From Polaribacter sp. BAL334 (GTDB lineage Bacteria; Bacteroidota; Bacteroidia; Flavobacteriales; Flavobacteriaceae), in the NCBI RefSeq assembly GCF_015767435.1, contig NZ_JADWOV010000271.1:1-64000 (forward strand): 64,000 bases of DNA, read 5' to 3'. Shown in pieces: positions 1 to 64,000 of this stretch. The stretch's first letter is position 1, and each line of letters begins with the position of its first letter. Made by a program: the position numbers and the translations under genes. The notes under the pieces are model-generated. The model had not been told where the DNA came from. It ran no database searches and saw only the letters and a program-made list of their open reading frames with translations.

Positions 1-600
1 GATAAAACTGGTAGAAGATCACTGTTATTAGTGGGCACTTTTGGCATTGCTTTTAGTTTGATTTTATGTGCTTACGGATTTCAAAAAGCCACCTATCAAT
101 TGACCACAGAAAAAATAAATTCTTTGACTTTTGAAGATGCACCCAAATTGTTACCCTTAGCAAATACCGTTTTTACAAACGATTTGGATTTTAAAAACGC
201 AGCAAAATCATACTTAGGAAATCGTATATATCAAAAAAATGATGGTGCTATTTTGGAAGTTGCCACAAATATCAATGCAACCTTGGTTTTAGTTGGAATT
301 TTAGGATTTATTGCTTGTTTTGCCTTTTCATTGGGCCCTGTAATGTGGGTGTTATTATCCGAAATTTATCCTATCAAATATCGTGGTTTGGCAATTGGCA
401 TTATCGCATTTATCAACTCTTTAATCAGTTCTTTGGTGCAATTGGTTTTCCCTTGGGAATTGTCAAATTTTGGCAACGCATTGACCTTTTTTATCTTCGG
501 ATTTATCGCGTTGATTGGGTTTTTTGTGATGCTAAAAATCGTTCCAGAAACCAAAGGAAAATCGTTGGAAGAAATTGAAAGAGAGTTTGTGAAAGCGTAA
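1..600 (+). CDS. MFS sugar porter, C-terminal part (5' end outside window)
   Basis: The frame is open from base 1 and codes for the last 199 residues of a major facilitator sugar transporter in the inner membrane. It begins in the cytoplasmic loop motif DKTGRRSLLL that sugar porters carry between membrane segments 8 and 9. It ends with PETKGKSLEEIE, the family's C-terminal signature. Between these lie one hydrophobic segment, a polar stretch of about 65 residues, and three more hydrophobic segments, matching helices 9 to 12. The polar stretch is a long periplasmic loop, which I recall being common in Bacteroidota members. The substrate cannot be read from this half. A GTG at base 31 is internal, not the start. 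The next gene begins 7 bases after the stop. Confidence 0.88.
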   Translation, partial: DKTGRRSLLLVGTFGIAFSLILCAYGFQKATYQLTTEKINSLTFEDAPKLLPLANTVFTNDLDFKNAAKSYLGNRIYQKNDGAILEVATNINATLVLVGILGFIACFAFSLGPVMWVLLSEIYPIKYRGLAIGIIAFINSLISSLVQLVFPWELSNFGNALTFFIFGFIALIGFFVMLKIVPETKGKSLEEIEREFVKA

Positions 601-606
601 TTGTTC

Positions 607-1509
607 ATGCTAAAAATAGCTTTTCATCCTATTTACAAACATTCGTTGCCTGAAGGTCATCGTTTTCCGATGGAAAAATACGACTTGCTTCCACAGCAAT
701 TATTGTATGAAGGAACGTGCACAGAAGACAATTTTTTTGAGCCAGAAATCCCAAATAACAAACATTTTTTCTCCGTTCACGACCCAGACTATTTTTTTGA
801 TTTGTTGAATCTCAGACTTTCTCAAAAAGCCGTAAGAAAGATAGGTTTTCCCCTTTCTGAAGCATTGATTGAACGTGAAATGATCATTGCTGATGGCACT
901 ATGAAAGCATCAGAATTTGCAGTACAATATGGCATTGCCATGAATATTGCAGGTGGCACACATCATGCTTTTTCAAATCGTGGTGAAGCTTTTTGCCTAC
1001 TCAATGACCAAGCAATTGGCGCCAAATATTTGCAAAACAATCATTTGGCAAACAAAATTTTAATAGTTGATTTAGACGTTCATCAAGGAAATGGTACTGC
1101 AGAAATCTTTCAAAATGACTACACTGTCTTTACATTTTCTATGCATGGAAAAAGCAATTATCCGTTTCAAAAAGAAAAAAGTGATTTGGATATTCCGCTC
1201 GAAAATGACACAACAGATGAAACTTATTTACAAATTTTAAAAGACACGTTGCCAAAACTCATTCATCAAGAAAAACCCGATTTTATCTATTATTTGTGTG
1301 GTGTTGATGTGATTGAAACTGACAAACTAGGTAAACTTTCCTTGACCATGGAAGGCTGCAAAGAGCGTGACCAATTTGTGTTACAAACCTGTTTTGACCA
1401 CAAAATTCCGGTGATGTGTTCTATGGGAGGTGGGTATTCTCCTGACATCAAAACCATTGTTGAAGCGCATGCCAATACATTTCGTTTGGCGCAAGAGATT
1501 TATTTTTAG
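607..1509 (+). CDS. Histone deacetylase-like amidohydrolase
   Basis: A 300-residue protein of the arginase/deacetylase fold (HDAC/AcuC/acetylpolyamine amidohydrolase family), a zinc hydrolase that removes acetyl groups from lysine or polyamines. GGTHHAF near residue 118 carries the paired active-site histidines. DLDVHQGNGTAEIF near 156 carries the zinc-binding Asp and His, and CGVDVIETD near 234 supplies the third ligand. The length is normal for single-domain bacterial members. An in-frame TTG lies six bases upstream, but the ATG at 607 gives MLKIAFHPIY, a typical family start. It follows the sugar porter closely and may be co-transcribed. The physiological substrate is unknown, since flavobacteria lack eukaryotic histones. 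Confidence 0.85.
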   Translation: MLKIAFHPIYKHSLPEGHRFPMEKYDLLPQQLLYEGTCTEDNFFEPEIPNNKHFFSVHDPDYFFDLLNLRLSQKAVRKIGFPLSEALIEREMIIADGTMKASEFAVQYGIAMNIAGGTHHAFSNRGEAFCLLNDQAIGAKYLQNNHLANKILIVDLDVHQGNGTAEIFQNDYTVFTFSMHGKSNYPFQKEKSDLDIPLENDTTDETYLQILKDTLPKLIHQEKPDFIYYLCGVDVIETDKLGKLSLTMEGCKERDQFVLQTCFDHKIPVMCSMGGGYSPDIKTIVEAHANTFRLAQEIYF

Positions 1510-1577
1510 AAATGATTGGATTGAAAAAAAAACTTTTCTTAAAATAATTTTTCTGCATACTATTGTAAAACGTTTTT

Positions 1578-2111
1578 TTATTCATTAAATAGTCCTCGAG
1601 AAGTTAATACTCCTTTTTTCTTTTCGTTAAAAAGCTTTTCAATACTTTCTCCATTCAGTCCTTTCCAAGTTCCGTTTTTTGTTTTCACTACTGGGTCGAA
1701 TTGATATTTTTGATGATAGTAATGTCTTTTTTCTTTGTTTAAGGAAATGTATAAAATCACGTTTTTATAATTCTCAAATCCTGGTCGTCCATAATGGTCA
1801 TATGCAACAAATTCAATCGTATCTGTTTTCAAGTCGTTAAATATATTTTTCACAACTATATATTTATTTTTGAATCCGTTATCCATAACGTAGTTTACTC
1901 TCCGAATTGTATCTCCAGTTATAGAGTCAATTTCAATTCGAATGTTATTTTTATTTGGGTCAAATTCAATCACGGATATTTTTTCTCCTATAAAAGCATA
2001 AAGGTTTACAGAGTCATCTTCCATTTTAAAATCCGATTCCTGTCCGACTTTAGTTGATTTACAACTAATCAGTATTATTAAAATTCCTAGAATTGAAAGT
2101 ATGCGATTCAT
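1578..2111 (-). CDS. Putative lipoprotein of unknown function
   Basis: A 177-residue protein whose N-terminus is a lipoprotein signal peptide with lipobox LISC at residues 14-17, so export and lipid anchoring are expected. I chose the ATG at 2111. The frame stays open to 2168, but the added residues are not signal-like. The mature part is hydrophilic and probably beta-rich, containing the segments IRIEIDSITGD and NVILYISLNKEKRHYY. I recognise no family. It is convergent with the deacetylase gene, with 68 bases between the stops and no strong hairpin. An isolated single gene of this kind is typical of accessory content. Confidence 0.65.
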   Translation of the reverse strand: MNRILSILGILIILISCKSTKVGQESDFKMEDDSVNLYAFIGEKISVIEFDPNKNNIRIEIDSITGDTIRRVNYVMDNGFKNKYIVVKNIFNDLKTDTIEFVAYDHYGRPGFENYKNVILYISLNKEKRHYYHQKYQFDPVVKTKNGTWKGLNGESIEKLFNEKKKGVLTSRGLFNE

Positions 2112-2360
2112 TTCGTCAAATGTTTTACAAGAAGTAATTATCCACAACTTCATATATCCCTTTTTCAATATTTTATTGCGCTCAGTCTTTGCCTAAAGTA
2201 GCTATTTTTTATAAAGTACCAAAATCACTTCGCAGAAGAAAGAAACTAAAAACCATTTCAATCAAATCATTGTTTTATTAGCTTTATTAACATAGCATTT
2301 TTTGTGTTGGAGTTCGTCTTTTAATTTGGGGATTTTTACTCTATTACTATGGTAATGCTT
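2112..2360. other. Intergenic stretch without recognisable content
   Basis: AT-rich DNA between the lipoprotein gene start and the tandem array. I see no ORF with coding character, no clear hairpin and no RNA gene. A promoter for the minus-strand lipoprotein gene must lie near its start, but I cannot place one convincingly. Confidence 0.5.
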
Positions 2361-2569
2361 CTTGTCATTAATCAGTAGTTCATTGTCACTAATCAGTTGT
2401 ACATTGTCATCAATCAGTTGTTCATTGTCATCAATCAGTTGTTCATTGTCATCAATCAGTAATACATTGTCATCGATTAGTTATACATTGTCATTAGTTA
2501 GCAGTACATTGTCATTGATTAGTTGTGCATTGTCATCAATTAGTTATATCTTGTCATTAATGACGAGCA
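2361..2569. repeat. 21-bp tandem repeat array, about ten units
   Basis: Ten head-to-tail units, nine of 21 bp and a first unit of 20 bp, with a consensus close to CATTGTCATCAATCAGTTGTT. Units start near 2361, 2381, 2402, 2423, 2444, 2465, 2486, 2507, 2528 and 2549. The third and fourth are identical and the outer ones diverge most. Because 21 is divisible by three, the plus strand stays open (2362-2577) as a Ser/Leu/Ile heptad repeat. That frame has no ribosome binding site or signal I trust, so I treat it as noncoding. Two degenerate inverted copies follow at about 2569-2587 and 2590-2610. Confidence 0.9.
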
Positions 2570-2610
2570 ACAACTAACTGATAACAAAAGATAACTAATT
2601 GGCGACAAGA
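2569..2610. repeat. Two degenerate inverted copies of the 21-bp unit
   Basis: The segment AACAACTAACTGATAACAA at 2569-2587 matches the reverse complement of the array unit at 16 of 19 positions by my alignment. ATAACTAATTGGCGACAA at 2591-2608 is a second such copy. Transcribed RNA, or single-stranded DNA, could therefore fold the array back on these copies. Confidence 0.7.
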
Positions 2611-2665
2611 AGTATCTACTTAGTTTTGTTCTTTAAATTAGGGGTAATGATTGGTGTTGGATAAT

Positions 2666-2696
2666 AAAAAAACCTGAACGATGTTCAGGTTTTTTT
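2666..2696 (-). terminator. Hairpin terminator after the iorA/iorB-like operon
   Basis: A perfect 9-bp stem (AACCTGAAC, loop GAT, GTTCAGGTT) is flanked by A and T runs on both sides. It sits about 60 bases past the stop of the molybdenum hydroxylase gene and so can end minus-strand transcription. The core CTGAACGATGTTCAG recurs in the terminator at 20531-20557. Confidence 0.8.
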
Positions 2697-2756
2697 GTTA
2701 TTACTTATAGATTTTATCTTATAAAGCACTTTTTTAGTTTGTCTTCAATGGAAAAA

Positions 2757-4973
2757 TCACCCCAAAACTGAACTCTTTTTCAATTCTTTTACAAAAGGTT
2801 GTTGATAGATTCTTTTCCCTAAAGCAGCATGGATGGCATTGGCAACTGCACCTCCTGCAGGTGGCAAACCAGGCTCGCCCAAACCTGTTGGAGACAAATC
2901 GTTTTGCAGAAAATGTACTTCTACTTTCGGAGTTTCTTGCATGCGAATCAATCTGTAAACATCAAAGTTTTTAGCAGTGGGTTTTCCGTTTTCAAAAGAC
3001 ATATCGCCAAACATAGCGTGCCCAATTCCGTCAATGACACCACCTTCTACTTGGTTTTTAGCTCCTGAAAGATTGATGACAACACCACAATCCACAGCAA
3101 CTGTTACTTTTTTGATGATGGGAAAACCGTCTTTCAGCTCAATGTCTGCAACTTCTGCCACATGCGTATTGTGACTGTAATAGGCCGCAAAACCTTGGTA
3201 AATTCCATTTGAAACTTTTCCCCAATTGGACTTTTCTCTGACTAATTTGATGGTATTTTCCATTCGCTCACCAGAATATTGAATTTTTTTATCAGTAGTA
3301 TTTTTCACTTTCTGTAATAAATCCAATCGCAATTGAATGGGGTCAATTTTGATTGCTGCTGCCAATTCATCAAAAAAACTTTGCTCTGCAAATGCTAAGA
3401 AATTGGTGTAAGGAGCTCTCCAAGCACCAGTGGTAATCTTACTATCAACACTTGCAGTGGCTACTTTATAATTCGGAATGCATCCTGCAGGAAAAAAGTG
3501 TGCAATAGCTCCATACATATTTCCGTTAAAGGCAGCTTCTTTTAACTGATAGCCAGAAATTTTTCCGTCTTTGATAGCCGCTTTTATTTGATATTTTACA
3601 GATGGTTTATACACTCCTGTGGTCATATCATCTTCTCTTGCAGAAACCATTTTTACTGGTTTTTGAATTTTAGCTCCTATTTCTGCTGCTTCTAAAGCGA
3701 AATCCGAATACAATCTTCTTCCAAAACCTCCACCCATTCTGGTCATTTCAACCGAAATTTCTTCCACTTTTCTACCTAACAAAACCGCAACTGCTTTCGA
3801 AACTTCTTCAGGTGTTTGAGTTGGGCCTACCAATTCTATTTTATCCGCAGTTACATTTGCATAAAAATTCATAGGTTCTAAACAATTGTGAGGCAAAAAT
3901 GGAGAATGATAGGTTCTTTCAATAATGGTATCCGCTTGTTGAAATGCATCGTTGATATTGCCATCTTCTCTAACTACTTTGAGGGTATCTCCTTCTAAAA
4001 GCGACATTAATTTTTTATCATGAAATGCTGAACTTTCTAATTCCGTAGCTTGTTTCCATTGTGCTTTGATTGTTTTTTTTGCTTTCAAGGCTGCCCAAGT
4101 AGAAGTTGCGACGACTACAATTTTATCACTTTCGCTCAAAATTGCTGTCCAACTAACATATCCTTTGCTTAAAAAATTTCGTGCTTTTTCTCCAATGGTA
4201 AAAACATCAAGCACTCCTGAGATTGATTTGGCTTCAGAAGCATCAAACGAAACCAACGTTTGACCAAAAGCTGGAGGCCTTACTACAGCTGCATACAGCA
4301 TTCCTTCCGTTTTGAAATCCAATCCAAAAAGTGGTTTTCCAGTGATGATTTTATCGATATCAACATTCACAATTTCTTTTCCAATGATGTGAAAATCTTT
4401 GATTTCTTTGAGGGTAACTTTTTCTGGAATTGGTAAAGTCGTAGCTAATTTTACGACATCTACATAATCCAAGGTTTCTCCTTTTGCATTGGAAATGATT
4501 CCTTTTGATGCTTTACAAGTGGATGCATCTACATTCCATTTTTGAGCAGCTGCATTGATCAATAGTTGTTTAGCAGTTGCACCTGTTTGACGCAATACAT
4601 TCCAATTACTTCTGATAGATTGACTTCCGCCAGCAATTTGACCTTTAAAATTTTTGGTATCTAATCCTGCTTGCACAACAGTAACTTTATTCCAATCAAC
4701 ATCCAATTCTTCTGCAACAATCATTGGCATAGACGTTTTTACGCCTTGTCCAATTTCAGGATTTGGTGAAAAAATGGTCACAAAACCTTCATCTGAAATT
4801 TTAATGTAGGCATTAAAATTATTGAAATTTAAATTTTCAATTGATGTTGGCATAGCTGCTTTTGGTTTGTAAGCTGCCATAAAATTGAAACCAATCAGCA
4901 TTCCTCCACTTGCCAAAAGAGACGTTTTTAAGAAATTTCTTCTACTAATATCGATGTTTGTTTGAGATTCCAT
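2757..4973 (-). CDS. Xanthine dehydrogenase family molybdopterin-binding subunit (isoquinoline 1-oxidoreductase beta-like)
   Basis: The 738-residue large subunit of a two-subunit molybdenum hydroxylase. It should bind the Mo-pterin cofactor and hydroxylate a heteroaromatic or aldehyde substrate, passing electrons to the 2Fe-2S partner encoded just upstream. The N-terminus carries a twin-arginine motif (SRRNFLKTS) followed by a hydrophobic stretch, so the complex is probably exported folded to the periplasm. Family motifs include GGGFGRR, GAWRAPYTNFLAFAEQ and, near the C-terminus, GLGEPGLPPAGGAVANA. I chose the ATG at 4973, which puts the RR motif near residue 10; the upstream extension to 5015 would overlap the partner gene. 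The true substrate is unknown. Confidence 0.88.
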   Translation of the reverse strand: MESQTNIDISRRNFLKTSLLASGGMLIGFNFMAAYKPKAAMPTSIENLNFNNFNAYIKISDEGFVTIFSPNPEIGQGVKTSMPMIVAEELDVDWNKVTVVQAGLDTKNFKGQIAGGSQSIRSNWNVLRQTGATAKQLLINAAAQKWNVDASTCKASKGIISNAKGETLDYVDVVKLATTLPIPEKVTLKEIKDFHIIGKEIVNVDIDKIITGKPLFGLDFKTEGMLYAAVVRPPAFGQTLVSFDASEAKSISGVLDVFTIGEKARNFLSKGYVSWTAILSESDKIVVVATSTWAALKAKKTIKAQWKQATELESSAFHDKKLMSLLEGDTLKVVREDGNINDAFQQADTIIERTYHSPFLPHNCLEPMNFYANVTADKIELVGPTQTPEEVSKAVAVLLGRKVEEISVEMTRMGGGFGRRLYSDFALEAAEIGAKIQKPVKMVSAREDDMTTGVYKPSVKYQIKAAIKDGKISGYQLKEAAFNGNMYGAIAHFFPAGCIPNYKVATASVDSKITTGAWRAPYTNFLAFAEQSFFDELAAAIKIDPIQLRLDLLQKVKNTTDKKIQYSGERMENTIKLVREKSNWGKVSNGIYQGFAAYYSHNTHVAEVADIELKDGFPIIKKVTVAVDCGVVINLSGAKNQVEGGVIDGIGHAMFGDMSFENGKPTAKNFDVYRLIRMQETPKVEVHFLQNDLSPTGLGEPGLPPAGGAVANAIHAALGKRIYQQPFVKELKKSSVLG

Positions 4974-4992
4974 GTGTTTCTTTTTTGGTGGA

Positions 4993-5454
4993 TTAAGACA
5001 TTTTTTCTGAAGCAACTTTCACTGCTTTTTCTATTCTGTTATAAGAAGCGCATCTGCAAATATTGCCATGCATTGCCTCTCTAATTTCTTCTTCTGTGGG
5101 ATTTTTATTTTCAGCTAAAAAAGCTGCTGCTGTCATGATTTGACCCGCTTGACAATAGCCACATTGTGGTACATCAATTTCTTTCCATGCTTCTTGCACA
5201 GGATGTGTTCCATTTTCTGAAAGACCTTCAATAGTCGTAATCTTCACGTCTTCTAAATAAGAGATTTGCGTTTGACAACTTCTTGTTGCAATGCCATCTA
5301 TATGCACTGTACAAGCACCACATTGCGCTATTCCACAGCCAAACTTGGTACCAACCAAATTGAGTTCATCTCTTAAAATCCATAACAAAGGTGTATCTGC
5401 ATCAGCAGTTACTGTTTGTGTTTTTCCATTGATTGATAAGGTGTAGTTTGGCAT
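4993..5454 (-). CDS. 2Fe-2S subunit of molybdenum hydroxylase (isoquinoline 1-oxidoreductase alpha-like)
   Basis: A 153-residue small subunit with two 2Fe-2S clusters. The plant-ferredoxin-type cluster is marked by CGIAQCGACTVHIDG plus a further Cys in RSCQTQ. The second cluster is marked by CGYCQAGQ and CRCASY in the C-terminal helical domain. Length and order match the small subunits of xanthine dehydrogenase-type enzymes. It lacks its own signal peptide, so it probably travels with the Tat-signal-bearing large subunit. The stop lies 19 bases before the large-subunit ATG, forming a two-gene operon. No FAD subunit is present, which is normal for the isoquinoline oxidoreductase subgroup. Confidence 0.9.
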   Translation of the reverse strand: MPNYTLSINGKTQTVTADADTPLLWILRDELNLVGTKFGCGIAQCGACTVHIDGIATRSCQTQISYLEDVKITTIEGLSENGTHPVQEAWKEIDVPQCGYCQAGQIMTAAAFLAENKNPTEEEIREAMHGNICRCASYNRIEKAVKVASEKMS

Positions 5455-5550
5455 AAAAAGAAGGTTTAATTTACCGCAACAAGTTACAAAAAATATTTTG
5501 ATGATTTATACCTTCAAGGTTTATCAAAATCTTGCAGAAAAAAAAAGAAA

Positions 5551-5585
5551 CAAAAAAAATCCGAACTTCAATTGAAATTCGGATT
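5551..5585 (-). terminator. Hairpin terminator after ssb
   Basis: AATCCGAA at 5558-5565 pairs with TTCGGATT at 5578-5585, with the palindrome TTCAATTGAA inside. Read on the minus strand, the stem is followed by a run of eight T. It lies 22 bases past the ssb stop, as expected for a factor-independent terminator. Confidence 0.75.
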
Positions 5586-5607
5586 CTCACAACAAAGAAC
5601 TATCAAT

Positions 5608-5943
5608 TTACTTTCCCCCTAACATTAATAATTCGTTTACCAATATTTCTGTAATATATCTTTTTTCACCTTCTTTAGTGTCATATGATCTGTTGGTTAA
5701 TTTGCCTTCAATGGCAATCTCTTGTCCTTTTTTTACATAATCTTCAACCACTTTTGCAAGAGGGCCTTTTACGATTAGATTGTGCCAATAAGCGCGCTCT
5801 ACTTTATTGCCTGATTTGTCTTTATAGCTATCATCTGTAGCCAAAGAAAATTTTGCAATTTTGTTTCCATCAGGAAAAGTTACTACTTCTGGCTCTTGGC
5901 CTAATCTTCCAATCAACTGTACTGAGTTTCTTAACGTATTCAT
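5608..5943 (-). CDS. ssb: Single-stranded DNA-binding protein
   Basis: A 111-residue OB-fold protein that coats single-stranded DNA during replication, repair and recombination. It opens with NSVQLIGRLGQEPEV and contains the SSB core segments KFSLATDD and AYWHNLIVKGPLAKVVEDY, with GQEIAIEGKLTNRSYDTKEG towards the end. It stops directly after the OB fold and lacks the Gly-rich linker and acidic DDDIPF-like tail through which housekeeping SSBs recruit partners. Flavobacteria often have a longer SSB elsewhere, so this is probably a short paralogue. It is monocistronic, with its own terminator downstream and a divergent gene upstream. Confidence 0.88.
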   Translation of the reverse strand: MNTLRNSVQLIGRLGQEPEVVTFPDGNKIAKFSLATDDSYKDKSGNKVERAYWHNLIVKGPLAKVVEDYVKKGQEIAIEGKLTNRSYDTKEGEKRYITEILVNELLMLGGK

Positions 5944-6051
5944 AAGATAAGTTTTTAAAAAATAATTAATTTGTTTTTGTCAATTCGTTTTGACACTGCA
6001 AAGATGCGACACTAAAAAAGCTGCATTCGGTTGAAAAACAATTACTTTCGA

Positions 6052-6077
6052 TTGTAAACGTTTGTAGTCGTTTACAA
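6052..6077. promoter_or_regulatory. Inverted repeat in the divergent ssb/zinc-ribbon gene region
   Basis: Nine-base arms TTGTAAACG (6052-6060) and CGTTTACAA (6069-6077) are separated by eight bases. They sit 27 bases before the zinc-ribbon gene start and about 110 bases before ssb. The geometry suits a dimeric regulator, or a small RNA hairpin. No regulator is identified. Confidence 0.45.
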
Positions 6078-6103
6078 ATACATTTTTTTACTATCTTTCA
6101 AGC

Positions 6104-6457
6104 ATGGAAAAAAAAGTGTGTTTAGAATGTCAAGAACCTATCAAAGGCAGAATTGATAAGAAATTCTGCTCAGATTATTGCAGAAATACCTACAACAATA
6201 GCGTTGCAAAAGACAGCAAAAATTTAGTTCGAAATATCAACAATCGACTGAAAAAAAATTATAAAATTTTATCAGAATTAAATACTACTGGAAAAACAAA
6301 AGTTTCCAGAACCAAATTGTATGATAAAGGTTTCGATTTTCAACTGTTTACTTCCATCTATCAAACCAAAACAGGAAACACCTACTTTTATGTATATGAT
6401 GAAGGTTATTTAGCCTTGGAAAATGATTGGTTTTTGTTGATTAAAAAGGAAATGTAA
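6104..6457 (+). CDS. Small zinc-ribbon protein
   Basis: A 117-residue protein with an N-terminal treble-clef or zinc-ribbon motif: CLEC at residues 6-9 and CSDYC at 22-26, followed by RNTYNN. This resembles the small DUF2116-like zinc ribbons of flavobacteria, although the assignment is from memory. The rest is basic (NRLKKNYKIL, KTKVSRTKLYDKGFDFQ) and ends in an aromatic-rich segment. It is cytoplasmic with no signal peptide. The basic region and zinc motif suggest nucleic acid binding, but this is inference. It diverges from ssb, which may or may not be meaningful. Confidence 0.7.
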   Translation: MEKKVCLECQEPIKGRIDKKFCSDYCRNTYNNSVAKDSKNLVRNINNRLKKNYKILSELNTTGKTKVSRTKLYDKGFDFQLFTSIYQTKTGNTYFYVYDEGYLALENDWFLLIKKEM

Positions 6458-6478
6458 TCAACCAAAAATTATTGACTG

Positions 6479-6637
6479 ATGAAAAAATCAAAAGAAAATA
6501 TAACTTCCAAAAAGTCAATTATGAAAAATCAAATTGATAAACCAATAAAAAATTGGGAAAATCAATTTAAAAAAATGAATCAAAATAGTGATGATAAATT
6601 ACTTATCAATGATGTTTTTGAAGATGAGAATTTTTAA
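6479..6637 (+). CDS. Small ORF resembling the C-terminal tail of MazE-type antitoxins
   Basis: A 52-residue ORF beginning ATG AAA AAA, 21 bases after the zinc-ribbon gene stop. Its second half has WENQFKKMNQ followed by DDKLLINDVFEDENF. From memory this resembles the acidic tail of Bacteroidota MazE/AbrB-type antitoxins (W..AFKKM...GDD.LL..DVFEDE). The DNA-binding AbrB domain that should precede it is absent, replaced by a short basic Lys/Ser segment, and no MazF-like toxin lies beside it. It may be a decayed antitoxin or a stand-alone neutralising peptide. I see no strong ribosome binding site. Confidence 0.45.
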   Translation: MKKSKENITSKKSIMKNQIDKPIKNWENQFKKMNQNSDDKLLINDVFEDENF

Positions 6638-6649
6638 GTTTTAAAAAAA

Positions 6650-6767
6650 CCAACGTTGTTGTGTATTGAATGTTGCGGATTTGTGAACGAGGAATTTACT
6701 AGATAAATTTAGGAGTTTGCAAAGAAGTAACAAGTTTTAGTTTAGCCAAATATGGCAATATTTATTA
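6650..6767 (-). repeat. Possible dispersed or cassette-end repeat
   Basis: A noncoding stretch running from CCAACGTTGTTGTGTATTG (near 6650) to TATTACACGAT (near 6763). It has GCCAAATATGGC, a 4-bp stem, near the right end. The two ends are roughly complementary (TTGTGTA against TTACACG). The stop codon of the minus-strand membrane protein gene falls inside the right end. From memory, similar 110-130 bp segments recur beside lone accessory genes in flavobacteria. Confidence 0.4.
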
Positions 6768-7397
6768 CACGATACCAGTATTTTTATCCTTCAATTCCAG
6801 TTTTTCTACTTTCCATTCACCATTTTCTTTTTTCAATTTTGATGATAAATTAAAAACTCCATTTTCAGAAACGAAAATTAATGATAATTCCGAACTTACA
6901 GTTTCAGGACTCCATTGAAAATTAACATTTCGCAAAATTCCATAATGATTTATTTTCCCCGTTATTTTATATATTTCAGAATTGTTTTCACAATAGTTCT
7001 GAACGGTTTTTACAGGCTCTGATTGTCCAATTGTTATAAATCCAATAAATACTAAAACCATTGAGAAAATAAGCACTAAAGTGTAAAATTTTAGTAAATT
7101 CCTTACCATAATGATAATTCCGTTAAATGGATTTTTTTTTATTTTATTGAGTAAGTCTCTATAAATTTCGAATATTTTCGGATAAAACCCTCTTTTCTCT
7201 TTGTAAGATTTCAACCAAAAATAAATTCCTATTCCAGTTAAAAGAAATGAAAAAAACATTCCAAATGTTGATAAAGGAAGTATTCCGTTCAAATCGCCAA
7301 TCCAAGATAAAATCCATAAAATAAATCCGGTTGTTATAAATAATCGGAATATTGTCTTTGTATTCAAAGGTTCGATTTTATTGCCACCAACTACCAA
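6765..7397 (-). CDS. Membrane protein of unknown function with exported C-terminal domain
   Basis: A protein of up to 210 residues. Hydrophobic segments at about residues 15-35, 42-62 and 105-128 suggest three membrane spans. A C-terminal domain of about 80 residues follows. That domain (VKTVQNYCENNSEIYKITG, then beta-rich sequence ending NGEWKVEKLEL) recalls Coa1-type cytochrome oxidase assembly domains. This is a weak, memory-based resemblance. The start is uncertain: only TTG codons are available at the N-terminus, and the first (7397) overlaps the CBS gene stop by 7 bases, suggesting translational coupling. The stop codon lies in a repeat-like segment, so it may be an accessory gene. Confidence 0.55.
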   Translation of the reverse strand: MVVGGNKIEPLNTKTIFRLFITTGFILWILSWIGDLNGILPLSTFGMFFSFLLTGIGIYFWLKSYKEKRGFYPKIFEIYRDLLNKIKKNPFNGIIIMVRNLLKFYTLVLIFSMVLVFIGFITIGQSEPVKTVQNYCENNSEIYKITGKINHYGILRNVNFQWSPETVSSELSLIFVSENGVFNLSSKLKKENGEWKVEKLELKDKNTGIV

Positions 7398-7861
7398 GTA
7401 TTCCCTTTCACTTTCAAAGCTGCTTTCAACACATCTTTTTGGCTCAATTGCCCTAAAAGAACACCATGTTCATCAACCACAGGAAAACGTCTTCTACGTG
7501 AAGCTAAAAACTTAAAAGCCGCATCAAAAATATTCATGTTTTTATCAATTGTATCAACATCTGTAACCATATTATTCCCCACAGTATTATTGGTGTCTGA
7601 AGGCATGTTATAATATTTACTCTCAGAAATATGTTTGATGCAATCTGTTTCTGAAATAATTCCAATCAATTCGTTTTTCTCATTCACAACAGGACCTCCA
7701 GAAATTTTGTGTTTGATTAACATGCTAATTACATGATCCAAAGAATCTGCTGCTTTGAAAGTAATTAATTTGGTTGTCATATAATCCGAAACCAAAATTT
7801 GTGCTTCTTCTTTATTATTTTGAGATGCGTCACGTTTTCCTTGAAAGCTTTTAATTCCCAT
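7391..7861 (-). CDS. CBS domain protein
   Basis: A 156-residue cytoplasmic protein made of two CBS domains. The first covers about residues 25-80 (VSDYMTTKLITFKAADSL, ending IGIISETDCIKHI). The second covers about residues 95-150 (MVTDVDTIDKNMNIFDAAFK, ending LGQLSQKDVLKAAL). Such stand-alone pairs form a Bateman module that binds adenosine nucleotides and acts as an energy sensor on a partner protein. The partner is not obvious here; the overlapping downstream membrane protein is a candidate only by position. The first 20 residues are polar and species-variable in appearance. Confidence 0.85.
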   Translation of the reverse strand: MGIKSFQGKRDASQNNKEEAQILVSDYMTTKLITFKAADSLDHVISMLIKHKISGGPVVNEKNELIGIISETDCIKHISESKYYNMPSDTNNTVGNNMVTDVDTIDKNMNIFDAAFKFLASRRRRFPVVDEHGVLLGQLSQKDVLKAALKVKGNTW

Positions 7862-7965
7862 ATTAGATTGATTTTAAGTGGATTGAAAGTTACATTTTTT
7901 TTGAATTGAAGTCAACATTTCAACAAAGTTTTTTTTTCATACATTTATGCAGCCAAATTTCTCTG

Positions 7966-10263
7966 ATGAAAAAAATTCTATCATTCATTCCAATCCTTAT
8001 AGTTTTAGGGACAATTTACTGGAGTTTTTCCGATTTAAAGCCAAGTATTTCTACTCAAAAAGACTTACTTCAAACAGGTTTTTCATTGGATAATGCATTG
8101 ATGCATTTAAAAAACATCAGTCAAAAACAACATTATGTAGGTTCTGAAGGTCATCAAGAGGTTCAAAAATACCTTGTGGGCGAACTTGAAAAATTGGGTT
8201 TTGAAGTTGAAATTCAACAAAAAGTAGCTGCCAATAAAAAATGGTTTGCAGCCACAACTACCGAAAATATCATTGCCAAACTGAAAGGAACTTCCTCTGG
8301 AAAATCATTATTATTACTTTCTCATTACGATGCTGCCATGTTTTCTGCTTTGGGTGCCAGTGATGCTGGCTCAGGAGTTGTTACTATTTTAGAGGGAATC
8401 AGAGCTTTTTTAGCAAAAAACACCGACCATAAAAACGATATCATCATCCTTTTTTCTGATGCTGAAGAATTAGGGTTATTAGGAGCACAAGCTTTTGTTG
8501 AGCATCATCCTTGGGCAAAAAACATAGGTTTAGTGCTTAATTTTGAAGCTCGTGGAAGTGGAGGTCCAAGTTATATGTTGCTAGAAACCAATGGTAAAAA
8601 CAGCAAACTTTTGAGTGAGTTTTTAGCCGCAAAACCTAATTTTCCAGCCGCAAATTCATTGATGTATAGCATTTATAAAATGCTTCCTAATGATACTGAT
8701 TTGACTGTTTTTAGAGCAAATGCAAACATCAATGGTTTTAATTTTGCGTTTATTGGTGATCATTTTGATTATCACACAGCACAAGATTCTTTTGAAAGAT
8801 TGGATCATGAATCGCTATTGCATCAAGCAGATTATTTGATGTCTTTGCTTCCGTATTTTGCCAATTCTAATTTGGAAAATCTAAACTCAACTGAAGATTT
8901 TGTATATGTGAATTTTCCTTTTATAGGATTGTTAACATTCCCTTTTTCTTGGGTTTTACAATTCTGTTTGATAGCCACCTTTCTGTTTTTAATTGTTGTT
9001 TTCTTTGGCATTGGATTGCATAAAATTACCGTAAAAGGCTCTTTAAAAGGCTTTATTCCCTTTGTAGTTGCTACTATTTTGTCAGGAGGAATTTCTTATC
9101 TTTTATGGAAATTGATTGTTATTCTTCATCCACATTATAAAGATATTTTACATGGATTTACCTATAATGGATATCTATATATTGCTGGTTTTATGTTTTT
9201 GAATTTATTTATAATTCAAAAAATGTATCAATCTTTTTTCAAAGAAGAAAAACCTGCAAGTTTGTTGGTTGCTCCTTTGTTTTTCTGGTTGATTATCAGT
9301 TTTATAATTAGTGGGTATTTAAAAGGAGCTGGATTTTTTATCATTCCTGTTTTTTGTGCTTTACTCATTTTGACAATTGCTGTTTTCACAAATTTACAGA
9401 AACATACACTTCGCATTTTATTTGCAATTATTTCAATTCCAACAATTTACATTTTTTCGCCCTTGATTAAAATGTTTCCTGTAGGGTTAGGTCTTAAAAA
9501 TATTTTTATCAGTGGAATACTTCTTTCTCTAGTTTTTGGATTGTTAGTACTTGTTTTTTATCAAAAAAAGAATCGATTTTTATTGAATCTTTCTGGAGTT
9601 TTAGCGCTTTTTTTCTTTGGATATGCCACTGTGAATAATGGTTTTTCAGATGAAAATAAAAAACCAAATAGTTTGGTTTATGTTCAAAATAACGATGAAA
9701 AAACAGCTTATTTTGGCACCTATAATCAAACCTTAGATGATTTTACAGCCCAAGTTTTCAATGAAGGATTTACAAAAGGCAGTTTGCAAAATGCAGAAAC
9801 AAAAAGCAAATACAATACTCGTTTTCGCTTTTACAAAGCAACTGATTTTAAAGATATTGAATCTTCCAAAATTAGCATTTTAAAAGATTCTGTTCGTGGA
9901 GAAAATAGAATGATAGAATTTGTGATAAAGCCTAAAAGAAAAATCAATAAGTTAGAATTCATCACAAATCAAAAAATTTCTTTAACAAACTTTACAGTGA
10001 ATGATGCATTGATTAATGAAGGTAAAAAATACACCGTTAAAAATGGGACTTTTTTGATTTATTATGTTGCAAATACGGATAAACAAATCACGTTGTCATT
10101 TACTATCGACAAAAAAGAAGCGATAGACATCATTGTAAATGAAATTTCATTTGATTTGCTGACACATCCTGAGTTTTCAATCAAACCAAGATCAGCTGCA
10201 ATGATGCCTATGCCTTTTGTTACCAATGATGCAATCATCATCAGTAAAAAGATTTCTTTATAA
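7966..10263 (+). CDS. M28 family zinc metallopeptidase with multi-span membrane region
   Basis: A 765-residue protein. A signal or anchor segment (residues 1-20) is followed by an M28 aminopeptidase domain to about residue 310. Zinc and catalytic motifs are visible: LLSHYDA (His), GASDAGSG (bridging Asp), FSDAEELGLLGA (Glu-Glu) and DHFDYHTAQD (C-terminal His). About eight hydrophobic segments follow between residues 320 and 560, then a soluble beta-rich domain of about 190 residues. This resembles the Fxna/ERMP1-like M28 layout and implies peptidase activity outside the inner membrane. I chose the ATG at 7966; an upstream TTG at 7906 gives a non-signal N-terminus. It diverges from the CBS gene. 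Confidence 0.85.
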   Translation: MKKILSFIPILIVLGTIYWSFSDLKPSISTQKDLLQTGFSLDNALMHLKNISQKQHYVGSEGHQEVQKYLVGELEKLGFEVEIQQKVAANKKWFAATTTENIIAKLKGTSSGKSLLLLSHYDAAMFSALGASDAGSGVVTILEGIRAFLAKNTDHKNDIIILFSDAEELGLLGAQAFVEHHPWAKNIGLVLNFEARGSGGPSYMLLETNGKNSKLLSEFLAAKPNFPAANSLMYSIYKMLPNDTDLTVFRANANINGFNFAFIGDHFDYHTAQDSFERLDHESLLHQADYLMSLLPYFANSNLENLNSTEDFVYVNFPFIGLLTFPFSWVLQFCLIATFLFLIVVFFGIGLHKITVKGSLKGFIPFVVATILSGGISYLLWKLIVILHPHYKDILHGFTYNGYLYIAGFMFLNLFIIQKMYQSFFKEEKPASLLVAPLFFWLIISFIISGYLKGAGFFIIPVFCALLILTIAVFTNLQKHTLRILFAIISIPTIYIFSPLIKMFPVGLGLKNIFISGILLSLVFGLLVLVFYQKKNRFLLNLSGVLALFFFGYATVNNGFSDENKKPNSLVYVQNNDEKTAYFGTYNQTLDDFTAQVFNEGFTKGSLQNAETKSKYNTRFRFYKATDFKDIESSKISILKDSVRGENRMIEFVIKPKRKINKLEFITNQKISLTNFTVNDALINEGKKYTVKNGTFLIYYVANTDKQITLSFTIDKKEAIDIIVNEISFDLLTHPEFSIKPRSAAMMPMPFVTNDAIIISKKISL

Positions 10264-10264
10264 T

Positions 10265-11692
10265 TTATTTTATTTCAGAAACTCTTAAGGTATTTACCAT
10301 TCCACGAGCTTCAGCAGGCATTGATGCTAGGTTGATCACAATATCTCCTGATTTTACAAAACCTTTTTCTTTGATGATGTTATTGATATCATCTACAGTA
10401 TCATCTGTAGAAAGGTCTTTGTCATAATAGTAAGCTCTAACTCCCCAAAGCAAGTTCAATTTACCTAAAATACGTTTATCTGTAGAAAATGTCAACACGT
10501 GAGTTCTTGGTCTCCAAGCAGAAATTTGAAATGCAGTATAACCACTATTTGTCAACGTACAAATAGCTGCTGCATCTGTATTATTTGCCATTAAAGCAGC
10601 ATGATGACAGATGGATTTTGTAATAAAACGATTGGTTCTAATTGTAGGAGCTTCGTGTGGAACTTTGATCATTTTTGAATGCTCAACACTCATAATAATC
10701 TCAGACATTTTTTGAATTACTTTTATAGGATGTTTTCCTACAGATGTTTCTCCAGAAAGCATTACAGCATCTGCACCATCCATGATTGAGTTTGCAACGT
10801 CATTTACTTCAGCTCTTGTAGGCACTGCGTTTTCAATCATTGTTTCCATCATTTGAGTAGCAATAATTACAGGAATTCTGGCTCTTTTTGCTCTTCTAAC
10901 AATTTTTTTCTGAATCAAAGGCACTTCTTGCATTGGAATTTCAACTCCCAAATCACCACGAGCCACCATCAATCCATCACAATAAGGAATCAAGGCATCT
11001 AAATTTTTTACAGCTTCTGGCTTTTCAATTTTTGCAATAATCGGAATTCTATAATCAGAATGTTGTGCAATTAAATCGCGTAACATTCTCAAATCATCAG
11101 GAGTTCTTACGAAAGATAACGCAATCCAATCTACTTTTTGACCAATGGCAAAAACAGCATCTTCCATGTCTTTTTCGGTCAAAGCTGGTAATGAAACATC
11201 GGTATTAGGAAGATTTACTCCTTTTTTAGATTTTAATTCTCCACCAACAATTACTTTCACCACAACTTCATTTTCTTTGTTGGTTGAAATTACTTCAAAC
11301 ATTAATTTTCCATCATCAACCAAAATATTTTCACCAACTTTTACATCTTTTGGAAAACGTTGATACGTCATATAAGCCTTTTCTTTGGTTCCAATACATT
11401 TATCCGTTGTAAATGTAAATGTGTCTCCAGCAAATAATTCTACTCCATCTTCCATCACTCCAACACGTAATTTTGGTCCTTGTAAGTCTGCCAAAATTGC
11501 CACATTCCATCCGTTTTCTTCGTTGATTTCTCTAATAGTTTTGATTTTGCTTTCTACGTTTGCATAGTCTGCGTGTGAAAAATTTACTCGAAAAACATTT
11601 ACTCCATTTCTGGCTAATTCTGTTAAAACTTCTTTTGTGTCAGTTGCAGGACCTAGTGTCGCAACGATTTTGGTTTTATTATAATTTGGCAT
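10265..11692 (-). CDS. pyk: Pyruvate kinase
   Basis: A 475-residue glycolytic enzyme converting phosphoenolpyruvate and ADP to pyruvate and ATP. The barrel domain has KIVATLGPAT at the start, LADLQGPKLRVG, IAKIEKPEAV with the catalytic Lys, and VARGDLGVEIP. The signature MDGADAVMLSGETSVGKHP is also present. The C-terminal regulatory domain begins near residue 355 and contains the segment RPRTHVLTFSTDKRILGKL. Length is standard. It lies 5 bases after the IPExxxVDY gene, last in a minus-strand series from acpP, and its stop almost touches the M28 peptidase stop. Confidence 0.97.
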   Translation of the reverse strand: MPNYNKTKIVATLGPATDTKEVLTELARNGVNVFRVNFSHADYANVESKIKTIREINEENGWNVAILADLQGPKLRVGVMEDGVELFAGDTFTFTTDKCIGTKEKAYMTYQRFPKDVKVGENILVDDGKLMFEVISTNKENEVVVKVIVGGELKSKKGVNLPNTDVSLPALTEKDMEDAVFAIGQKVDWIALSFVRTPDDLRMLRDLIAQHSDYRIPIIAKIEKPEAVKNLDALIPYCDGLMVARGDLGVEIPMQEVPLIQKKIVRRAKRARIPVIIATQMMETMIENAVPTRAEVNDVANSIMDGADAVMLSGETSVGKHPIKVIQKMSEIIMSVEHSKMIKVPHEAPTIRTNRFITKSICHHAALMANNTDAAAICTLTNSGYTAFQISAWRPRTHVLTFSTDKRILGKLNLLWGVRAYYYDKDLSTDDTVDDINNIIKEKGFVKSGDIVINLASMPAEARGMVNTLRVSEIK

Positions 11693-11697
11693 AATTT

Positions 11698-12168
11698 TTA
11701 AAATATTAAAAAATCTTTTGATTTTAAACTGTCTTTATCAATTGAATAAGAAGTGATTACTTGTTCAATGTTTTTAATTTTTTTGATGGTTTTTGAGATG
11801 AAAGAAGGTGCTACTTCTCCAGAAATTTTGATGAAAAAATCAACATTTTTTTTCTCAGGTATCAGATATGTTTTGGTTTCTGTGGTTAATAAAAGCTGGT
11901 TTTCTGTAGTGCTATTTTCGGTTTTTGAACTGTTTGCAATCAAATGCCAATCATACTCATACGTGGTATTTTGATAATTATAGATTGAAAAAAACGCACT
12001 ATTTTGATTGTTTTCAACAACTAATTCTTTCTTTGATTTAAAGAAATTGGTTGATAAATTTTTATTCAATAAATACGCTAACTTATAATCTTCTAATGTG
12101 GTATGAATCCCGATTAATGAGTATTCGTCTTCAAAATAAGAATCATGACCAAGCGAATGAATTTGCAT
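11698..12168 (-). CDS. IPExxxVDY family protein
   Basis: A 156-residue cytoplasmic protein of a Bacteroidota family named for the motif IPExxxVDY; here the motif reads IPEKKNVDFF near residue 100. The rest is typical of the family: an N-terminal segment followed by short beta strands and a C-terminal segment with TIKKIKNIEQVITSYSID. No biochemical function is established as far as I know. It sits between rnc and pyk, a position I recall as conserved in flavobacteria, and is probably co-transcribed with pyk (5-base gap). There is an 85-base gap to rnc. Confidence 0.85.
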   Translation of the reverse strand: MQIHSLGHDSYFEDEYSLIGIHTTLEDYKLAYLLNKNLSTNFFKSKKELVVENNQNSAFFSIYNYQNTTYEYDWHLIANSSKTENSTTENQLLLTTETKTYLIPEKKNVDFFIKISGEVAPSFISKTIKKIKNIEQVITSYSIDKDSLKSKDFLIF

Positions 12169-12253
12169 AAAAATGAATCAATTAGACATTGGGTGCTAAA
12201 TTACTAATAGTTTGTGAGTTTTGTAAGGATTTTCACGAAAATGATTTCGTAGT

Positions 12254-12991
12254 TTAGTTTGCTGAGATTTGTTTCTGTAAGGCAAAATAAACTCTTTTTG
12301 CGGCTAGCTCCTCCGCTTTTTTCTTGGAAGTTGCTCTTCCTTTGGCTACTTGAACACCATCAATACTAACTTTGACACTAAAATGTTTAATCAATTCATT
12401 TCCAGTATCTTCGTAGGTTTCAAACTTGTATTTTTTCTTTTGTTTTTGACACCATTCAATAATCAACCCTTTGTAGCTTGTAATTTTTCCTTCCAATTTT
12501 TCAATATCCACATGAGGTACAATCACATTTCTGTAAATAAATCTTTCACAGATATTATAGCCTTTGTCAAGATAAATAGCACCAATTAATGCTTCAAAAA
12601 TATTTCCATGAATGTTTTCTCCAACATTTGCTTGATCAACATTGCTTTTTACAAATCGAATTAAATTCAATTCTTTACCTAATTCATTCAAATGCTCTCT
12701 ACTTACAATTTTAGAACGCATTTGGGTCAAATATCCTTCTGAAGCTGTAGGTACTTTTTTATATAAATAAGCTGCAATTACAGAGCCTAAAATAGAATCA
12801 CCCAAAAATTCAAGACGCTCATAATTCAAAGGATTTCCCTCTAAATCAAGCAATTGAATGGACCTATGTGTAAAGGCTTTTCTGTACTTTGAAAGGTTTT
12901 TTGGAGAAAAATTAAGTAATTTTTTTAATTCGTTATAAAATTGTTGATCCTCTTCAGAAAAAGAATGAACTATTTTACTGATAAAATTCAT
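12254..12991 (-). CDS. rnc: Ribonuclease III
   Basis: A 245-residue endonuclease that cuts double-stranded RNA, including rRNA precursors. The RNase III domain carries the signature YERLEFLGDSILGSVIAAYL (residues 58-77) with the catalytic acidic residues. A second acidic site follows in NIFEALIGAIYLDKG. The C-terminal double-stranded RNA-binding domain starts near residue 170 (YKGLIIEWCQKQ) and ends with ATSKKKAEELAAKRVYFAL. The N-terminus is about 25 residues longer than the E. coli enzyme. Three bases separate it from fabF, so it is in the acpP-fabF-rnc operon, an arrangement shared widely in bacteria. Confidence 0.96.
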   Translation of the reverse strand: MNFISKIVHSFSEEDQQFYNELKKLLNFSPKNLSKYRKAFTHRSIQLLDLEGNPLNYERLEFLGDSILGSVIAAYLYKKVPTASEGYLTQMRSKIVSREHLNELGKELNLIRFVKSNVDQANVGENIHGNIFEALIGAIYLDKGYNICERFIYRNVIVPHVDIEKLEGKITSYKGLIIEWCQKQKKKYKFETYEDTGNELIKHFSVKVSIDGVQVAKGRATSKKKAEELAAKRVYFALQKQISAN

Positions 12992-12994
12992 AAA

Positions 12995-14248
12995 CTACTC
13001 ATCAAGTTTCTTAAAAGCTACACAAGCATTGTGACCACCAAAACCAAAGGTATTGCTCATAGCCACTTTAACCTCTCTTTTTTGAGCTTTATTTAAGGTT
13101 AAATTCAATGCTGGATTGATGTTTTCATCAACCGTAGAATGGTTTATTGTTGGAGGAACAATTCCATGTTTGATCGTTAAAATCGCAGCAATAGCTTCAA
13201 TGGCACCTGCAGCACCCAACAAATGTCCTGTCATGGATTTTGTTGAATTGATATTGATGTTTTTTGCATGCTCACCAAAAACTTCAGATATTGCTTTCAG
13301 TTCCGCAACATCTCCTAAAGGTGTAGAAGTTCCATGAGTATTGATGTGATCAACTTCTTCAGGTGTTAATCCAGAATTTTCTAAGCAGTTTTTCATTACT
13401 GCAATAACGCCAATACCATCAGGATGAGGTGCTGTCATGTGATATGCGTCAGAAGACATTCCTCCACCTACAACTTCGCAATAAATTTTTGCACCTCGTG
13501 CTTTGGCATGTTCATATTCTTCTAGCACAATAGCACCTGCGCCTTCTCCTAAAACGAACCCATCTCTTTCTGCATCAAAAGGTCTTGAAGCAGTTTCTGG
13601 ACTTTCATTTCTGGTAGATAAAGCGTGCATTGCATTGAAACCTCCCATTCCTGCAATCGTTACAGCAGCTTCAGAACCTCCAGTAACAATGATGTCACAA
13701 GTTCCTAATCTGATGTAATTCAATGCATCTATCATGGCATTTGCGGAAGATGCACATGCAGAAACTGTGGTATAATTTGGACCCATAAATCCATTTTTGA
13801 TGGAAATATTTCCAGGAGCAATATCTGCTATCATTTTTGGGATGAAAAAAGGGTTGAACCTTGGTGTTCCATCACCAGCTGCAAAATCGAGTACTTCGTT
13901 TTGGAAAGTTTCTAACCCTCCAATTCCTGCACCCCAAATAACGCCCACACGCAATTTATTGATTTTATCTAAATCCAATCCTGAATCTAAAATGGCTTCA
14001 TCAGAAGCAACCAAAGCATATTGCGTAAAACGATCCATTTTACGCGCTTCTTTTCGGTCAATAAAATCGGTGACATTAAAGTTTTTTAATTCACATGCAA
14101 AACGAGTTTTGAACTTGGCAGCATCATAGTACGTTACAGGTGCAGCTCCACTAACTCCGTTAATTAAGCCATTCCAATATTCTTCTATAGTATTACCAAT
14201 TGGCGTTAATGCGCCAAGTCCAGTGACTACAACTCGTTTTAATTGCAT
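12995..14248 (-). CDS. fabF: Beta-ketoacyl-ACP synthase II
   Basis: A 417-residue condensing enzyme of fatty acid elongation that joins malonyl-ACP to an acyl-ACP. The thiolase-fold active site is visible: nucleophile Cys in TVSACASSANAMIDA near residue 165, His in HINTHGTSTPLGD near 305, and His in SMTGHLLGAAGAIEA near 340. The N-terminus RRVVVTGLGALTPIG type start and the C-terminal NTFGFGGHNACVAFKK are standard. It follows acpP by 7 bases, so carrier and synthase are made together, with rnc next. Confidence 0.97.
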   Translation of the reverse strand: MQLKRVVVTGLGALTPIGNTIEEYWNGLINGVSGAAPVTYYDAAKFKTRFACELKNFNVTDFIDRKEARKMDRFTQYALVASDEAILDSGLDLDKINKLRVGVIWGAGIGGLETFQNEVLDFAAGDGTPRFNPFFIPKMIADIAPGNISIKNGFMGPNYTTVSACASSANAMIDALNYIRLGTCDIIVTGGSEAAVTIAGMGGFNAMHALSTRNESPETASRPFDAERDGFVLGEGAGAIVLEEYEHAKARGAKIYCEVVGGGMSSDAYHMTAPHPDGIGVIAVMKNCLENSGLTPEEVDHINTHGTSTPLGDVAELKAISEVFGEHAKNININSTKSMTGHLLGAAGAIEAIAAILTIKHGIVPPTINHSTVDENINPALNLTLNKAQKREVKVAMSNTFGFGGHNACVAFKKLDE

Positions 14249-14255
14249 ATAAATA

Positions 14256-14492
14256 TTACTTTTTTGCGCTTTCTATGTAGCTAATTGCTTGACCAACAGT
14301 TCCAATATTTTCTGCTTGATCGTCTGGAATTTGAATATCGAATTCTTTTTCGAATTCCATAATCAATTCAACAGTATCCAATGAATCTGCTCCTAAATCG
14401 TTTGTGAAGCTAGCTTCTAATGTTACCTCGTTATCGTCAACACCTAACTTGTCTACAATAATCGCTTTTACTCTTGATGCAATGTCTGACAT
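14256..14492 (-). CDS. acpP: Acyl carrier protein
   Basis: A 78-residue acidic carrier protein of fatty acid synthesis. The motif [19 protein letters not shown] contains the Ser (about residue 37) that receives the 4'-phosphopantetheine arm. It is the first gene of the acpP-fabF-rnc series. A candidate -7 box TATTTTTG on the minus strand lies at 14524-14531, 32 bases ahead of the start codon, which supports a promoter here. Confidence 0.97.
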
Positions 14493-14523
14493 AATATTTT
14501 TGTTTTAAAATTTAAATCGGGGA

Positions 14524-14531
14524 CAAAAATA
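14524..14531 (-). promoter_or_regulatory. Candidate -7 box of the acpP operon promoter
   Basis: The minus strand reads TATTTTTG, matching the Bacteroidota TAnnTTTG consensus, 32 bases before the acpP start. I see no convincing TTTG -33 partner. Confidence 0.45.
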
Positions 14532-14664
14532 CAAATCTTATTAGTTTTATCTAATTTTTGTCCTAAAAATGATGTTTAAAAGTAAATAAAAAAATTTAAT
14601 CTTTTTTAAAAAATATCTCTTTGTTCATAATTATTGCTTTTTTTTGTATTCTCTTACGATTTAT

Positions 14665-15237
14665 ATGATACGAATTGTTGTTTTTGCCTCTGGCTCTGGA
14701 ACGAATGCTGAAAATATTATCAATCACTTTAACAAGACTGATAAAGTTGTTGTAACAAATGTTTTGTGCAATAATCCGACTGCCAAAGTTTTTGACCGTT
14801 GCGAAAAATTGGATGTGCCTTGTTCTTTGTTTGAAAAAACGGATTTTTTTAAAGAAAATACCGTGCTTCATTTTTTACAACAAGAACAAACGGACTTTAT
14901 TATTTTAGCTGGTTTTTTATGGAAAATTCCTGCAAATTTACTAGCTGCTTTTCCAAACAAAATTATCAATATTCATCCGGCTTTGTTGCCTAAATACGGT
15001 GGAAAGGGCATGTATGGAATGCATGTTCACAAAGCTGTCAAAGCAAATAATGAAACCGAAACTGGCATCACTATTCATTATGTAAACGAAAATTATGATG
15101 AAGGCGCCATTATTTTTCAAGCTAAAACAGCACTTTCATCTGAAGATACTCCTGAAACGATTGCTGAAAAAATCCATGTTTTAGAGCAAACGCATTTTCC
15201 AAAAATAATCGAAAACGTTTTGCTAAGTAATGGCTAA
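14665..15237 (+). CDS. purN: Phosphoribosylglycinamide formyltransferase
   Basis: A 190-residue purine biosynthesis enzyme that transfers a formyl group from 10-formyl-THF to GAR. The N-terminus IRIVVFASGSGTNAENI contains the phosphate-binding loop. The catalytic Asn and His lie in NIHPALLPKYGGKGMYG near residue 105, and the Asp in HYVNENYDEGA near 143. Start: the ATG at 14665 gives the standard N-terminus, whereas the upstream TTG at 14644 adds seven atypical residues. It diverges from acpP and overlaps rnhA by 8 bases. Confidence 0.94.
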   Translation: MIRIVVFASGSGTNAENIINHFNKTDKVVVTNVLCNNPTAKVFDRCEKLDVPCSLFEKTDFFKENTVLHFLQQEQTDFIILAGFLWKIPANLLAAFPNKIINIHPALLPKYGGKGMYGMHVHKAVKANNETETGITIHYVNENYDEGAIIFQAKTALSSEDTPETIAEKIHVLEQTHFPKIIENVLLSNG

Positions 15238-15865
15238 ATCTAAATTTTATGTGGTTTGGAAAGGCAGAAAAACAGGCGTTTTTACAAAATGGAACGTTTG
15301 CAAACAACAAATTGACGGATTTGAAGGTGCTCAATACAAATCATTTGGCAATTTAGAGGAAGCCGAAATCGCATCCAAAGGAAATTATAACGATTATAAA
15401 GGGAAAGACACTCAAAAACCAGTTTTATCAGCTTCAGAAAAACTTCAGTTTGGAACTCCCATTTTAGAAAGCATTGCTGTGGATGCTGCTTGTGCTGGAA
15501 ATCCTGGAATCATGGAATATAGAGGGGTTTTGACACATAATAAACAAGAAATTTTCCGAAAAGGGCCTTTTAAAAACGGGACGAATAATGTGGGCGAATT
15601 TCTGGCTTTGGTGCACGGAATTGCATTACTCAAAAGTAAAAATCAAGAAAAACTTCCTATTTATTCGGATTCGAAAATTGCGATTAGTTGGATTCGTCAA
15701 AAAAAATGCAAAACCAAGTTGGATTTTGACCATTCAAACCAAGAATTGAAAATATTGATTGAAAGAGCCGAAAATTGGCTGCAACAAAACACTTTTAAAA
15801 ATCCTATTTTAAAATGGGAAACCAAGGCTTGGGGAGAAATTCCTGCGGATTTTGGAAGAAAATAA
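15230..15865 (+). CDS. rnhA: Ribonuclease H with N-terminal viroplasmin domain
   Basis: A 211-residue RNase HI that cuts the RNA strand of RNA-DNA hybrids. Residues 1-48 form a caulimovirus viroplasmin-like (HBD) domain, with KFYVVWKGRKTGVFTKW and GAQYKSFGNLEEAEIA, that binds hybrids. The catalytic domain follows. DAACAGNPG near residue 84 supplies the first Asp, NNVGEFLALVHGI the Glu, YSDSKIAISWI the second Asp, and the C-terminal IPADFGRK probably the last Asp. Overlap with purN implies coupling. The layout resembles Bacteroidota and eukaryotic RNase H1 rather than the single-domain E. coli enzyme. Confidence 0.9.
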   Translation: MAKSKFYVVWKGRKTGVFTKWNVCKQQIDGFEGAQYKSFGNLEEAEIASKGNYNDYKGKDTQKPVLSASEKLQFGTPILESIAVDAACAGNPGIMEYRGVLTHNKQEIFRKGPFKNGTNNVGEFLALVHGIALLKSKNQEKLPIYSDSKIAISWIRQKKCKTKLDFDHSNQELKILIERAENWLQQNTFKNPILKWETKAWGEIPADFGRK

Positions 15866-15897
15866 AAAAAAGTTGTTAAAGTTTTCTTAATTTTTTT

Positions 15898-15905
15898 TAG
15901 ATTTG
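15898..15905 (+). promoter_or_regulatory. Candidate -7 box for the VCBS lipoprotein gene
   Basis: TAGATTTG matches TAnnTTTG, 28 bases before the start codon, with a TTG about 22 bases upstream. It sits just past the rnhA stop, consistent with a new transcription unit. Confidence 0.5.
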
Positions 15906-15933
15906 GATTTTATAATCATTTATAGCATCGTAA

Positions 15934-18900
15934 ATGTTTCAATCTAGATTTATAATTGTACTATTTTCTAGCTTTTTAATAACTTTTATAAGTTGTAATA
16001 AAAACAATGAAAATAAACCAAGCTATCTACTAACTGTTTTATCTCCTGAAAAAACAGGTATTTCTTTTCAAAACCAGCTTACAGAAGACGAAGCTCATAG
16101 TATTATCAACTATATTTATTTTTATAATGGTGGTGGTGTAAGTGTGGGAGATATCAATAATGATGGCTTGCCTGATGTATATTTTGTTGCCAATCAAGGG
16201 TATAATAAATTGTATCTCAACAAAGGAAATCTTCAATTTGAAGATATTACTGAAAAAGCCAACGTTGGTGGCTCTTCTGATTGGAACACTGGCGCCACAA
16301 TGATTGACATCAATAATGATGGTTTGTTGGATATTTATGTATGTGCCGTTTCTGGTTTGTTAGATTTTAAAGGTCATAACGAATTATTTATCAATAATGG
16401 GGATGGTACTTTTTCTGAAAAATCAGCTGAATATGGACTCGATTTTGAGGGATATTCAACCCAAGCCTATTTTTTTGACTTCGATAAAGATGACGATTTA
16501 GATGTGTATATTGTAAATCATGCTGTGCACACCAATTTATCTCATGGTCCTGCATCTGAAAGAAACAACAGAAGCCCTTTTGTTGGTGACGTTTTACTCC
16601 AAAATAACGAAGGAAAATTTACGGATGTAAGTGAAAAAGCGGGAATTTTTGGAGGTGTAAATGGCTATGGGTTAAGTGCTTCCATTGCCGATTTTAACAA
16701 TGATGGTTGGGATGATATTTATGTCTGCAATGATTTTCATGAAGATGATTATTATTACATCAACAATAAAAACGGAACTTTTACTGAAAAGTTGTCAACC
16801 GCATTTTCTACAATTAGCAGGTTTTCAATGGGAAGTGATGTTTCCGACATCAATGGAGATGGATTTCAAGATTTGATTGCACTGGATATGTTGCCCAATG
16901 ACGAACGAATTTTGAAAGAAACAGAAGGTGATGATGTGATGCTAAACATGCAAATAAACCTGAAAAATCTTGGTTATAAAGACCAATATTCCAGAAATGT
17001 TTTGCAAATGAATGTGGATGGTGATTTCTTTTATGAAACTGCTTTTTTAAATGGAGTTGCTGATACAGATTGGAGTTGGTCTCCTCTTTTTGCAGATTAT
17101 GATAATGATGCTCATCAAGATGTATTTATTGCAAATGGAATTCTGAGAAGACCCAATGACTTGGATTTTAAAAATTATGTTTCTAATACTTTCAAAAGAT
17201 ATGGACAAGCAAAAGGCTTGCAATGGCTTTACAAATCCATAGACCAAATGCCAAGTGGAAAAGTTCCGAATCAAATTTTTAGCGGAAATTCCAATCGCTT
17301 TTCAGAAAAAACAGGTTCTTGGATAGCAAAAAATCCTTCGCTTTCTAATGGGGCTGTGTATGTTGATTTGGATTTGGATGGTGATTTAGATATCATTACT
17401 AATAATGTCAATGATTTTGCTACGATTTATGAAAACACCACTAATGCATCCAAAAATTATATCGCTATAAAACTGAACTATATCAAAGAAAATAAAGAGG
17501 CAATTGGTGCAAAAGCATCACTTTATTTCAATCAAAAAAAACAATTGAAACAGGTTTTTAAATCACGTGGATTTTTATCCTCGGTGGAAAGTAAACTTCA
17601 TTTTGGATTGGATACCATTGGCAAAATAGACTCTCTTGAAATTATTTGGCCCAACCAAAAACGACAAGTTGAAAAAAATCTTGCCATCAATCAATTGCAT
17701 ACCATTTCTTACAAACCAATAGAAAATGCAATCACTTTTCCTATTGAAAATACTAAAAAAGCCTATTTTTCCTCAGAAAATTTGATCAGTTTTATACATA
17801 AAGAAGATACATACAATGATTTTTTTGCTACAAAATTAACTCCCTACAAAGTGTCCACATTAGGTCCAGCAATTGCTGTTGGTGATGTTGATAAAAATGG
17901 ATTTGAAGACGTGTATATAGGTGCTGCCTCTGGAAAAGCAAGTGAATTATACTTGAATACTGGCACAAAATTCATCAAATCTTCTCAAAAAGCATTTGAA
18001 ATGGATGCCGAATTTGAAGACAATGATGCTGTCTTTTTTGATGCGGATGGTGATGGAGACTTGGATTTATATGTTGCTTCCGGAATTCATTCTCAAAGAG
18101 ATAAAAACTTTGAAATAGACAGATTGTATATCAATTCAAATGGAAAATTCACAAAATCTTCAAAACAAATTCTGACAAATCCGTTAAATACCTCTTGCGT
18201 TATTGCATACGATTATGATGGTGATGGTGATGAAGATTTGTTTGTTGGAAACCTTTCCAATCCTGATTATTTTGGTGCTTTTGTAAATTCAACCATCCTG
18301 AAAAATAATGGAAAAGGTGTTTTTGAGGCTGATAAAAATTTTATCATTTCAGGAAAAATAACAGCCGCTGTTTGGATGGACATCAATAATGACAACCAAA
18401 AAGATTTGTTGATTGCCTCTGAATGGGATGCTCCAAAAATTTATATCAATAACAAAGGAACATTGACGTTGCAAAAACTTCCTAAAAATATAAACGGTCT
18501 TTGGCAATCCATTACTGCTTTTGACATCGATAATGATGGAGATTTGGATATTGTGTTAGGGAATTGGGGAGAAAATAACAAGTTTCAAAAGTTTCTGAAC
18601 AAACCCATTCGAATGTATCATGGAGATTTAGATCAAAATAATTCCAAAGAAACCCTATTGGCGTATGCAATTGGCGAAGAATATTTTCCGGTAAACTCTA
18701 AAAGTGAATTGGTTTCTCAAATGAATTTTATCAGTAAAAAATTTGTAACACACAAAGATTTTGCTTCTCAAAACATCGAAAAAATATTTACAAAAGAAAT
18801 GCTTGACAAAGCTCAAAAACACGAAATTCATACCTTAGCTTCTGGATATTTAGTGAATAATAATGGTAATTTTGACGCTTTTGTTCCCTTTGATATTGCC

Positions 18901-19188
18901 TTTCAATTAGCGCCTATACATTCGTTTACAAAGCTGGAAATTCAAGGAAAAAACCACTTATTGATTAGTGGAAACTCTGAAAAAACCAACAATTATCATG
19001 GAAATTATACTTCGCTAAAAGGCATTTTAGCGCGAACTAAAAAAGACTATGAATTTGTAAATCGTTTAGGAATAGAACCTTTTAAAAAGCAAATCAAAGA
19101 AACCACTGTTGTTCAAATGAAAGATAAAAATGTGCTCTTTGTGCTCGTGAATAATGACACGTTAAAAACCTATACTTTTAAGAATTAG
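15934..19188 (+). CDS. VCBS/FG-GAP repeat lipoprotein with ASPIC/UnbV domain
   Basis: A 1084-residue surface or periplasmic lipoprotein (lipobox TFISC, Cys21). It contains about ten repeats of the type DINNDGLPDVYF, DFDKDDDLDVYIVN and DADGDGDLDLYVASG. The acidic D-x-D/N-x-D-G loops are calcium-binding FG-GAP motifs, which suggests one or two beta propellers. Around residues 510-590 lies an ASPIC/UnbV domain (AIGAKASLYFN and FGLDTIGKIDSLEIIWP). Such proteins are abundant in marine flavobacteria and are thought to act in binding or glycan capture, but none of this is proven for this one. It is followed 3 bases later by the haloperoxidase-like gene, so the two probably work together. Confidence 0.85.
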   Translation: MFQSRFIIVLFSSFLITFISCNKNNENKPSYLLTVLSPEKTGISFQNQLTEDEAHSIINYIYFYNGGGVSVGDINNDGLPDVYFVANQGYNKLYLNKGNLQFEDITEKANVGGSSDWNTGATMIDINNDGLLDIYVCAVSGLLDFKGHNELFINNGDGTFSEKSAEYGLDFEGYSTQAYFFDFDKDDDLDVYIVNHAVHTNLSHGPASERNNRSPFVGDVLLQNNEGKFTDVSEKAGIFGGVNGYGLSASIADFNNDGWDDIYVCNDFHEDDYYYINNKNGTFTEKLSTAFSTISRFSMGSDVSDINGDGFQDLIALDMLPNDERILKETEGDDVMLNMQINLKNLGYKDQYSRNVLQMNVDGDFFYETAFLNGVADTDWSWSPLFADYDNDAHQDVFIANGILRRPNDLDFKNYVSNTFKRYGQAKGLQWLYKSIDQMPSGKVPNQIFSGNSNRFSEKTGSWIAKNPSLSNGAVYVDLDLDGDLDIITNNVNDFATIYENTTNASKNYIAIKLNYIKENKEAIGAKASLYFNQKKQLKQVFKSRGFLSSVESKLHFGLDTIGKIDSLEIIWPNQKRQVEKNLAINQLHTISYKPIENAITFPIENTKKAYFSSENLISFIHKEDTYNDFFATKLTPYKVSTLGPAIAVGDVDKNGFEDVYIGAASGKASELYLNTGTKFIKSSQKAFEMDAEFEDNDAVFFDADGDGDLDLYVASGIHSQRDKNFEIDRLYINSNGKFTKSSKQILTNPLNTSCVIAYDYDGDGDEDLFVGNLSNPDYFGAFVNSTILKNNGKGVFEADKNFIISGKITAAVWMDINNDNQKDLLIASEWDAPKIYINNKGTLTLQKLPKNINGLWQSITAFDIDNDGDLDIVLGNWGENNKFQKFLNKPIRMYHGDLDQNNSKETLLAYAIGEEYFPVNSKSELVSQMNFISKKFVTHKDFASQNIEKIFTKEMLDKAQKHEIHTLASGYLVNNNGNFDAFVPFDIAFQLAPIHSFTKLEIQGKNHLLISGNSEKTNNYHGNYTSLKGILARTKKDYEFVNRLGIEPFKKQIKETTVVQMKDKNVLFVLVNNDTLKTYTFKN

Positions 19189-19191
19189 ACA

Positions 19192-20517
19192 ATGCGATTT
19201 TTAAGAACCCTTTTCTTGTTTTTGAGTTTCCTTTTTATAGTTTCGTGCAAAAAAGAAGGAATTCAAATTGAAACAAACGACTTTCATTTTTTGGTGGATG
19301 AAGTCACTGAAGTCATGATTCATGATATTTTTTCACCTCCTGTGGCAAGCAGAATTTATGCTTATCCAAACATTGCAGCCTATGAAGTGTTGAATTCAGA
19401 AAACGGAAAATACCAATCACTTTCCCATCAATTGAATGATTTAACAGCTGTTGAATCACTCCCGAAAAATGAACAAACAAACAAAAGGTTAGCGGCATTA
19501 ATCGCCTATTTGGATGTTGCCAAAGAACTCGTTTTCTCAAAAGAAGAGTTGATTTCTGTAAGAGATAGTTTGTATGAGCATTGGAAATCCATCAATTCCA
19601 CCGAATTTTTAGCTGCAGAAAAATATGGATTGGCAGTTTCTTCACACATTATTGATTGGATGAAAAAAGACAATTATACAGAAACGCGCAGCATGCCAAA
19701 TTTCAATGTGCATTCTGATGATCCTGGAAGATGGCAACCAACTCCACCTGCATATATGAACGGAATTGAGCCTCATTGGAGTAAAATTCGTCCTTTTGTA
19801 TTGGAATCTTCCTCGCAATTCAAGCCTGTTCCACCACCAACATTTTCGATGGAAAAGAACTCCGAATTTTATAAAGAAGTTATGGATTTGTATGAAATGA
19901 CGAACAAAATAAGAGAAAAAGGAGATGCTTCTGAAGAGGTTGCCATTGCACAATTTTGGGATTGCAACCCCTATGTTTCTGTGAACAAAGGACATTTTAT
20001 GTTTGCATCCAAAAAGATTACACCTGGAGCTCATTGGATTGGAATTTGCAAAATTGCCACAAAGGAAAGTGCTTCCGATTTTGAAAAAACAATTTTTGCG
20101 TATACCAAAACTTCCATTGCTATTTTTGATGCATTTATCAGTTGTTGGGACGAAAAATATCGCAGTAATTTGATTCGGCCAGAAACGCTCATCAATAAAT
20201 TGATAGACAATACCTGGACTCCTTTATTGCAAACGCCTCCATTTCCTGAATATACAAGCGGACATTCTGTGGTCTCAGGAGCAGCCTCAGAAGTTTTGAC
20301 GAGTATTTTTGGTGATGATGTTGCTTTTGAAGACACTACCGAAATTCCTTATGGATTGCCAGTAAGAAATTTTACCTCCTTTAGAAATGCAGCCAAAGAA
20401 GCTGCCATTAGCAGAATGTATGGTGGAATTCACTACAGTTCCGCCATAAAAAACGGACTTACACAAGGGATTTCTTTGGGGAATTTTGTGAATGGGAAAT
20501 TGGTTTTTGAAAAGTAG
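19192..20517 (+). CDS. Vanadium-dependent haloperoxidase-like (PAP2 superfamily) lipoprotein
   Basis: A 441-residue lipoprotein (lipobox FIVSC, Cys19). The C-terminal half carries the vanadate/phosphate site motifs of the PAP2/haloperoxidase superfamily: KYRSNLIRPET near residue 320, EYTSGHSVVSGAASEV near 355, and ISRMYGGIHYSSAI near 405. Members either oxidise halides with peroxide or remove phosphate; I cannot tell which from sequence alone. The HYSS where many enzymes have HYxxD may alter the site. It follows the VCBS lipoprotein with a 3-base gap. This gene pairing occurs widely in Bacteroidota as far as I recall. Confidence 0.83.
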   Translation: MRFLRTLFLFLSFLFIVSCKKEGIQIETNDFHFLVDEVTEVMIHDIFSPPVASRIYAYPNIAAYEVLNSENGKYQSLSHQLNDLTAVESLPKNEQTNKRLAALIAYLDVAKELVFSKEELISVRDSLYEHWKSINSTEFLAAEKYGLAVSSHIIDWMKKDNYTETRSMPNFNVHSDDPGRWQPTPPAYMNGIEPHWSKIRPFVLESSSQFKPVPPPTFSMEKNSEFYKEVMDLYEMTNKIREKGDASEEVAIAQFWDCNPYVSVNKGHFMFASKKITPGAHWIGICKIATKESASDFEKTIFAYTKTSIAIFDAFISCWDEKYRSNLIRPETLINKLIDNTWTPLLQTPPFPEYTSGHSVVSGAASEVLTSIFGDDVAFEDTTEIPYGLPVRNFTSFRNAAKEAAISRMYGGIHYSSAIKNGLTQGISLGNFVNGKLVFEK

Positions 20518-20530
20518 TTTTTAAAAACCA

Positions 20531-20557
20531 AAAACCCTGAACGATGTTCAGGGTTTT
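20531..20557. terminator. Bidirectional hairpin terminator
   Basis: A perfect 12-bp stem AAAACCCTGAAC / GTTCAGGGTTTT with loop GAT lies between the convergent haloperoxidase and sdhB genes. It shares the core CTGAACGATGTTCAG with the terminator at 2666-2696. Confidence 0.85.
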
Positions 20558-20579
20558 CTATAAAAGTTATAAAAGTTCT

Positions 20580-21320
20580 TTAAATAGACGCTTTCAATAA
20601 TTCTCTATTCATACGTGCTATCACATCTAAGGAAATTCCTTTTGGGCATTCCACTTCGCAAGCACCTGTATTTGTACAGTTTCCAAAACCTTCTAAATCC
20701 ATTTGCGCTACCATGTTTTTAACTCGGTCAGCCGCTTCTACTTGTCCTTGTGGCAACAACGCATATTGCGACACTTTTGCACCCACAAACAACATCGCTG
20801 AAGAGTTTTTACAAGTGGCTACACAAGCTCCACAACCAATACAAGTTGCTGCATCCATAGCTGTATCAGCTGCGTGTTTTGAAATTGGAATCGAGTTGGC
20901 ATCTTGCGTATTTCCAGAGGTATTTACAGAAATATAACCACCTGCATGTTGAATTCTGTCAAAAGCACTTCTGTCAACAACCAAGTCTTTAATCACCGGA
21001 AATGCAGTGGCTCTCCAAGGTTCAATGGTAATGGTATCACCATCTTTGAACATTCGCATATGCAATTGACAGGTTGTAATGCCTCTATCAGGACCATGTG
21101 CTTCTCCATTGATAAACATGGAACACATTCCGCAAATTCCCTCTCTACAATCATGATCAAAAGCCACAGGTTCTTCACCTTTGTTGATGAGTTGTTCGTT
21201 CAAAACATCCATCATTTCCAAGAAAGACATGTGTTCTGAAATATCAGCAACTTTATAATCAACCATTTGACCCTTAGAACGAGTGTCTTTCTGTCTCCAA
21301 ATTTTTAATGTTAAATTCAT
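20580..21320 (-). CDS. sdhB: Succinate dehydrogenase iron-sulfur subunit
   Basis: A 246-residue electron-transfer subunit of complex II on the inner face of the membrane. The 2Fe-2S site is [15 protein letters not shown] with a later Cys in TTCQ. The C-terminal ferredoxin domain has [13 protein letters not shown] and [14 protein letters not shown] for the 4Fe-4S and 3Fe-4S clusters. I chose the ATG at 21320, giving [10 protein letters not shown]; the open frame to 21353 adds an atypical leader. This is the B-type (cytochrome b558) complex II shared by Bacteroidota. It is the last gene of sdhC-sdhA-sdhB. Confidence 0.95.
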
Positions 21321-21340
21321 TTTTTTATGCTTTAAGCTGT

Positions 21341-21388
21341 TAGCTTTTGGCAATTAGCGAAAGGCTAATGGCGAAAGGCTAAAAGCGA
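21341..21388. repeat. Small palindromic repeat between sdhA and sdhB
   Basis: The 71-base gap contains GCGAAAGGCTAA twice in imperfect tandem. It is flanked by TAGCTTTTGG on the left and CTAAAAGCG on the right, so it can fold into a small stem. It may be a dispersed intergenic element or an mRNA-stability hairpin. Confidence 0.6.
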
Positions 21389-21391
21389 ATA

Positions 21392-23389
21392 TTATTTATA
21401 ACTTCTCTCTTTTACCTCAATATTCTCGTATTCCAAGATTTCTTTGTGAAGAACAGCGTCTTTTGGTTCGCCTTTGTATTCCCAAGCTGACACATATTGA
21501 AACTCTTTTCTTCTTTGTGCTTCACCTTCTGGAGTTTGGTATTCTTCTCTAAAATGTCCTCCTGCAGATTCTTCTCTTTGTAGAGCATCTTTTGCAAACA
21601 ACTCTCCTAATTCAAGGAAGTCAGCAACTCTAGTTGCTTTTGCCAATTCTTCATTGTATTGTTTGTCAGAGCCTGGCACAGAGACATTTTGCCAAAAATC
21701 TTTTCTCAAAGCAGCAATTTCTTCAATAGCTTCTTTCAATCCTTGTTCGTTTCTAGACATTCCACATTTATCCCACATGATTTTTCCTAATTTTTTGTGG
21801 TAATAATCTACAGAATGTGTTCCTTTATTGTTGATGAAAAAATCAATAGTATCTTTTACTGATTTTTCAGCTTCGTCAAATTCTGGAGAATCAGTTGGGA
21901 TTTTTCCAGTTCTGATGTCATCTGCCAAATAATCTCCAATAGTATATGGCAATACAAAATAGCCATCAGCCAAACCTTGCATCAACGCAGAAGCACCTAA
22001 TCTGTTAGCTCCGTGTTCAGAGAAATTCGCTTCTCCAATAGCATAACATCCAGGAATGGTAGTCATCAAATTATAATCTACCCAAACACCACCCATGGTA
22101 TAATGCACAGCTGGATAAATCATCATTGGTGTTTCGTATGGATTTTCATCGACGATTTTTTCATACATCTGGAATAAGTTTCCATATTTTGCAGCCACTA
22201 TTTTTTGCCCTAATTCATATACTTTAGCCGCTGAAGGATTGTCAATGTTTTGAATTTTTGCTTGCTCTTTTCCATATCTTTCAATAGAGGCAGCAAAATC
22301 TAAAAACACAGCTTCTCCTGTAGCGTTTACACCAAAACCAGCATCACAACGCTCTTTTGCAGCTCTTGAAGCCACGTCTCTTGGTACCAAATTACCAAAA
22401 GCAGGATAACGTCTTTCTAAGAAATAATCTCTTTGATCTTCGGTCAATTGTGTTGGTTTTATCTTTCTTTCACGAATTAATTTTGCATCTTCCAAACTTT
22501 TTGGAACCCAAATTCTTCCATCATTTCTCAATGATTCAGACATCAATGTTAATTTTGATTGATAATCTCCTGAACGTGGAATACACGTTGGATGAATTTG
22601 TGTAAAACAAGGATTTGCAAAAAATGCTCCTTTTTTATGAATTTTCCAAGCAGCAGTTACGTTTGAACCCATCGCATTTGTAGAAAGGAAATATACGTTT
22701 CCATATCCACCAGAAGCAATCACAACTGCGTGTGCGGAATGACGCTCAATTTCACCAGTTACCAAATTACGAGCAATGATTCCTCTCGCTTTTCCACCAA
22801 CCAGCACAACATCCAACATTTCGTGTCTGTTAAACATTTCAATTTTACCACGTGCAATTTGTCTGTTCATTGCAGAATAGGCACCTAATAATAATTGTTG
22901 TCCAGTTTGTCCTTTGGCATAAAATGTTCTTGAAACTAACACACCACCAAAAGAACGATTGTCTAACAATCCTCCATAATCACGCGCAAAAGGAACTCCT
23001 TGTGCCACACATTGGTCAATGATATTTGCAGAAACTTCTGCCAATCTATATACGTTTGCTTCTCTTGAACGATAATCTCCTCCTTTTACAGTATCGTAAA
23101 ATAATCTGTAAGTTGAATCTCCATCACCTTGATAATTTTTGGCAGCGTTGATTCCTCCTTGCGCAGCAATGGAATGTGCTCTTCTTGGAGAATCTTGATA
23201 GCAAAATGCTTTTACGTTGTATCCTAATTCTGCCAACGTTGCAGCAGCAGAACCTCCAGCCAAACCTGTTCCAACCACAATAATATCAATATGACGTTTG
23301 TTTGCAGGATTTACTAAGTTGATTTTGTTTTTATAATCAGTCCATTTATCTTTTAATGGGCCTTTTGGAATTTTTGAATCTAAAGTCAT
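21392..23389 (-). CDS. sdhA: Succinate dehydrogenase flavoprotein subunit
   Basis: A 665-residue catalytic subunit that oxidises succinate to fumarate with covalently bound FAD. It has an FAD-binding Rossmann start ([20 protein letters not shown]), the FAD-attachment region [15 protein letters not shown], the substrate loop with [17 protein letters not shown], and the capping and C-terminal motif [19 protein letters not shown]. Length and the C-terminal [13 protein letters not shown] match the Bacteroidota/B. subtilis-like b558 type rather than the shorter proteobacterial enzyme. It starts 9 bases after sdhC ends. Confidence 0.97.
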
Positions 23390-23398
23390 AGTGTAAGA

Positions 23399-24073
23399 TT
23401 AATGGTTAAAATGGTGAAACAATGCGATAAAAATAAACCCTAAAGGAACAATGATTGCGTAGGCTTTTCCAACGTTTTCCAATTTTTTACGCAAAGAAGC
23501 AGCTCCTACTGATTGAAAAGCAGACGTAAATCCATGTGCTAAATGCAATCCTAAGAAAACGAATGCTAAGGCGTAAGCAACCACTCGAATTGGACTTACA
23601 AATTTGTGTGTTAATTCTTCGTAATAACGCAAACCTTCTACACCTTCCATGGTTCCTGACCAATCGCCTTTGATGAATTTGGTATTGATTTCTGGAAACC
23701 AAAAATCGATAAAATGCAATACTATAAATGCTAGAATAACAACTCCACTCCAAATCATATTTCTACTCATCCAAGTAGCATTGGCAGCTCCATTGTTTTT
23801 AGCATATTTTGTTTGTCTTGCGTTGTTGTTTTTGATTTCAAGGATAAAACCCATCACAAAATGAAAAACAACTCCAAAAATCAATACGGGCTGTAAAGCA
23901 AATTGAACCAATGGATTTGTTCCCATAAAATGAGAAACTTCATTGAACAATTCAGGACTAAAAACCGATAAGGTATTGATAAATAAATGTTGCAATAAGA
24001 AAATCATTAAGAAGAAAGCCGAAAGTGCCATCGCTACTTTTCTTCCAATGGATGATTTGAAAAATCCGCTCAT
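23399..24073 (-). CDS. sdhC: Succinate dehydrogenase cytochrome b558 subunit
   Basis: A 224-residue membrane anchor with five hydrophobic segments that carries two haems and passes electrons to menaquinone. It has SSIGRKVAMALSAFFLMIF at the start, then His-bearing helices: LLQHLFIN, FGVVFHFVMGF, VILAFIVLHFIDF and FLGLHLAHGF. There is no sdhD, as expected for this complex II class. It is first in the sdhCAB operon, and a promoter matching the Bacteroidota consensus lies just upstream. Confidence 0.94.
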   Translation of the reverse strand: MSGFFKSSIGRKVAMALSAFFLMIFLLQHLFINTLSVFSPELFNEVSHFMGTNPLVQFALQPVLIFGVVFHFVMGFILEIKNNNARQTKYAKNNGAANATWMSRNMIWSGVVILAFIVLHFIDFWFPEINTKFIKGDWSGTMEGVEGLRYYEELTHKFVSPIRVVAYALAFVFLGLHLAHGFTSAFQSVGAASLRKKLENVGKAYAIIVPLGFIFIALFHHFNH

Positions 24074-24099
24074 TGTAGTTTAGTTAAAAAATTTGACTA

Positions 24100-24131
24100 C
24101 AAAAATACGGCGAAACGAATCGCTTTTCAAA
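24100..24131 (-). promoter_or_regulatory. sdhCAB promoter candidate
   Basis: On the minus strand a TTTG (-33, at 24128-24131) is followed after 20 bases by TATTTTTG (-7, at 24100-24107), 26 bases before the sdhC start. Both boxes and the spacing fit the Bacteroidota sigma-A consensus. Confidence 0.65.
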
Positions 24132-24178
24132 GAAATTACAACGTTTTCGAGAGTATTTAGAACAATTTTAAATTAATT

Positions 24179-24793
24179 TTAAGGAATTTGATTTGAAGCA
24201 ACCAAACACTTGTTGTTTTTCCATTTACCTTTTAAAGAATCTGGTGAAATTTTAGTACCATCGCAAGTTAAAAAACGGCCGTTTTTATCTTTTTTGATAA
24301 TTTTCATTTTCCCCTCATGAATGGCATTGATGACTCTATATATCAAACCCGTTTTGGAAATATCGCTGTTTTTTGAAATCAATAACAATCCTTGAGTATT
24401 ATTAAACAAATCCATTTCCGAAGAAATTTCGTCAGGAACAATTCCGTCTTCATTTTCGTTGTTTTTAAACATCAAATAATTTTCCTTTTCGTGCGCTTTT
24501 CCTAAGGATTTTGCAGCCGATTTTCCCATTTCTTGATGCAATCTTGCCATCCAATACGCATGTCTGAACGCATCTACTTGACCTCCAGAAGAATCACCAT
24601 CTAACAAATTTGTTTTACTGATAGAATCCGAAATTCTTTGGACTTCCATTGATATTTCGTACGCTTTTTTTGCCTTAAATGGATGTGAAAGCACCCAACT
24701 TTTTTTGGGTCCTGAAAGCGCAAAAAAACTTTTTAAATCGGTTTGTGCGTTTAAAGAAATTGAAATAAAAAATAATAGTAGTGTCTTTTTCAT
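24179..24793 (-). CDS. Exported protein with DUF6973-like domain
   Basis: A 204-residue protein with a short signal peptide (cleavage probably after NAQ at residue 17). The body begins LSGPKKSWVLSHPFKAKKAY and contains GGQVDAFRHAYWMARLHQEMG, NYLMFKNNE and MDLFNNTQGL. I recall this pattern (DAFRHA...W, DxxNN..G) from DUF6973 proteins, whose function is unknown. The conserved His, Asp and Asn could form a metal or catalytic site; that is inference. It lies downstream of the sortilin-like gene but behind a terminator-like hairpin, so it may be transcribed alone. Confidence 0.7.
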   Translation of the reverse strand: MKKTLLLFFISISLNAQTDLKSFFALSGPKKSWVLSHPFKAKKAYEISMEVQRISDSISKTNLLDGDSSGGQVDAFRHAYWMARLHQEMGKSAAKSLGKAHEKENYLMFKNNENEDGIVPDEISSEMDLFNNTQGLLLISKNSDISKTGLIYRVINAIHEGKMKIIKKDKNGRFLTCDGTKISPDSLKGKWKNNKCLVASNQIP

Positions 24794-24806
24794 GAAAATA
24801 TTAAAA

Positions 24807-24847
24807 ACCTCACAGTCCCGAATTTTCGGGATGAAAACCTGTGAGGT
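24807..24847 (-). terminator. Two-tier hairpin between the BNR protein and DUF6973-like genes
   Basis: The outer arms ACCTCACAG (24807-24815) and CTGTGAGGT (24839-24847) enclose an inner palindrome TCCCGAATTTTCGGGA (24816-24831). The minus strand continues with a short T run, fitting a terminator for the propeller protein gene, whose stop is 9 bases before. Confidence 0.7.
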
Positions 24848-24855
24848 CTTTGTAA

Positions 24856-27723
24856 TTATTTTATTTCAAACGTTGCTTTTTCGTCTCCAATTTTCACTGT
24901 GTATGTTCCTTTTGGCAAATAAAACTTTCCGTTTTTTGCTTTGTCTAGTTTTGCGTTTTTATGATTCTTTTCAAAATCATTTCTTCCTTCTTCAGAAAAA
25001 GAAAGATCAAATGTAAATTCATTGTAGCCATAAGATGCAAAGTATAATTTTGAATTTACACGAATATCGTTTGAATAAATTTGCACAAACATTTTTTGTA
25101 AAACCCCTTTTTTATTCAAACTTGCGTAAAAAGGAATCGTAATTTCTGGTTCAAATGCTTCAGACCAATCATTTCTTGGGGCACCCCAATTGTTTCTTTT
25201 TTGAATATCGTTAATTTTAAAAATATGTAATTTTTTGTTCATCAATTCTGATGTAACTAATTGTAAATTTCCAATGTCAGCTTTATACAAACTGCGTCCA
25301 TGAGTTCCTAAAATCAAGTGTTTTGCTGTGGGCTGAATCACCAAATCATGCACTGCAACATTGGGTAAATTCTTACTGAAAATCTGCCAAGAGTTTCCAC
25401 TATCAAACGAAACATATGCTCCATTATCTGTACCCACATACAACATATTTTCGTTTGATGGATCTTCTCTAATCACATTTACTGGCGAAGTTGGAATGGA
25501 ATTTCCAATGTTTTTCCAGGTTTTGCCATAATCATCAGAAACATACACATACGAAGTAAAATCGTCAAATCTGTAGCCATTCAAAGTCACGTAAACACGC
25601 TCTTTTTGATGTGCAGAAGCGATCACTCGTGAAACCCATAATCCTTGAGGCAAATTGTCCGAAATTTTTTCCCAAGAACCTCCTCCGTTTTTGGTGACAT
25701 GCACCAAACCATCATCTGAACCAACATACAGCAATCCAAATTGAAAAGGACTTTCGGAAATAGTCGTCAACGTTCCAAAAGCAACATTTCCTTTTTTCCC
25801 TCCCGTAGTTAAATCATCAGAAATGGTTTCCCAATCATCACCTTGATTCAAAGAGCGATGCAATTTATTACCTCCTAAATACAAAATATCTTGGTTGTGT
25901 TTTGAAAGTAAAATAGGCGTCTGCCAATTGAATCTGTAGGGAGTTTCTCCCAACGTGTGTTTTGGTTGGATGTAAGTATTTTTTCCAGATGTACGATCAA
26001 TTCTAAAATAATTCCCAAATTGATATCCTGTATAGACAATATTCGGATTTCTGTCATCAACCTGAACCTGCATTCCATCTCCACCCATAATTGATTCGTA
26101 AGGATTTTGTCCTGATTGATGCCAGCTTTTATTGATTCTTGGATTGTTTGGGCCAACCCAAACTCCATTGTCTTGCAAACCTCCATAGACCAAATAATTT
26201 TTTTGATTGTCTGCATAGACTGCATAAAATTGACCCACTGAAGGCTCATTTAATTTCGACCAATTTTCCCCATCATCATAAGAAAGATTCAAACCACCAT
26301 CATTTCCGTTCAATAAATGTCCTGCTTTTTTTGGATTGACCCACAACGCTTGATGGTCTGAGTGCACATTTTCTCTGCTGATAGAAGTGAACGTTTTTCC
26401 ACCATCTTTTGATTTTAAAATAGGAACACCTAATACGTAAATTCCATTTTCATTTTGCAAATCCACACGAATTTCACCAAAATAATATCCGTAAGAAAAA
26501 TACAATCCTTCAATATTGCCTGTGTGTGTTTTTTTCCAAGATTTTCCGCCATTGGTCGTTTTAAAAACCTCGGCACCAATTACTGGCGTATCAAAAAGCA
26601 TGGCATTTGCATCTTCTAAATAATTTGCCAAATCAATTGGTTTTACAGTACCAACTCTCACCATTTGTTTCACATTTTCTGCTCGATATTTTTCTTGAAA
26701 ACCATTTGTTTTTAAAAATGCATTCAAATCTTTATCAGTCAAATTCAAGAAAACTTCATTCGTCATCGTTTTGAAATCTTCTTTTGTCAAGCCTTTTGCA
26801 TCCTCTTTTTTGTTGGATTTTTCTTCTCTAAACTGACTATCGTGCAAAGCATAAACTGTGTTTTCATCAAAAACTGCCAACCCAATTCTTCCCACTCCAT
26901 CTCCATTTGGAAAACCATTATTTTCCGAAATTTTTGTCCAAGAATTTCCTGCATCTGTACTTTTATAAATGGCTGAATTTTTTCCATCTCCATCAAAATC
27001 CCAGGCTTTTCGTTCTCTTTCCCAAGAAGCAGCATAGATGATATTGAAATTTTTTGGAGCAAATTCCACATCTATAATTCCTGTATTTTCGTTGATGTAT
27101 AGGGTTTTTTTCCATGTTTTTCCTCCATCAGTTGTTTTGAAAATTCCACGTTCTTCGTTGGAAGAATACAAATGTCCAATAACACACACAACAACTTCAT
27201 TCGCATTGTTTGGATTGATGACGATTCTGCTAATGTGATGCGAATCTAACAAACCAACGTTTTGCCAAGATTTTCCTTTGTCTGTTGATTTTAGCAAACC
27301 AATTCCTGCATAGGAAGAACGTGAAGAATTTTTTTCTCCTGTTCCAACCCAAATCGTTCCTGATTTCCAATCAACAGCAATATCTCCAATATTTTGAGTA
27401 GGCGAATTGTCTAAAACTGGCGTAAAAGTGGTTCCATTATTATTGGTGTACCACAATCCTCCAGATGCATACCCAACATAAAATTCGGTGGTGTTTTCAG
27501 GATTTACATCCACATCAGAAACACGTCCACTCATGATGTTTGGGCCAATATTTGTAAACGAAACATTTTTAACAAGAGATGTTTTTTTCAACTCTTCTTG
27601 TTGCTGTAATGCTTGTTGAACTTGAGTGGCGCTTGTTGGTTTTTGTTGACTAAAAACGAGTGAAGAACTACATAAAACGAAATAAAATAAACTCTTTTTT
27701 AGGAAAGTATTTGGTGTAGACAT
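24856..27723 (-). CDS. Exported sortilin/BNR-type beta-propeller protein
   Basis: A 955-residue secreted protein with an N-terminal signal peptide (FYFVLCSSSLVFSQ). Repeated Asp-box motifs of the form S.DGGKTW run through the protein: STDKGKSWQN, TTDGGKTWKK, STDAGNSWTK, TTNGGKSWKK, SKDGGKTFTS, VSDDYGKTWK and SFDSGNSWQIF. This is the VPS10/sortilin or BNR propeller fold often annotated as glycosyl hydrolase. No catalytic residues can be assigned. Start motif GPNIMSGRVSDV is typical of the family. There is a charged insert around residues 305-380 between propeller halves. It ends with a small beta domain (KGTYTVKIGDEKATFEIK). Confidence 0.83.
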   Translation of the reverse strand: MSTPNTFLKKSLFYFVLCSSSLVFSQQKPTSATQVQQALQQQEELKKTSLVKNVSFTNIGPNIMSGRVSDVDVNPENTTEFYVGYASGGLWYTNNNGTTFTPVLDNSPTQNIGDIAVDWKSGTIWVGTGEKNSSRSSYAGIGLLKSTDKGKSWQNVGLLDSHHISRIVINPNNANEVVVCVIGHLYSSNEERGIFKTTDGGKTWKKTLYINENTGIIDVEFAPKNFNIIYAASWERERKAWDFDGDGKNSAIYKSTDAGNSWTKISENNGFPNGDGVGRIGLAVFDENTVYALHDSQFREEKSNKKEDAKGLTKEDFKTMTNEVFLNLTDKDLNAFLKTNGFQEKYRAENVKQMVRVGTVKPIDLANYLEDANAMLFDTPVIGAEVFKTTNGGKSWKKTHTGNIEGLYFSYGYYFGEIRVDLQNENGIYVLGVPILKSKDGGKTFTSISRENVHSDHQALWVNPKKAGHLLNGNDGGLNLSYDDGENWSKLNEPSVGQFYAVYADNQKNYLVYGGLQDNGVWVGPNNPRINKSWHQSGQNPYESIMGGDGMQVQVDDRNPNIVYTGYQFGNYFRIDRTSGKNTYIQPKHTLGETPYRFNWQTPILLSKHNQDILYLGGNKLHRSLNQGDDWETISDDLTTGGKKGNVAFGTLTTISESPFQFGLLYVGSDDGLVHVTKNGGGSWEKISDNLPQGLWVSRVIASAHQKERVYVTLNGYRFDDFTSYVYVSDDYGKTWKNIGNSIPTSPVNVIREDPSNENMLYVGTDNGAYVSFDSGNSWQIFSKNLPNVAVHDLVIQPTAKHLILGTHGRSLYKADIGNLQLVTSELMNKKLHIFKINDIQKRNNWGAPRNDWSEAFEPEITIPFYASLNKKGVLQKMFVQIYSNDIRVNSKLYFASYGYNEFTFDLSFSEEGRNDFEKNHKNAKLDKAKNGKFYLPKGTYTVKIGDEKATFEIK

Positions 27724-27824
27724 TTGTACTATTTTTGGTTAAACGTAAATTATTGGTAAATTTCAATAAAATTATAATGATTTTTTACTAAATTGGCACA
27801 TATTTAACATTTAAATTTAAAATT

Positions 27825-28088
27825 ATGGATAACATTTTATATGTAATTATTATTGGAGCTGTCTGCGGATATATTGCAGATGTATTAATGAGTGATAATG
27901 GTTATGGTCTTTTGATTAGTATTATTATTGGAATTGCTGGAAGTTTCGTTGGCTCTTGGGCTTTTGGCGAACTTGGCATAAAAGTAGGAAGTGGTGTAGT
28001 AAGTGATATTATTAAAGGAGCTTCAGGAGCAATCATCATTCTTTTTGTTTTAGGGCTTTTCAAACGAGGAACCAACAGAAAACGCTGA
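27825..28088 (+). CDS. Small Gly-rich membrane protein (YeaQ/YmgE family-like)
   Basis: An 87-residue protein with three hydrophobic segments and Gly-rich turns: IIIGAVCGYIADVLM, ISIIIGIAGSFVGSWAFGELG and GASGAIIILFVLGLF. This is the pattern of GlsB/YeaQ/YmgE (transglycosylase-associated) small membrane proteins, often induced by stress; their mechanism is unclear. It ends with a basic tail, KRGTNRKR. Monocistronic, with its own terminator. Confidence 0.8.
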   Translation: MDNILYVIIIGAVCGYIADVLMSDNGYGLLISIIIGIAGSFVGSWAFGELGIKVGSGVVSDIIKGASGAIIILFVLGLFKRGTNRKR

Positions 28089-28110
28089 AAAAATAGTTGA
28101 TTTATAAGCA

Positions 28111-28141
28111 AAAAAAGAGGTTTTGAAAACCTCTTTTTTTT
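28111..28141 (+). terminator. Hairpin terminator
   Basis: AAAAAAGAGGTTTT pairs with AAAACCTCTTTTTT across a 2-base loop, followed by T residues, 22 bases after the small membrane protein gene. Confidence 0.85.
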
Positions 28142-28185
28142 GGTAGATATGATTGCGTTTTGAATTTAAATGGACAATTAATCGT

Positions 28186-28213
28186 TTTGAAGAAAGAATT
28201 CAACCTACTTTTG
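28186..28213 (+). promoter_or_regulatory. Candidate promoter of the DEAD-box helicase gene
   Basis: TTTG at 28186-28189 and TACTTTTG at 28206-28213, spaced by 16 bases, leave a 46-base leader before the ATG. Confidence 0.4.
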
Positions 28214-28259
28214 CAAGATATTTAGAACAACAAGAAGTGTTGTTTCTTAAAAATTATTT

Positions 28260-29573
28260 ATGTCATTCAAATCTTTAGGATTAACAACTGCATTTGTAAA
28301 AGCAGTTGAGGAAAAAGGATATACAACGCCTTCTCCAATACAACAAAAAACAATTCCAATTATTTTAGAAGGGAAAGATGTATTGGCATCTGCACAAACT
28401 GGAACTGGAAAAACTGCTGGATTTACATTGCCCGTGTTGCAATATTTAACAGAAACCAAACAACAAAAAAACGGTCCTTTGCGTGCTTTGGTTTTAACGC
28501 CAACAAGAGAATTGGCTGCGCAAGTGTATGAAAATATCAAGGAATATAGCAAATATACTGATATCAAATCAGGAGTGGTTTTTGGAGGTGTAAACATTGT
28601 TTCTCAAAAATCAATGCTCAAAAATGGGGTGGATATTTTGGTGGCAACTCCAGGAAGATTGTTGGATTTGCATGAACAAAATTCGGTATCATTCAAACGA
28701 ATTGATGTGTTGATTTTAGACGAAGCTGATAGAATGTTAGACATGGGTTTTGCAAGAGACTTGAACAAACTCATCAGTTTTATGCCCGTAAAACGTCAAA
28801 ACTTACTTTTCTCTGCAACTTTTTCACCAGAAATCAGAAAATTGGCGGAAGGAATTTTAAAAAATCCAGTTTCTGTAGCTGCTGAACCACAAAATTCAAC
28901 GGCTGTAAAAGTAACTCACAAAGTGTATAAAATAGATAAAAACAAAAAAACTGCTTTTACTATCAAATTGATTACTGACAATGATTGGCAACAAGTATTG
29001 ATTTTTACAAGAACCAAACATGGAGCCAATAAATTGACTGAAAGTTTGTTAAAAGCAAAAATTACTGCAGCTGCCATTCATGGAAATAAAAGTCAAGGAG
29101 CAAGAACAAAAGCTTTAAAAAACTTCAAAGAAAACTCTATAAAAGTTTTAGTTGCTACAGATATTGCAGCTCGTGGTTTGGACATTCCATTATTGCCTCA
29201 TGTCATCAATTATGAATTGCCAAATGTGCCAGAAGATTATGTGCACAGAATTGGAAGAACAGGGAGAGCAGGCGCTGAAGGTGAAGCCATTTCATTGGTG
29301 TGCAGTGAAGAAACTGAATTTCAAAATGAAATAGAAAAACTACTGAAAGAGAAATTAAATTCTGAAATTGTTGAAGGCTTTGAACCTACTGATACTGCTG
29401 AAGCTAAAAGAGCGTCAACGCAAAGCAAAGGTTCATTTGCAAAGAAGAAAAAACCTTCAAATTCAAATTCATCAGGAGGAAATTCACCCCAAAAAAAACC
29501 ATTCGAAAAAAGAAATAAACCAGCAAATTCCTCTGAAAAAGGAAGAAGTGCTGCTCCAAAAAGAAGACGATAA
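28260..29573 (+). CDS. DEAD-box RNA helicase (RhlE-like)
   Basis: A 437-residue ATP-dependent RNA helicase. The motifs appear in order: Q motif PSPIQQKTIP, Walker A AQTGTGKT, PTRELAAQ, TPGRLLDL, DEAD box LDEADRMLDMGF, SAT, then in the second RecA domain ATDIAARGLDIP and HRIGRTGRAG. The C-terminal 60 residues are a basic, low-complexity tail of Lys, Ser, Asn and Arg (KKKKPSNSNSSG, ending APKRRR) suited to non-specific RNA binding. Such proteins act in ribosome assembly and cold adaptation. Monocistronic in appearance. Confidence 0.94.
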   Translation: MSFKSLGLTTAFVKAVEEKGYTTPSPIQQKTIPIILEGKDVLASAQTGTGKTAGFTLPVLQYLTETKQQKNGPLRALVLTPTRELAAQVYENIKEYSKYTDIKSGVVFGGVNIVSQKSMLKNGVDILVATPGRLLDLHEQNSVSFKRIDVLILDEADRMLDMGFARDLNKLISFMPVKRQNLLFSATFSPEIRKLAEGILKNPVSVAAEPQNSTAVKVTHKVYKIDKNKKTAFTIKLITDNDWQQVLIFTRTKHGANKLTESLLKAKITAAAIHGNKSQGARTKALKNFKENSIKVLVATDIAARGLDIPLLPHVINYELPNVPEDYVHRIGRTGRAGAEGEAISLVCSEETEFQNEIEKLLKEKLNSEIVEGFEPTDTAEAKRASTQSKGSFAKKKKPSNSNSSGGNSPQKKPFEKRNKPANSSEKGRSAAPKRRR

Positions 29574-29583
29574 GATTTTTTTT

Positions 29584-29666
29584 ACCGCAAAGAAGCAAAG
29601 ATTTCGCTGAGTTCGCAAAGAATTCTGCGTGAACTTTGCGAAAAAAACTTAGCGCCTTTGCGTTTA
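29584..29666. repeat. Long imperfect palindrome rich in CTTTGCG/CGCAAAG
   Basis: Inner arms TTCGCAAAG (29612-29620) and CTTTGCGAA (29634-29642) lie inside outer arms beginning ACCGCAAAGAAGCAAAG and ending GCCTTTGCGTTTA. The whole intergenic stretch can fold as one hairpin. Very similar CGCAAAG-rich palindromes recur between genes in many Bacteroidota genomes, from memory. Confidence 0.7.
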
Positions 29667-29674
29667 ATCCAAAT

Positions 29675-29704
29675 TTTGAGTTGCTAATTTTATTCCTACC
29701 TTTG
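29675..29704 (+). promoter_or_regulatory. Candidate promoter of the aminopeptidase P gene
   Basis: TTTG (29675-29678) and TACCTTTG (29697-29704) are separated by 18 bases, and the start codon lies 20 bases further. Both boxes fit the Bacteroidota consensus. Confidence 0.6.
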
Positions 29705-29723
29705 TGTTTCAAACTTATTTGAT

Positions 29724-31016
29724 ATGAAATACCAACCCATAAATTCAGCACTTTTTATCAAAAATCGTAAAAACTTTGCTTCGCAAATGAAGCCAAATAG
29801 TATGGCGATTTTTAATTCGAATGATATTTATCCCACAAGTGCTGATGGCACTATGCCTTTTGAACAACACAGAGATATTTTTTATTTGAGTGGTGTTGAC
29901 CAAGAAGAAAGTGTTTTATTATTATTTCCTGATTGCCCAAATCAAGCATTGCGTGAGGTACTTTTTGTAAGAGAAACCAATGATCATATTGCGGTTTGGG
30001 AAGGAGAAAAACTCACCAAAGAAGCTGCTTTTGAAAACTCGGGAATTGTCACTGTTTTTTGGTTGCAAGAATTGGAAAAAGTATTGTTTGAAATGGCTTC
30101 TTATTGCGACACTTTTTACATCAATACCAACGAACATTACAGAGCAAAAGTAGAAACAGAAACACGTGAAGATCGTTTTACAAAATGGATTTTAGCAAAA
30201 TATCCTGCGCATTCTGTAGCAAAAAGCAACCCCATTTTACAGCGTTTGCGTTCTGTAAAAGATGTTATTGAATTGGATTTGATGCAGCAAGCTTGCAATA
30301 TTACTGAGAAAGGATTTCGCAGATTGTTACATTTTGTAAAACCTGATGTTTGGGAATATGAAGTAGAAGCAGAATTGATTCATGAATTCATCAGAAATCG
30401 CTCTAAAGGATTTGCTTACACGCCCATTATTGCCTCAGGAATCAACGCAAACGTGTTGCATTATATTGAAAATAATCAGCAATGCAAAACAGGAGATTTA
30501 TTGTTGCTAGATGTTGCTGCTGAATATGCCAATTATAAAAGTGATTTAACAAGAACAATTCCTGTTTCTGGTCGATTTTCTGAAAGACAAAAAGCAGTGT
30601 ACAATGCTGTAAATCACGTGAAAAAAGAAGCTACAAAATTATTAGTCCCAGGAACTTTATGGAAAGAATATCACATAGAAGTTGGAAAAATTATGACTTC
30701 AGAATTGTTGAAACTAGGTTTGCTTGACAAAGCTGATGTTCAAAATGAAGACCCAAAATGGCCTGCGTATAAAAAATATTTTATGCACGGAACAAGTCAT
30801 CATATTGGATTAGACACACATGATTATGGTTTACTGCACGAACCTATGCAAGCAAATATGGTGTTCACTGTTGAGCCTGGAATTTACATCCCACAAGAAG
30901 GTTTTGGAATTCGTTTAGAGGATGATGTTGTTGTTCAAGAACAAGGGGAACCTTTCAATTTGATGCAACACATTCCTATTGAAGCGGACGATATTGAAGA
31001 TTTGATGAATCAATAA
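29724..31016 (+). CDS. pepP: Aminopeptidase P family protein (Xaa-Pro aminopeptidase)
   Basis: A 430-residue dinuclear-metal peptidase removing N-terminal residues that precede proline. The N-terminal AMP_N domain (residues 1-150) has FYLSGVDQEESVLLLFPD. The pita-bread domain carries the ligands: Asp in LLLDVAAEYANYKSDLTRT (two Asp), His in HGTSHHIGLDTHD, Glu in TVEPGIYIP and Glu in GIRLEDDVVV. Length and order match PepP. There is no signal peptide, so it is cytoplasmic. It ends at a bidirectional terminator. Confidence 0.92.
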   Translation: MKYQPINSALFIKNRKNFASQMKPNSMAIFNSNDIYPTSADGTMPFEQHRDIFYLSGVDQEESVLLLFPDCPNQALREVLFVRETNDHIAVWEGEKLTKEAAFENSGIVTVFWLQELEKVLFEMASYCDTFYINTNEHYRAKVETETREDRFTKWILAKYPAHSVAKSNPILQRLRSVKDVIELDLMQQACNITEKGFRRLLHFVKPDVWEYEVEAELIHEFIRNRSKGFAYTPIIASGINANVLHYIENNQQCKTGDLLLLDVAAEYANYKSDLTRTIPVSGRFSERQKAVYNAVNHVKKEATKLLVPGTLWKEYHIEVGKIMTSELLKLGLLDKADVQNEDPKWPAYKKYFMHGTSHHIGLDTHDYGLLHEPMQANMVFTVEPGIYIPQEGFGIRLEDDVVVQEQGEPFNLMQHIPIEADDIEDLMNQ

Positions 31017-31022
31017 ATACTG

Positions 31023-31048
31023 AAAAGCGGGTTGTAAAACTCGCTTTT
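31023..31048. terminator. Bidirectional hairpin terminator
   Basis: AAAAGCGGGTT pairs with AACTCGCTTTT (one G-T pair) across GTAA, followed by T residues. It lies between the convergent pepP and hydrolase genes and nearly touches both. Confidence 0.75.
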
Positions 31049-31049
31049 T

Positions 31050-31832
31050 TTATGTCAGCGAATTGATAAAACGAATTGTTTGCAAATTGAATGTTTCTGG
31101 CTGTTCCACATTCACAACATGACCGCAATTGTCCACCACAAAAAGTGTGGAAGTTACGTGTTTGGAAACAATATGTTTGATAGATGGTAAAAACAAATGA
31201 TCTTCAGCGCCCATAATATATAAGGTTGGGATTTGAATGTCTTTCGCTCTAAAAAATCGCAATAAAGGATTGATTTCTGCAGTCAATTTGAACCAACGCA
31301 AAAACTCTTTTTGATACAATTTTTTAGCTTCATTAACGAATAATAATCGTGAATTTTTGTGGTTTTTCTTTGGCATAATGATAAACGCAAACAGCTTATA
31401 CAATAGCATATAAGGCACTACAGATTTGAAAATGTTACCAATTTTCATTAAAATTTGAGAACGAAAATTCAATTTGATAATGGCACCTCCCATAATCATG
31501 CTTTTTACCAATTCTGGTCTCATTTCTGCTAGATTTCGAATCAAAATGGTTCCTAAAGAAATGCCTATAAAATGTGATTTTCGGATGTTCAAATGTTCAA
31601 TAACTTCTACAATATCATGGGTAATTGAATCAAAAGTATATTTTGGATTGAACGTGTCTTTCAAGGTTGGTTTGCTATTTCCATGACCGCGCAAATCCAA
31701 AATCAAGACATTGAATTCTTTTTTAAAATCGCGCAATTGCTTATACCAAATAGAACTACTTCCTCCTGCACCATGCACAAAAGTCACCCATTCAATAGAA
31801 TTGGAATTAGGATACGTGTAGTAATTTAACAA
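31050..31832 (-). CDS. Alpha/beta hydrolase
   Basis: A 260-residue alpha/beta-hydrolase fold enzyme. The oxyanion motif HGAGGSSSIW is near residue 20, the nucleophile elbow GISLGT is near residue 94, the acid is in GAEDHLFLP near 212, and the catalytic His is in NCGHVVNVE near 237. Together these give a full Ser-Asp-His triad. A cap region with LLYKLFAFIIMP lies between strands 6 and 7. The substrate is unknown. A minus-strand -7 box TATTTTTG lies 24 bases before the start (31856-31863). It could act on an ester or a lipid intermediate, but I cannot say more. Confidence 0.82.
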   Translation of the reverse strand: MLNYYTYPNSNSIEWVTFVHGAGGSSSIWYKQLRDFKKEFNVLILDLRGHGNSKPTLKDTFNPKYTFDSITHDIVEVIEHLNIRKSHFIGISLGTILIRNLAEMRPELVKSMIMGGAIIKLNFRSQILMKIGNIFKSVVPYMLLYKLFAFIIMPKKNHKNSRLLFVNEAKKLYQKEFLRWFKLTAEINPLLRFFRAKDIQIPTLYIMGAEDHLFLPSIKHIVSKHVTSTLFVVDNCGHVVNVEQPETFNLQTIRFINSLT

Positions 31833-31855
31833 AAGTTATTTTCCATTTAAAAAAG

Positions 31856-31863
31856 CAAAAATA
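31856..31863 (-). promoter_or_regulatory. Candidate -7 box of the hydrolase promoter
   Basis: The minus strand reads TATTTTTG, 24 bases before the start codon of the alpha/beta hydrolase gene. Confidence 0.45.
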
Positions 31864-31929
31864 CGTTTTTTATTAATTGAAGACTTTATTTTAAAAAAAA
31901 TGCTGTGTTAATGAATGTTTAAAAAAAGA

Positions 31930-32574
31930 TTATGAAACAAAATTTAAAATCCCAAAAAACAAAAACTGTATCAATAATAAAAAAGGCGCAAAGGTATTGA
32001 AAGAACCTTTTTTAAATTGAGCCAATGCAAAACAAAAAACAACCCCAATTACATACCAAGCAACATAATTTTGAATAGGGATTTGTCCGTTTGTCCATGT
32101 CCAAAAATCATAGGTAATTGCAATGGGTTCAATGAGAAAATCGAGTGTCACCAAAACGAAACTTGAAAAAAGAGCCAAAATCCACTTTGTTTGAATGTAC
32201 TTTTCTAAAGAATAAACAGTTGCATACGTTAACAAAATCCAATTTACACCAATCATTAATGGCGTTTCAAAAACTTTCCAGCCCAATGTTTTTCCATAAG
32301 CATATTCTCCAAAAATAACATCCGTATTTACGCCCAAAACTTCAATAAAATACCCAAGAAAGCCAATCAAAATAAAAATAAATACTTGATTTAGAAATCC
32401 TTTTTGATGATTGATGAACAGTAAAATTGCGCTAATTCCCAAATTTAAAGGAGTTAAAGACAAAAATTCGATGGGATTTTTGCTCGCAACAATTCCGATA
32501 AAACCTGTGACGTAAATTAAAATCAACAGTGTTATCGAAAATTGGATTTTATTGATCTTAATTTTACGAAACAT
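31930..32574 (-). CDS. Carotenoid biosynthesis membrane protein (CruF-like hydratase)
   Basis: A 214-residue membrane protein with six to seven hydrophobic segments and the family motif GEYAYGKTLGWKVFETPLMI, followed by GVNWILLTYATVY. It belongs to the DUF422/CruF family, whose characterised members hydrate the 1,2 (1',2') double bond of acyclic carotenoid ends. I chose the ATG at 32574, which overlaps the desaturase gene by 11 bases, over a GTG at 32595. The overlap with a CrtI-type gene supports a carotenoid role such as myxol- or saproxanthin-type end-group modification. The exact product is inference. Confidence 0.78.
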   Translation of the reverse strand: MFRKIKINKIQFSITLLILIYVTGFIGIVASKNPIEFLSLTPLNLGISAILLFINHQKGFLNQVFIFILIGFLGYFIEVLGVNTDVIFGEYAYGKTLGWKVFETPLMIGVNWILLTYATVYSLEKYIQTKWILALFSSFVLVTLDFLIEPIAITYDFWTWTNGQIPIQNYVAWYVIGVVFCFALAQFKKGSFNTFAPFLLLIQFLFFGILNFVS

Positions 32575-34048
32575 GATTTGTCGCAATTTTAGCACTTAAT
32601 AAACATAATGGAATTCCTCCTCCAGGATGCACACTTCCACCAACAAAATACAATCCTTTGATATTTTTTTTAAAATTTGGATGTCTCAAAAACGCAGAAA
32701 ATTTTGAATTGCTGCTTGTTCCATACAACGAACCTTGATAAGAAGATGTTTTGCTTTCAATGGTTCTTGGATCTAAAATTTCCTCACATTCAATCAAAGA
32801 TTCAATGTCCATTTTGAAATGAGCGTTCAATTTTTCGATGACATTTTTTTTCGTATTTGCAACCAATTCCTCCCAATTTTGTCCAATATTCGCAGGTGCA
32901 TTTACCATTACAAACCAATTTTCTGATTGATTTGGAGCATCCTCTTTGCAAATTTTTGACGAAATATTGATGTAAATTGTGGGGTCTTTATACATCGTTT
33001 TTTGTTCAAAAATTGCGTCAAATTCCGCTTTATAATCTTCTGCGAAAAAAATATTGTGCAAGTCCAATTCTTTGAATTCTTTGCGAATTCCCCAGTAAAA
33101 AACAATGGCAGAGCTTGATCTTTCTTGCGAAAGTGTTTTTATTGGTTTTGGAAAACTTGGCAACAATTGATGATAGGTAAAATAAATATCCATGTTGCTA
33201 AAAACAACATCAGCCAATATTTTTCCGTTTTCGGTTTCAATTCCCAACACTTTCTTTTGAGATTTGTCTAAAATAATTTCTTTTACAATTTCATTATACT
33301 GAAATTTTACGCCTAAATCCTCAGCCAATTGTACCAAAGTAGTAGTAATACTGTTCATTCCTTTTGTGGGGAAAAAAGTACCGACATTATGTTCATAATG
33401 AGGAATAATGCCCATAATTCCAGGAGTTTTATAAGGATTTGAACCATTATACGTAGCAAATCTATCAAATAATTGCACCATTTTTGGATGTTTTACATCC
33501 TTTTGATTTGCTTGATGAAGCGTTTTATCAAGATCAAATTTTCCAATATTCAGTATTGATTTCAATGTTTTCAAATTGAAAAAATTGGTTGGTTGATGCA
33601 AACTTTGTTCTAAAAATAAATCGCCAATTGCTTCATTGATAAAAGCCGCTTTTTGCAACTTTTTTACAATAACATCTTCTTCAACTTGAAAAGTTTCCTG
33701 TACTTTTTCGGCAAACTTTTGAACATCACTTTCTGCATGCAATTGTGTGCCATCTTGCCAAAAATACTTGCATGAAGTTGGATGTTTTACATATTCAAAA
33801 TAATTGGCTGTTTTTTTTCCTGCCAACGAAAATAATTCCTCCACAAATTGAGGCATTGTGAACAATGAAGGACCTGCATCAAAACGATAATCTCCTAACT
33901 GAAAAACGGATAATTTCCCTCCTGGATAAGCATTTTTTTCATAAACAGTTACCTCAAATCCTTTCAATTGCAGGCGAATAGCACTCGCAATTCCTGCAAT
34001 TCCAGCACCTATGACAACTGCTTTTTTATTCGTTTGAATAGTGTTCAT
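32564..34048 (-). CDS. CrtI-type carotenoid desaturase (possibly CrtD-like)
   Basis: A 494-residue FAD-dependent oxidoreductase of the phytoene desaturase family. It has the dinucleotide-binding motif VIGAGIAGIASAIRLQ at residues 12-27 with VYEKNAYPGGK after it. The C-terminal family motif is GLYFVGGSVHPGGGIPLCLL. The family includes phytoene desaturase CrtI and 1-hydroxycarotenoid 3,4-desaturase CrtD. Being coupled to a CruF-like hydratase and not to crtB argues for CrtD, because hydratase and 3,4-desaturase act in sequence. A minus-strand TATTTTTG box lies at 34081-34088. Confidence 0.85.
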   Translation of the reverse strand: MNTIQTNKKAVVIGAGIAGIASAIRLQLKGFEVTVYEKNAYPGGKLSVFQLGDYRFDAGPSLFTMPQFVEELFSLAGKKTANYFEYVKHPTSCKYFWQDGTQLHAESDVQKFAEKVQETFQVEEDVIVKKLQKAAFINEAIGDLFLEQSLHQPTNFFNLKTLKSILNIGKFDLDKTLHQANQKDVKHPKMVQLFDRFATYNGSNPYKTPGIMGIIPHYEHNVGTFFPTKGMNSITTTLVQLAEDLGVKFQYNEIVKEIILDKSQKKVLGIETENGKILADVVFSNMDIYFTYHQLLPSFPKPIKTLSQERSSSAIVFYWGIRKEFKELDLHNIFFAEDYKAEFDAIFEQKTMYKDPTIYINISSKICKEDAPNQSENWFVMVNAPANIGQNWEELVANTKKNVIEKLNAHFKMDIESLIECEEILDPRTIESKTSSYQGSLYGTSSNSKFSAFLRHPNFKKNIKGLYFVGGSVHPGGGIPLCLLSAKIATNHVS

Positions 34049-34164
34049 TTTTTGTTTAGAATATCTCTAAATTTATTGAACAAAAATACTATTTTCAAAA
34101 GATATTAATTGCTATTTTGTTTGATTTTTTAATCAATTAACAAAATATCTTGTGTTTTACCATT

Positions 34165-35040
34165 TTACAAAGAAACTTCTAATTTATAACCAACTCCATG
34201 AATATTGATGAGTTGAATAGAATCATCATCTTGTAACTTTTTCCGCAATTTAGAAATATACGTATCCAAACTTCTTCCTACAAAAACCCCATGATCTTCC
34301 CACACTTTTTTTGTCAATTCTTCTCTTTTGATAATTTGATTAGGTCGTGAAATAAAAATTTCTAACAGCTCACATTCTTTTTTTGAAAGATTAATTTCTA
34401 GTGGTTTCTTAACTAATTTATTTTGCTCAGGATAAAACTCAAATCGTCCAATAATTTTAAAGTTATTTGAAGTCAAAATTTCATTCTTTTTGATTTTTTT
34501 TCTTGAATAAATTTTCACTAAAAAAAGCACTAAAAATAAGGCTATCAAAAAGTAAAAATAAGTTGTATATCCTGTTGAATCATTTGAAGGAATGTCCAAA
34601 AATGTCACCACTATTTTATAACAATTTTTTGGCAATATTCTTCCTGAACATGGAATGATTGTTTTCTCTTGTTTTTGATTCATTTCATAACTATACGCAA
34701 CTTCGTTATTTGAGCATTGAAGCACTTCAACAATATAATTTGATGACAAAGAAGACGTTTTAAAAACATTTTTAAAAATCGCAACTAAAGTATCTGGGGC
34801 AAAAGAAAGAGGATTGTTGAAAGAAATTTGATACTTCAAATCATCAGTTTCTGTTATGGGTAAAATCAATGAAACTGTATCATTATTTGATAACAATAAT
34901 TGATTGCCAACTTCTCTCAACGAGATTTTTACACGCATAGAAAAATCGTTATGATTGTTTTGAAAAGGAGTAAAACTACTCATGCAAAAAAACAGTACTC
35001 CAAAAACCAACATCAAAAAAAGTGTATTATTTCTCTTCAT
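34165..35040 (-). CDS. Membrane-tethered OmpR-type winged-helix regulator
   Basis: A 291-residue protein with an unusual order for a regulator. It has an N-terminal signal or anchor (residues 1-25), a beta-rich region of about 120 residues probably in the periplasm, and one membrane span near residues 160-178 (YFYFLIALFLVLFLVKIYS). A cytoplasmic OmpR/PhoB-type winged helix at the C-terminus follows, with KKECELLEIFISRPNQII, EELTKKVW and SLDTYISKLRKKLQ. There is no receiver domain. The layout resembles an inverted ToxR/CadC, so the exported part may sense a signal and the tethered domain bind DNA. It faces yceI across a region full of decamer repeats. Confidence 0.82.
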   Translation of the reverse strand: MKRNNTLFLMLVFGVLFFCMSSFTPFQNNHNDFSMRVKISLREVGNQLLLSNNDTVSLILPITETDDLKYQISFNNPLSFAPDTLVAIFKNVFKTSSLSSNYIVEVLQCSNNEVAYSYEMNQKQEKTIIPCSGRILPKNCYKIVVTFLDIPSNDSTGYTTYFYFLIALFLVLFLVKIYSRKKIKKNEILTSNNFKIIGRFEFYPEQNKLVKKPLEINLSKKECELLEIFISRPNQIIKREELTKKVWEDHGVFVGRSLDTYISKLRKKLQDDDSIQLINIHGVGYKLEVSL

Positions 35041-35069
35041 TACTGCAAATAAAACCCTTTTCTAGCAAT

Positions 35070-35120
35070 TTTTACATTCATTGACACTTCTTTTACATTC
35101 TTTTGACACTTTTTGACGGG
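35070..35120. promoter_or_regulatory. Decamer direct repeats, likely operator between regulator gene and yceI
   Basis: Five successive ten-base blocks share a TTTkACAyTy-like pattern: TTTACATTCA, TTGACACTTC, TTTTACATTC, TTTTGACACT and TTTTGACGGG at 35071-35120. A 10-base spacing places each on the same DNA face, as expected for tandem binding of OmpR-type winged helices. The blocks end 9 bases before the yceI -7 box TAGTTTTG (35129-35136). Confidence 0.6.
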
Positions 35121-35128
35121 CGTAAAAA

Positions 35129-35136
35129 TAGTTTTG
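35129..35136 (+). promoter_or_regulatory. Candidate -7 box of the yceI operon
   Basis: TAGTTTTG matches TAnnTTTG, 26 bases before the yceI start and just downstream of the decamer repeats. Confidence 0.5.
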
Positions 35137-35161
35137 CTGCATAATCATTAAAACAAGAATT

Positions 35162-35725
35162 ATGAAAACCATAGTAATATTATTTACAATTGCGTTACAA
35201 CTAAACACCACCTTTTTTTCAGAAGAAAAACTTCCAATCGATCTTAAAAAAAGTAGTATCAAATGGATTGGAGAATACACCTTTTATTTTGGTGGACATG
35301 AAGGATTTATTAAAATTAAAGAAGGATATTTAGTAAAGAAAAATAACGTAATTAGCGGAGGTGAATTTGTGATTGATATGAATTCAATCACAAATACGGA
35401 TATAAAGAAAAAAGATGCCAATGAAGGTCTTGTAAATCACTTAAAAGACCCAGATTTTTTTGATGTGAAAAAATTTCCTTTAGCCAAAATTTCGATTACA
35501 AAAGTGGAATATTCAGATAAAAATAATGCGCGATTTGAAGCAAATTTGACCATAAAAGGCATTACAAAACCAATTAATTTTCTAGCGGAATTAAACCCCG
35601 AGAAAAAAGAATTAAAAACTCGTTTTAAAATTGATAGAACAGCTTGGAATGTAAACTATAAAAGTAAATTTAAAGATGGCGCCATTTCTGATGCCATTGG
35701 ATTTGAAGTTTTGATAAAATTATAA
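35162..35725 (+). CDS. YceI-like exported lipocalin-fold protein
   Basis: A 187-residue exported protein of the YceI family, beta barrels that bind isoprenoid or amphiphilic ligands in the periplasm. The segments SSIKWIGEYTF, GGEFVIDMNSITNTD, HLKDPDFFDVKKFPLAKISI and LTIKGITKPINFLAEL follow the family pattern in order. It has a short hydrophobic N-terminal signal without a lipobox Cys. It is first in a probable operon with two paralogous secreted proteins (6- and 11-base spacers) and is divergent from the tethered regulator. Confidence 0.87.
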   Translation: MKTIVILFTIALQLNTTFFSEEKLPIDLKKSSIKWIGEYTFYFGGHEGFIKIKEGYLVKKNNVISGGEFVIDMNSITNTDIKKKDANEGLVNHLKDPDFFDVKKFPLAKISITKVEYSDKNNARFEANLTIKGITKPINFLAELNPEKKELKTRFKIDRTAWNVNYKSKFKDGAISDAIGFEVLIKL

Positions 35726-35730
35726 AAGTT

Positions 35731-36303
35731 ATGAAAAAAACAATAGTGCAATTGCTTTTACTTTTTTCGTTTTTTACTGTTTTAAGTCAGGAAAAAGAAA
35801 CAATTTCCATTTTAAACAATACCAAAAACTGGAAAACAGAAATCATTAATTTTCCAATAGATTGGGCTCCAAACCTAAAACTTACTGGTTTTGAAGAACT
35901 ACTTTTTATGCCAAATTGGTCAAATCCAAAAAGTGATGAATTTTGGTCTTTAGTCATTGGTTGGAAAGTAAGTGCAGCCAATCCTTTAAGTTTAAAAGAA
36001 ATTGAATATCATTTTAAAAGCTATTTTGATGGTTTAATGAAACCAAATCATTGGGCAACTAATTTTCCAGAGCCAGAGGTTCAATTTAAAAAAAACAGTG
36101 AAGAAAAATTTGTTGGAGAAATGAAATTTTTTGACGGATTTTATACAGGAAAAATAATTAGTGTTCATATACTTGGTGAACAAATATTCTGTAAAAATTC
36201 TGAGAAAACCATTGTGATTTTTCGGTTTTCTCCTCAAAACACTGGGCATGAAATTTGGAAAACATTAAATGAAATTAGACAAAATGAAGAGTTGTGTAAT
36301 TAA
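35731..36303 (+). CDS. Secreted protein of unknown function, paralogue 1
   Basis: A 190-residue protein with a signal peptide (LLLLFSFFTVLSQ). I recognise no family. It shares with the next gene the segments FPI, an aromatic FW pair, YFDGL near residue 100, and a C-terminal pattern FC...KT...FRFSP....HEIWKTL..I....LCN. The conserved Cys near the C-terminus and the Cys in IFCKN could form a disulfide. Five bases after yceI, so co-transcription is expected. A role near the YceI ligand or envelope stress is inference from position only. Confidence 0.7.
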   Translation: MKKTIVQLLLLFSFFTVLSQEKETISILNNTKNWKTEIINFPIDWAPNLKLTGFEELLFMPNWSNPKSDEFWSLVIGWKVSAANPLSLKEIEYHFKSYFDGLMKPNHWATNFPEPEVQFKKNSEEKFVGEMKFFDGFYTGKIISVHILGEQIFCKNSEKTIVIFRFSPQNTGHEIWKTLNEIRQNEELCN

Positions 36304-36313
36304 ATTAAAACGT

Positions 36314-36907
36314 ATGAAAAATAAAATTAAAGTAGTTTTTTCAATATTCCTTTTTTGTACATTCTTTTCTTTTGGACAAAATATTACTGTCAATTTGATC
36401 AAAGTAGATTCAACTTGGGCAAAAGAGGCTTTTGAGTTTCCAATAAATTTTGCACAAAGTATCAACTATAAAGGAGTTGCAGAGATTCGTTTTCCTCCTA
36501 AAGGTTGGATACATCCAGAACACCCTTTTTTTTGGTCTTATACCTATGTTTGGAACATTGATTATCGTGAACCATTTACTGCAAATCAGCTAAAAAAAGA
36601 TTTAGAAACCTATTTTGATGGTTTGAATGATGTTCGCGAAAACCACAATCTCCATCAAAAAGCAAGTGCAACAATAACCCTTATGAAAAAGAAAAAATCA
36701 ACTACTTTTTTTGAAGGAAAAATAGACACATACGATCATTTTGCAACAAATAAACGAATTATTTTAAACGTAAAAATTGAAAGTCATTTTTGTAACGAAA
36801 CAAAAAAAACATTCCTTTTTTTCAAGTTTTCGCCAAAAGAATATACTCATGAAGTTTGGGAAACTTTAGATAAAATTGAGTTAAGAGAAGGGTTTTGTAA
36901 TTTCTAA
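36314..36907 (+). CDS. Secreted protein of unknown function, paralogue 2
   Basis: A 197-residue protein with a signal peptide (FSIFLFCTFFSFGQ), clearly related to its upstream neighbour. It has FPINFAQ, FFWSYTYVWNIDYREPF, LETYFDGLNDV, then FCNETKKTFLFFKFSP and HEVWETLDKIELREGFCN. The frame is open from 36269, overlapping the previous gene, but the ATG at 36314 begins the signal peptide. The pair probably arose by tandem duplication and has diverged strongly. It ends tail to tail with brnQ, overlapping 4 bases. Confidence 0.7.
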   Translation: MKNKIKVVFSIFLFCTFFSFGQNITVNLIKVDSTWAKEAFEFPINFAQSINYKGVAEIRFPPKGWIHPEHPFFWSYTYVWNIDYREPFTANQLKKDLETYFDGLNDVRENHNLHQKASATITLMKKKKSTTFFEGKIDTYDHFATNKRIILNVKIESHFCNETKKTFLFFKFSPKEYTHEVWETLDKIELREGFCNF

Positions 36908-38181
36908 TTATGTTGTTTTTGAAAAATATTCCCCAACAAAAACACCAAAAAAGCAGGCAACACCCAACCCAAATTAAACTTCGCAAAAGGAATCCAACTT
37001 TTAATACCAATTAAGTATTCTTCTGAAATAAGATATCCTAAAAAATCAGGAATGCTGAATATAAAAGTGACCAAAACAACCGCTTTAAAAACAAATGCAG
37101 AAGCAAATTTTTCTGGAACAACATTCAGTAAAATCAACACAATCGTTATTGGATACAAAAACATCAATGCTGGTACTGCCAAAATGATGATAAAATCAAC
37201 TTGAAAACTTCCTACTAAAATCCCAATAATTGCGCAAATGGCAGCTGTCATCACAAACGCTTTTTGTGAGTTTTTGCAAATTCCTTTCAGATAATCTGCA
37301 CAACCTGTAACAACGCCAACTGCAGTCGTAAAACAAGCCAACGCAACCAAAACACTCAATAAAATCCTTCCAAAATCACCCAAAGTTTGCAAACTCAAAC
37401 TGGTTAAAATGTCAATTCTTGAAGCATTTTCAGAGAATGTTGCGCTAAATAAAAATCCTGATACAATGAGTCCACCATAAATCAATAACAATCCAACACC
37501 AGCAATCATTCCCGATTTTTTTATCAATGCTTGTTTTACTTCAAAAGTGTATTGATTTCCAACGTTTAACGAAATAATAATTACTGCGCCAACAACAACG
37601 CCTGCAATCGCATCAAACGTTTGATAGCCTTCTAAAATTCCGTCTACAAATGGATTTTCAACTATAGGAAAAAGCATATTTTCTGGTGGATAAAAAATAG
37701 CCAAGAAAATGATGATCAGTAAAATAAATACAATGATTGGCGTCAAAAACTTTCCAATAACATCGATAATTTTTGAACGATTAATAGCGAAAACAAATAC
37801 CAATCCAAAATAAATACTACTTGTTAATAAAGGACTTACATCAAAAAAAGGCTGTACAGACATTTCATGAGTCACTGCAGCTGTTCTTGGTCCAGGAATT
37901 GCAATCGCTATTGCATAGATAAAAAAACAAAAAACGGTGCTGAAAATTGGAGACACTTTTTTGCCAAAATCATACAAAGTTCCTTGCAATTTGGCGTGTG
38001 CAAAAATGGATAAAATAGGTATTACAACAGCAGTGATTGCAAATCCTAATAAAACGATCCACCAATTTACTCCAGATTTTACACCTAATGAAGTAGGTAA
38101 AATCAAATTCCCTGCGCCAAAAAAAAGCGAAAACAACGCAAAACCACTTATCCAAATATCCTTTCTTTTCAATGAATTCAT
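36904..38181 (-). CDS. brnQ: Branched-chain amino acid transport system II carrier protein
   Basis: A 425-residue inner-membrane carrier of the LIVCS family, importing Leu, Ile and Val with a cation. It has about twelve hydrophobic segments. The N-terminal signature FALFSLFFGAGNLILPTSLG (residues 15-34) and GPRTAAVTHEMSV near residue 97 are diagnostic. FDAIAGVVVGAVII near residue 190 is also typical. Length is standard. It converges with the secreted protein gene and is divergent from the small His-rich gene. Confidence 0.93.
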   Translation of the reverse strand: MNSLKRKDIWISGFALFSLFFGAGNLILPTSLGVKSGVNWWIVLLGFAITAVVIPILSIFAHAKLQGTLYDFGKKVSPIFSTVFCFFIYAIAIAIPGPRTAAVTHEMSVQPFFDVSPLLTSSIYFGLVFVFAINRSKIIDVIGKFLTPIIVFILLIIIFLAIFYPPENMLFPIVENPFVDGILEGYQTFDAIAGVVVGAVIIISLNVGNQYTFEVKQALIKKSGMIAGVGLLLIYGGLIVSGFLFSATFSENASRIDILTSLSLQTLGDFGRILLSVLVALACFTTAVGVVTGCADYLKGICKNSQKAFVMTAAICAIIGILVGSFQVDFIIILAVPALMFLYPITIVLILLNVVPEKFASAFVFKAVVLVTFIFSIPDFLGYLISEEYLIGIKSWIPFAKFNLGWVLPAFLVFLLGNIFQKQHN

Positions 38182-38210
38182 CTGCTATAATTTCGTTAAA
38201 AGTAACAATC

Positions 38211-38244
38211 TTTGGAGTTTTACACTAGTTTTCATTTATATTTG
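38211..38244 (+). promoter_or_regulatory. Promoter candidate of the His-rich protein/TonB receptor unit
   Basis: TTTG (38211-38214) and TATATTTG (38237-38244), 22 bases apart, are followed 19 bases later by the first ATG of the small gene. Confidence 0.55.
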
Positions 38245-38262
38245 CGGTGATTTCTTTAAAAA

Positions 38263-38595
38263 ATGATGTCTTTCGCAAAAAATTTCTTGGTAAAAACATT
38301 TAGTGCAATTTTAATTTTTGCGCTGTTATTGCCTTTTGCGGTAAAATTAGAGCACATTTTTGAAAACCACGAACACTCAGTTTGTAGTAGTAAAATTGAA
38401 AGTCATATTCATCAACTCAATGATGATTGTGATTTTTTAAATTATAACATCAATTCATTCAATTACAGCAATAATTTCGTTTATGAAGTTGTTGAAATAC
38501 CTACTTTTTTAGAAAAAAACTACACCTATAACGTTGCTTTTATTGCTTCACACAAAGCAACTTTTTTTCTAAGAGGACCACCTAGTTTGACCTAA
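38263..38595 (+). CDS. Small His-rich membrane or exported protein upstream of a TonB receptor
   Basis: A 110-residue protein with one N-terminal hydrophobic segment (LVKTFSAILIFALLLPFAVK). A short region dense in possible metal ligands follows: EHIFENHEHSVC, ESHIHQ and DDCDF, with six His and two Cys within about 35 residues. It ends LRGPPSLT; I recall small flavobacterial proteins with this RGPP tail beside TonB receptors, but know no name for them. The start may be the second ATG (38266). It lies 33 bases before the receptor gene and is probably co-transcribed. A metal-binding or metal-sensing role is inference. Confidence 0.65.
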   Translation: MMSFAKNFLVKTFSAILIFALLLPFAVKLEHIFENHEHSVCSSKIESHIHQLNDDCDFLNYNINSFNYSNNFVYEVVEIPTFLEKNYTYNVAFIASHKATFFLRGPPSLT

Positions 38596-38628
38596 AGTAT
38601 TCGCTTTATTTCAAACTAAAACAAACAG

Positions 38629-41028
38629 ATGAAAAAAATTATTTTCGTGCTTTTTTGTTTGAATTCCTTTTGGATTTTCAGTCAAAATTGTACGTACACA
38701 CTTAGTGGAATTGTGGTTGATTTTCATGATGGAACAACCATTGATAACGCAACAATTCAGATAAAAAACACCAACAAATTTGCAGTTACTGACAGCAAAG
38801 GAAACTTTGTGATCAGAAATGTTTGTGGTGGAAAAATCGCAATTGTTATTTCTCATATTGGTTGTAAAACATCTGAAAAAAGAATCGTTATTGATGCAAA
38901 TTATCAAGGAAAATTTCTGTTGGAACATCATTCAGAAACCTTAGAAGAGGTTTCTATTTTGGGAAAAACAAATCCAAAAAAAGTATCTTCAATTTCTGAA
39001 ACATTGTTGTCTAAAAAAGTGTTAGACAATTATAGTTCAGGTTCTTTGGGTGATGCTTTGAAAGAAATTGCAGGAGTTTCGTCTATAAATACTGGAAATG
39101 CGATTGTAAAACCCATGATTAATGGCATGCACAGCAGCAGAATTATTGTGATAAACAATGGTGTGCGTTTGCAAGACCAAGAATGGGGAATTGAGCATGC
39201 TCCAAACGTAGATTTGAATTCTTCAGAAAGTATTTCTGTCATCAAAGGTGCAGGAGCTTTGGCTTATGGAAGTGATGCCATTGGTGGAGTTGTGGTGTTG
39301 CATCCAAAAAATCCATTTAGAATTGATTCGCTTTTTGGAAGCACCATAACTGGATTTCAAACCAATGGAAATGGGTATAATGTGGCAACTTCATTGCATA
39401 AAACCTATCAAAAAGGCTATTATATGGATGCGAATACGTCTTATAAACGATTTGGAGATTTTAAAGCACCTGATTATTTTTTGACAAATACGGGTTCAAA
39501 TTCTCTTGGTTTTTCCTTAAATGGTGGTTTTAAAACTTTTGAAACTGGTTGGAATGTTTTTATTAGTTCCATTTCTAGTGAAATTGGGATTTTAGTAGCT
39601 TCGCATATTGGTGGAATTCAAGATTTGGTCAATGCTTTGAATAGCCAACAACCTTTGATTCAAAAAGAATTTAGCTACACCATTGACAATCCAAGACAAG
39701 AAGTCAATCATTTTATAGCCAAAGTGAATTATTTTAAACGTTTTCAAGGTTTGGGAAAACTCACGTTGCAATATGATTTTCAAGAAAATCAACGATTTGA
39801 ATATGACAGAAGAATTGGCGAGAATCGTTTTATTCCAGCTGTAGATTTGAATTTAAAAACGCATTCTACAACAGCTGATTTTTTGTTTGATGCCAACGAT
39901 TTATGGACTTTACAAACAGGAACATTGTTTCGTTTTCAAGAAAATTTTGCCAATCCTGCAACGGGTGTTCGTCGTTTAATTCCTGATTATCAGAAAATAG
40001 ATGTGGGTTTTTATTCGACGATCAAACATCAATATTCAGAAAATCTTTCTTTAGATTTTGGAGTGCGTTATGACTATAATTTCTACGATGTAAAAAAGTT
40101 TTATCAAACGAATCGTTGGAATGCTTTGGGATATGATGTCTTGTTTCCTGAATTGGTGATTCAAGATTTAGGAACCCAATTGTTGACAAATCCGAAGTTG
40201 AATTTTCACAATTTGGCGATTTCTCTAGGAGGAAAAAGAACGCTTTCTGAAGAAAATTCGCTGTTATTCAATTATACATTGGCAACAAGACCACCCAATA
40301 TTTCTGAATTGTTTAGTGATGGTTTGCACCATTCAGCTGCACGAATTGAGTTGGGCTCTTTGACCTTGAATTCTGAAAAATCAAATCGATTTTCGGTCTC
40401 ATTTTTAAGAGAAAACAGCTCCTTCACTTGGCAATTGGATACCTATGCAACCTTCTTAAAAGACTATATTTTCATTGCACCAAATGGCACAGAACAAACC
40501 ATAAGAGGAGCTTTTCCGAAATGGGAATATCGTCAAACAGATGCTTTTTTAACAGGTTTTGATTTGAATCTACAAAAGCAATTTTCAGAAAATTGGTTCT
40601 ATTCCTTGAATACTTCCTACATTTTTGCACAAGACACTAGAGAAAATGAACCTATTATTGATATGCCTCCTTTTCAAATGAGAAACTCCATTCGTTATCA
40701 AAATGAGAATTGGAAAAATTTTTCAAGTGCTTTGATTAGCGAATTTGTAGGAAGACAAAATCGTTTCCCAGATTTTAATTTTGAGCAATTTATAGCAACC
40801 ACTAATAGTACCGTTTTGGTAGATATTAGCACACCTCCAAACGCATTTCATCTGTTACATTTAAAAAACACTGTGGATTTTGATTGGGGAAAACATTCAA
40901 AAATCCAAGTGAGTATTAACGTTAACAATCTTCTCAATACATCTTACAGAGACTATTTGAATAGACTCCGATTTTTTGCAGATGATTTGGGAAGAAATTT
41001 TCAACTTCAAATAAAAATTAATTATTAA
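38629..41028 (+). CDS. TonB-dependent outer membrane receptor, probably for a metal or metal complex
   Basis: A 799-residue receptor. Signal peptide to about residue 19, then a CarboxypepD_reg-like domain (CTYTLSGIVVDFHDGTTIDN, ending SHIGCKT) to about 105. The plug domain spans about 115-225 (GSLGDALKEIAGVSSINTGN, then GAGALAYGSDAIGGVVVLHP). A 22-strand barrel follows, ending in FQLQIKINY with the terminal aromatic. The plug motif LQDQEWGIEHAPNVD is reminiscent of ZnuD-like zinc receptors, and the His-rich upstream protein points the same way. It takes energy from TonB-ExbBD encoded elsewhere. Substrate identity is inference. Confidence 0.88.
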   Translation: MKKIIFVLFCLNSFWIFSQNCTYTLSGIVVDFHDGTTIDNATIQIKNTNKFAVTDSKGNFVIRNVCGGKIAIVISHIGCKTSEKRIVIDANYQGKFLLEHHSETLEEVSILGKTNPKKVSSISETLLSKKVLDNYSSGSLGDALKEIAGVSSINTGNAIVKPMINGMHSSRIIVINNGVRLQDQEWGIEHAPNVDLNSSESISVIKGAGALAYGSDAIGGVVVLHPKNPFRIDSLFGSTITGFQTNGNGYNVATSLHKTYQKGYYMDANTSYKRFGDFKAPDYFLTNTGSNSLGFSLNGGFKTFETGWNVFISSISSEIGILVASHIGGIQDLVNALNSQQPLIQKEFSYTIDNPRQEVNHFIAKVNYFKRFQGLGKLTLQYDFQENQRFEYDRRIGENRFIPAVDLNLKTHSTTADFLFDANDLWTLQTGTLFRFQENFANPATGVRRLIPDYQKIDVGFYSTIKHQYSENLSLDFGVRYDYNFYDVKKFYQTNRWNALGYDVLFPELVIQDLGTQLLTNPKLNFHNLAISLGGKRTLSEENSLLFNYTLATRPPNISELFSDGLHHSAARIELGSLTLNSEKSNRFSVSFLRENSSFTWQLDTYATFLKDYIFIAPNGTEQTIRGAFPKWEYRQTDAFLTGFDLNLQKQFSENWFYSLNTSYIFAQDTRENEPIIDMPPFQMRNSIRYQNENWKNFSSALISEFVGRQNRFPDFNFEQFIATTNSTVLVDISTPPNAFHLLHLKNTVDFDWGKHSKIQVSINVNNLLNTSYRDYLNRLRFFADDLGRNFQLQIKINY

Positions 41029-41048
41029 AAATTTTAAAAAACAAAAAC

Positions 41049-41606
41049 ATGAAAAAATATATTTTAGTATTCAGTACAGTGATTGCAATGACGTTAACAT
41101 CTTGTTCAAATGATGATCCAGAAATCATCAATGAAGAGGAAGTAATCACCACATTAGAAGTAACTTTAATTCCACAAGGAGGAGGAACAACAGTAACTTT
41201 AGTAAGTCGTGATTTAGATGGAGATGGACCCAATGCTCCTGTTGTCTCTGTTTCTGGAGCATTACAAGCCAATAAAACTTATGCAGGTTCAGTTAAAGTG
41301 CTCAATGAAACAGAAACTCCCGCTGAAAACATTACTTTAGAAGTGGAAGGAGAAGGTTATGAGCACCAATTTTTCTATACATTTTCTAACAGTATTGCAA
41401 CTGTAGCTTATACTGATCAAGATAAAAATGGCAGACCAATTGGAATTACTTTTAATCTAACAACAACCTCTGCTGGTATTGGAAACCTGACAGTGACTTT
41501 GCGTCATGAACCAAATAAAACTGCTGCTGGAGTTGTTGCTGGAAACATCACCAATGCTGGTGGGGAAACAGATGTAGAAGTAAATTTTTCACTTACAGTA
41601 AATTAA
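41049..41606 (+). CDS. Lipoprotein partner of the TonB receptor
   Basis: A 185-residue lipoprotein (lipobox LTSC, Cys19). The mature part is a beta-rich domain with VTLIPQGGGTTVTLVSRDLDG, a Gln/Asn-rich middle and EGEGYEHQFFYTFSN near residue 105. It ends GNITNAGGETDVEVNFSLTV. I recall homologues annotated as periplasmic-binding-fold proteins and often found after TonB receptors. It starts 20 bases after the receptor stop and ends at a terminator, closing the three-gene unit. It may hand substrate to the receptor or bind it in the periplasm. Confidence 0.7.
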   Translation: MKKYILVFSTVIAMTLTSCSNDDPEIINEEEVITTLEVTLIPQGGGTTVTLVSRDLDGDGPNAPVVSVSGALQANKTYAGSVKVLNETETPAENITLEVEGEGYEHQFFYTFSNSIATVAYTDQDKNGRPIGITFNLTTTSAGIGNLTVTLRHEPNKTAAGVVAGNITNAGGETDVEVNFSLTVN

Positions 41607-41629
41607 TTTTTCCAAAATATTTGAATGAT

Positions 41630-41653
41630 AAAAGCGGGTTTTTACTCGCTTTT
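41630..41653 (+). terminator. Hairpin terminator of the metal-receptor unit
   Basis: AAAAGCGGGT pairs with ACTCGCTTTT around TTTT, followed by ATTTTT. It lies 24 bases after the lipoprotein stop and shows that the upstream ATG-like start of the next frame (41621) is not the true start. Confidence 0.75.
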
Positions 41654-41668
41654 ATTTTTCTTTGCAGT

Positions 41669-42451
41669 ATGTATGTAGAACACAAAGGCGCGCGCATTTT
41701 TTATGAAGTTGAAGGCACAGGAAATGCCCTCGTTTTGCTTCATGGCTTTTTAGAAAATTCAACCATGTGGAAATCATTAATTCCTTCACTTTCAAAGAGA
41801 AATAAAGTCATTTCGATTGATTTATTAGGTCATGGAAAATCAGATTGTTTAGGATATGTGCATTCCATGGAATTGTTTTCAGAGACCATTGAAGCCGTTT
41901 TAAAACATCTAAAAATCAGAAAATGTACGCTTATTGGGCATTCTTTAGGAGGTTATGTTGCATTGGCTTTTGTAGATAAAAATCCCGCAAAAGTTAAAGG
42001 ATTGTGCTTGCTAAATTCCACTTCAAACGAAGATTCTGAAGAGCGAAAAGACATCAGAACAAGAGCCAATAAAATGGTGCAAACCAATTTTGAAAGTATG
42101 GTGAAATTGTCGATTTCAAATTTGTTTTATCAAGAAAATATTTCACTTTTCACCTCAGAAATTGAAATCCTGAAAAAAGAAGCACTTACCACTTCTTTGC
42201 AAGGATATATGGCTGCGCAAGAAGGCATGAAAATAAGACCCAATAGAAATCATGTTTTAAAAAATGCTCAATTTAAAAAACTATTGATTATTGGTGAAAA
42301 AGATCCTGTATTGGATTCCAAAATTTCTATAGAAGAAGCAGAAAAAACCAATACCAATTTTGTTATTTTATCTGGTGGACACATGAATTATGTGGAAAAT
42401 TCAGCCGAACTTACAGATGTTTTGAAAACTTTTTTGACACAAAAAGGCTAG
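41669..42451 (+). CDS. Alpha/beta hydrolase
   Basis: A 260-residue alpha/beta-hydrolase. Oxyanion-hole segment LLHGFLENSTMW near residue 24, nucleophile elbow IGHSLGGYVAL near residue 90, acid in GEKDPVLDS near 213 and catalytic His in SGGHMNYVEN near 238. The frame is open from 41621, but that region is the terminator of the preceding unit, so I start at the ATG at 41669 (MYVEHKGARIFYE). It overlaps thiL tail to tail by four bases (CTAG serves both stops). The substrate is unknown; carboxylesterase-like or MenH-like chemistry is possible. Confidence 0.83.
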   Translation: MYVEHKGARIFYEVEGTGNALVLLHGFLENSTMWKSLIPSLSKRNKVISIDLLGHGKSDCLGYVHSMELFSETIEAVLKHLKIRKCTLIGHSLGGYVALAFVDKNPAKVKGLCLLNSTSNEDSEERKDIRTRANKMVQTNFESMVKLSISNLFYQENISLFTSEIEILKKEALTTSLQGYMAAQEGMKIRPNRNHVLKNAQFKKLLIIGEKDPVLDSKISIEEAEKTNTNFVILSGGHMNYVENSAELTDVLKTFLTQKG

Positions 42452-43497
42452 CTATTTTTCAACGCATTCCAACCTTGTGCTTTCAATGGAATTTCTTGTC
42501 CTCCTCTTGTAATCAACTCCAACCCTTGACTTTTTTCGGTAATATGACCAATTATTGAAAAATTTGGATTCCCTTTTATCTTCTCGTAATCATCAATTGG
42601 AACTGTAAAAAGGAGTTCATAATCTTCACCTCCACTCAATGCAATCGTTGTTGAATCCAATTCAAATTCTTCGCAAGTGCTAATAACTTGTGGATCTAAA
42701 GGCAATTTATCTTCGTAAATTTTGCATCCTACATTGCTTTGTGTGCAAATATGAAAAAGTTCTGATGAAATTCCGTCAGAAACATCAATCATTGAAGTTG
42801 GTTTTACTTGCAATTCTTTTAACAGTCCAGGAATATCTTTACGCGCTTCTGGTTTTAATTGACGCTCAATTAAATACGTATAATTGTCTAAATCTGGCTG
42901 ATTTTGAGGATTGATTTGAAAGACTTGTTTTTCTCTTTCCAAGACTTGTAAACCTAAATATGCTGCGCCAATATCGCCTGTAAGCACAATCAAATCTGTA
43001 GGTTTTGCACCATCTCTAAAAACAATATCTTCTTTAGCTGCTTTTCCAATTGCGGTTATTGACAGCAACATTCCTTTGGTTGATGAAGTGGTATCTCCAC
43101 CAATCAAATCAATTTTATAAGTTTCACAAGCTAACTGAATTCCTGCATACAATTCTTCAATAGCCTCTAATGGAAACCTGTTAGAAACAGCTAACGAAAC
43201 TGTAATTTGTTCCGCAACTGCATTCATCGCATAAATATCAGACAAATTGACCATCACAGCTTTGTATCCCAAATGTTTTAAGGGCATGTAACTCAAATCA
43301 AAATGAACGCCTTCAATCAACAAATCTGTTGAAATAAGGGTTTGTTTTTGTGATGCATCCAAAACTGCAGCATCATCTCCAATAGCTTTTATAGTGGATG
43401 CATTAGAAATGGTAAAATATTTTGTAATGTGGTTGATGAGTCCAAATTCGCCCAAATCAGCCAACGATGTTCTATTTTGATTTTTATCTTCTAACAT
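42448..43497 (-). CDS. thiL: Thiamine-monophosphate kinase
   Basis: A 349-residue kinase that makes thiamine diphosphate from thiamine monophosphate, a member of the PurM/ThiL fold. Visible motifs are LIEGVHFDLSYMPLKHLGYK, LIGGDTTSSTKG, VLTGDIGAAYLGLQVL and MIDVSDGISSELFHI, with GDDAAVLDASQKQ near the start. Length is typical of Bacteroidota ThiL. A minus-strand TATTTTTG box lies at 43502-43509, only 5 bases before the start, which is too close for an ordinary leader; so I do not annotate it as the promoter. Confidence 0.93.
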   Translation of the reverse strand: MLEDKNQNRTSLADLGEFGLINHITKYFTISNASTIKAIGDDAAVLDASQKQTLISTDLLIEGVHFDLSYMPLKHLGYKAVMVNLSDIYAMNAVAEQITVSLAVSNRFPLEAIEELYAGIQLACETYKIDLIGGDTTSSTKGMLLSITAIGKAAKEDIVFRDGAKPTDLIVLTGDIGAAYLGLQVLEREKQVFQINPQNQPDLDNYTYLIERQLKPEARKDIPGLLKELQVKPTSMIDVSDGISSELFHICTQSNVGCKIYEDKLPLDPQVISTCEEFELDSTTIALSGGEDYELLFTVPIDDYEKIKGNPNFSIIGHITEKSQGLELITRGGQEIPLKAQGWNALKNS

Positions 43498-43597
43498 GTT
43501 GCAAAAATAGCAAGTTCTTTGCTTTTAATAGTTTTTTTATGCTTGAAATTTGAGAAACTCATTTTTTTATGGAGACTTTTTTTTATGATTAATTAAG

Positions 43598-43605
43598 TAC
43601 ATTTG
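43598..43605 (+). promoter_or_regulatory. Candidate -7 box of the anchor-B/MbnP/MbnH operon
   Basis: TACATTTG matches TAnnTTTG, 33 bases before the first start codon of the four-gene unit. Confidence 0.5.
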
Positions 43606-43638
43606 TTGGAAAGCATTTGAGGATTTAAAAAACAACTT

Positions 43639-45054
43639 ATGAGAAAATTATTGATAGTATGTAGCATTATTTTACTGATTTCTTGTTCAAAAGAAGAAGT
43701 CAATAATGATATTGATACTGATGGAATTGCAAATAATATTGATAATTGTTTTCAAATTGCAAATCCAAATCAACAAGATACTGATGGAGATGGAATTGGT
43801 GATGCTTGTGATGATTTTAATGATTCTGACAAAGATGGCATTGCAGATGAAATAGATAATTGCCCTCAAATTGCAAATCCGAATCAAGAAGATACAGATG
43901 GAGATGGTTTTGGCGATGTTTGCGATACAACTCCTGCTAACAAAGTGCCTTGTGTTAATGGATTTGCAGGAAATTTTCCTTGTAAAGAGTATGATTTATT
44001 GTTACACATTCCTTTGTCTACTTTTAATGCAAGTTCTGGAAATGATTCTTGGGGTTGGACAGATACCAGAAACAATCGTGAATATGCCATAATAGGTCTG
44101 AATAATGGAACTGCATTTGTTGATATTACTGATACAGAAAATCCTGTTTATCTAGGAAAATTACCAACAGCCACTGTAAATAGTGATTGGCGAGACGTAA
44201 AAGTATATAACAATTATGCATTTATAGTCAGTGAAGCTACTAACCACGGAATGCAAGTTTTTGATTTAACAAAATTGAGATCAGTAACAAATCCTCCACA
44301 AAATTTTTCAGCGGAAACAACTTTTACAGGTTTTGGAAGTGCGCACAATATCGTTATCAATGATTCAAAAGGATATGCGTATCCTGTTGGAACATCTAGA
44401 AGTGGCCCTTTTGCAGGCGGACCTTTGTTTATCAACATTCAAAATCCATTAAATCCTATTGACGAAGGTGGATTTAGAAACTATAGTCATGATGCTCAAG
44501 TGGTTACTTATAATGGTCCAGATACAGAACATGTTGGAAAAGAAATATTGATTGGAAGCAATGAAACCGAAATTGTCATTGTAGATATTACTAACAAATC
44601 AAATCCTATCAAACTTTCTGATATCAATTATTCGAATGTAGGATATGTACATCAAGGTTGGTTTTCTCAAGATATGCGCTATTTTTTATTGGGAGATGAA
44701 TTGGATGAATTTCGTTTTGGAAATAAAACAAGAACCGTTATTTTTGATTTTTCTGATTTGGACAATCCCAAATTTCATTTTGATTATTTTGGACCAACAG
44801 ACGCCATTGATCACAATGGATATGTGAAAAATAATACTTTTTATTTGGCAAATTATACTGCAGGCGTCAGAATGATTGACATCACAAATATTGGGAATAA
44901 AAGCATTACTGAAATCGGTTTTTTTGATACCTATCCAACAAACAATATTGCTGGATTTAATGGTGCATGGAGTGTTTATCCCTATTTTGAAAGTGGAAAT
45001 ATTGTGATTAGTGATATTGATAATGGTTTGTTTATCATCAAAAAATCCAATTAA
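43639..45054 (+). CDS. Choice-of-anchor B lipoprotein with thrombospondin type 3 repeats
   Basis: A 471-residue lipoprotein (lipobox LISC, Cys16). Residues 20-100 hold two calcium-binding thrombospondin type 3 units: DTDGDGIGDACDD, DSDKDGIADEIDNC and DTDGDGFGDVCD. The rest is an LVIVD/choice-of-anchor B propeller with repeats such as AFVDITDTENPVYLGKLPT, VIVDITNKSNPIKLSD and VRMIDITNIGNKSITEI. It is probably cell-surface or periplasmic. First of four closely spaced exported genes (next gene 13 bases on). A receptor-like or scaffold role in the downstream copper/haem pair is inference. Confidence 0.83.
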   Translation: MRKLLIVCSIILLISCSKEEVNNDIDTDGIANNIDNCFQIANPNQQDTDGDGIGDACDDFNDSDKDGIADEIDNCPQIANPNQEDTDGDGFGDVCDTTPANKVPCVNGFAGNFPCKEYDLLLHIPLSTFNASSGNDSWGWTDTRNNREYAIIGLNNGTAFVDITDTENPVYLGKLPTATVNSDWRDVKVYNNYAFIVSEATNHGMQVFDLTKLRSVTNPPQNFSAETTFTGFGSAHNIVINDSKGYAYPVGTSRSGPFAGGPLFINIQNPLNPIDEGGFRNYSHDAQVVTYNGPDTEHVGKEILIGSNETEIVIVDITNKSNPIKLSDINYSNVGYVHQGWFSQDMRYFLLGDELDEFRFGNKTRTVIFDFSDLDNPKFHFDYFGPTDAIDHNGYVKNNTFYLANYTAGVRMIDITNIGNKSITEIGFFDTYPTNNIAGFNGAWSVYPYFESGNIVISDIDNGLFIIKKSN

Positions 45055-45067
45055 TGTTTCGTGATTC

Positions 45068-46390
45068 ATGAAAAAATGCTGGTTCTTTTTGGTGCTTATT
45101 TCCCTCTCCAATTGCTCTAAAAATGATGGCATTATTTTTCCTGAAATAGACTCAAATCTTACTAAAACTGAACTCATAAAAACCTTTGGAGGAACTAAAA
45201 ATGATAGTTTTCAGTCTGTTGTCAATACCACAGATGGAGGTTATGCCATTTTAGGATTTACACAAAGCAATGATTTTGACATTTCCGATAAAACTGATGA
45301 AAGCTTTGATTTTTGGCTGTTAAAATTTTCCGCAGACGATGTCTTGTTGTGGAGCAAAACTTTTGGAGGTTCAGAGGATGATAGAGGAGCAGACCTCATT
45401 GCCACCAATGATGGTGGTTTTGCGCTTTTTGGATTTAGCAAAAGCACCAATGGAAATCTAACAGAAAATGCTGGAAATCAAGATTTTTGGATCATAAAAA
45501 CCTCGTCAATTGGCGATATTTCTTGGCAAAAAACATTCGGTTTTTCTGGGGCAGATGTTGGTACATCATTGATTCAAACAACTGATAATGGGTTTTTAAT
45601 TATAGGTGTTTTAGATGTGACTGCTTCTGGAGGTCAAGGAAATAAAACAGCTCAAAAACATGCAGGTGGTGATGTTTGGGCGATAAAATTGGATGCTTCT
45701 GGAAACAAAGAATGGCAAAATTATTTTGGCGGAACAAATACTGACACTCCTTTTGGAATCGAAGAAACGGATGACAATTCGTTTATAATTATTGCATCTT
45801 CAGACAGCAATGACTTTAATATCACCAACAATAAAGGGCAATATGATTTCTGGATTCTAAAAATTGCTAGTGATGGAACTCTCATTTGGCAAAAAAACTT
45901 TGGTGGATCAGAAATTGAAGAACCTAGAGGAATTTGCAAAACCAATGATGGCAATTTTTTGATTGTTGGAGACACTCGCAGTTCAGATCAGGATATTTCT
46001 AAAAATAATGGTGCTGCAGATATTTGGTTGATAAAAATATCTCCTGAAGGAGAATTGTTATGGGAAAAAACAGTTGGTGGAAGTAGTTTTGATGCAGCAA
46101 GAGCTATTTTTAAATCTAAAAAAAATGGGTATTTCATTGCTGGAAATTCAAGAAGTTCAAACAATGGATTTGAAAATAAAGGTCAAAATGATGCTTGGAT
46201 TTTGAAAATTGATGAATTGGGAAATCTCGTTTGGCAAAAATTTATAGGTGGCTCTGAAAATGATTTTTTGTTTGATATTACTGAACTTTCAAACAATTCA
46301 ATCATTGCCGTTGGCGAAAGTTATAGTGAAAATCAAGATATTACTGAAAATAAAGGATTTTCTGATGCGTTATTGATAAAAATAAAATGA
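45068..46390 (+). CDS. Repeat-containing lipoprotein, probable beta propeller
   Basis: A 440-residue lipoprotein (lipobox LSNC, Cys16) made of about seven repeats of roughly 55 residues. Each has the form KTFGGSEDDRG...TNDGGFALFG, then FWLLKFSADDVLLWSK (first repeat) or equivalents such as FWILKIASDGTLIWQK. The repeats resemble delta-60/SBBP-type propellers. The seven-fold copy number suits a closed propeller. No catalytic residues are seen. The gene ends with an ATGA overlap into the MbnP-like gene, so translation is coupled. Confidence 0.78.
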   Translation: MKKCWFFLVLISLSNCSKNDGIIFPEIDSNLTKTELIKTFGGTKNDSFQSVVNTTDGGYAILGFTQSNDFDISDKTDESFDFWLLKFSADDVLLWSKTFGGSEDDRGADLIATNDGGFALFGFSKSTNGNLTENAGNQDFWIIKTSSIGDISWQKTFGFSGADVGTSLIQTTDNGFLIIGVLDVTASGGQGNKTAQKHAGGDVWAIKLDASGNKEWQNYFGGTNTDTPFGIEETDDNSFIIIASSDSNDFNITNNKGQYDFWILKIASDGTLIWQKNFGGSEIEEPRGICKTNDGNFLIVGDTRSSDQDISKNNGAADIWLIKISPEGELLWEKTVGGSSFDAARAIFKSKKNGYFIAGNSRSSNNGFENKGQNDAWILKIDELGNLVWQKFIGGSENDFLFDITELSNNSIIAVGESYSENQDITENKGFSDALLIKIK

Positions 46391-47145
46391 AATTTATGAA
46401 AAAAATAATGTCTTTTTGTGTTGGCCTTTTTTTGCTGTTGGGATGTGAAAAAAAAGACTGTTGTACCAATTTAGAACCCATTACAGTTACACTACAATTT
46501 ACTCACAATTGGGATGGAATTCCCATAAATTCAAGTGATTTTACTACTTTCAAATTCACAACTGAACATGGAGAACAAATCAGTATTGAGCAATTGAGAT
46601 ATCTCGTGTCGAGAATAAAAATTGGTAATTTTGAAAAAAACTATCAATTGATAAATGTTGGCGAAAACACAGGTCTTGAATTAGTAATACCCCAAATTCC
46701 ACAAGGAAATCAATTTCTAAAATTTACTTTTGGATTTACTGATGCTGACAATATTGATGGCATTTATCCCGATTTGAATTCTACATCATTCAATGTTCCA
46801 ATGATGATGGGAGGAGGATATCATTACATGCAATTTGACGGAAAATACAAAGACTCAAACAATCAAAATGCAAATTTTAACTACCACACAATCAGAGCTG
46901 TAAATATGTCAAATCCAATGAATTTGATTTTGGAAGACACTTCTTTTGAAGTTGAAATTGGCACTTTCGAGTTGTCAAAAAACACCACCATCGAAATCAA
47001 AATGAATGTGGCAGAGTGGTTTAAAAACCCGAATTTATGGGATTTAAATGTGTTAAATTCGGTTTTAATGCCCAATTTTGATGCTCAAAAAATGATGAGT
47101 GAAAATGGTAGAAATGTGTTTTCTGTAGGTACAATTTCAAATTAA
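46387..47145 (+). CDS. MbnP-like copper-binding lipoprotein
   Basis: A 252-residue lipoprotein of the MbnP family. It has LQFTHNWDGIPI near residue 38, a Gln/Tyr-rich middle, GGGYHYMQFDGKYKDSNN near 140, and the C-terminal WFKNPNLWDLN with NGRNVFSVGTI at the end. In methanotroph MbnP, His residues and a Trp-derived kynurenine bind copper, the kynurenine being made by the partner MbnH. His residues and two Trp in the matching C-terminal segment are present here. The true start may be the ATG at 46396 rather than 46387. The gene overlaps its upstream neighbour (ATGA), and the MbnH-like gene follows 2 bases later. Confidence 0.78.
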   Translation: MKFMKKIMSFCVGLFLLLGCEKKDCCTNLEPITVTLQFTHNWDGIPINSSDFTTFKFTTEHGEQISIEQLRYLVSRIKIGNFEKNYQLINVGENTGLELVIPQIPQGNQFLKFTFGFTDADNIDGIYPDLNSTSFNVPMMMGGGYHYMQFDGKYKDSNNQNANFNYHTIRAVNMSNPMNLILEDTSFEVEIGTFELSKNTTIEIKMNVAEWFKNPNLWDLNVLNSVLMPNFDAQKMMSENGRNVFSVGTISN

Positions 47146-47147
47146 GA

Positions 47148-48209
47148 ATGAACAAAAATTGGATTTTCATTACTGCTTTTTTTCTTTTGATGAATTGCTC
47201 CTCAAAAGAGGAAGAATTGTATCTTCCAATAACCTATAATTTAGAAATTCCTTCGCTTTTTTCAGAAAAATTGATTGCGCCAGTTATTCCTGCAAACAAT
47301 CCTTTAACACAAGAAGGTGTTGCCCTTGGAAAAAAATTATTTTTCGAAAAATTACTTTCAGGCGATAATTCACAATCTTGTGCTTCTTGTCACAATCCAC
47401 AAAATGCTTTTTCAGATTCGCAACAATTTAGTGTTGGAATTGACGGAAAGAAAGGAATCAGAAATGCCATGCCTTTGTTCAATTTAGCTTGGAATTTTGA
47501 CGAACTTTTTAATTGGGATGGAAGCGAATTTAGTTTAGAAAATCAAGCTTTTGAGCCTGTAAGAAATCCTATTGAAATGCATGCAACTTGGAAAAATGTC
47601 GCTCAAAAGTTGCAAAATCATCCTGAATACCCAACGTTATTTAAACTTGCTTTTGGAACTTCAACTATTGATTCTGTCTTAATTACCAAAGCAATTGCAC
47701 AATTTGAAAGAACATTAATTTCAGGAAACTCAAAATTTGACCGATTTTTACGAGGAGAAACCTCTTTAACTCCTGAAGAAGAAAGCGGTTTTAATGTTTT
47801 TATGGACGAAGCAAAAGGCGATTGTTTTCACTGTCATGGAAGCAATAACAATCCACTTTGGACTGATAATTTGTTCCATAATAACGGTTTAGATACAAAT
47901 TTTACTGATTTGGGTTTGGGTGCAAAAACAGGAGATCCTAAAGATAATGGGAAATTCAAATCGCCATCCATCAGAAATTTAGCGTTTACAGCACCTTATA
48001 TGCATGATGGACGATTTGCTACTTTAGAAGAGGTGATCAATCATTATTCTGAAGGATTACGATTTTCTTCAACAATTGATCCTTTAATGAAAAAGGTTTC
48101 GCAAGGTGGCGTGCAATTAACAACCAAAGACAAAGCAGATTTAAAAGCGTTCTTGCTCACTTTGTCAGATTTTGAGTTTATCAACAATCCCAATTTTAAG
48201 AATCCATAA
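47148..48209 (+). CDS. MbnH/MauG-like di-haem cytochrome c peroxidase family lipoprotein
   Basis: A 353-residue lipoprotein (lipobox LMNC, Cys17) with two haem-c sites: CASCH at residues 78-82 and CFHCH near 225. Family segments are NPLTQEGVALGKKLFFEK, VSVGIDGKKG-like QQFSVGIDGKKGIRN, FKSPSIRNLAFTAPYMHDGR and LEEVINHYSEG. Such enzymes either reduce peroxide or, as MauG and MbnH, oxidise Trp residues in a partner protein. Placement right after an MbnP-like gene favours the MbnH role. It ends the four-gene unit. Confidence 0.85.
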   Translation: MNKNWIFITAFFLLMNCSSKEEELYLPITYNLEIPSLFSEKLIAPVIPANNPLTQEGVALGKKLFFEKLLSGDNSQSCASCHNPQNAFSDSQQFSVGIDGKKGIRNAMPLFNLAWNFDELFNWDGSEFSLENQAFEPVRNPIEMHATWKNVAQKLQNHPEYPTLFKLAFGTSTIDSVLITKAIAQFERTLISGNSKFDRFLRGETSLTPEEESGFNVFMDEAKGDCFHCHGSNNNPLWTDNLFHNNGLDTNFTDLGLGAKTGDPKDNGKFKSPSIRNLAFTAPYMHDGRFATLEEVINHYSEGLRFSSTIDPLMKKVSQGGVQLTTKDKADLKAFLLTLSDFEFINNPNFKNP

Positions 48210-48273
48210 GAAAAATCAATAGTTTTATTAGTGTTGATAATAAATTATTAACATTTTTAAACAGGAATTGTAA

Positions 48274-48281
48274 TATATTTG
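48274..48281 (+). promoter_or_regulatory. Candidate -7 box of the suf operon
   Basis: TATATTTG matches TAnnTTTG, 31 bases before the first gene of the suf series. The -33 region holds only a T run, not TTTG. Confidence 0.5.
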
Positions 48282-48312
48282 CAGTCAATTTAGATTTAAT
48301 CTATTTAAGTTT

Positions 48313-48642
48313 ATGATAAAAGTTTCAGACACAGCAAAAAAGAAAGTCATTGAATTAATGACCGAAGATGGCTTTGATGCCTCAAAAGATTTTGTAAGAG
48401 TTGGAGTAAAAAGTGGTGGTTGTTCTGGGTTGTCATACAATTTAACTTTTGACAACAAACAACAAGAGAATGACAAAGTTTTTGAAGAGAATGACGTTAA
48501 AATCATTGTTGACAAAAAAAGTTTTCTCTATCTGGTTGGCACTACTTTAGAATATTCTGGAGGTTTAAATGGAAAAGGATTTGTGTTCAATAACCCAAAT
48601 GCGAATAGAACTTGTGGTTGTGGAGAGAGTTTTTCTCTGTAA
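48313..48642 (+). CDS. HesB/IscA family iron-sulfur carrier protein (SufA-like)
   Basis: A 109-residue A-type carrier that receives Fe-S clusters from the SUF scaffold and passes them on. The three ligand Cys are present: one in KSGGCSGLSYN near residue 37, two in RTCGCGESFSL at the C-terminus. Length is standard. Directly upstream of sufB, it opens the operon in this organism; order sufA-like, sufB, sufC, sufD matches the family's common pattern except for an added gene. Confidence 0.92.
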   Translation: MIKVSDTAKKKVIELMTEDGFDASKDFVRVGVKSGGCSGLSYNLTFDNKQQENDKVFEENDVKIIVDKKSFLYLVGTTLEYSGGLNGKGFVFNNPNANRTCGCGESFSL

Positions 48643-48656
48643 AATGCCCATCCCAA

Positions 48657-48673
48657 CCTTCCCAAAGGGAAGG
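48657..48673. repeat. Perfect short hairpin between the IscA-like gene and sufB
   Basis: CCTTCCC and GGGAAGG form a 7-bp stem around AAA, 17 bases before the sufB start. From memory, CTTCCCAAAGGGAAG hairpins recur between genes in many flavobacterial genomes. The A/G-rich right arm could also affect ribosome access to sufB. Confidence 0.6.
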
Positions 48674-48690
48674 AGTAAAAAAGAAAAATT

Positions 48691-50136
48691 ATGAAGTATA
48701 CTGAAGACGATTTAAAAGAAGAATTAAAAACCAAACAATATGAATATGGTTTTTATACGGATATAGAAAGCGAAACTTTCGCAAAAGGATTGAATGAAGA
48801 CGTTGTTCGTGCCATTTCTAAAAAGAAAAACGAACCTGAATGGATGACCAATTGGCGATTAGAAGCCTATCGTGGTTGGACAAAAATGAAAGAACCTGAA
48901 TGGGCAAACGTGAAATACCAAAAACCTAATTTTCAAGAAATTGCCTATTATTCTGCCCCAAAAAAGAAGCCAAAATTAAATTCCATTGACGAAGTTGATC
49001 CAGAAATGTTGGCAACTTTCGAAAAGTTAGGAATTTCATTGGCTGAACAGAAACGTTTGGCAAATGTGGCTGTTGATATTGTCATGGATTCTGTTTCTGT
49101 AGCCACAACTTTCAAAAAAACATTGGCAGAAAAAGGCATTATTTTTATGCCAATTTCCGAAGCAATTCAGGAATATCCTGAATTGGTAAAAAAATACATG
49201 GGTTCAGTTGTGCCAACTACAGATAACTTTTATGCGGCTTTAAATTCGGCTGTTTTTTCTGATGGATCTTTTTGTTACATCCCAAAAGGCGTAAAATGTC
49301 CTATGGAATTGTCAACGTATTTTAGAATCAATGAAGGTGGAACAGGTCAATTTGAAAGAACCTTAGTCATTGCTGATAAAGGAAGTTATGTGTCTTATTT
49401 AGAGGGCTGTACAGCTCCTCAAAGGGATGAAAATCAGTTGCATGCTGCAGTTGTGGAATTGATTGCTTTGGATGATGCAGAAATCAAATATTCAACCGTT
49501 CAAAATTGGTTTCCTGGTGATGCAAATGGAAAAGGTGGTGTTTTTAACTTCGTAACCAAAAGAGGTTTGTGCGAAACAAATGCCAAAATTTCTTGGACTC
49601 AAGTAGAAACTGGCTCTGCAATCACATGGAAATATCCAAGTTGTATTTTGAAAGGAAACAATTCAGTTGGAGAATTTTATTCAATTGCAGTAACCAATCA
49701 TTTTCAACAAGCAGATACTGGCACAAAAATGATTCACTTAGGAAAAAACACCAAATCAACAATTATTTCAAAAGGAATTTCTGCAGGAAAATCTCAAAAT
49801 AGTTATCGTGGTTTGGTTCAGATAAATTCAAGAGCGGAAAATGCTCGGAATTTTTCACAATGTGATTCTTTATTGATGGGCAATGAATGTGGTGCGCATA
49901 CGTTTCCATACATTGAAGTAAAAAATAATACCGCGCAAATTGAGCACGAAGCAACCACAAGTAAAATTGGTGAAGATCAATTATTTTATTGCAATCAACG
50001 TGGCATTGATACTGAAAAAGCAATTGCGCTCATTGTAAACGGATTTAGTAAAGAAGTGCTCAATAAACTACCAATGGAATTTGCTGTAGAAGCTCAAAAA
50101 TTATTAGAAATTTCTTTAGAAGGCTCTGTGGGATAA
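48691..50136 (+). CDS. sufB: Fe-S cluster assembly protein SufB
   Basis: A 481-residue scaffold subunit of the SufBCD complex, which builds iron-sulfur clusters. It contains [14 protein letters not shown] near residue 50, a beta-helix with [42 protein letters not shown]-type [19 protein letters not shown] with the conserved Cys near 390, and [11 protein letters not shown] near 430. These are the residues linked to cluster assembly and SufD contact. Length and motifs are canonical. Confidence 0.97.
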
Positions 50137-50167
50137 AACATCCTTTAGAATTTTAATAAAACAAATT

Positions 50168-51004
50168 ATGAAAAAATTATTGATTCTTTTTTTTGCAATT
50201 GGAATCGTAAGTTGCAAAAACACTGAAAAAAAATCAGCAGAAAATAGCAAACCAGAAGTTAAAATCTATCAATTAGTTGGGGGTTCCATTTTGGTAAAAA
50301 AATTAGAAGTTTTTTCTCAAGATACTACGTATACAGGTCAGTCAAAACAATTTACGGATGCTTATTATGTAATTTCTCATCCAAAAGGAAATTTAATGTG
50401 GGATGCAGGTTTGCCTGAACAATTGGTGATTCCTGAGCCTTATGATGAGCCAAGTGGCGTTTATAGAATTCAACGTCCAGATTCTTTGGTAAATCAGTTA
50501 AAATCTATCGGATTTAAAATAGAAGATTTTCAATATTTTGCCATGTCACACTCTCATTTTGATCATACAGGACATGCAAATTACATGAAAAATGCTACTT
50601 GGATTGTGCAAGAAAACGAATACAATTCAGTTTTGGGTGATAGTTTAGCGCAAAAAGACGCATCAGTTGCAACATTGAAAAAAGTTAAAAAAATTACTGG
50701 AGATTATGACGTTTTTGGAGATGGAACTGTGGTTATCAAATACATGCCAGGTCATACCATTGGTCATCAAGTGTTGTATGTTGAAGTTTCTGGATTGGAA
50801 AAACCGATTTTATTAACGGGAGATTTGTATCATTTTGAAGAAAATAGAAAAAATAAAGGAGTTCCATCATTCAATTATGATGTAAAACAAACATTGGAAA
50901 GTATGGAGAAATTTGAAGCTTTTGCAAAAGAAAAAAATGCAGAAGTCATCATTCAGCATTCACCAAAAGATTTTCAAAAATTAGAAAAATTATTAAACAA
51001 ATAA
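50168..51004 (+). CDS. MBL-fold metallo-hydrolase lipoprotein inside the suf operon
   Basis: A 278-residue lipoprotein (lipobox IVSC, Cys16) with the metallo-beta-lactamase fold. Zinc ligands are HSHFDHTGH near residue 135, GHTIGHQV near 197, an Asp in LLTGDLYHF near 218 and His in QHSPKDF near 265. It resembles N-acyl homoserine lactonase-family hydrolases, which open lactone rings, but substrate cannot be inferred. It sits between sufB (31-base gap) and sufC (9-base gap), although it is exported and the SUF machinery is cytoplasmic, so its place looks incidental or newly acquired. Confidence 0.83.
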   Translation: MKKLLILFFAIGIVSCKNTEKKSAENSKPEVKIYQLVGGSILVKKLEVFSQDTTYTGQSKQFTDAYYVISHPKGNLMWDAGLPEQLVIPEPYDEPSGVYRIQRPDSLVNQLKSIGFKIEDFQYFAMSHSHFDHTGHANYMKNATWIVQENEYNSVLGDSLAQKDASVATLKKVKKITGDYDVFGDGTVVIKYMPGHTIGHQVLYVEVSGLEKPILLTGDLYHFEENRKNKGVPSFNYDVKQTLESMEKFEAFAKEKNAEVIIQHSPKDFQKLEKLLNK

Positions 51005-51013
51005 ATTTGTGTC

Positions 51014-51769
51014 ATGATTTTAAAAATCAACAATTTACATTCAGAAGTAGCAGGAAAATCAATCTTAAAAGGATTGAATATTGAAGTAAAAGCAGGAGAA
51101 GTTCATGCAATTATGGGTCCAAATGGTGCCGGAAAAAGTACGCTTGCCAATATTATTGCTGGTAGAGAAGACTATGAAGTTACCCAAGGAACCATTGAAT
51201 TAAATGGCGAAGACATTAGCGAATTGGCTCCTGAAGAAAGAGCACATGCTGGCGTGTTTTTATCGTTTCAATATCCTGTTGAAATTCCTGGAGTTTCTGT
51301 AACCAATTTTATAAAAACGGCTATCAACGAAAATAGAAAAGCAAGAGGTTTGGAAGACATGCCTGCAAAAGATATGTTGCAAAAAATCCGTGAAAAATCA
51401 GAATTGTTAGAAATTGATCGTAAATTTTTATCTCGTTCTTTAAATGAAGGTTTTTCTGGTGGTGAGAAAAAAAGAAACGAAATTTTCCAAATGGCAATGT
51501 TAGAGCCAAAATTAGCGATTCTTGATGAAACAGATTCTGGTTTGGATATTGACGCTTTGAGAATCGTTGCAAATGGCGTAAACAAGCTAAAATCTAAAGA
51601 CAATGCTGTAATTGTAATTACACATTACCAACGCTTGTTAGATTATATCGTTCCTGATTTTGTGCATGTTTTATACGATGGAAAAATCGTAAAATCAGGT
51701 GATGCTTCTTTGGCTTTAGAACTAGAAGCAAAAGGATATGATTGGATAAAGCAGGAATTGGTAAGCTAA
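51014..51769 (+). CDS. sufC: Fe-S cluster assembly ATPase SufC
   Basis: A 251-residue ABC-type ATPase that drives the SufBCD scaffold. Walker A GPNGAGKST near residue 36, SufC-specific FLSFQYPVEIPGV near 90, signature FSGGEKKRNEIFQMAMLEPK near 145, Walker B LAILDETDSGLD near 165 and the H-motif His in VITHYQRLL near 200. All are intact. It is followed by an 80-base gap with a hairpin before sufD. Confidence 0.97.
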   Translation: MILKINNLHSEVAGKSILKGLNIEVKAGEVHAIMGPNGAGKSTLANIIAGREDYEVTQGTIELNGEDISELAPEERAHAGVFLSFQYPVEIPGVSVTNFIKTAINENRKARGLEDMPAKDMLQKIREKSELLEIDRKFLSRSLNEGFSGGEKKRNEIFQMAMLEPKLAILDETDSGLDIDALRIVANGVNKLKSKDNAVIVITHYQRLLDYIVPDFVHVLYDGKIVKSGDASLALELEAKGYDWIKQELVS

Positions 51770-51795
51770 AATTGAATTCAAAATTCAAAATTTGT

Positions 51796-51821
51796 AATTC
51801 AAAGTTGAAAAACTTTGAATT
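51796..51821. repeat. 11-bp hairpin with GAAA loop between sufC and sufD
   Basis: AATTCAAAGTT (51796-51806) pairs perfectly with AACTTTGAATT (51811-51821) around a GAAA tetraloop. Related AATTCAAA and GAACTTT repeats fill the rest of the gap. There is no T run directly after it, so read-through to sufD is possible; it may instead set the relative amounts of SufC and SufD mRNA. Confidence 0.65.
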
Positions 51822-51849
51822 CTGAACTTTGAACTTTAAACTAAAAAAA

Positions 51850-53163
51850 ATGGAATTAAAAGATAAAATACTCTCTTCATACGTGGCTTTTGAAAACGAA
51901 ATGGACATGAATTCTGACATTCATGAAATTCGTACAAAAGCATTTGAAAACTTTGAGAAATTGGGTTTTCCAACAAAAAAATTGGAGGCTTGGAAATACA
52001 CTTCTTTAAATCCTATATTAAAAAATGATTTTTGTATTCTTCCAAATAAAGAGGTTTCTGTTGATTTGGCAGAAGTAAGAAAATATTTTATTTCTGATAT
52101 AGATTCTTATAAAGTTATTTTTATTGACGGAAAATACAGCTCATTCTTATCAGAAACAACGCATGATACCATTGATGTTTGCTTGATGTCTGCAGCTTTA
52201 ACAAAGCCAAAATACAAAGTTGTTATTGAAAATTATTTCAATAAAATAGCAAAACAGGACAACCTGACTTCTTTGAACACCGCTTTTGCAAAAGAAGGTG
52301 CTTACATTTATATTCCAAAAAATGTGGAAGTTCAAAAACCAATTCAAATTATCAATTTGACAACGGGTGCTGAAATTGCAACCATGATGCAACCTAGAAA
52401 TCTGATTGTTGTTGAAGAAAATGCACATGTTCAAATCATTGAACGTCATCAAAGTTTAAACTCAAATGCGGTTTTATCAAATGTAGTTACAGAAGTTTTC
52501 GTGGGAAGAAATGCGACTGTTGATTATTACAAAATCCAAAATGATAATTTGAATGCATCTTTGGTTGATAACACCTATATTGAACAAAAAACAAATAGTG
52601 AAGTATCCGTTCATACCTTTTCTTTTGGTGGAAATATCACCAGAAACAACTTAAATTTTTATCAAAGAGGAGAACATATCAACTCGATTTTGAAAGGAAT
52701 CACCATTATTGAAGAAAAACAACATGTGGATCATCACACTTTGGTGCATCATATTGAACCAAATTGCGAAAGTCATCAAGATTATAAAGGAATTTATGAT
52801 GAGCGTTCAACAGGTGTTTTTAATGGAAAAGTAATTGTTGAAAAAGAAGCACAAAAAACGAATGCTTATCAACAAAACAATAATGTTTTGGTAAGTGATA
52901 AAGCTACTGTAAATGCGAAACCTCAACTTGAAATTTTTGCTGATGATGTAAAATGTTCACATGGTTGTACCATTGGTCAATTGGATGATGATGCATTATT
53001 TTACATGCAACAACGTGGAATTCCGAAAAAAGAAGGAAAAGCATTATTGATGTATGCCTTTGCAAATACGGTTTTAGACAGCGTAAAAATCCCAGAAGTT
53101 AAAAAGAGAATTACAAAATTAATTGCACAAAAACTGAAAGTAAATATTGGTTTTGATTTGTAA
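51850..53163 (+). CDS. sufD: Fe-S cluster assembly protein SufD
   Basis: A 437-residue partner of SufB and SufC. It has a beta-helix core with EENAHVQIIERHQSLN and TIIEEKQHVDHHTLVHH, and the C-terminal region CSHGCTIGQLDDDALFYMQQ with the conserved Cys and His near residue 375. The frame opens at 51829 but the ATG at 51850 (MELKDKILSSY) is the usual start. Its last 41 codons and stop (53037-53163) reappear downstream at 54619-54745 after an ATPase gene. The original operon end may therefore have been displaced here. Confidence 0.95.
   Translation: MELKDKILSSYVAFENEMDMNSDIHEIRTKAFENFEKLGFPTKKLEAWKYTSLNPILKNDFCILPNKEVSVDLAEVRKYFISDIDSYKVIFIDGKYSSFLSETTHDTIDVCLMSAALTKPKYKVVIENYFNKIAKQDNLTSLNTAFAKEGAYIYIPKNVEVQKPIQIINLTTGAEIATMMQPRNLIVVEENAHVQIIERHQSLNSNAVLSNVVTEVFVGRNATVDYYKIQNDNLNASLVDNTYIEQKTNSEVSVHTFSFGGNITRNNLNFYQRGEHINSILKGITIIEEKQHVDHHTLVHHIEPNCESHQDYKGIYDERSTGVFNGKVIVEKEAQKTNAYQQNNNVLVSDKATVNAKPQLEIFADDVKCSHGCTIGQLDDDALFYMQQRGIPKKEGKALLMYAFANTVLDSVKIPEVKKRITKLIAQKLKVNIGFDL
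53037..53163 (+). repeat. Direct repeat, left copy (native 3' end of sufD)
   Basis: 127 bases, from AAAAGCATTATTGATG to the sufD TAA, matching 54619-54745 with three differences by eye (TAT/TAC, GTT/GTA, TTA/ATA in codon terms). Two changes are silent and one is Leu to Ile. Flanking bases differ immediately outside the block. Confidence 0.95.
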
Positions 53164-53184
53164 ATCGTTGTTTTTTAATAATTT

Positions 53185-53230
53185 AAAAAACGCAACTAAT
53201 CCCAAAATTTCGGTATTAATTGCGTTTTTT
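53185..53230 (+). terminator. Terminator after sufD
   Basis: AAAAAACGCAA (53185-53195) pairs with TTGCGTTTTTT (53220-53230) around a 24-base loop that can pair partly itself. It lies 21 bases after the sufD stop. Confidence 0.75.
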
Positions 53231-53346
53231 GTAACCATAAAAGTTTCGTTTTAACTCACTTACAACTAATTTATCAACATAAAATAAATTGAATATTTGT
53301 TTTGAGTTTTTTTAAATCTTCAAATTTTAATCATTCCAAAATAGTT

Positions 53347-53438
53347 GTGCAATTTCAAAATTAATGATAGTGTAATTTCAAAGTTAATTATTATTCAATT
53401 TCAAAGTTAATTATAGTGTAATTTCAATATTATTTATA
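53347..53438. repeat. Four 23-bp direct repeats before the ATPase gene (iteron-like)
   Basis: Units start at 53347, 53370, 53393 and 53416 with consensus close to GTGTAATTTCAAAGTTAATTATA. The core AATTTCAAAGTTAATTA is exact in two units and near-exact in the first. The last unit reaches the -7 box TATATTTG (53437-53444), so a bound protein would cover the promoter. Spacing of 23 bases is about two helical turns. Confidence 0.85.
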
Positions 53439-53444
53439 TATTTG
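53437..53444 (+). promoter_or_regulatory. Candidate -7 box of the ATPase gene
   Basis: TATATTTG matches TAnnTTTG, 18 bases before the ATG at 53463 and touching the last 23-bp repeat. Confidence 0.5.
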
Positions 53445-53462
53445 TTTGATAATAAATGATTT

Positions 53463-54620
53463 ATGAGATTAAACAGAAAGATAAAATACGAAATGGATAT
53501 CTATAAAAATAAATATCCTATTTTGGCTTTAACTGGCCCAAGGCAATCAGGGAAAACTACATTTTTACAAACCCATTTTTCAGATTATACGTATGTAAAT
53601 TTAGAAAATTTAGACATCAGAAAATTTGCAACAGATGATCCAAATGGTTTTCTAAAACAATATGATAAATACGTAATTTTTGATGAAGCGCAACGTGCTC
53701 CTGAATTGTTTTCATATTTACAAACCAAAGTAGATGAAGACAAAATTATGGGACAATACATTTTGTCTGGTTCACAAAATTTTCATCTGATGCAAAATAT
53801 TACTCAAAGTTTAGCTGGCAGAGTCGCTTTGTTTAAATTATTACCTTTTGATGTTTCAGAAATGCAAGAGGCAAATTGGCTTGATGATGATTTTGCGGTA
53901 AATCTTCAAAAAGGATTTTATCCTGCTATTTATGACAGGGATATTTCATCCAAAGTTTTTTATTCAAATTACATTCAAACCTATGTAGAACGTGATTTAT
54001 CTGAACTGATGAATGTGAAAGATTTAAAACAATTTCGGAATTTTATTTCTCTTTGTGCTGCAAGAGCAGGGCAGTTACTAAATTTGAATTCCCTTGCAAA
54101 CGAATGTGGAATTTCGCAACCAACAGCAAAATCTTGGATTTCTGTGTTAGAAAGTAGTTATATTGTGTATCAACTGCAACCTTATTTTTCTAATTTCAAT
54201 AAACGTGTTACAAAAACTTCAAAATTGTATTTTTACGATACTGGACTCCTCTGTTTTTTATTGAAAATAAACGATGCTGAAAGCGTAAAATTGAGTGCGC
54301 TCAAAGGAAGTCTTTTTGAAAACTATGTTATAAATGAGTTCATTAAAAAAAATTATCACCATAATTTATTGTTAGATTTTTGGTTTTGGAGAGATGCTGT
54401 AGGGCATGAAGTAGATTTGATTTGGCAAAATTCTGAACTTTTAAATTTAGTAGAAATTAAAGCATCAGAAACCATTATGACTGAAATGTTTAAAGGATTA
54501 ACCTATTTTGAAAAACTAAAACCATCTTTAATTCAAAGTAAAAGCATTGTACATACTGGGCTTTTTAACCAAGAGCGAACTTTAGGTAAAGTGATGAGTT
54601 GGAGAGAAATAATTTTATAA
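53463..54620 (+). CDS. DUF4143-type AAA ATPase with nuclease-like C-terminus
   Basis: A 385-residue cytoplasmic ATP-binding protein. Walker A GPRQSGKTTFL at residues 25-35, Walker B YVIFDEAQRAPE at 70-81 and sensor-like YILSGSQNFHLM near 100 mark the AAA domain. A winged-helix-like linker (NECGISQPTAKSWISVLESS) lies near residues 215-240, and TSKLYFYDTGLLCFLL near 255. The C-terminal DUF4143 region ends with EVDLIWQNSELLNLVEIKAS, with Asp318 and Glu331-x-Lys333 in the spacing of a PD-(D/E)XK nuclease fold. The function is unknown. It lies between two copies of the sufD end, preceded by four 23-bp repeats, and its stop codon TAA overlaps the second copy by two bases. These ATPases are scattered across genomes, which fits transfer. 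Confidence 0.85.
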   Translation: MRLNRKIKYEMDIYKNKYPILALTGPRQSGKTTFLQTHFSDYTYVNLENLDIRKFATDDPNGFLKQYDKYVIFDEAQRAPELFSYLQTKVDEDKIMGQYILSGSQNFHLMQNITQSLAGRVALFKLLPFDVSEMQEANWLDDDFAVNLQKGFYPAIYDRDISSKVFYSNYIQTYVERDLSELMNVKDLKQFRNFISLCAARAGQLLNLNSLANECGISQPTAKSWISVLESSYIVYQLQPYFSNFNKRVTKTSKLYFYDTGLLCFLLKINDAESVKLSALKGSLFENYVINEFIKKNYHHNLLLDFWFWRDAVGHEVDLIWQNSELLNLVEIKASETIMTEMFKGLTYFEKLKPSLIQSKSIVHTGLFNQERTLGKVMSWREIIL

Positions 54621-54745
54621 AAGCATTATTGATGTACGCCTTTGCAAATACGGTTTTAGACAGCGTAAAAATCCCAGAAGTAAAAAAGAGAATTACAAAA
54701 ATAATTGCACAAAAACTGAAAGTAAATATTGGTTTTGATTTGTAA
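54619..54745 (+). pseudogene. Second copy of the sufD 3' end (41 codons plus stop)
   Basis: A 127-base direct repeat of 53037-53163, shifted by 1582 bases. It lies in a different frame from the ATPase and has no promoter or ribosome binding site, so it is not expected to make a protein. An ATG at 54632 could in principle start a 37-residue piece (MYAFANTVLDS...). The three differences from the native copy keep the protein sense except Leu to Ile, so the fragment came from a functional sufD rather than having decayed freely. It ends just before a terminator that may be the original sufD operon end. Confidence 0.9.
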
Positions 54746-54771
54746 TTACATTTTTTTTGTATAAAACTAAG

Positions 54772-54807
54772 AAACACGCATTTAAGAAATTTTGAATGCG
54801 TGTTTTT
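54772..54807 (+). terminator. Terminator after the second sufD end
   Basis: AAACACGCATT pairs with AATGCGTGTTT around a 14-base loop, followed by T residues, 26 bases past the TAA of the sufD fragment. Its place suggests it once ended the suf operon before the ATPase insertion. Confidence 0.75.
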
Positions 54808-54833
54808 TGTTATCTTTAAGAAAATAATTTTCC

Positions 54834-55037
54834 ATGAACAGAACCATAAAATCAATATTATTGATTATCGGAATTGCTTTAACATTTTATGGAATTTATA
54901 CATTAGTCATTCCCGAAACTCAAATTTCTATTGGAGAAATCGATTTGGTAAAAGTTCAAGATAATACAAACTCCTATATTACAATTGGAATTGGACTAGT
55001 GGCTATTGTCCTAAGTTTGATAAATCCAAAAAAATAA
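54834..55037 (+). CDS. Small two-span membrane protein
   Basis: A 67-residue protein with two hydrophobic segments, IKSILLIIGIALTFYGIYTLV (residues 4-24) and ITIGIGLVAIVLSLI (48-62), joined by a 23-residue hydrophilic loop. I recognise no family. It starts 26 bases after the terminator hairpin that follows the sufD fragment and converges with the serine hydrolase gene 28 bases away. Confidence 0.6.
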   Translation: MNRTIKSILLIIGIALTFYGIYTLVIPETQISIGEIDLVKVQDNTNSYITIGIGLVAIVLSLINPKK

Positions 55038-55065
55038 TTTGAAAAGCTGATTTTCCTACGCTTTT

Positions 55066-56379
55066 TTAGTTGATTGATTGAATAATCCCACTCAAAAAAG
55101 CATTTTCATCCATCCCAGAAAGTCCCATTCTAACCACAACTAACTCTTGATCGGGCAAAATATATACACGTTGACCTTGATATCCATCAGCAAAAAACAT
55201 GTTTTTAGGAACATCTTGAAACGTTGGTGTTGCATTTAGCCAAAATTGTGCGCCATACGTTCCATCTGAAGTTGGTGTTGGTGTTGCAACATAATCTGCC
55301 CAAGTTGCATCAAATAATTGTTCGCCATTCCAGTTTCCTTTGTGCAAATACAACAAGCCAAATTTCGCCCAATCTCTAGCAGTTGCCCACGCATAAGAAG
55401 ATCCTACATAATTTCCTGCCAAATCTGTTTCTAAAACCATGGAATTCATGCCAATTTTATCAATCAAATTGGTGTGCCAAAAATCCAAATATTCTTGATG
55501 CGTTTCAAATTGATTTCTGATAATTCCTGACAATAAATTCGTGGTTCCTGACGAATAGTTCCAAGAGGCATTTATCTTGCCTGAAAGAGGCTTTATTTCT
55601 TGCGCTTTTGTCATGTCTTTTTCCAAAAAAAGCATTTTGGTAACATCCGATATATTATCATAATTTTCATCCCATTCCAATCCTGAATTCATTTGTAACA
55701 AATTATGAATGGTGATGTTTTTACGAGCATCATTTTGCCAAGATTTGATAGGAGCTTTGTCTGAAACATTCAATTTTTTTTGATGTTGTAAAATTCCGAA
55801 AATGGTACTTGTGATACTTTTTGTCATTGACCAACCTAAAATTTTAGAATTTTCATCAAATCCATGATCATATTTTTCGGCAATAATTTGGTCTTTATAA
55901 ATCACAACAACAGCTCTTGTTTTTTCATTTCCAAAAATTGAATTGACAGTTTCCTTCAATTGGTTATAATTTACATTTGCAAAAACAGTGTCCTTTTGGG
56001 GTGCATTTCCATAAGGAAAAGGTGTGACATTGTCAGATTTTGCTCTTTTTGGTTTCAAAAAAGGAGCATTTTCATCCTCTTCTGAAAGCGTTAAAACGGC
56101 ACCCAAACCTTCTCTGTAAATGGCTTTTCGTGTCAACAATCCAAAAACTGAAGAAATCGCCATTTTATGATTATCAAGATGATCAGTTGCCACATTCACA
56201 GGCGAAAAATTATTATCTGTTGCATCCGTAAAAGCCAAACTCCTTTCTGCTAAAAAAACAGAAGAAGCAGTATTTTTTGCTGAATATCCAGCAATAATAT
56301 TTAGTTTTGGATAATTCAACATCACAATCAATAAAACTGCTACTGACAGAAGTACTAAAAAACGCTTTATAATTTTCAT
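55066..56379 (-). CDS. Serine hydrolase (class C beta-lactamase family)
   Basis: A 437-residue protein with an N-terminal membrane segment (FLVLLSVAVLLIVMLNY). It has the SxxK nucleophile motif in GWSMTKSITS near residue 183, a YSSGTTNLL motif (the YxN-type site) near 278, and C-terminal DGYQGQRVYILP. Members act as beta-lactamases, esterases or D-amino peptidases in the periplasm; the specific role is unknown. It lies on the strand opposite to suf, between the small membrane gene and sufS. Confidence 0.85.
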   Translation of the reverse strand: MKIIKRFLVLLSVAVLLIVMLNYPKLNIIAGYSAKNTASSVFLAERSLAFTDATDNNFSPVNVATDHLDNHKMAISSVFGLLTRKAIYREGLGAVLTLSEEDENAPFLKPKRAKSDNVTPFPYGNAPQKDTVFANVNYNQLKETVNSIFGNEKTRAVVVIYKDQIIAEKYDHGFDENSKILGWSMTKSITSTIFGILQHQKKLNVSDKAPIKSWQNDARKNITIHNLLQMNSGLEWDENYDNISDVTKMLFLEKDMTKAQEIKPLSGKINASWNYSSGTTNLLSGIIRNQFETHQEYLDFWHTNLIDKIGMNSMVLETDLAGNYVGSSYAWATARDWAKFGLLYLHKGNWNGEQLFDATWADYVATPTPTSDGTYGAQFWLNATPTFQDVPKNMFFADGYQGQRVYILPDQELVVVRMGLSGMDENAFLSGIIQSIN

Positions 56380-56425
56380 AAAATTAGATTTTGACTATGT
56401 AAAAGTAAGAAAATGATATGGAGTT

Positions 56426-56459
56426 TTTGAATCGAATCAAATTTCAACCTTTATCTTTG
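56426..56459 (+). promoter_or_regulatory. Candidate promoter of sufS
   Basis: TTTG (56426-56429) and TATCTTTG (56452-56459) with 22 bases between them, 18 bases before the likely sufS start at 56478. It shows that sufS has its own promoter, separate from sufBCD. Confidence 0.5.
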
Positions 56460-56477
56460 TAATCTAAAATGATGATT

Positions 56478-57692
56478 ATGTTCAATGTTGCTAAAATTCG
56501 TGAAGATTTTCCCATTCTGAAAAGAGTTGTCAATGGCAAACCTTTGGTTTATTTTGACAATGCTGCTACGTCTCAAACTCCGCAAATAGTGATTGATGCC
56601 ATTGTAGATTATTATAGCAATTACAACGCAAATATTCACAGAGGAGTGCATACTTTAAGTCAAGAAGCTACTGATAAATACGAAGCTGCAAGAATCAAAA
56701 TTCAACAGCATTTCAATGCGAAACATCCGTATGAAATCATTTTTACTTCGGGTACAACTCATGGAATCAATTTAATCGCTGCTGGATTTTCCGAAATTTT
56801 AAATCCAAATGATGAAATCATCGTTTCTGCTTTAGAACATCATTCAAATATTGTTCCTTGGCAAATGTTGTGCGAAAAAACGGGCGCTATTTTAAGGGTA
56901 ATTCCTATGACTGAAATAGGAACTTTAGAAATGGAAAGGTATCATCAAATCTTGAATAAAAACACCAAATTGGTGTTTTGTAATCATGTTTCGAATGCGT
57001 TAGGAACTGTCAATCCCATCAAAGAAATTATTGATGCAGCTCACAAAGTTGGTGCAGCAGTTTTGATTGATGGAGCGCAATCAACACCTCATATTAAACC
57101 TGATTTACAAGCTTTAAATGTTGATTTTTATGTAACTTCTGCACACAAATTGTGTGGCCCAACAGGTGTTGGAATGTTGTATGGAAAACAAGCTTGGTTA
57201 GAAAAATTGCCTCCTTATCAAGGTGGAGGAGAAATGATTGAAACCGTTACTTTTCAAAAAACAACGTATGCAGGTTTGCCTCATAAATTTGAAGCAGGAA
57301 CCCCAAATATTTGTGGCGGAATTGCTTTTGGAGTTGCATTAGACTATATGAATTCCATCGGATTTGAAACAATTTCAGGGTATGAACAACAACTTTTGAT
57401 GTATGCCACAGAAGAATTATTGAAGATTGAAGGACTCAAAATTTATGGAACTGCTCCAGAAAAAACAGCCGTTATTTCATTCAATGTGGGTTCAATTCAT
57501 CCTTATGATATAGGAACTATTCTTGATAAATTAGGAATTGCTGTAAGAACAGGTCAACATTGTACACAACCTATTATGGATTTTTATAACATTCCAGGAA
57601 CAGTAAGAGCTTCATTTTCATTTTACAACACAAAAGAAGAAATTGACGTGATGATTGCCGCACTGAAAAAAGCGGTGATGATGCTTTCTTAG
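56478..57692 (+). CDS. sufS: Cysteine desulfurase SufS
   Basis: A 404-residue PLP enzyme that takes sulfur from cysteine for the SufBCD scaffold. It has YFDNAATSQTP near the N-terminus, EHHSNIVPWQ near residue 120, the Schiff-base Lys in SAHKLCGPTGVGMLYG near 225, and the persulfide Cys in RTGQHCTQPIM near 362. I chose the ATG at 56478 (MFNVAKIREDFP); 56469 adds MMI. SufE, the usual partner, is not in the window. It ends at a strong terminator. Confidence 0.96.
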   Translation: MFNVAKIREDFPILKRVVNGKPLVYFDNAATSQTPQIVIDAIVDYYSNYNANIHRGVHTLSQEATDKYEAARIKIQQHFNAKHPYEIIFTSGTTHGINLIAAGFSEILNPNDEIIVSALEHHSNIVPWQMLCEKTGAILRVIPMTEIGTLEMERYHQILNKNTKLVFCNHVSNALGTVNPIKEIIDAAHKVGAAVLIDGAQSTPHIKPDLQALNVDFYVTSAHKLCGPTGVGMLYGKQAWLEKLPPYQGGGEMIETVTFQKTTYAGLPHKFEAGTPNICGGIAFGVALDYMNSIGFETISGYEQQLLMYATEELLKIEGLKIYGTAPEKTAVISFNVGSIHPYDIGTILDKLGIAVRTGQHCTQPIMDFYNIPGTVRASFSFYNTKEEIDVMIAALKKAVMMLS

Positions 57693-57712
57693 TTTTTAAA
57701 ATTATATCTCAT

Positions 57713-57746
57713 AAAAAAAGGTTGAGAAAATTCTCAACCTTTTTTG
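57713..57746. terminator. Bidirectional hairpin terminator
   Basis: AAAAAAAGGTTGAGAA pairs with TTCTCAACCTTTTTT across AA. It lies between the convergent sufS and SGNH lipoprotein genes. Confidence 0.88.
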
Positions 57747-57767
57747 TTATCATTTATTTCCTTAAAA

Positions 57768-59306
57768 TTATCTCAATGCTGGTGAGTAATTTGTTGGATA
57801 ATCTCCTGCTTTTGCCAAACCATTGGTTGCTGTAGTAAAGTTTGTACCAAATTTAGCATCCATAGCAGCTAGAATTTTATTTGCCATCAACGCATATCCT
57901 CTTGCCGTTAAATGCACACCATCCAAACTGATTAAACCACCAACTACAAGTTTTGTAGTCATAGTATAACCATCAAATTTGATTCCTGTTGAGGCTTCTT
58001 CTAAAACTGCTTTAAAATCAACCAAAGCTACATTTGGATTAGAATTTGCAATGGCAGTAATTGTTGTATTATAAGCATCAGTAGCCGTTTTGATGGCTGC
58101 TTGTTCTTGTGGTGTAATTACCCAACTGTCAGCTAATGGATATGTTACGCCAATTGTATTAAATGGTGCTGGCGCTTCGTTTGTTGATGTTCCTATAACA
58201 CTAGATACTGGTAAAACAAATAAATCCGAAGGTGTTGCATGTCTTGCTTGTCCATATAGATTTCCCATTAATTGTGCTTGAGGAGCTGGAACTCCAGCTT
58301 GTTGCAAAGCTCCACTAATTTGAGCAGAGAAATTAACTAAATCTTCGTCTCTAATAAGTAATTTATTATTTGACGCTGCTTGCAATAAAGTAATTCTATT
58401 AGGCTGGCCTAAAGCTGTTAAAATTTGAATCACTGGCCCTAATAATTGTGTATTAAGTTGGGTTGCAGTTGCAGCATCCAAAGGAACAGGATTGTAAGGA
58501 ACTGATGTAAAATGTGCTAAATTGGTAATGTAAGGAACTGTTGCAACAACACCTTTTGCACCTCCAGATGTTAATGTAGTTACCATACTGCTAAATACTT
58601 GAGCAAATACGTTTGGATCTGTAATATCACTACCTCCATAAGTGGCAGGGTTTAAATTTCCTGTTTGATCAACACCTGATCCACCAGAAAGCGCATATCC
58701 TAACACATCATTTCCACCAATTTCAGATAAAGTGAAAAAAGTAGGTGCTTGCGCAATGGCATCTCCCAAAACAGTTGCGTTGGCACTTGATGACATTCTT
58801 GCAAAATATGGATTTGCCAATCCTAATGGAACTCCTGCAGGATTTCCATAGCCTGGTGCAACTAAATGAAAACTTTTTGCACCTGGAATACCAAAATTGT
58901 GCAATGCTCCTGTCACTTTAGTTGTCACTTCAGTTGTTGGAGTTGCTGCTAAAGTAGCAGGTCCTGAACCATTAAAAAACAACCTTGGTCCTTGTATTAC
59001 ATTTCCTGCAAAAAGCAACCCACCAATGTTATCATTCATCATTGGTTGATTAAAATCTGTACCAAATTTGCTTGCTAAAATATTTGGAAATGAATTTTGT
59101 TGAGCTGCAATAAACAATGCATTATCGGTAAAACCAGCTGTAAAAGAGGCACCAATTGCAACGTATTTAGAAAAATTCAATCCATTTGTATTTAATTCAA
59201 CTTCTGGTACAACCACTGCTGGGATATCATCTAAATCATTGTTTACATCACATGAAATGATGGCTAATGACGCTAGAAATAATCCTATATATTTATAATT
59301 TTTCAT
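57768..59306 (-). CDS. SGNH/GDSL hydrolase lipoprotein
   Basis: A 512-residue lipoprotein (lipobox IISC, Cys19). SGNH blocks are present: AIGASFTAGFT near residue 52 (nucleophile Ser), SEIGGNDVLGYAL near 200 (Asn) and DGVHLTARGYALMAN near 474 (catalytic Asp and His). The middle is long and Gly/Ala/Thr-rich, longer than in simple GDSL lipases. It probably acts on an ester or acetyl group on a glycan or lipid at the outer membrane. It follows the TonB receptor gene by 18 bases, the usual receptor-lipoprotein pairing. Confidence 0.87.
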   Translation of the reverse strand: MKNYKYIGLFLASLAIISCDVNNDLDDIPAVVVPEVELNTNGLNFSKYVAIGASFTAGFTDNALFIAAQQNSFPNILASKFGTDFNQPMMNDNIGGLLFAGNVIQGPRLFFNGSGPATLAATPTTEVTTKVTGALHNFGIPGAKSFHLVAPGYGNPAGVPLGLANPYFARMSSSANATVLGDAIAQAPTFFTLSEIGGNDVLGYALSGGSGVDQTGNLNPATYGGSDITDPNVFAQVFSSMVTTLTSGGAKGVVATVPYITNLAHFTSVPYNPVPLDAATATQLNTQLLGPVIQILTALGQPNRITLLQAASNNKLLIRDEDLVNFSAQISGALQQAGVPAPQAQLMGNLYGQARHATPSDLFVLPVSSVIGTSTNEAPAPFNTIGVTYPLADSWVITPQEQAAIKTATDAYNTTITAIANSNPNVALVDFKAVLEEASTGIKFDGYTMTTKLVVGGLISLDGVHLTARGYALMANKILAAMDAKFGTNFTTATNGLAKAGDYPTNYSPALR

Positions 59307-59324
59307 GAATAAAATGTTTTTTAA

Positions 59325-62123
59325 TTAGTTATTAATTGTCCAAGAAATATAGTATTGTGAACCTATAGCACCAACTCCAGGGGCACTAAAATACTCTTGT
59401 CCACCAATATTTGCACCACCGATTTTAAATACCGATTTAAGTTTTGGCACACTATAATTGATTTGAGCGTCAATAACAGTTCGTCCGTCAACAGTAGCAT
59501 CTAAAAAAGTTGATTCCCAAACAAAAGCATTTTGCCATCTTAAGTTTACATTGAATCCAAAGTTTTTAAATAATTCTGTATTCCCAAATTGTACTTTTAC
59601 TTTGTGCTCTGGCGTATTAAATCCTGCTTCAAAATCAGGATCAGACGCTTGATCAAAATCAAACTTAGCATAAGTATAATTTAATCCAAAGTCAAAATTG
59701 TTGAATATTTTTGTGTTCAAACCAATAGAAGCCCCGTAAGAACTGATGTCAGCAGCTGAATTTGTATATGTTTGAAAAACAGCAATATCACTATTTTGTA
59801 AAGCCGCTAAAGAAAGTGAATTGTCTCCAACAGTACCATAGAAAGGAACAATTACATTTTTACCAGCGATAAAATCTTGGTAGCTATTGTAGTAACCACT
59901 TAAATCGATGGTGATATTTTTTTCTCCTGCTTTTACCAAACCTCTATAACCAAGTTCATAAGCTGTTACTTTTTCTGGTTTTACCAGAGCTACATCTGCT
60001 TTTGTTGGAGCTCCATTTGTAACTGATTCTGCTGAAAACGCATTTTCGTAAGCTGCTCTTCCTGAAACTCTTGTGGTTGGTGTGCCTAAAATTCCTTGTC
60101 CAAAACCACTAACAATTAACGGCTGAGTAAAATATCTATCTAAATTGTCTGGTGCTGAACCTACCAAATATGCCGCTCCTGCATTCAAACCAATGTATTG
60201 ATCTTGAGTTGTTGGATTTCTAAATCCAGTTTGGAAAGAAGCTCTAAAATTTTGGTTTTTTCCTTCACCTGCTGCATATGCTAAAGATACTCTTGGAGAA
60301 TAATTTCCTTGAAAGTTTTGAGCTTTGTCATAACGTAAAGAAGCTGTTAATTTTAAACGATCTTCTTCTAAAAATTTCTTTTGCATTTGAGTGTAAACAC
60401 CATATTCATCATAATCAATTGGACCATCATAATCTGTAAAAATACTTCCATTCGAATTCAAAGAATACAATCTATATGAACCTCCAATTTGAAATTCAGC
60501 CCAATCAATGACATCTTGAAAATTGTAATTTGCATCTACGTGATATAATTTTGTATTGTCTTGGAATTTAGATCCTGTAACCAAATCTGGATCTGACGTA
60601 ATTCTATCAAAAGCTTCTTGAAACTCTGTAGTTCCTGGTAAAAATCTTCCTGTTTCAGCAGTTTGTCTTGCAATTGCATGAGCTTGGTCTGAAGTTAAAC
60701 CTCCTAAAGTTCCTTGAAAGTAAGCTCCAACATATTGTCCAAACCAAGTATTGTCATCTTTCCATGCTCTGTTAATATTGATTGCTGCAAAACGCGTATC
60801 ATATGAGTTTCCTGCATCTTCATTGGTCATATAACCTCTTACAAAGAAATTTTTTCCTCTGAACTCCAATTTATGTTGCTCCATAAAGAAGTCTTTGATA
60901 TTGTATCTATTGGTTCCTTGATAGATAGTATTTCCTACACCATATTTTGAATTCCAAATAATTTCTAAACGATCATCACCAAAAGGACGATAATTTAATA
61001 ATCCTGAAAACTTAACACTTTTAGCTTCATAAGTCATTAAATCTCTTTCGTCATATCCGGTTCTACTGATATTTTCACTAGGTACTAAAGCTGCAGCTCC
61101 ATTTGGTAAAATTCCCAATCTTTCTAATGATTGTGCTACTCCTCTAATGTTTGTTGAAACCTCATCACCATAAACATTTAACCCGTTATAATTTCTGTCA
61201 GAATTTCTATCTCCTGAAGTATAAGTTCCGTTTCTAGTATTTCTATAATCAGTTGCAAACCATTCTGTTCCATCTAAATAAGACAAGGTTGCTTTTGCAG
61301 CAAATTTATCAGAAAAAGCATATGCCATTCTGATGTTAAAATCGTTGTATGCATTATCGCCTGCAGCATCTTGACTCGTAATTCCTGTTTTTAAAGAAAC
61401 ACTAATTCCTTGATCTTTAAAAGGGCTTTTGCTAGTCATGAACATAATTCCATTAAAAGCATTTGCTCCATATAAAGCTGATGAAGCTCCAGGAAGTAAT
61501 TCTACAGTTTCAACATCTAATTCAGACATTCCAAGTAAATTACCCAAAGCAAAGTTTAGTGCTGGTGAAGAGTTGTCCATTCCGTCAACCAATTGCATAA
61601 AACGAGTATTTGCAAAAGTGGCAAATCCACGAGTGTTTACAGACTTAAAAGTTAAACTGTTTGTGTTCACATCTACACCTTTTAGGTTCTCTAAACCGTC
61701 ATAAAACGACGGAGAAGAGGTGTTTTTTATCTCTCTGATATCCATTCTTTCAACGGTTACTGGAGATTCCATGATACGTTCTGGAGTTCTTGAAGCAGAT
61801 ACTACAATCTCGTCTAGCGAAGTTTCGTTTTCTGATAAACTAACTTCTACTTTTTGATTTTTTTTAGTAATTTGAACTTCTTCCGTTTTGTATCCAATCA
61901 TGGAAATTTCTATTGTAAATGGCGGATTATCAGTGGTTTTAAGTTCAAATCTCCCGTCGAAATCAGTACTTGTTCCAACAGATTTTCTTGAAACTTTTAC
62001 ATTCGCACCAGGAAGAAACTCCCCTGATTTTGCGTCTTTTACAGTCCCTGAAATCGTAGTTTGAGCCACCATAGACAAACTACCAAAAGCTATAAAAGCA
62101 ATGAATAAAATCTTTTTTATCAT
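59325..62123 (-). CDS. TonB-dependent receptor with carboxypeptidase-regulatory domain
   Basis: A 932-residue outer membrane receptor. Signal peptide to residue 20 (IAFGSLSMVAQ), CarboxypepD_reg-like domain at about 22-105 (TTISGTVKDAKSGEFLPGAN), plug at about 110-230 (EIVVSASRTPERIMESPVTV, then LPGASSALYGANAFNGIMFM), and a barrel to the C-terminus ending ISWTINN. The SusC-like layout suggests uptake of a large or complex substrate, with the SGNH hydrolase lipoprotein perhaps processing it. No SusD partner is visible in the window. Confidence 0.9.
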   Translation of the reverse strand: MIKKILFIAFIAFGSLSMVAQTTISGTVKDAKSGEFLPGANVKVSRKSVGTSTDFDGRFELKTTDNPPFTIEISMIGYKTEEVQITKKNQKVEVSLSENETSLDEIVVSASRTPERIMESPVTVERMDIREIKNTSSPSFYDGLENLKGVDVNTNSLTFKSVNTRGFATFANTRFMQLVDGMDNSSPALNFALGNLLGMSELDVETVELLPGASSALYGANAFNGIMFMTSKSPFKDQGISVSLKTGITSQDAAGDNAYNDFNIRMAYAFSDKFAAKATLSYLDGTEWFATDYRNTRNGTYTSGDRNSDRNYNGLNVYGDEVSTNIRGVAQSLERLGILPNGAAALVPSENISRTGYDERDLMTYEAKSVKFSGLLNYRPFGDDRLEIIWNSKYGVGNTIYQGTNRYNIKDFFMEQHKLEFRGKNFFVRGYMTNEDAGNSYDTRFAAININRAWKDDNTWFGQYVGAYFQGTLGGLTSDQAHAIARQTAETGRFLPGTTEFQEAFDRITSDPDLVTGSKFQDNTKLYHVDANYNFQDVIDWAEFQIGGSYRLYSLNSNGSIFTDYDGPIDYDEYGVYTQMQKKFLEEDRLKLTASLRYDKAQNFQGNYSPRVSLAYAAGEGKNQNFRASFQTGFRNPTTQDQYIGLNAGAAYLVGSAPDNLDRYFTQPLIVSGFGQGILGTPTTRVSGRAAYENAFSAESVTNGAPTKADVALVKPEKVTAYELGYRGLVKAGEKNITIDLSGYYNSYQDFIAGKNVIVPFYGTVGDNSLSLAALQNSDIAVFQTYTNSAADISSYGASIGLNTKIFNNFDFGLNYTYAKFDFDQASDPDFEAGFNTPEHKVKVQFGNTELFKNFGFNVNLRWQNAFVWESTFLDATVDGRTVIDAQINYSVPKLKSVFKIGGANIGGQEYFSAPGVGAIGSQYYISWTINN

Positions 62124-62283
62124 AATTTGAATTATTAGTTAAGTAGCATGCAAAGTACAAAAAAATTTGAATTTCTGAATAGTTCTATAAAAAATTTATC
62201 ATATTGTCAAAAACAACACTATTTAATTGGCAAATAGGCATATTAAAAAAGTGTTTTTCACTGAATTTAAAGCATAGAAATTG

Positions 62284-62291
62284 TACATTTG
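62284..62291 (+). promoter_or_regulatory. Candidate -7 box of ribF
   Basis: TACATTTG matches TAnnTTTG, 19 bases before the chosen ribF start at 62311. It overlaps the frame upstream of that start, so the earlier TTG codons (62281) cannot be the start of this transcript. Confidence 0.5.
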
Positions 62292-62310
62292 CACTTTGAA
62301 ATTTTGCTTT

Positions 62311-63243
62311 TTGAAGACTATAAATAATACCTCAAATTTTATTTCTGACGAAGAAACATTCGTGACTATTGGCACTTTTGATGGTGTGCATTTTGGGCAT
62401 CAAAAAATTATTGAAAAGCTGGTTTTTGAAGCAAAAAAAGCAGAAAAAAAATCAGTAGTCCTCACTTTTTTTCCTCATCCAAGAATGGTTTTGCAAAAAG
62501 ATGCTTCTGTAAAACTTATCAATTCTATTGATGAACGCGCACAATTACTTGAAAAAACAGGATTGGATTATTTAATTATTCATCCATTTTCTGTAGAATT
62601 TTCAAGGATGACAGCCTTGGAGTTTGTCAAAGATATTTTAGTAAATCAACTAAACATATCTAAATTAATTATTGGCTATGATCATCATTTTGGCAAAAAT
62701 AGAGAAGGAAATATTACGCAATTGACTGAATACAGTCATGTTTACGGTTTTGAAGTGGAAGAAATTCCTGCGCAAGATATTGATGAAGTTGCTGTAAGCT
62801 CTACAAAAATTAGACGTGCTTTAGAATCAGGAAATTTAAAAACAGCCAATCGTTATTTAGGATATCATTTCATGCTAAATGGAATCGTTGTTACTGGAAA
62901 AAAATTGGGGGGAAAAATTGGATATCCTACAGCAAATATTCACATTGAAGAATCGTATAAATTAATTCCAAAAACAGGTGTTTATATCGTAAAATCAGTC
63001 AATGAAAATGCTGTTGTTTTTGGAATGATGAACATCGGAAATAGACCCACTGTTGATGGAAATTACCAAACGATTGAAGTTCATTTTTTTGATTTTAATC
63101 AAGATTTGTATGACAAAAAAATCACTGTTGAATTGCTTTATTTTTTGCGAGATGAACAAAAGTTTGACTCGGTTGATTTGTTGGTAAATCAATTAAAAAA
63201 AGATGAAGAAAACACGAAAATGTATCTAAAAAACAATCTATAA
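62311..63243 (+). CDS. ribF: Bifunctional riboflavin kinase/FAD synthetase
   Basis: A 310-residue enzyme making FMN and FAD from riboflavin. The N-terminal adenylyltransferase has TIGTFDGVHFGHQKIIEKL near residue 18, DHHFGKNREGN near 128 and SSTKIRRALESGN near 166. The C-terminal kinase domain has GKKLGGKIGYPTANIHIEE near 200, MNIGNRPTVDGN near 241 and VHFFDFNQDLYDKKI near 257. I chose a TTG start at 62311, read as MKTINNTSNF; it matches the usual N-terminus of flavobacterial RibF, and the promoter excludes earlier starts. Confidence 0.88.
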   Translation: MKTINNTSNFISDEETFVTIGTFDGVHFGHQKIIEKLVFEAKKAEKKSVVLTFFPHPRMVLQKDASVKLINSIDERAQLLEKTGLDYLIIHPFSVEFSRMTALEFVKDILVNQLNISKLIIGYDHHFGKNREGNITQLTEYSHVYGFEVEEIPAQDIDEVAVSSTKIRRALESGNLKTANRYLGYHFMLNGIVVTGKKLGGKIGYPTANIHIEESYKLIPKTGVYIVKSVNENAVVFGMMNIGNRPTVDGNYQTIEVHFFDFNQDLYDKKITVELLYFLRDEQKFDSVDLLVNQLKKDEENTKMYLKNNL

Positions 63244-63273
63244 TTCTGCATTGCTTAAGTCTAAGGCTTCCAC

Positions 63274-63281
63274 TATATTTG
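63274..63281 (+). promoter_or_regulatory. Candidate -7 box of serS
   Basis: TATATTTG matches TAnnTTTG, 19 bases before the serS ATG, with a TTG-type -33 at 63251-63253 and about 20 bases between. Confidence 0.55.
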
Positions 63282-63300
63282 CGGAGTAAAACAACCCAAA

Positions 63301-64000
63301 ATGTTACAAGTAAACTTTATCAGAGAAAATAAAAAAACGGTTTTAGATGGATTGGCAAAACGAAATTATGCAAATGCCGAAAACATTATAAATCAAGTAA
63401 TTACTGCTGACGAAAATAGACGTGCTACTCAAGTGATTTTAGACAATACGTTGGCTGAAGCAAATGCCATTTCAAGAGAAATTGGTCAGTTTTTCAAATC
63501 TGGTGAAGTTCAAAAAGCGAATATCTTAAAACAAAAAACCGTTTTGTTGAAAGAACAAACCAAAGAACTTTCTGACAAACTTACGTTATATGCTGAAGAA
63601 TTAGAATCCCTTTTATATTTGATTCCAAACATTCCACATGAATCTGTAAAAGCTGGAAAATCAGCTGATGATAATGAAGAAATTTTTTCTGACGGTATCA
63701 TTCCTAATTTAGGCGAAAATGCCCTTCCTCATTGGGAATTGGCAAAAAAATATGATATTATTGATTTTGATTTAGGCGCAAAAATCACTGGTGCAGGTTT
63801 TCCTGTGTATAAAGGAAAAGGAGCCAAATTGCAACGTGCTTTAATCAGTTATTTTTTGGATAAAAATACAGCTGCAGGTTATCAAGAAGTGCAAGTGCCA
63901 CATTTGGTAAACGAAGCTTCTGGTTTTGGAACGGGTCAATTGCCTGACAAAGAAGGTCAAATGTATTTTGTAACTGAGGACAATTTGTATTTAATTCCAA
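63301..64000 (+). CDS. serS: Seryl-tRNA synthetase, N-terminal part (3' end outside window)
   Basis: The frame stays open from the ATG at 63301 to the window end, giving the first 233 codons. Residues 1-110 are the tRNA-binding coiled coil: MLQVNFIRENKKTVLDGLAK, a long charged helix with DENRRATQVILDN, and KEQTKELSDKLTLYAEEL. The catalytic domain begins near 140 with LPHWELAKKYDIIDFDLGAK, ITGAGFPVYKGKGAKLQRAL and the QEVQVPHLVNEASGFGTGQL segment of motif 2. It charges tRNA-Ser. It starts 57 bases after ribF, with its own promoter. Confidence 0.95.
   Translation, partial: MLQVNFIRENKKTVLDGLAKRNYANAENIINQVITADENRRATQVILDNTLAEANAISREIGQFFKSGEVQKANILKQKTVLLKEQTKELSDKLTLYAEELESLLYLIPNIPHESVKAGKSADDNEEIFSDGIIPNLGENALPHWELAKKYDIIDFDLGAKITGAGFPVYKGKGAKLQRALISYFLDKNTAAGYQEVQVPHLVNEASGFGTGQLPDKEGQMYFVTEDNLYLIP

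Follow-up and report, generated by a model that had tools for sequence, protein, structure and literature searches.

A derived MbnP/MbnH-like lipoprotein pair in Polaribacter sp. BAL334 with a candidate rebuilt His/Met metal pocket

Within the window – the whole stretch of 64,000 nucleotides that was analysed – Polaribacter sp. BAL334 carries four plus-strand open reading frames that form an operon, anchB – propeller – MbnP-like – MbnH-like, extending from 43639 to 48209 (Table 1). Spacing is tight: a 13-bp gap is followed by a 4-bp overlap and then by a 2-bp gap. A preliminary description of this DNA had proposed that adjacent genes for MbnP-like and MbnH-like lipoproteins are coupled to two genes for propeller lipoproteins, and the arrangement of the four frames bears this out. 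All four proteins start, as judged by eye, with a signal peptide and lipobox-like Cys, and they are probably surface or outer-membrane lipoproteins. The operon is not a chance assembly: of 116 genomes in the genus, 82 have all four genes, and relatives repeatedly show the order thiL< / anchB – propeller – MbnP – MbnH / sufA – sufB. Upstream of anchB lies a match to TAnnTTTG, which we take to be a Bacteroidota-type -7 element; similar elements stand before the operon in many relatives, though not in every one compared, and, this element aside, no common motif was seen by eye in 25 upstream sequences.

Table 1. Positions of the operon genes and of the residues discussed in the text
Feature	Position	Strand	Remark
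Candidate Bacteroidota-type -7 promoter element (TAnnTTTG)	43598..43605	+	33 bp 5′ of anchB start; consensus match only
anchB, choice-of-anchor B lipoprotein	43639..45054	+	TSP3 repeats and beta-propeller; His quartet H236/H284/H338/H392
SBBP/CylK-like propeller lipoprotein	45068..46390	+	
MbnP-like lipoprotein	46387..47145	+	V137 type
F135-N136-V137	46789..46797	+	Site of M-x-W or W-x-W in relatives; Trp gone
His146	46822..46824	+	Invariant in operon-type MbnP; retained even where MbnH is lost
His167	46885..46887	+	Counterpart of invariant MbnP His; 92/92 partnered
W211 ... W218	47017..47040	+	Invariant Trps of V137-type MbnP
Met228	47068..47070	+	Counterpart of invariant C-terminal Met of WxW type; lost in 4/4 without operon-type MbnH
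MbnH-like di-haem lipoprotein	47148..48209	+	
First haem motif, CASCH	47379..47393	+	Residues 78-82
Second haem motif, CFHCH	47823..47837	+	Residues 226-230
Tyr300	48045..48047	+	Aligned with Tyr312 of MbnH 6e1c

The product of anchB passes the cut-off of TIGR04312 (562.9 bits; cut-off 100) and also contains TSP_3 repeats. The single NCBIfam match of the second gene is to an SBBP-propeller lipoprotein model, at 56.4 bits well below the cut-off of 400; its product aligns (E 2.7e-35) to residues 415-621 of CylK, presumably the propeller part of that protein. These two genes are not tied to the MbnP/MbnH pair, since three genomes from two other genera have anchB – propeller at the same locus without MbnP or MbnH. 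Among the matches listed for 247 Bacteroidota genomes, anchB and MbnP were seen by eye within 10 kb of each other only in the operon-type genomes G000, G102 and G192; the nearest other pairs listed are ∼16 and ∼23 kb apart.

The third gene encodes a protein that passes the cut-off of Pfam PF20243 (80 bits; cut-off 27) and that is predicted, from an AlphaFold2 model, to have the MbnP fold. VIA-align matches this model to 7l6g with a Z score of 15.6 (206 residues aligned, rmsd 3.4; next best 7.6), and among the matches listed by Foldseek a probability of 1.00 is given solely to the six 7l6g chains, all others being at or below 0.41. No NCBIfam model is matched at E ≤ 1e-3, so the TIGR04052 cut-off of 140 is not reached; a match to TIGR04052 is also absent, at E ≤ 0.1, from the close relative L035. 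The fourth protein scores 200.5 bits against CCP_MauG (di-haem) and 268 bits (E 1.1e-79) against TIGR04039, the cut-off of which is 362.85. Both CXXCH motifs, E143, W123 and Y300 are present in all 75 distinct operon-type MbnH sequences. Residue 300 is Tyr where 1iqc has Met; we take both the MbnH Tyr and the 1iqc Met to be haem ligands. Family scores and fold thus agree on the identities first suggested from the letters alone: an MbnP-fold protein paired with a MauG-type di-haem enzyme of the MbnH kind.

We take Val137 of the BAL334 protein to stand at the place of the Trp that is the target of MbnH in MbnP. In a mixed alignment W171, H204 and M266 of protein L194 fall on V137, H167 and M228. 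A first, ungapped alignment had placed the first Trp of WxW at residue 139; an insertion follows in the GMYWP/DMYWP sequences L179 and L184, which moves it to residue 137, and Trp at 139 is likewise absent from the operon-type proteins compared in that first alignment. Val occupies residue 137 in all 83 distinct sequences of the genus (BAL334 included) from genomes with an operon-type MbnH, and in 66 of the 83 residues 120-165 are free of Trp. The only Trps of the BAL334 protein are 42, 211 and 218, with none between residues 43 and 210. The kynurenine copper site of the preliminary description is therefore not supported, the loss of the modified Trp being one of the observations that were named there as refuting it. 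The loss looks derived, because the same operon elsewhere in the family retains the Trp (25 of 70 loci). Residues 135/137 are M/W in 13 and F/W in three of 16 outgroup sequences, and W/W, W/V and F/V are further states. No report of a Trp-less MbnP was found in the literature searched.

Other residues of the putative site are kept. H167 and M228 occur together in all 92 partnered sequences (83 from the main genus set plus nine further loci), a sequence being counted as partnered if an operon-type MbnH is encoded anywhere in its genome, adjacent or not. L045, which lacks an in-frame start codon, was excluded from this count, and its in-frame reading is still V, H, M; for L086, which has no start codon either, the in-frame reading was used. 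In the four genomes without operon-type MbnH, residue 228 is I, T, T and T and residue 167 is Y, H, D and H, while W42, W211 and W218 remain in 4/4: the pocket thus appears to be selected together with its partners, without a kynurenine at the known place. Loss of MbnH, propeller and anchB is accompanied by changes at N131, P138, G143, D184, M228 and, in part, H167. On a tree of thiL+sufB from 29 loci the four genomes form two separate groups; they retain other MbnH/MauG-like proteins. With only two loss events, in both of which anchB and propeller are gone as well, the co-loss cannot be assigned to MbnH in particular.

The assignment of M228 depends on MAFFT bridging via intermediate sequences; direct hhalign of the two extremes leaves the M228 end unaligned, which counts against it. 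In five plasmid MbnPs (three of which were scanned, all three scoring above the TIGR04052 cut-off) H204 is invariant and, apart from the start Met, M266 is the one Met that never varies (L194 numbering). Not every conserved His of MbnP is kept: H154 of L194, invariant in the five WxW-type proteins, falls on Ile123 of BAL334, a further point against. V137 is accompanied by T185 (74/74), I169 (72/74) and R170 (68/74), where the W137 type has N185 (25/25), G169 (25/25) and T170 (23/25); we therefore view the pocket as rebuilt rather than decayed.

The explanation that we tentatively prefer, and hold at somewhat short of an even chance, is a derived MbnP/MbnH pair with a rebuilt His/Met site, probably for copper, in which MbnH persists because of some other oxidation or redox function. 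The pocket would still bind metal, most likely Cu(I), by way of His167 and Met228 and without kynurenine; MbnH may have been retained for continued action on, or together with, this pocket: it would oxidise a different residue or, in a peroxide-dependent reaction, pass electrons to or from the metal. With the Trp gone but the enzyme and further likely copper ligands conserved, MbnH probably does something here that is hitherto undescribed. Among the MbnH positions none clearly tracks the type of MbnP (best 0.34 bit of 0.82), which counts against. The copper system independent of methanobactin that had been envisaged for the locus survives in part: the MbnB family (PF05114) has no match in the BAL334 genome (3.3 Mb, 329 contigs, 99.93% complete), in line with the earlier remark that methanobactin genes are not seen, and the His/Met candidates, including the ligand His expected from alignment, are in place; its kynurenine copper site is not.

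Possible, if doubtful, is the broader proposition that a widespread flavobacterial branch of the MbnP/MbnH systems has abandoned the kynurenine site and that its MbnH makes another protein-derived modification at a rebuilt surface His/Met metal pocket. The target of such a modification could lie in MbnP, as a different Trp or some residue of another kind, or in a partner propeller.

That MbnH has been re-aimed, and oxidises W211 or W218 (W135 in relatives) to kynurenine or another product that would serve the same pocket from a new position, we consider unlikely. The aligned catalytic set is retained, and W238 of MbnH is invariant in the 75 distinct operon-type sequences, whereas 27 of the 28 sequences of the other type have F in its place. 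In MbnP, all 99 operon-type rows have W218 and the 16 outgroup rows all lack it; residue 211 is W throughout the 74 V137 rows, while 12 of the 25 W137 rows have F or L there. A row needed both a matching MbnP and an MbnH of >300 aa, which removed L173, L185 and the WxW paralogue loci L074, L076, L084, L085 and L087. The 135/137 series M/W, W/W, W/V, F/V could likewise describe a stepwise shift, if this was the order. However, on an MbnP tree computed with the trait columns excluded, residues 137 and 211 each change once: the W137/W211 pattern is not replicated independently, and covariation of the two as alternative targets is not claimed. The persistence of W42, W211 and W218 without operon-type MbnH is, moreover, as expected of structural residues. 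On the MbnH tree residue 137 changes seven times among operon-type rows; despite this disagreement between the trees, exchange of MbnP between lineages is not supported, since the W137 rows as one clade, tested on the MbnH data, give a p-AU of 0.0503.

Less still can be said for an MbnP-like protein devoid of metal function that serves as docking partner, with MbnH a di-haem peroxidase that clears surface H2O2; this we judge to be quite unlikely. It would accommodate the shortfall of MbnH against TIGR04039, the failure of its partner to match any NCBIfam model and the lost kynurenine Trp. Tight coupling is not needed either, since MbnH is distant from MbnP, or on a different contig, in 7 of the 82 four-gene genomes. 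However, residue 300 is the Tyr of MbnH and not the Met of 1iqc, and full conservation of H167 and M228 only alongside operon-type MbnH fits a functional site.

It is improbable that MbnH acts on one of the propeller proteins, with MbnP delivering the metal, along the lines proposed for the MauG-like proteins beside the copper enzyme MtoX. Here all 36 anchB proteins from operon loci have the His quartet and a WGW motif, and on a Pseudoalteromonas plasmid anchB lies divergently beside an MbnP – MbnH pair, although in this anchB WGW ends in His rather than Trp. Foldseek ranks 5hrm, a phosphotriesterase with what we take to be a propeller metal centre, first for anchB; with VIA-align 5hrm does not stand out from WD40 folds, and the SBP56/MtoX fold is not among the best 50 matches listed by either program. 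The quartet and WGW are also common in choice-of-anchor B proteins of genomes without MbnP matches, and the site is intact in the three anchB – propeller genomes without MbnP/MbnH (L200, L202, L203) and in L201, which has anchB alone; anchB as substrate of MbnH is weakened accordingly. At least one of the four His is lost in all five anchB proteins of the genus from genomes without operon-type MbnP/MbnH (four in L159, three each in L205 and L206, one each in L160 and L204), and these genomes also lack a propeller match at E ≤ 1e-60. MtoX – SCO1/SenC – MauG clusters, in which a protein with a proposed His-liganded copper site and a copper chaperone stand beside a MauG-like gene, offer a precedent in the available part of PMC5739008. 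A canonical kynurenine copper site as in MbnP has the right family and the right partner and is very improbable all the same, being refuted by the sequence for the canonical position, at or near which no Trp lies and where a kynurenine would call for a Trp codon.

Among the closest known systems is MbnP of Methylosinus trichosporium OB3b (7l6g; TIGR04052, ‘MbnP_like_WxW’) with its partner MbnH (6e1c; TIGR04039). The MbnP-like protein appears to share the fold, the MbnH partner, one aligned invariant His (HLGS) and the invariant C-terminal Met; it differs in having no WxW, with Val at the first Trp, and no TIGR04052 match, in having HTIR in place of HxG after the ligand His and Ile for the second conserved His, and in a genome without an MbnB-family gene. 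The enzyme shares two CXXCH motifs and aligned Tyr, Trp and Glu with 6e1c, its best PDB match by sequence (E 8e-55); it falls under the TIGR04039 cut-off, and its invariant W238 aligns with Leu. MbnP was reportedly presented by Manesis in 2021 as requiring its kynurenine for copper binding. A stable natural clade that lacks the kynurenine but keeps MbnH, if true, would mean either that the pocket can do without kynurenine in binding metal or that MbnH acts on a different substrate. Since one operon exists in both a W137 and a V137 form, a comparison is built in. The MtoX clusters, as far as the available part of PMC5739008 describes them, differ in that the first two partners belong to different protein families. 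A further likeness, by description in the accessible portion of PMC3912023, is to MopE/SACCP and CorA/CorB of methanotrophs, in which a surface copper protein is paired with a co-transcribed di-haem peroxidase; the copper site of MopE and CorA, composed of two His and a kynurenine, sets them apart.

The four lipoprotein genes, encoding a choice-of-anchor B protein (anchB), an SBBP/CylK-like propeller, an MbnP-like protein and an MbnH-like protein, lie where the preliminary description put them, nearly gapless on a single strand. The divergent upstream neighbour is thiL; sufA lies downstream, with its own -7-like element TATATTTG (a pattern match). The genome groups with Polaribacter-like Flavobacteriaceae: protein identity to the named matching contigs is 93% for a Flavobacteriaceae MAG and 80 and 76% for two Polaribacter MAGs. 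It contains one PF20243 protein, one match to this MbnH (E ≤ 1e-3) and no MbnB-family protein.

Coordinates of the features discussed
Feature	Position	Strand
Operon of four lipoprotein genes	43639-48209	+
TonB-dependent receptor, then 185-aa lipoprotein without family	38629-41606	

Haem, ZnuD and copper receptor models match the TonB-dependent receptor weakly, all far below cut-off. Two Polaribacter MAGs (L192, L193) also have the receptor and the 185-aa lipoprotein upstream; neither gene was seen adjoining the operon in the compared loci (stretches up to 19.5 kb).

Placement in the MbnP and MbnH families, proposed earlier, is borne out by Pfam MbnP (80 bits), by the fold match to the Methylosinus MbnP structure 7l6g and by the match of the enzyme to the MbnH structure 6e1c (E 8e-55). 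The AlphaFold2 model of the MbnP-like protein (mean pLDDT 92.1) aligns with 7l6g over 206 residues (Z 15.6), the next entry reaching 7.6. TIGR04052 (MbnP_like_WxW) does not match this protein; plasmid-borne MbnPs from Methylocystis, Pseudoalteromonas and Paracoccus score above its cut-off, and a WxW paralogue from within the genus (L074) reaches 51 of the 140 bits required. Invariant in these plasmid MbnPs and two more (five in all) are WxW, the HLGS His, a second His (H154 of L194, one of the five) and, close to the C-terminus, the Met of C-M. Aligned via intermediates, the first Trp corresponds to V137 in the window protein, the HLGS His to H167, the Met to M228 and H154 of L194 to Ile123. 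The kynurenine copper site suggested earlier does not hold: the Trp to be modified is absent, residue 137 being Val, and the only Trps are W42, W211 and W218. A third MbnP type, M-x-W-P...GGGYHYMK with one Trp instead of WxW, is paired with MbnH in families of the Flavobacteriales other than this one, at loci that include L178 and L186; neither of the two members scanned (L050, L071) had an NCBIfam match at E ≤ 0.1.

All 83 distinct sequences taken from genus genomes that have operon-type MbnH (the kind encoded here) carry Val137, the window protein among them. At position 135, 65 of them have Phe, 17 Trp and one Leu, and residues 120-165 are Trp-free in 66. Residues 135/137 are W/V in 37, W/W in 25 and F/V in 8 of 70 family loci, and M/W in 13 and F/W in 3 of 16 outgroup rows. 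On a quick MbnP tree, from which the columns near residues 137 and 211 had been left out, V137 rows form one clade of 74 (support 98, SH-aLRT only), so the loss of Trp137 looks single and old; the MbnH tree requires seven changes of this trait among operon-type rows. Val137 is accompanied by a rebuilt pocket, with I169 for G, T185 for N and mostly R170 for T, a pattern that points to changed function rather than decay.

Four genomes (G008, G017, G018, G115) carry an MbnP-like gene without operon-type MbnH, propeller or anchB, and do carry other MbnH/MauG-like proteins. They fall in two places on a thiL+sufB tree of 29 loci and were treated as two loss events, the three genes being lost together in both. 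Of the positions shared by 93% or more of 92 MbnP sequences from genomes with operon-type MbnH, adjacent or not, N131, P138, G143, K153, D184 and M228 each differ in three or all of these four genomes and H167 in two; those unchanged in all four include F38, W42, Y72, G116, Y145, H146, G152, W211, W218, Q234, N240 and F245. The changed positions cluster in sequence around the presumed metal pocket; change there where partners are lost supports a putative working pocket that would depend on them. Retention of W42, W211 and W218 argues weakly against these as the residues on which MbnH acts.

Aligned to 6e1c, both CXXCH motifs, Tyr300, Trp123 and Glu143 are kept in 75/75 distinct operon-type MbnH sequences; in MauG and MbnH this Tyr serves as axial ligand. 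All operon-type sequences have W238, where 27/28 of the other MbnH type have Phe. TIGR04039 scores 268 bits, below cut-off. The PLSDB table labels the plasmid MbnH genes of L194, L195, L196 and L198 'methanobactin export MATE transporter MbnM' and mbnM itself in L194 'hypothetical protein'; these labels look wrong.

With operon-type MbnH counted as high-scoring proteins plus contig-end fragments, 82 of 116 genus genomes hold the complete set of four genes; the remainder have MbnP alone (4), anchB alone (5), none (22) or partial sets (3, two being drafts of 70% and 57% completeness). Gene order and neighbours recur in most compared loci. In seven of the 82 (G005, G009, G069, G070, G106, G107, G119) MbnP and MbnH sit 20 to 171 kb apart or on different contigs, so the two are co-inherited even when split. 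H167 and M228 are retained in G009 despite the split. There (L074, L075) MbnH is found with sufA/sufB ~19 kb from anchB-propeller-MbnP on the opposite strand, which suggests an inversion that split the operon between its MbnP and MbnH genes. In 70/70 family loci examined beyond the genus, the propeller gene accompanies MbnP and MbnH (loci too short to show anchB), and three genomes of two other genera have anchB-propeller alone at the equivalent locus; two pairs, anchB-propeller and MbnP-MbnH, thus seem to make up the unit. In four genus genomes without propeller, MbnP and MbnH (L159, L160, L205, L206), anchB is followed by a secreted protein of 636-639 aa whose start resembles that of an M1 peptidase.

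The anchB model (mean pLDDT 87.3) is a propeller, judged by its fold matches; the second propeller protein resembles part of CylK. Foldseek ranks the phosphotriesterase 5hrm, a propeller with a metal centre, first for anchB (E 1.7e-10); in VIA-align, scores of about 30 extend to many WD40 propellers too, and function is thus not deducible from fold. The anchB His quartet is retained in most choice-of-anchor B proteins fetched from other genera and families, and decays in the five genus genomes that have neither operon-type MbnP/MbnH nor the propeller. On a Pseudoalteromonas xiamenensis plasmid (L197) a choice-of-anchor B gene is divergent from a WxW-type MbnP-MbnH pair, 82 bp apart.

The copper site of MbnP, in the work of Manesis from 2021, reportedly comprises His, Met, solvent and kynurenine, the kynurenine being needed. 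The operon encodes a real, conserved MbnP/MbnH-family pair that lacks the residue defining the known chemistry; most likely, its putative metal site has been rebuilt and MbnH has taken on a different task there. Passages in earlier papers describe MbnP/MbnH pairs outside methanobactin producers (PMC3621798) and also near copper genes (PMC9426467), and, for CorA and MopE, copper bound by two His and kynurenine with a di-haem peroxidase gene adjacent (PMC3912023).
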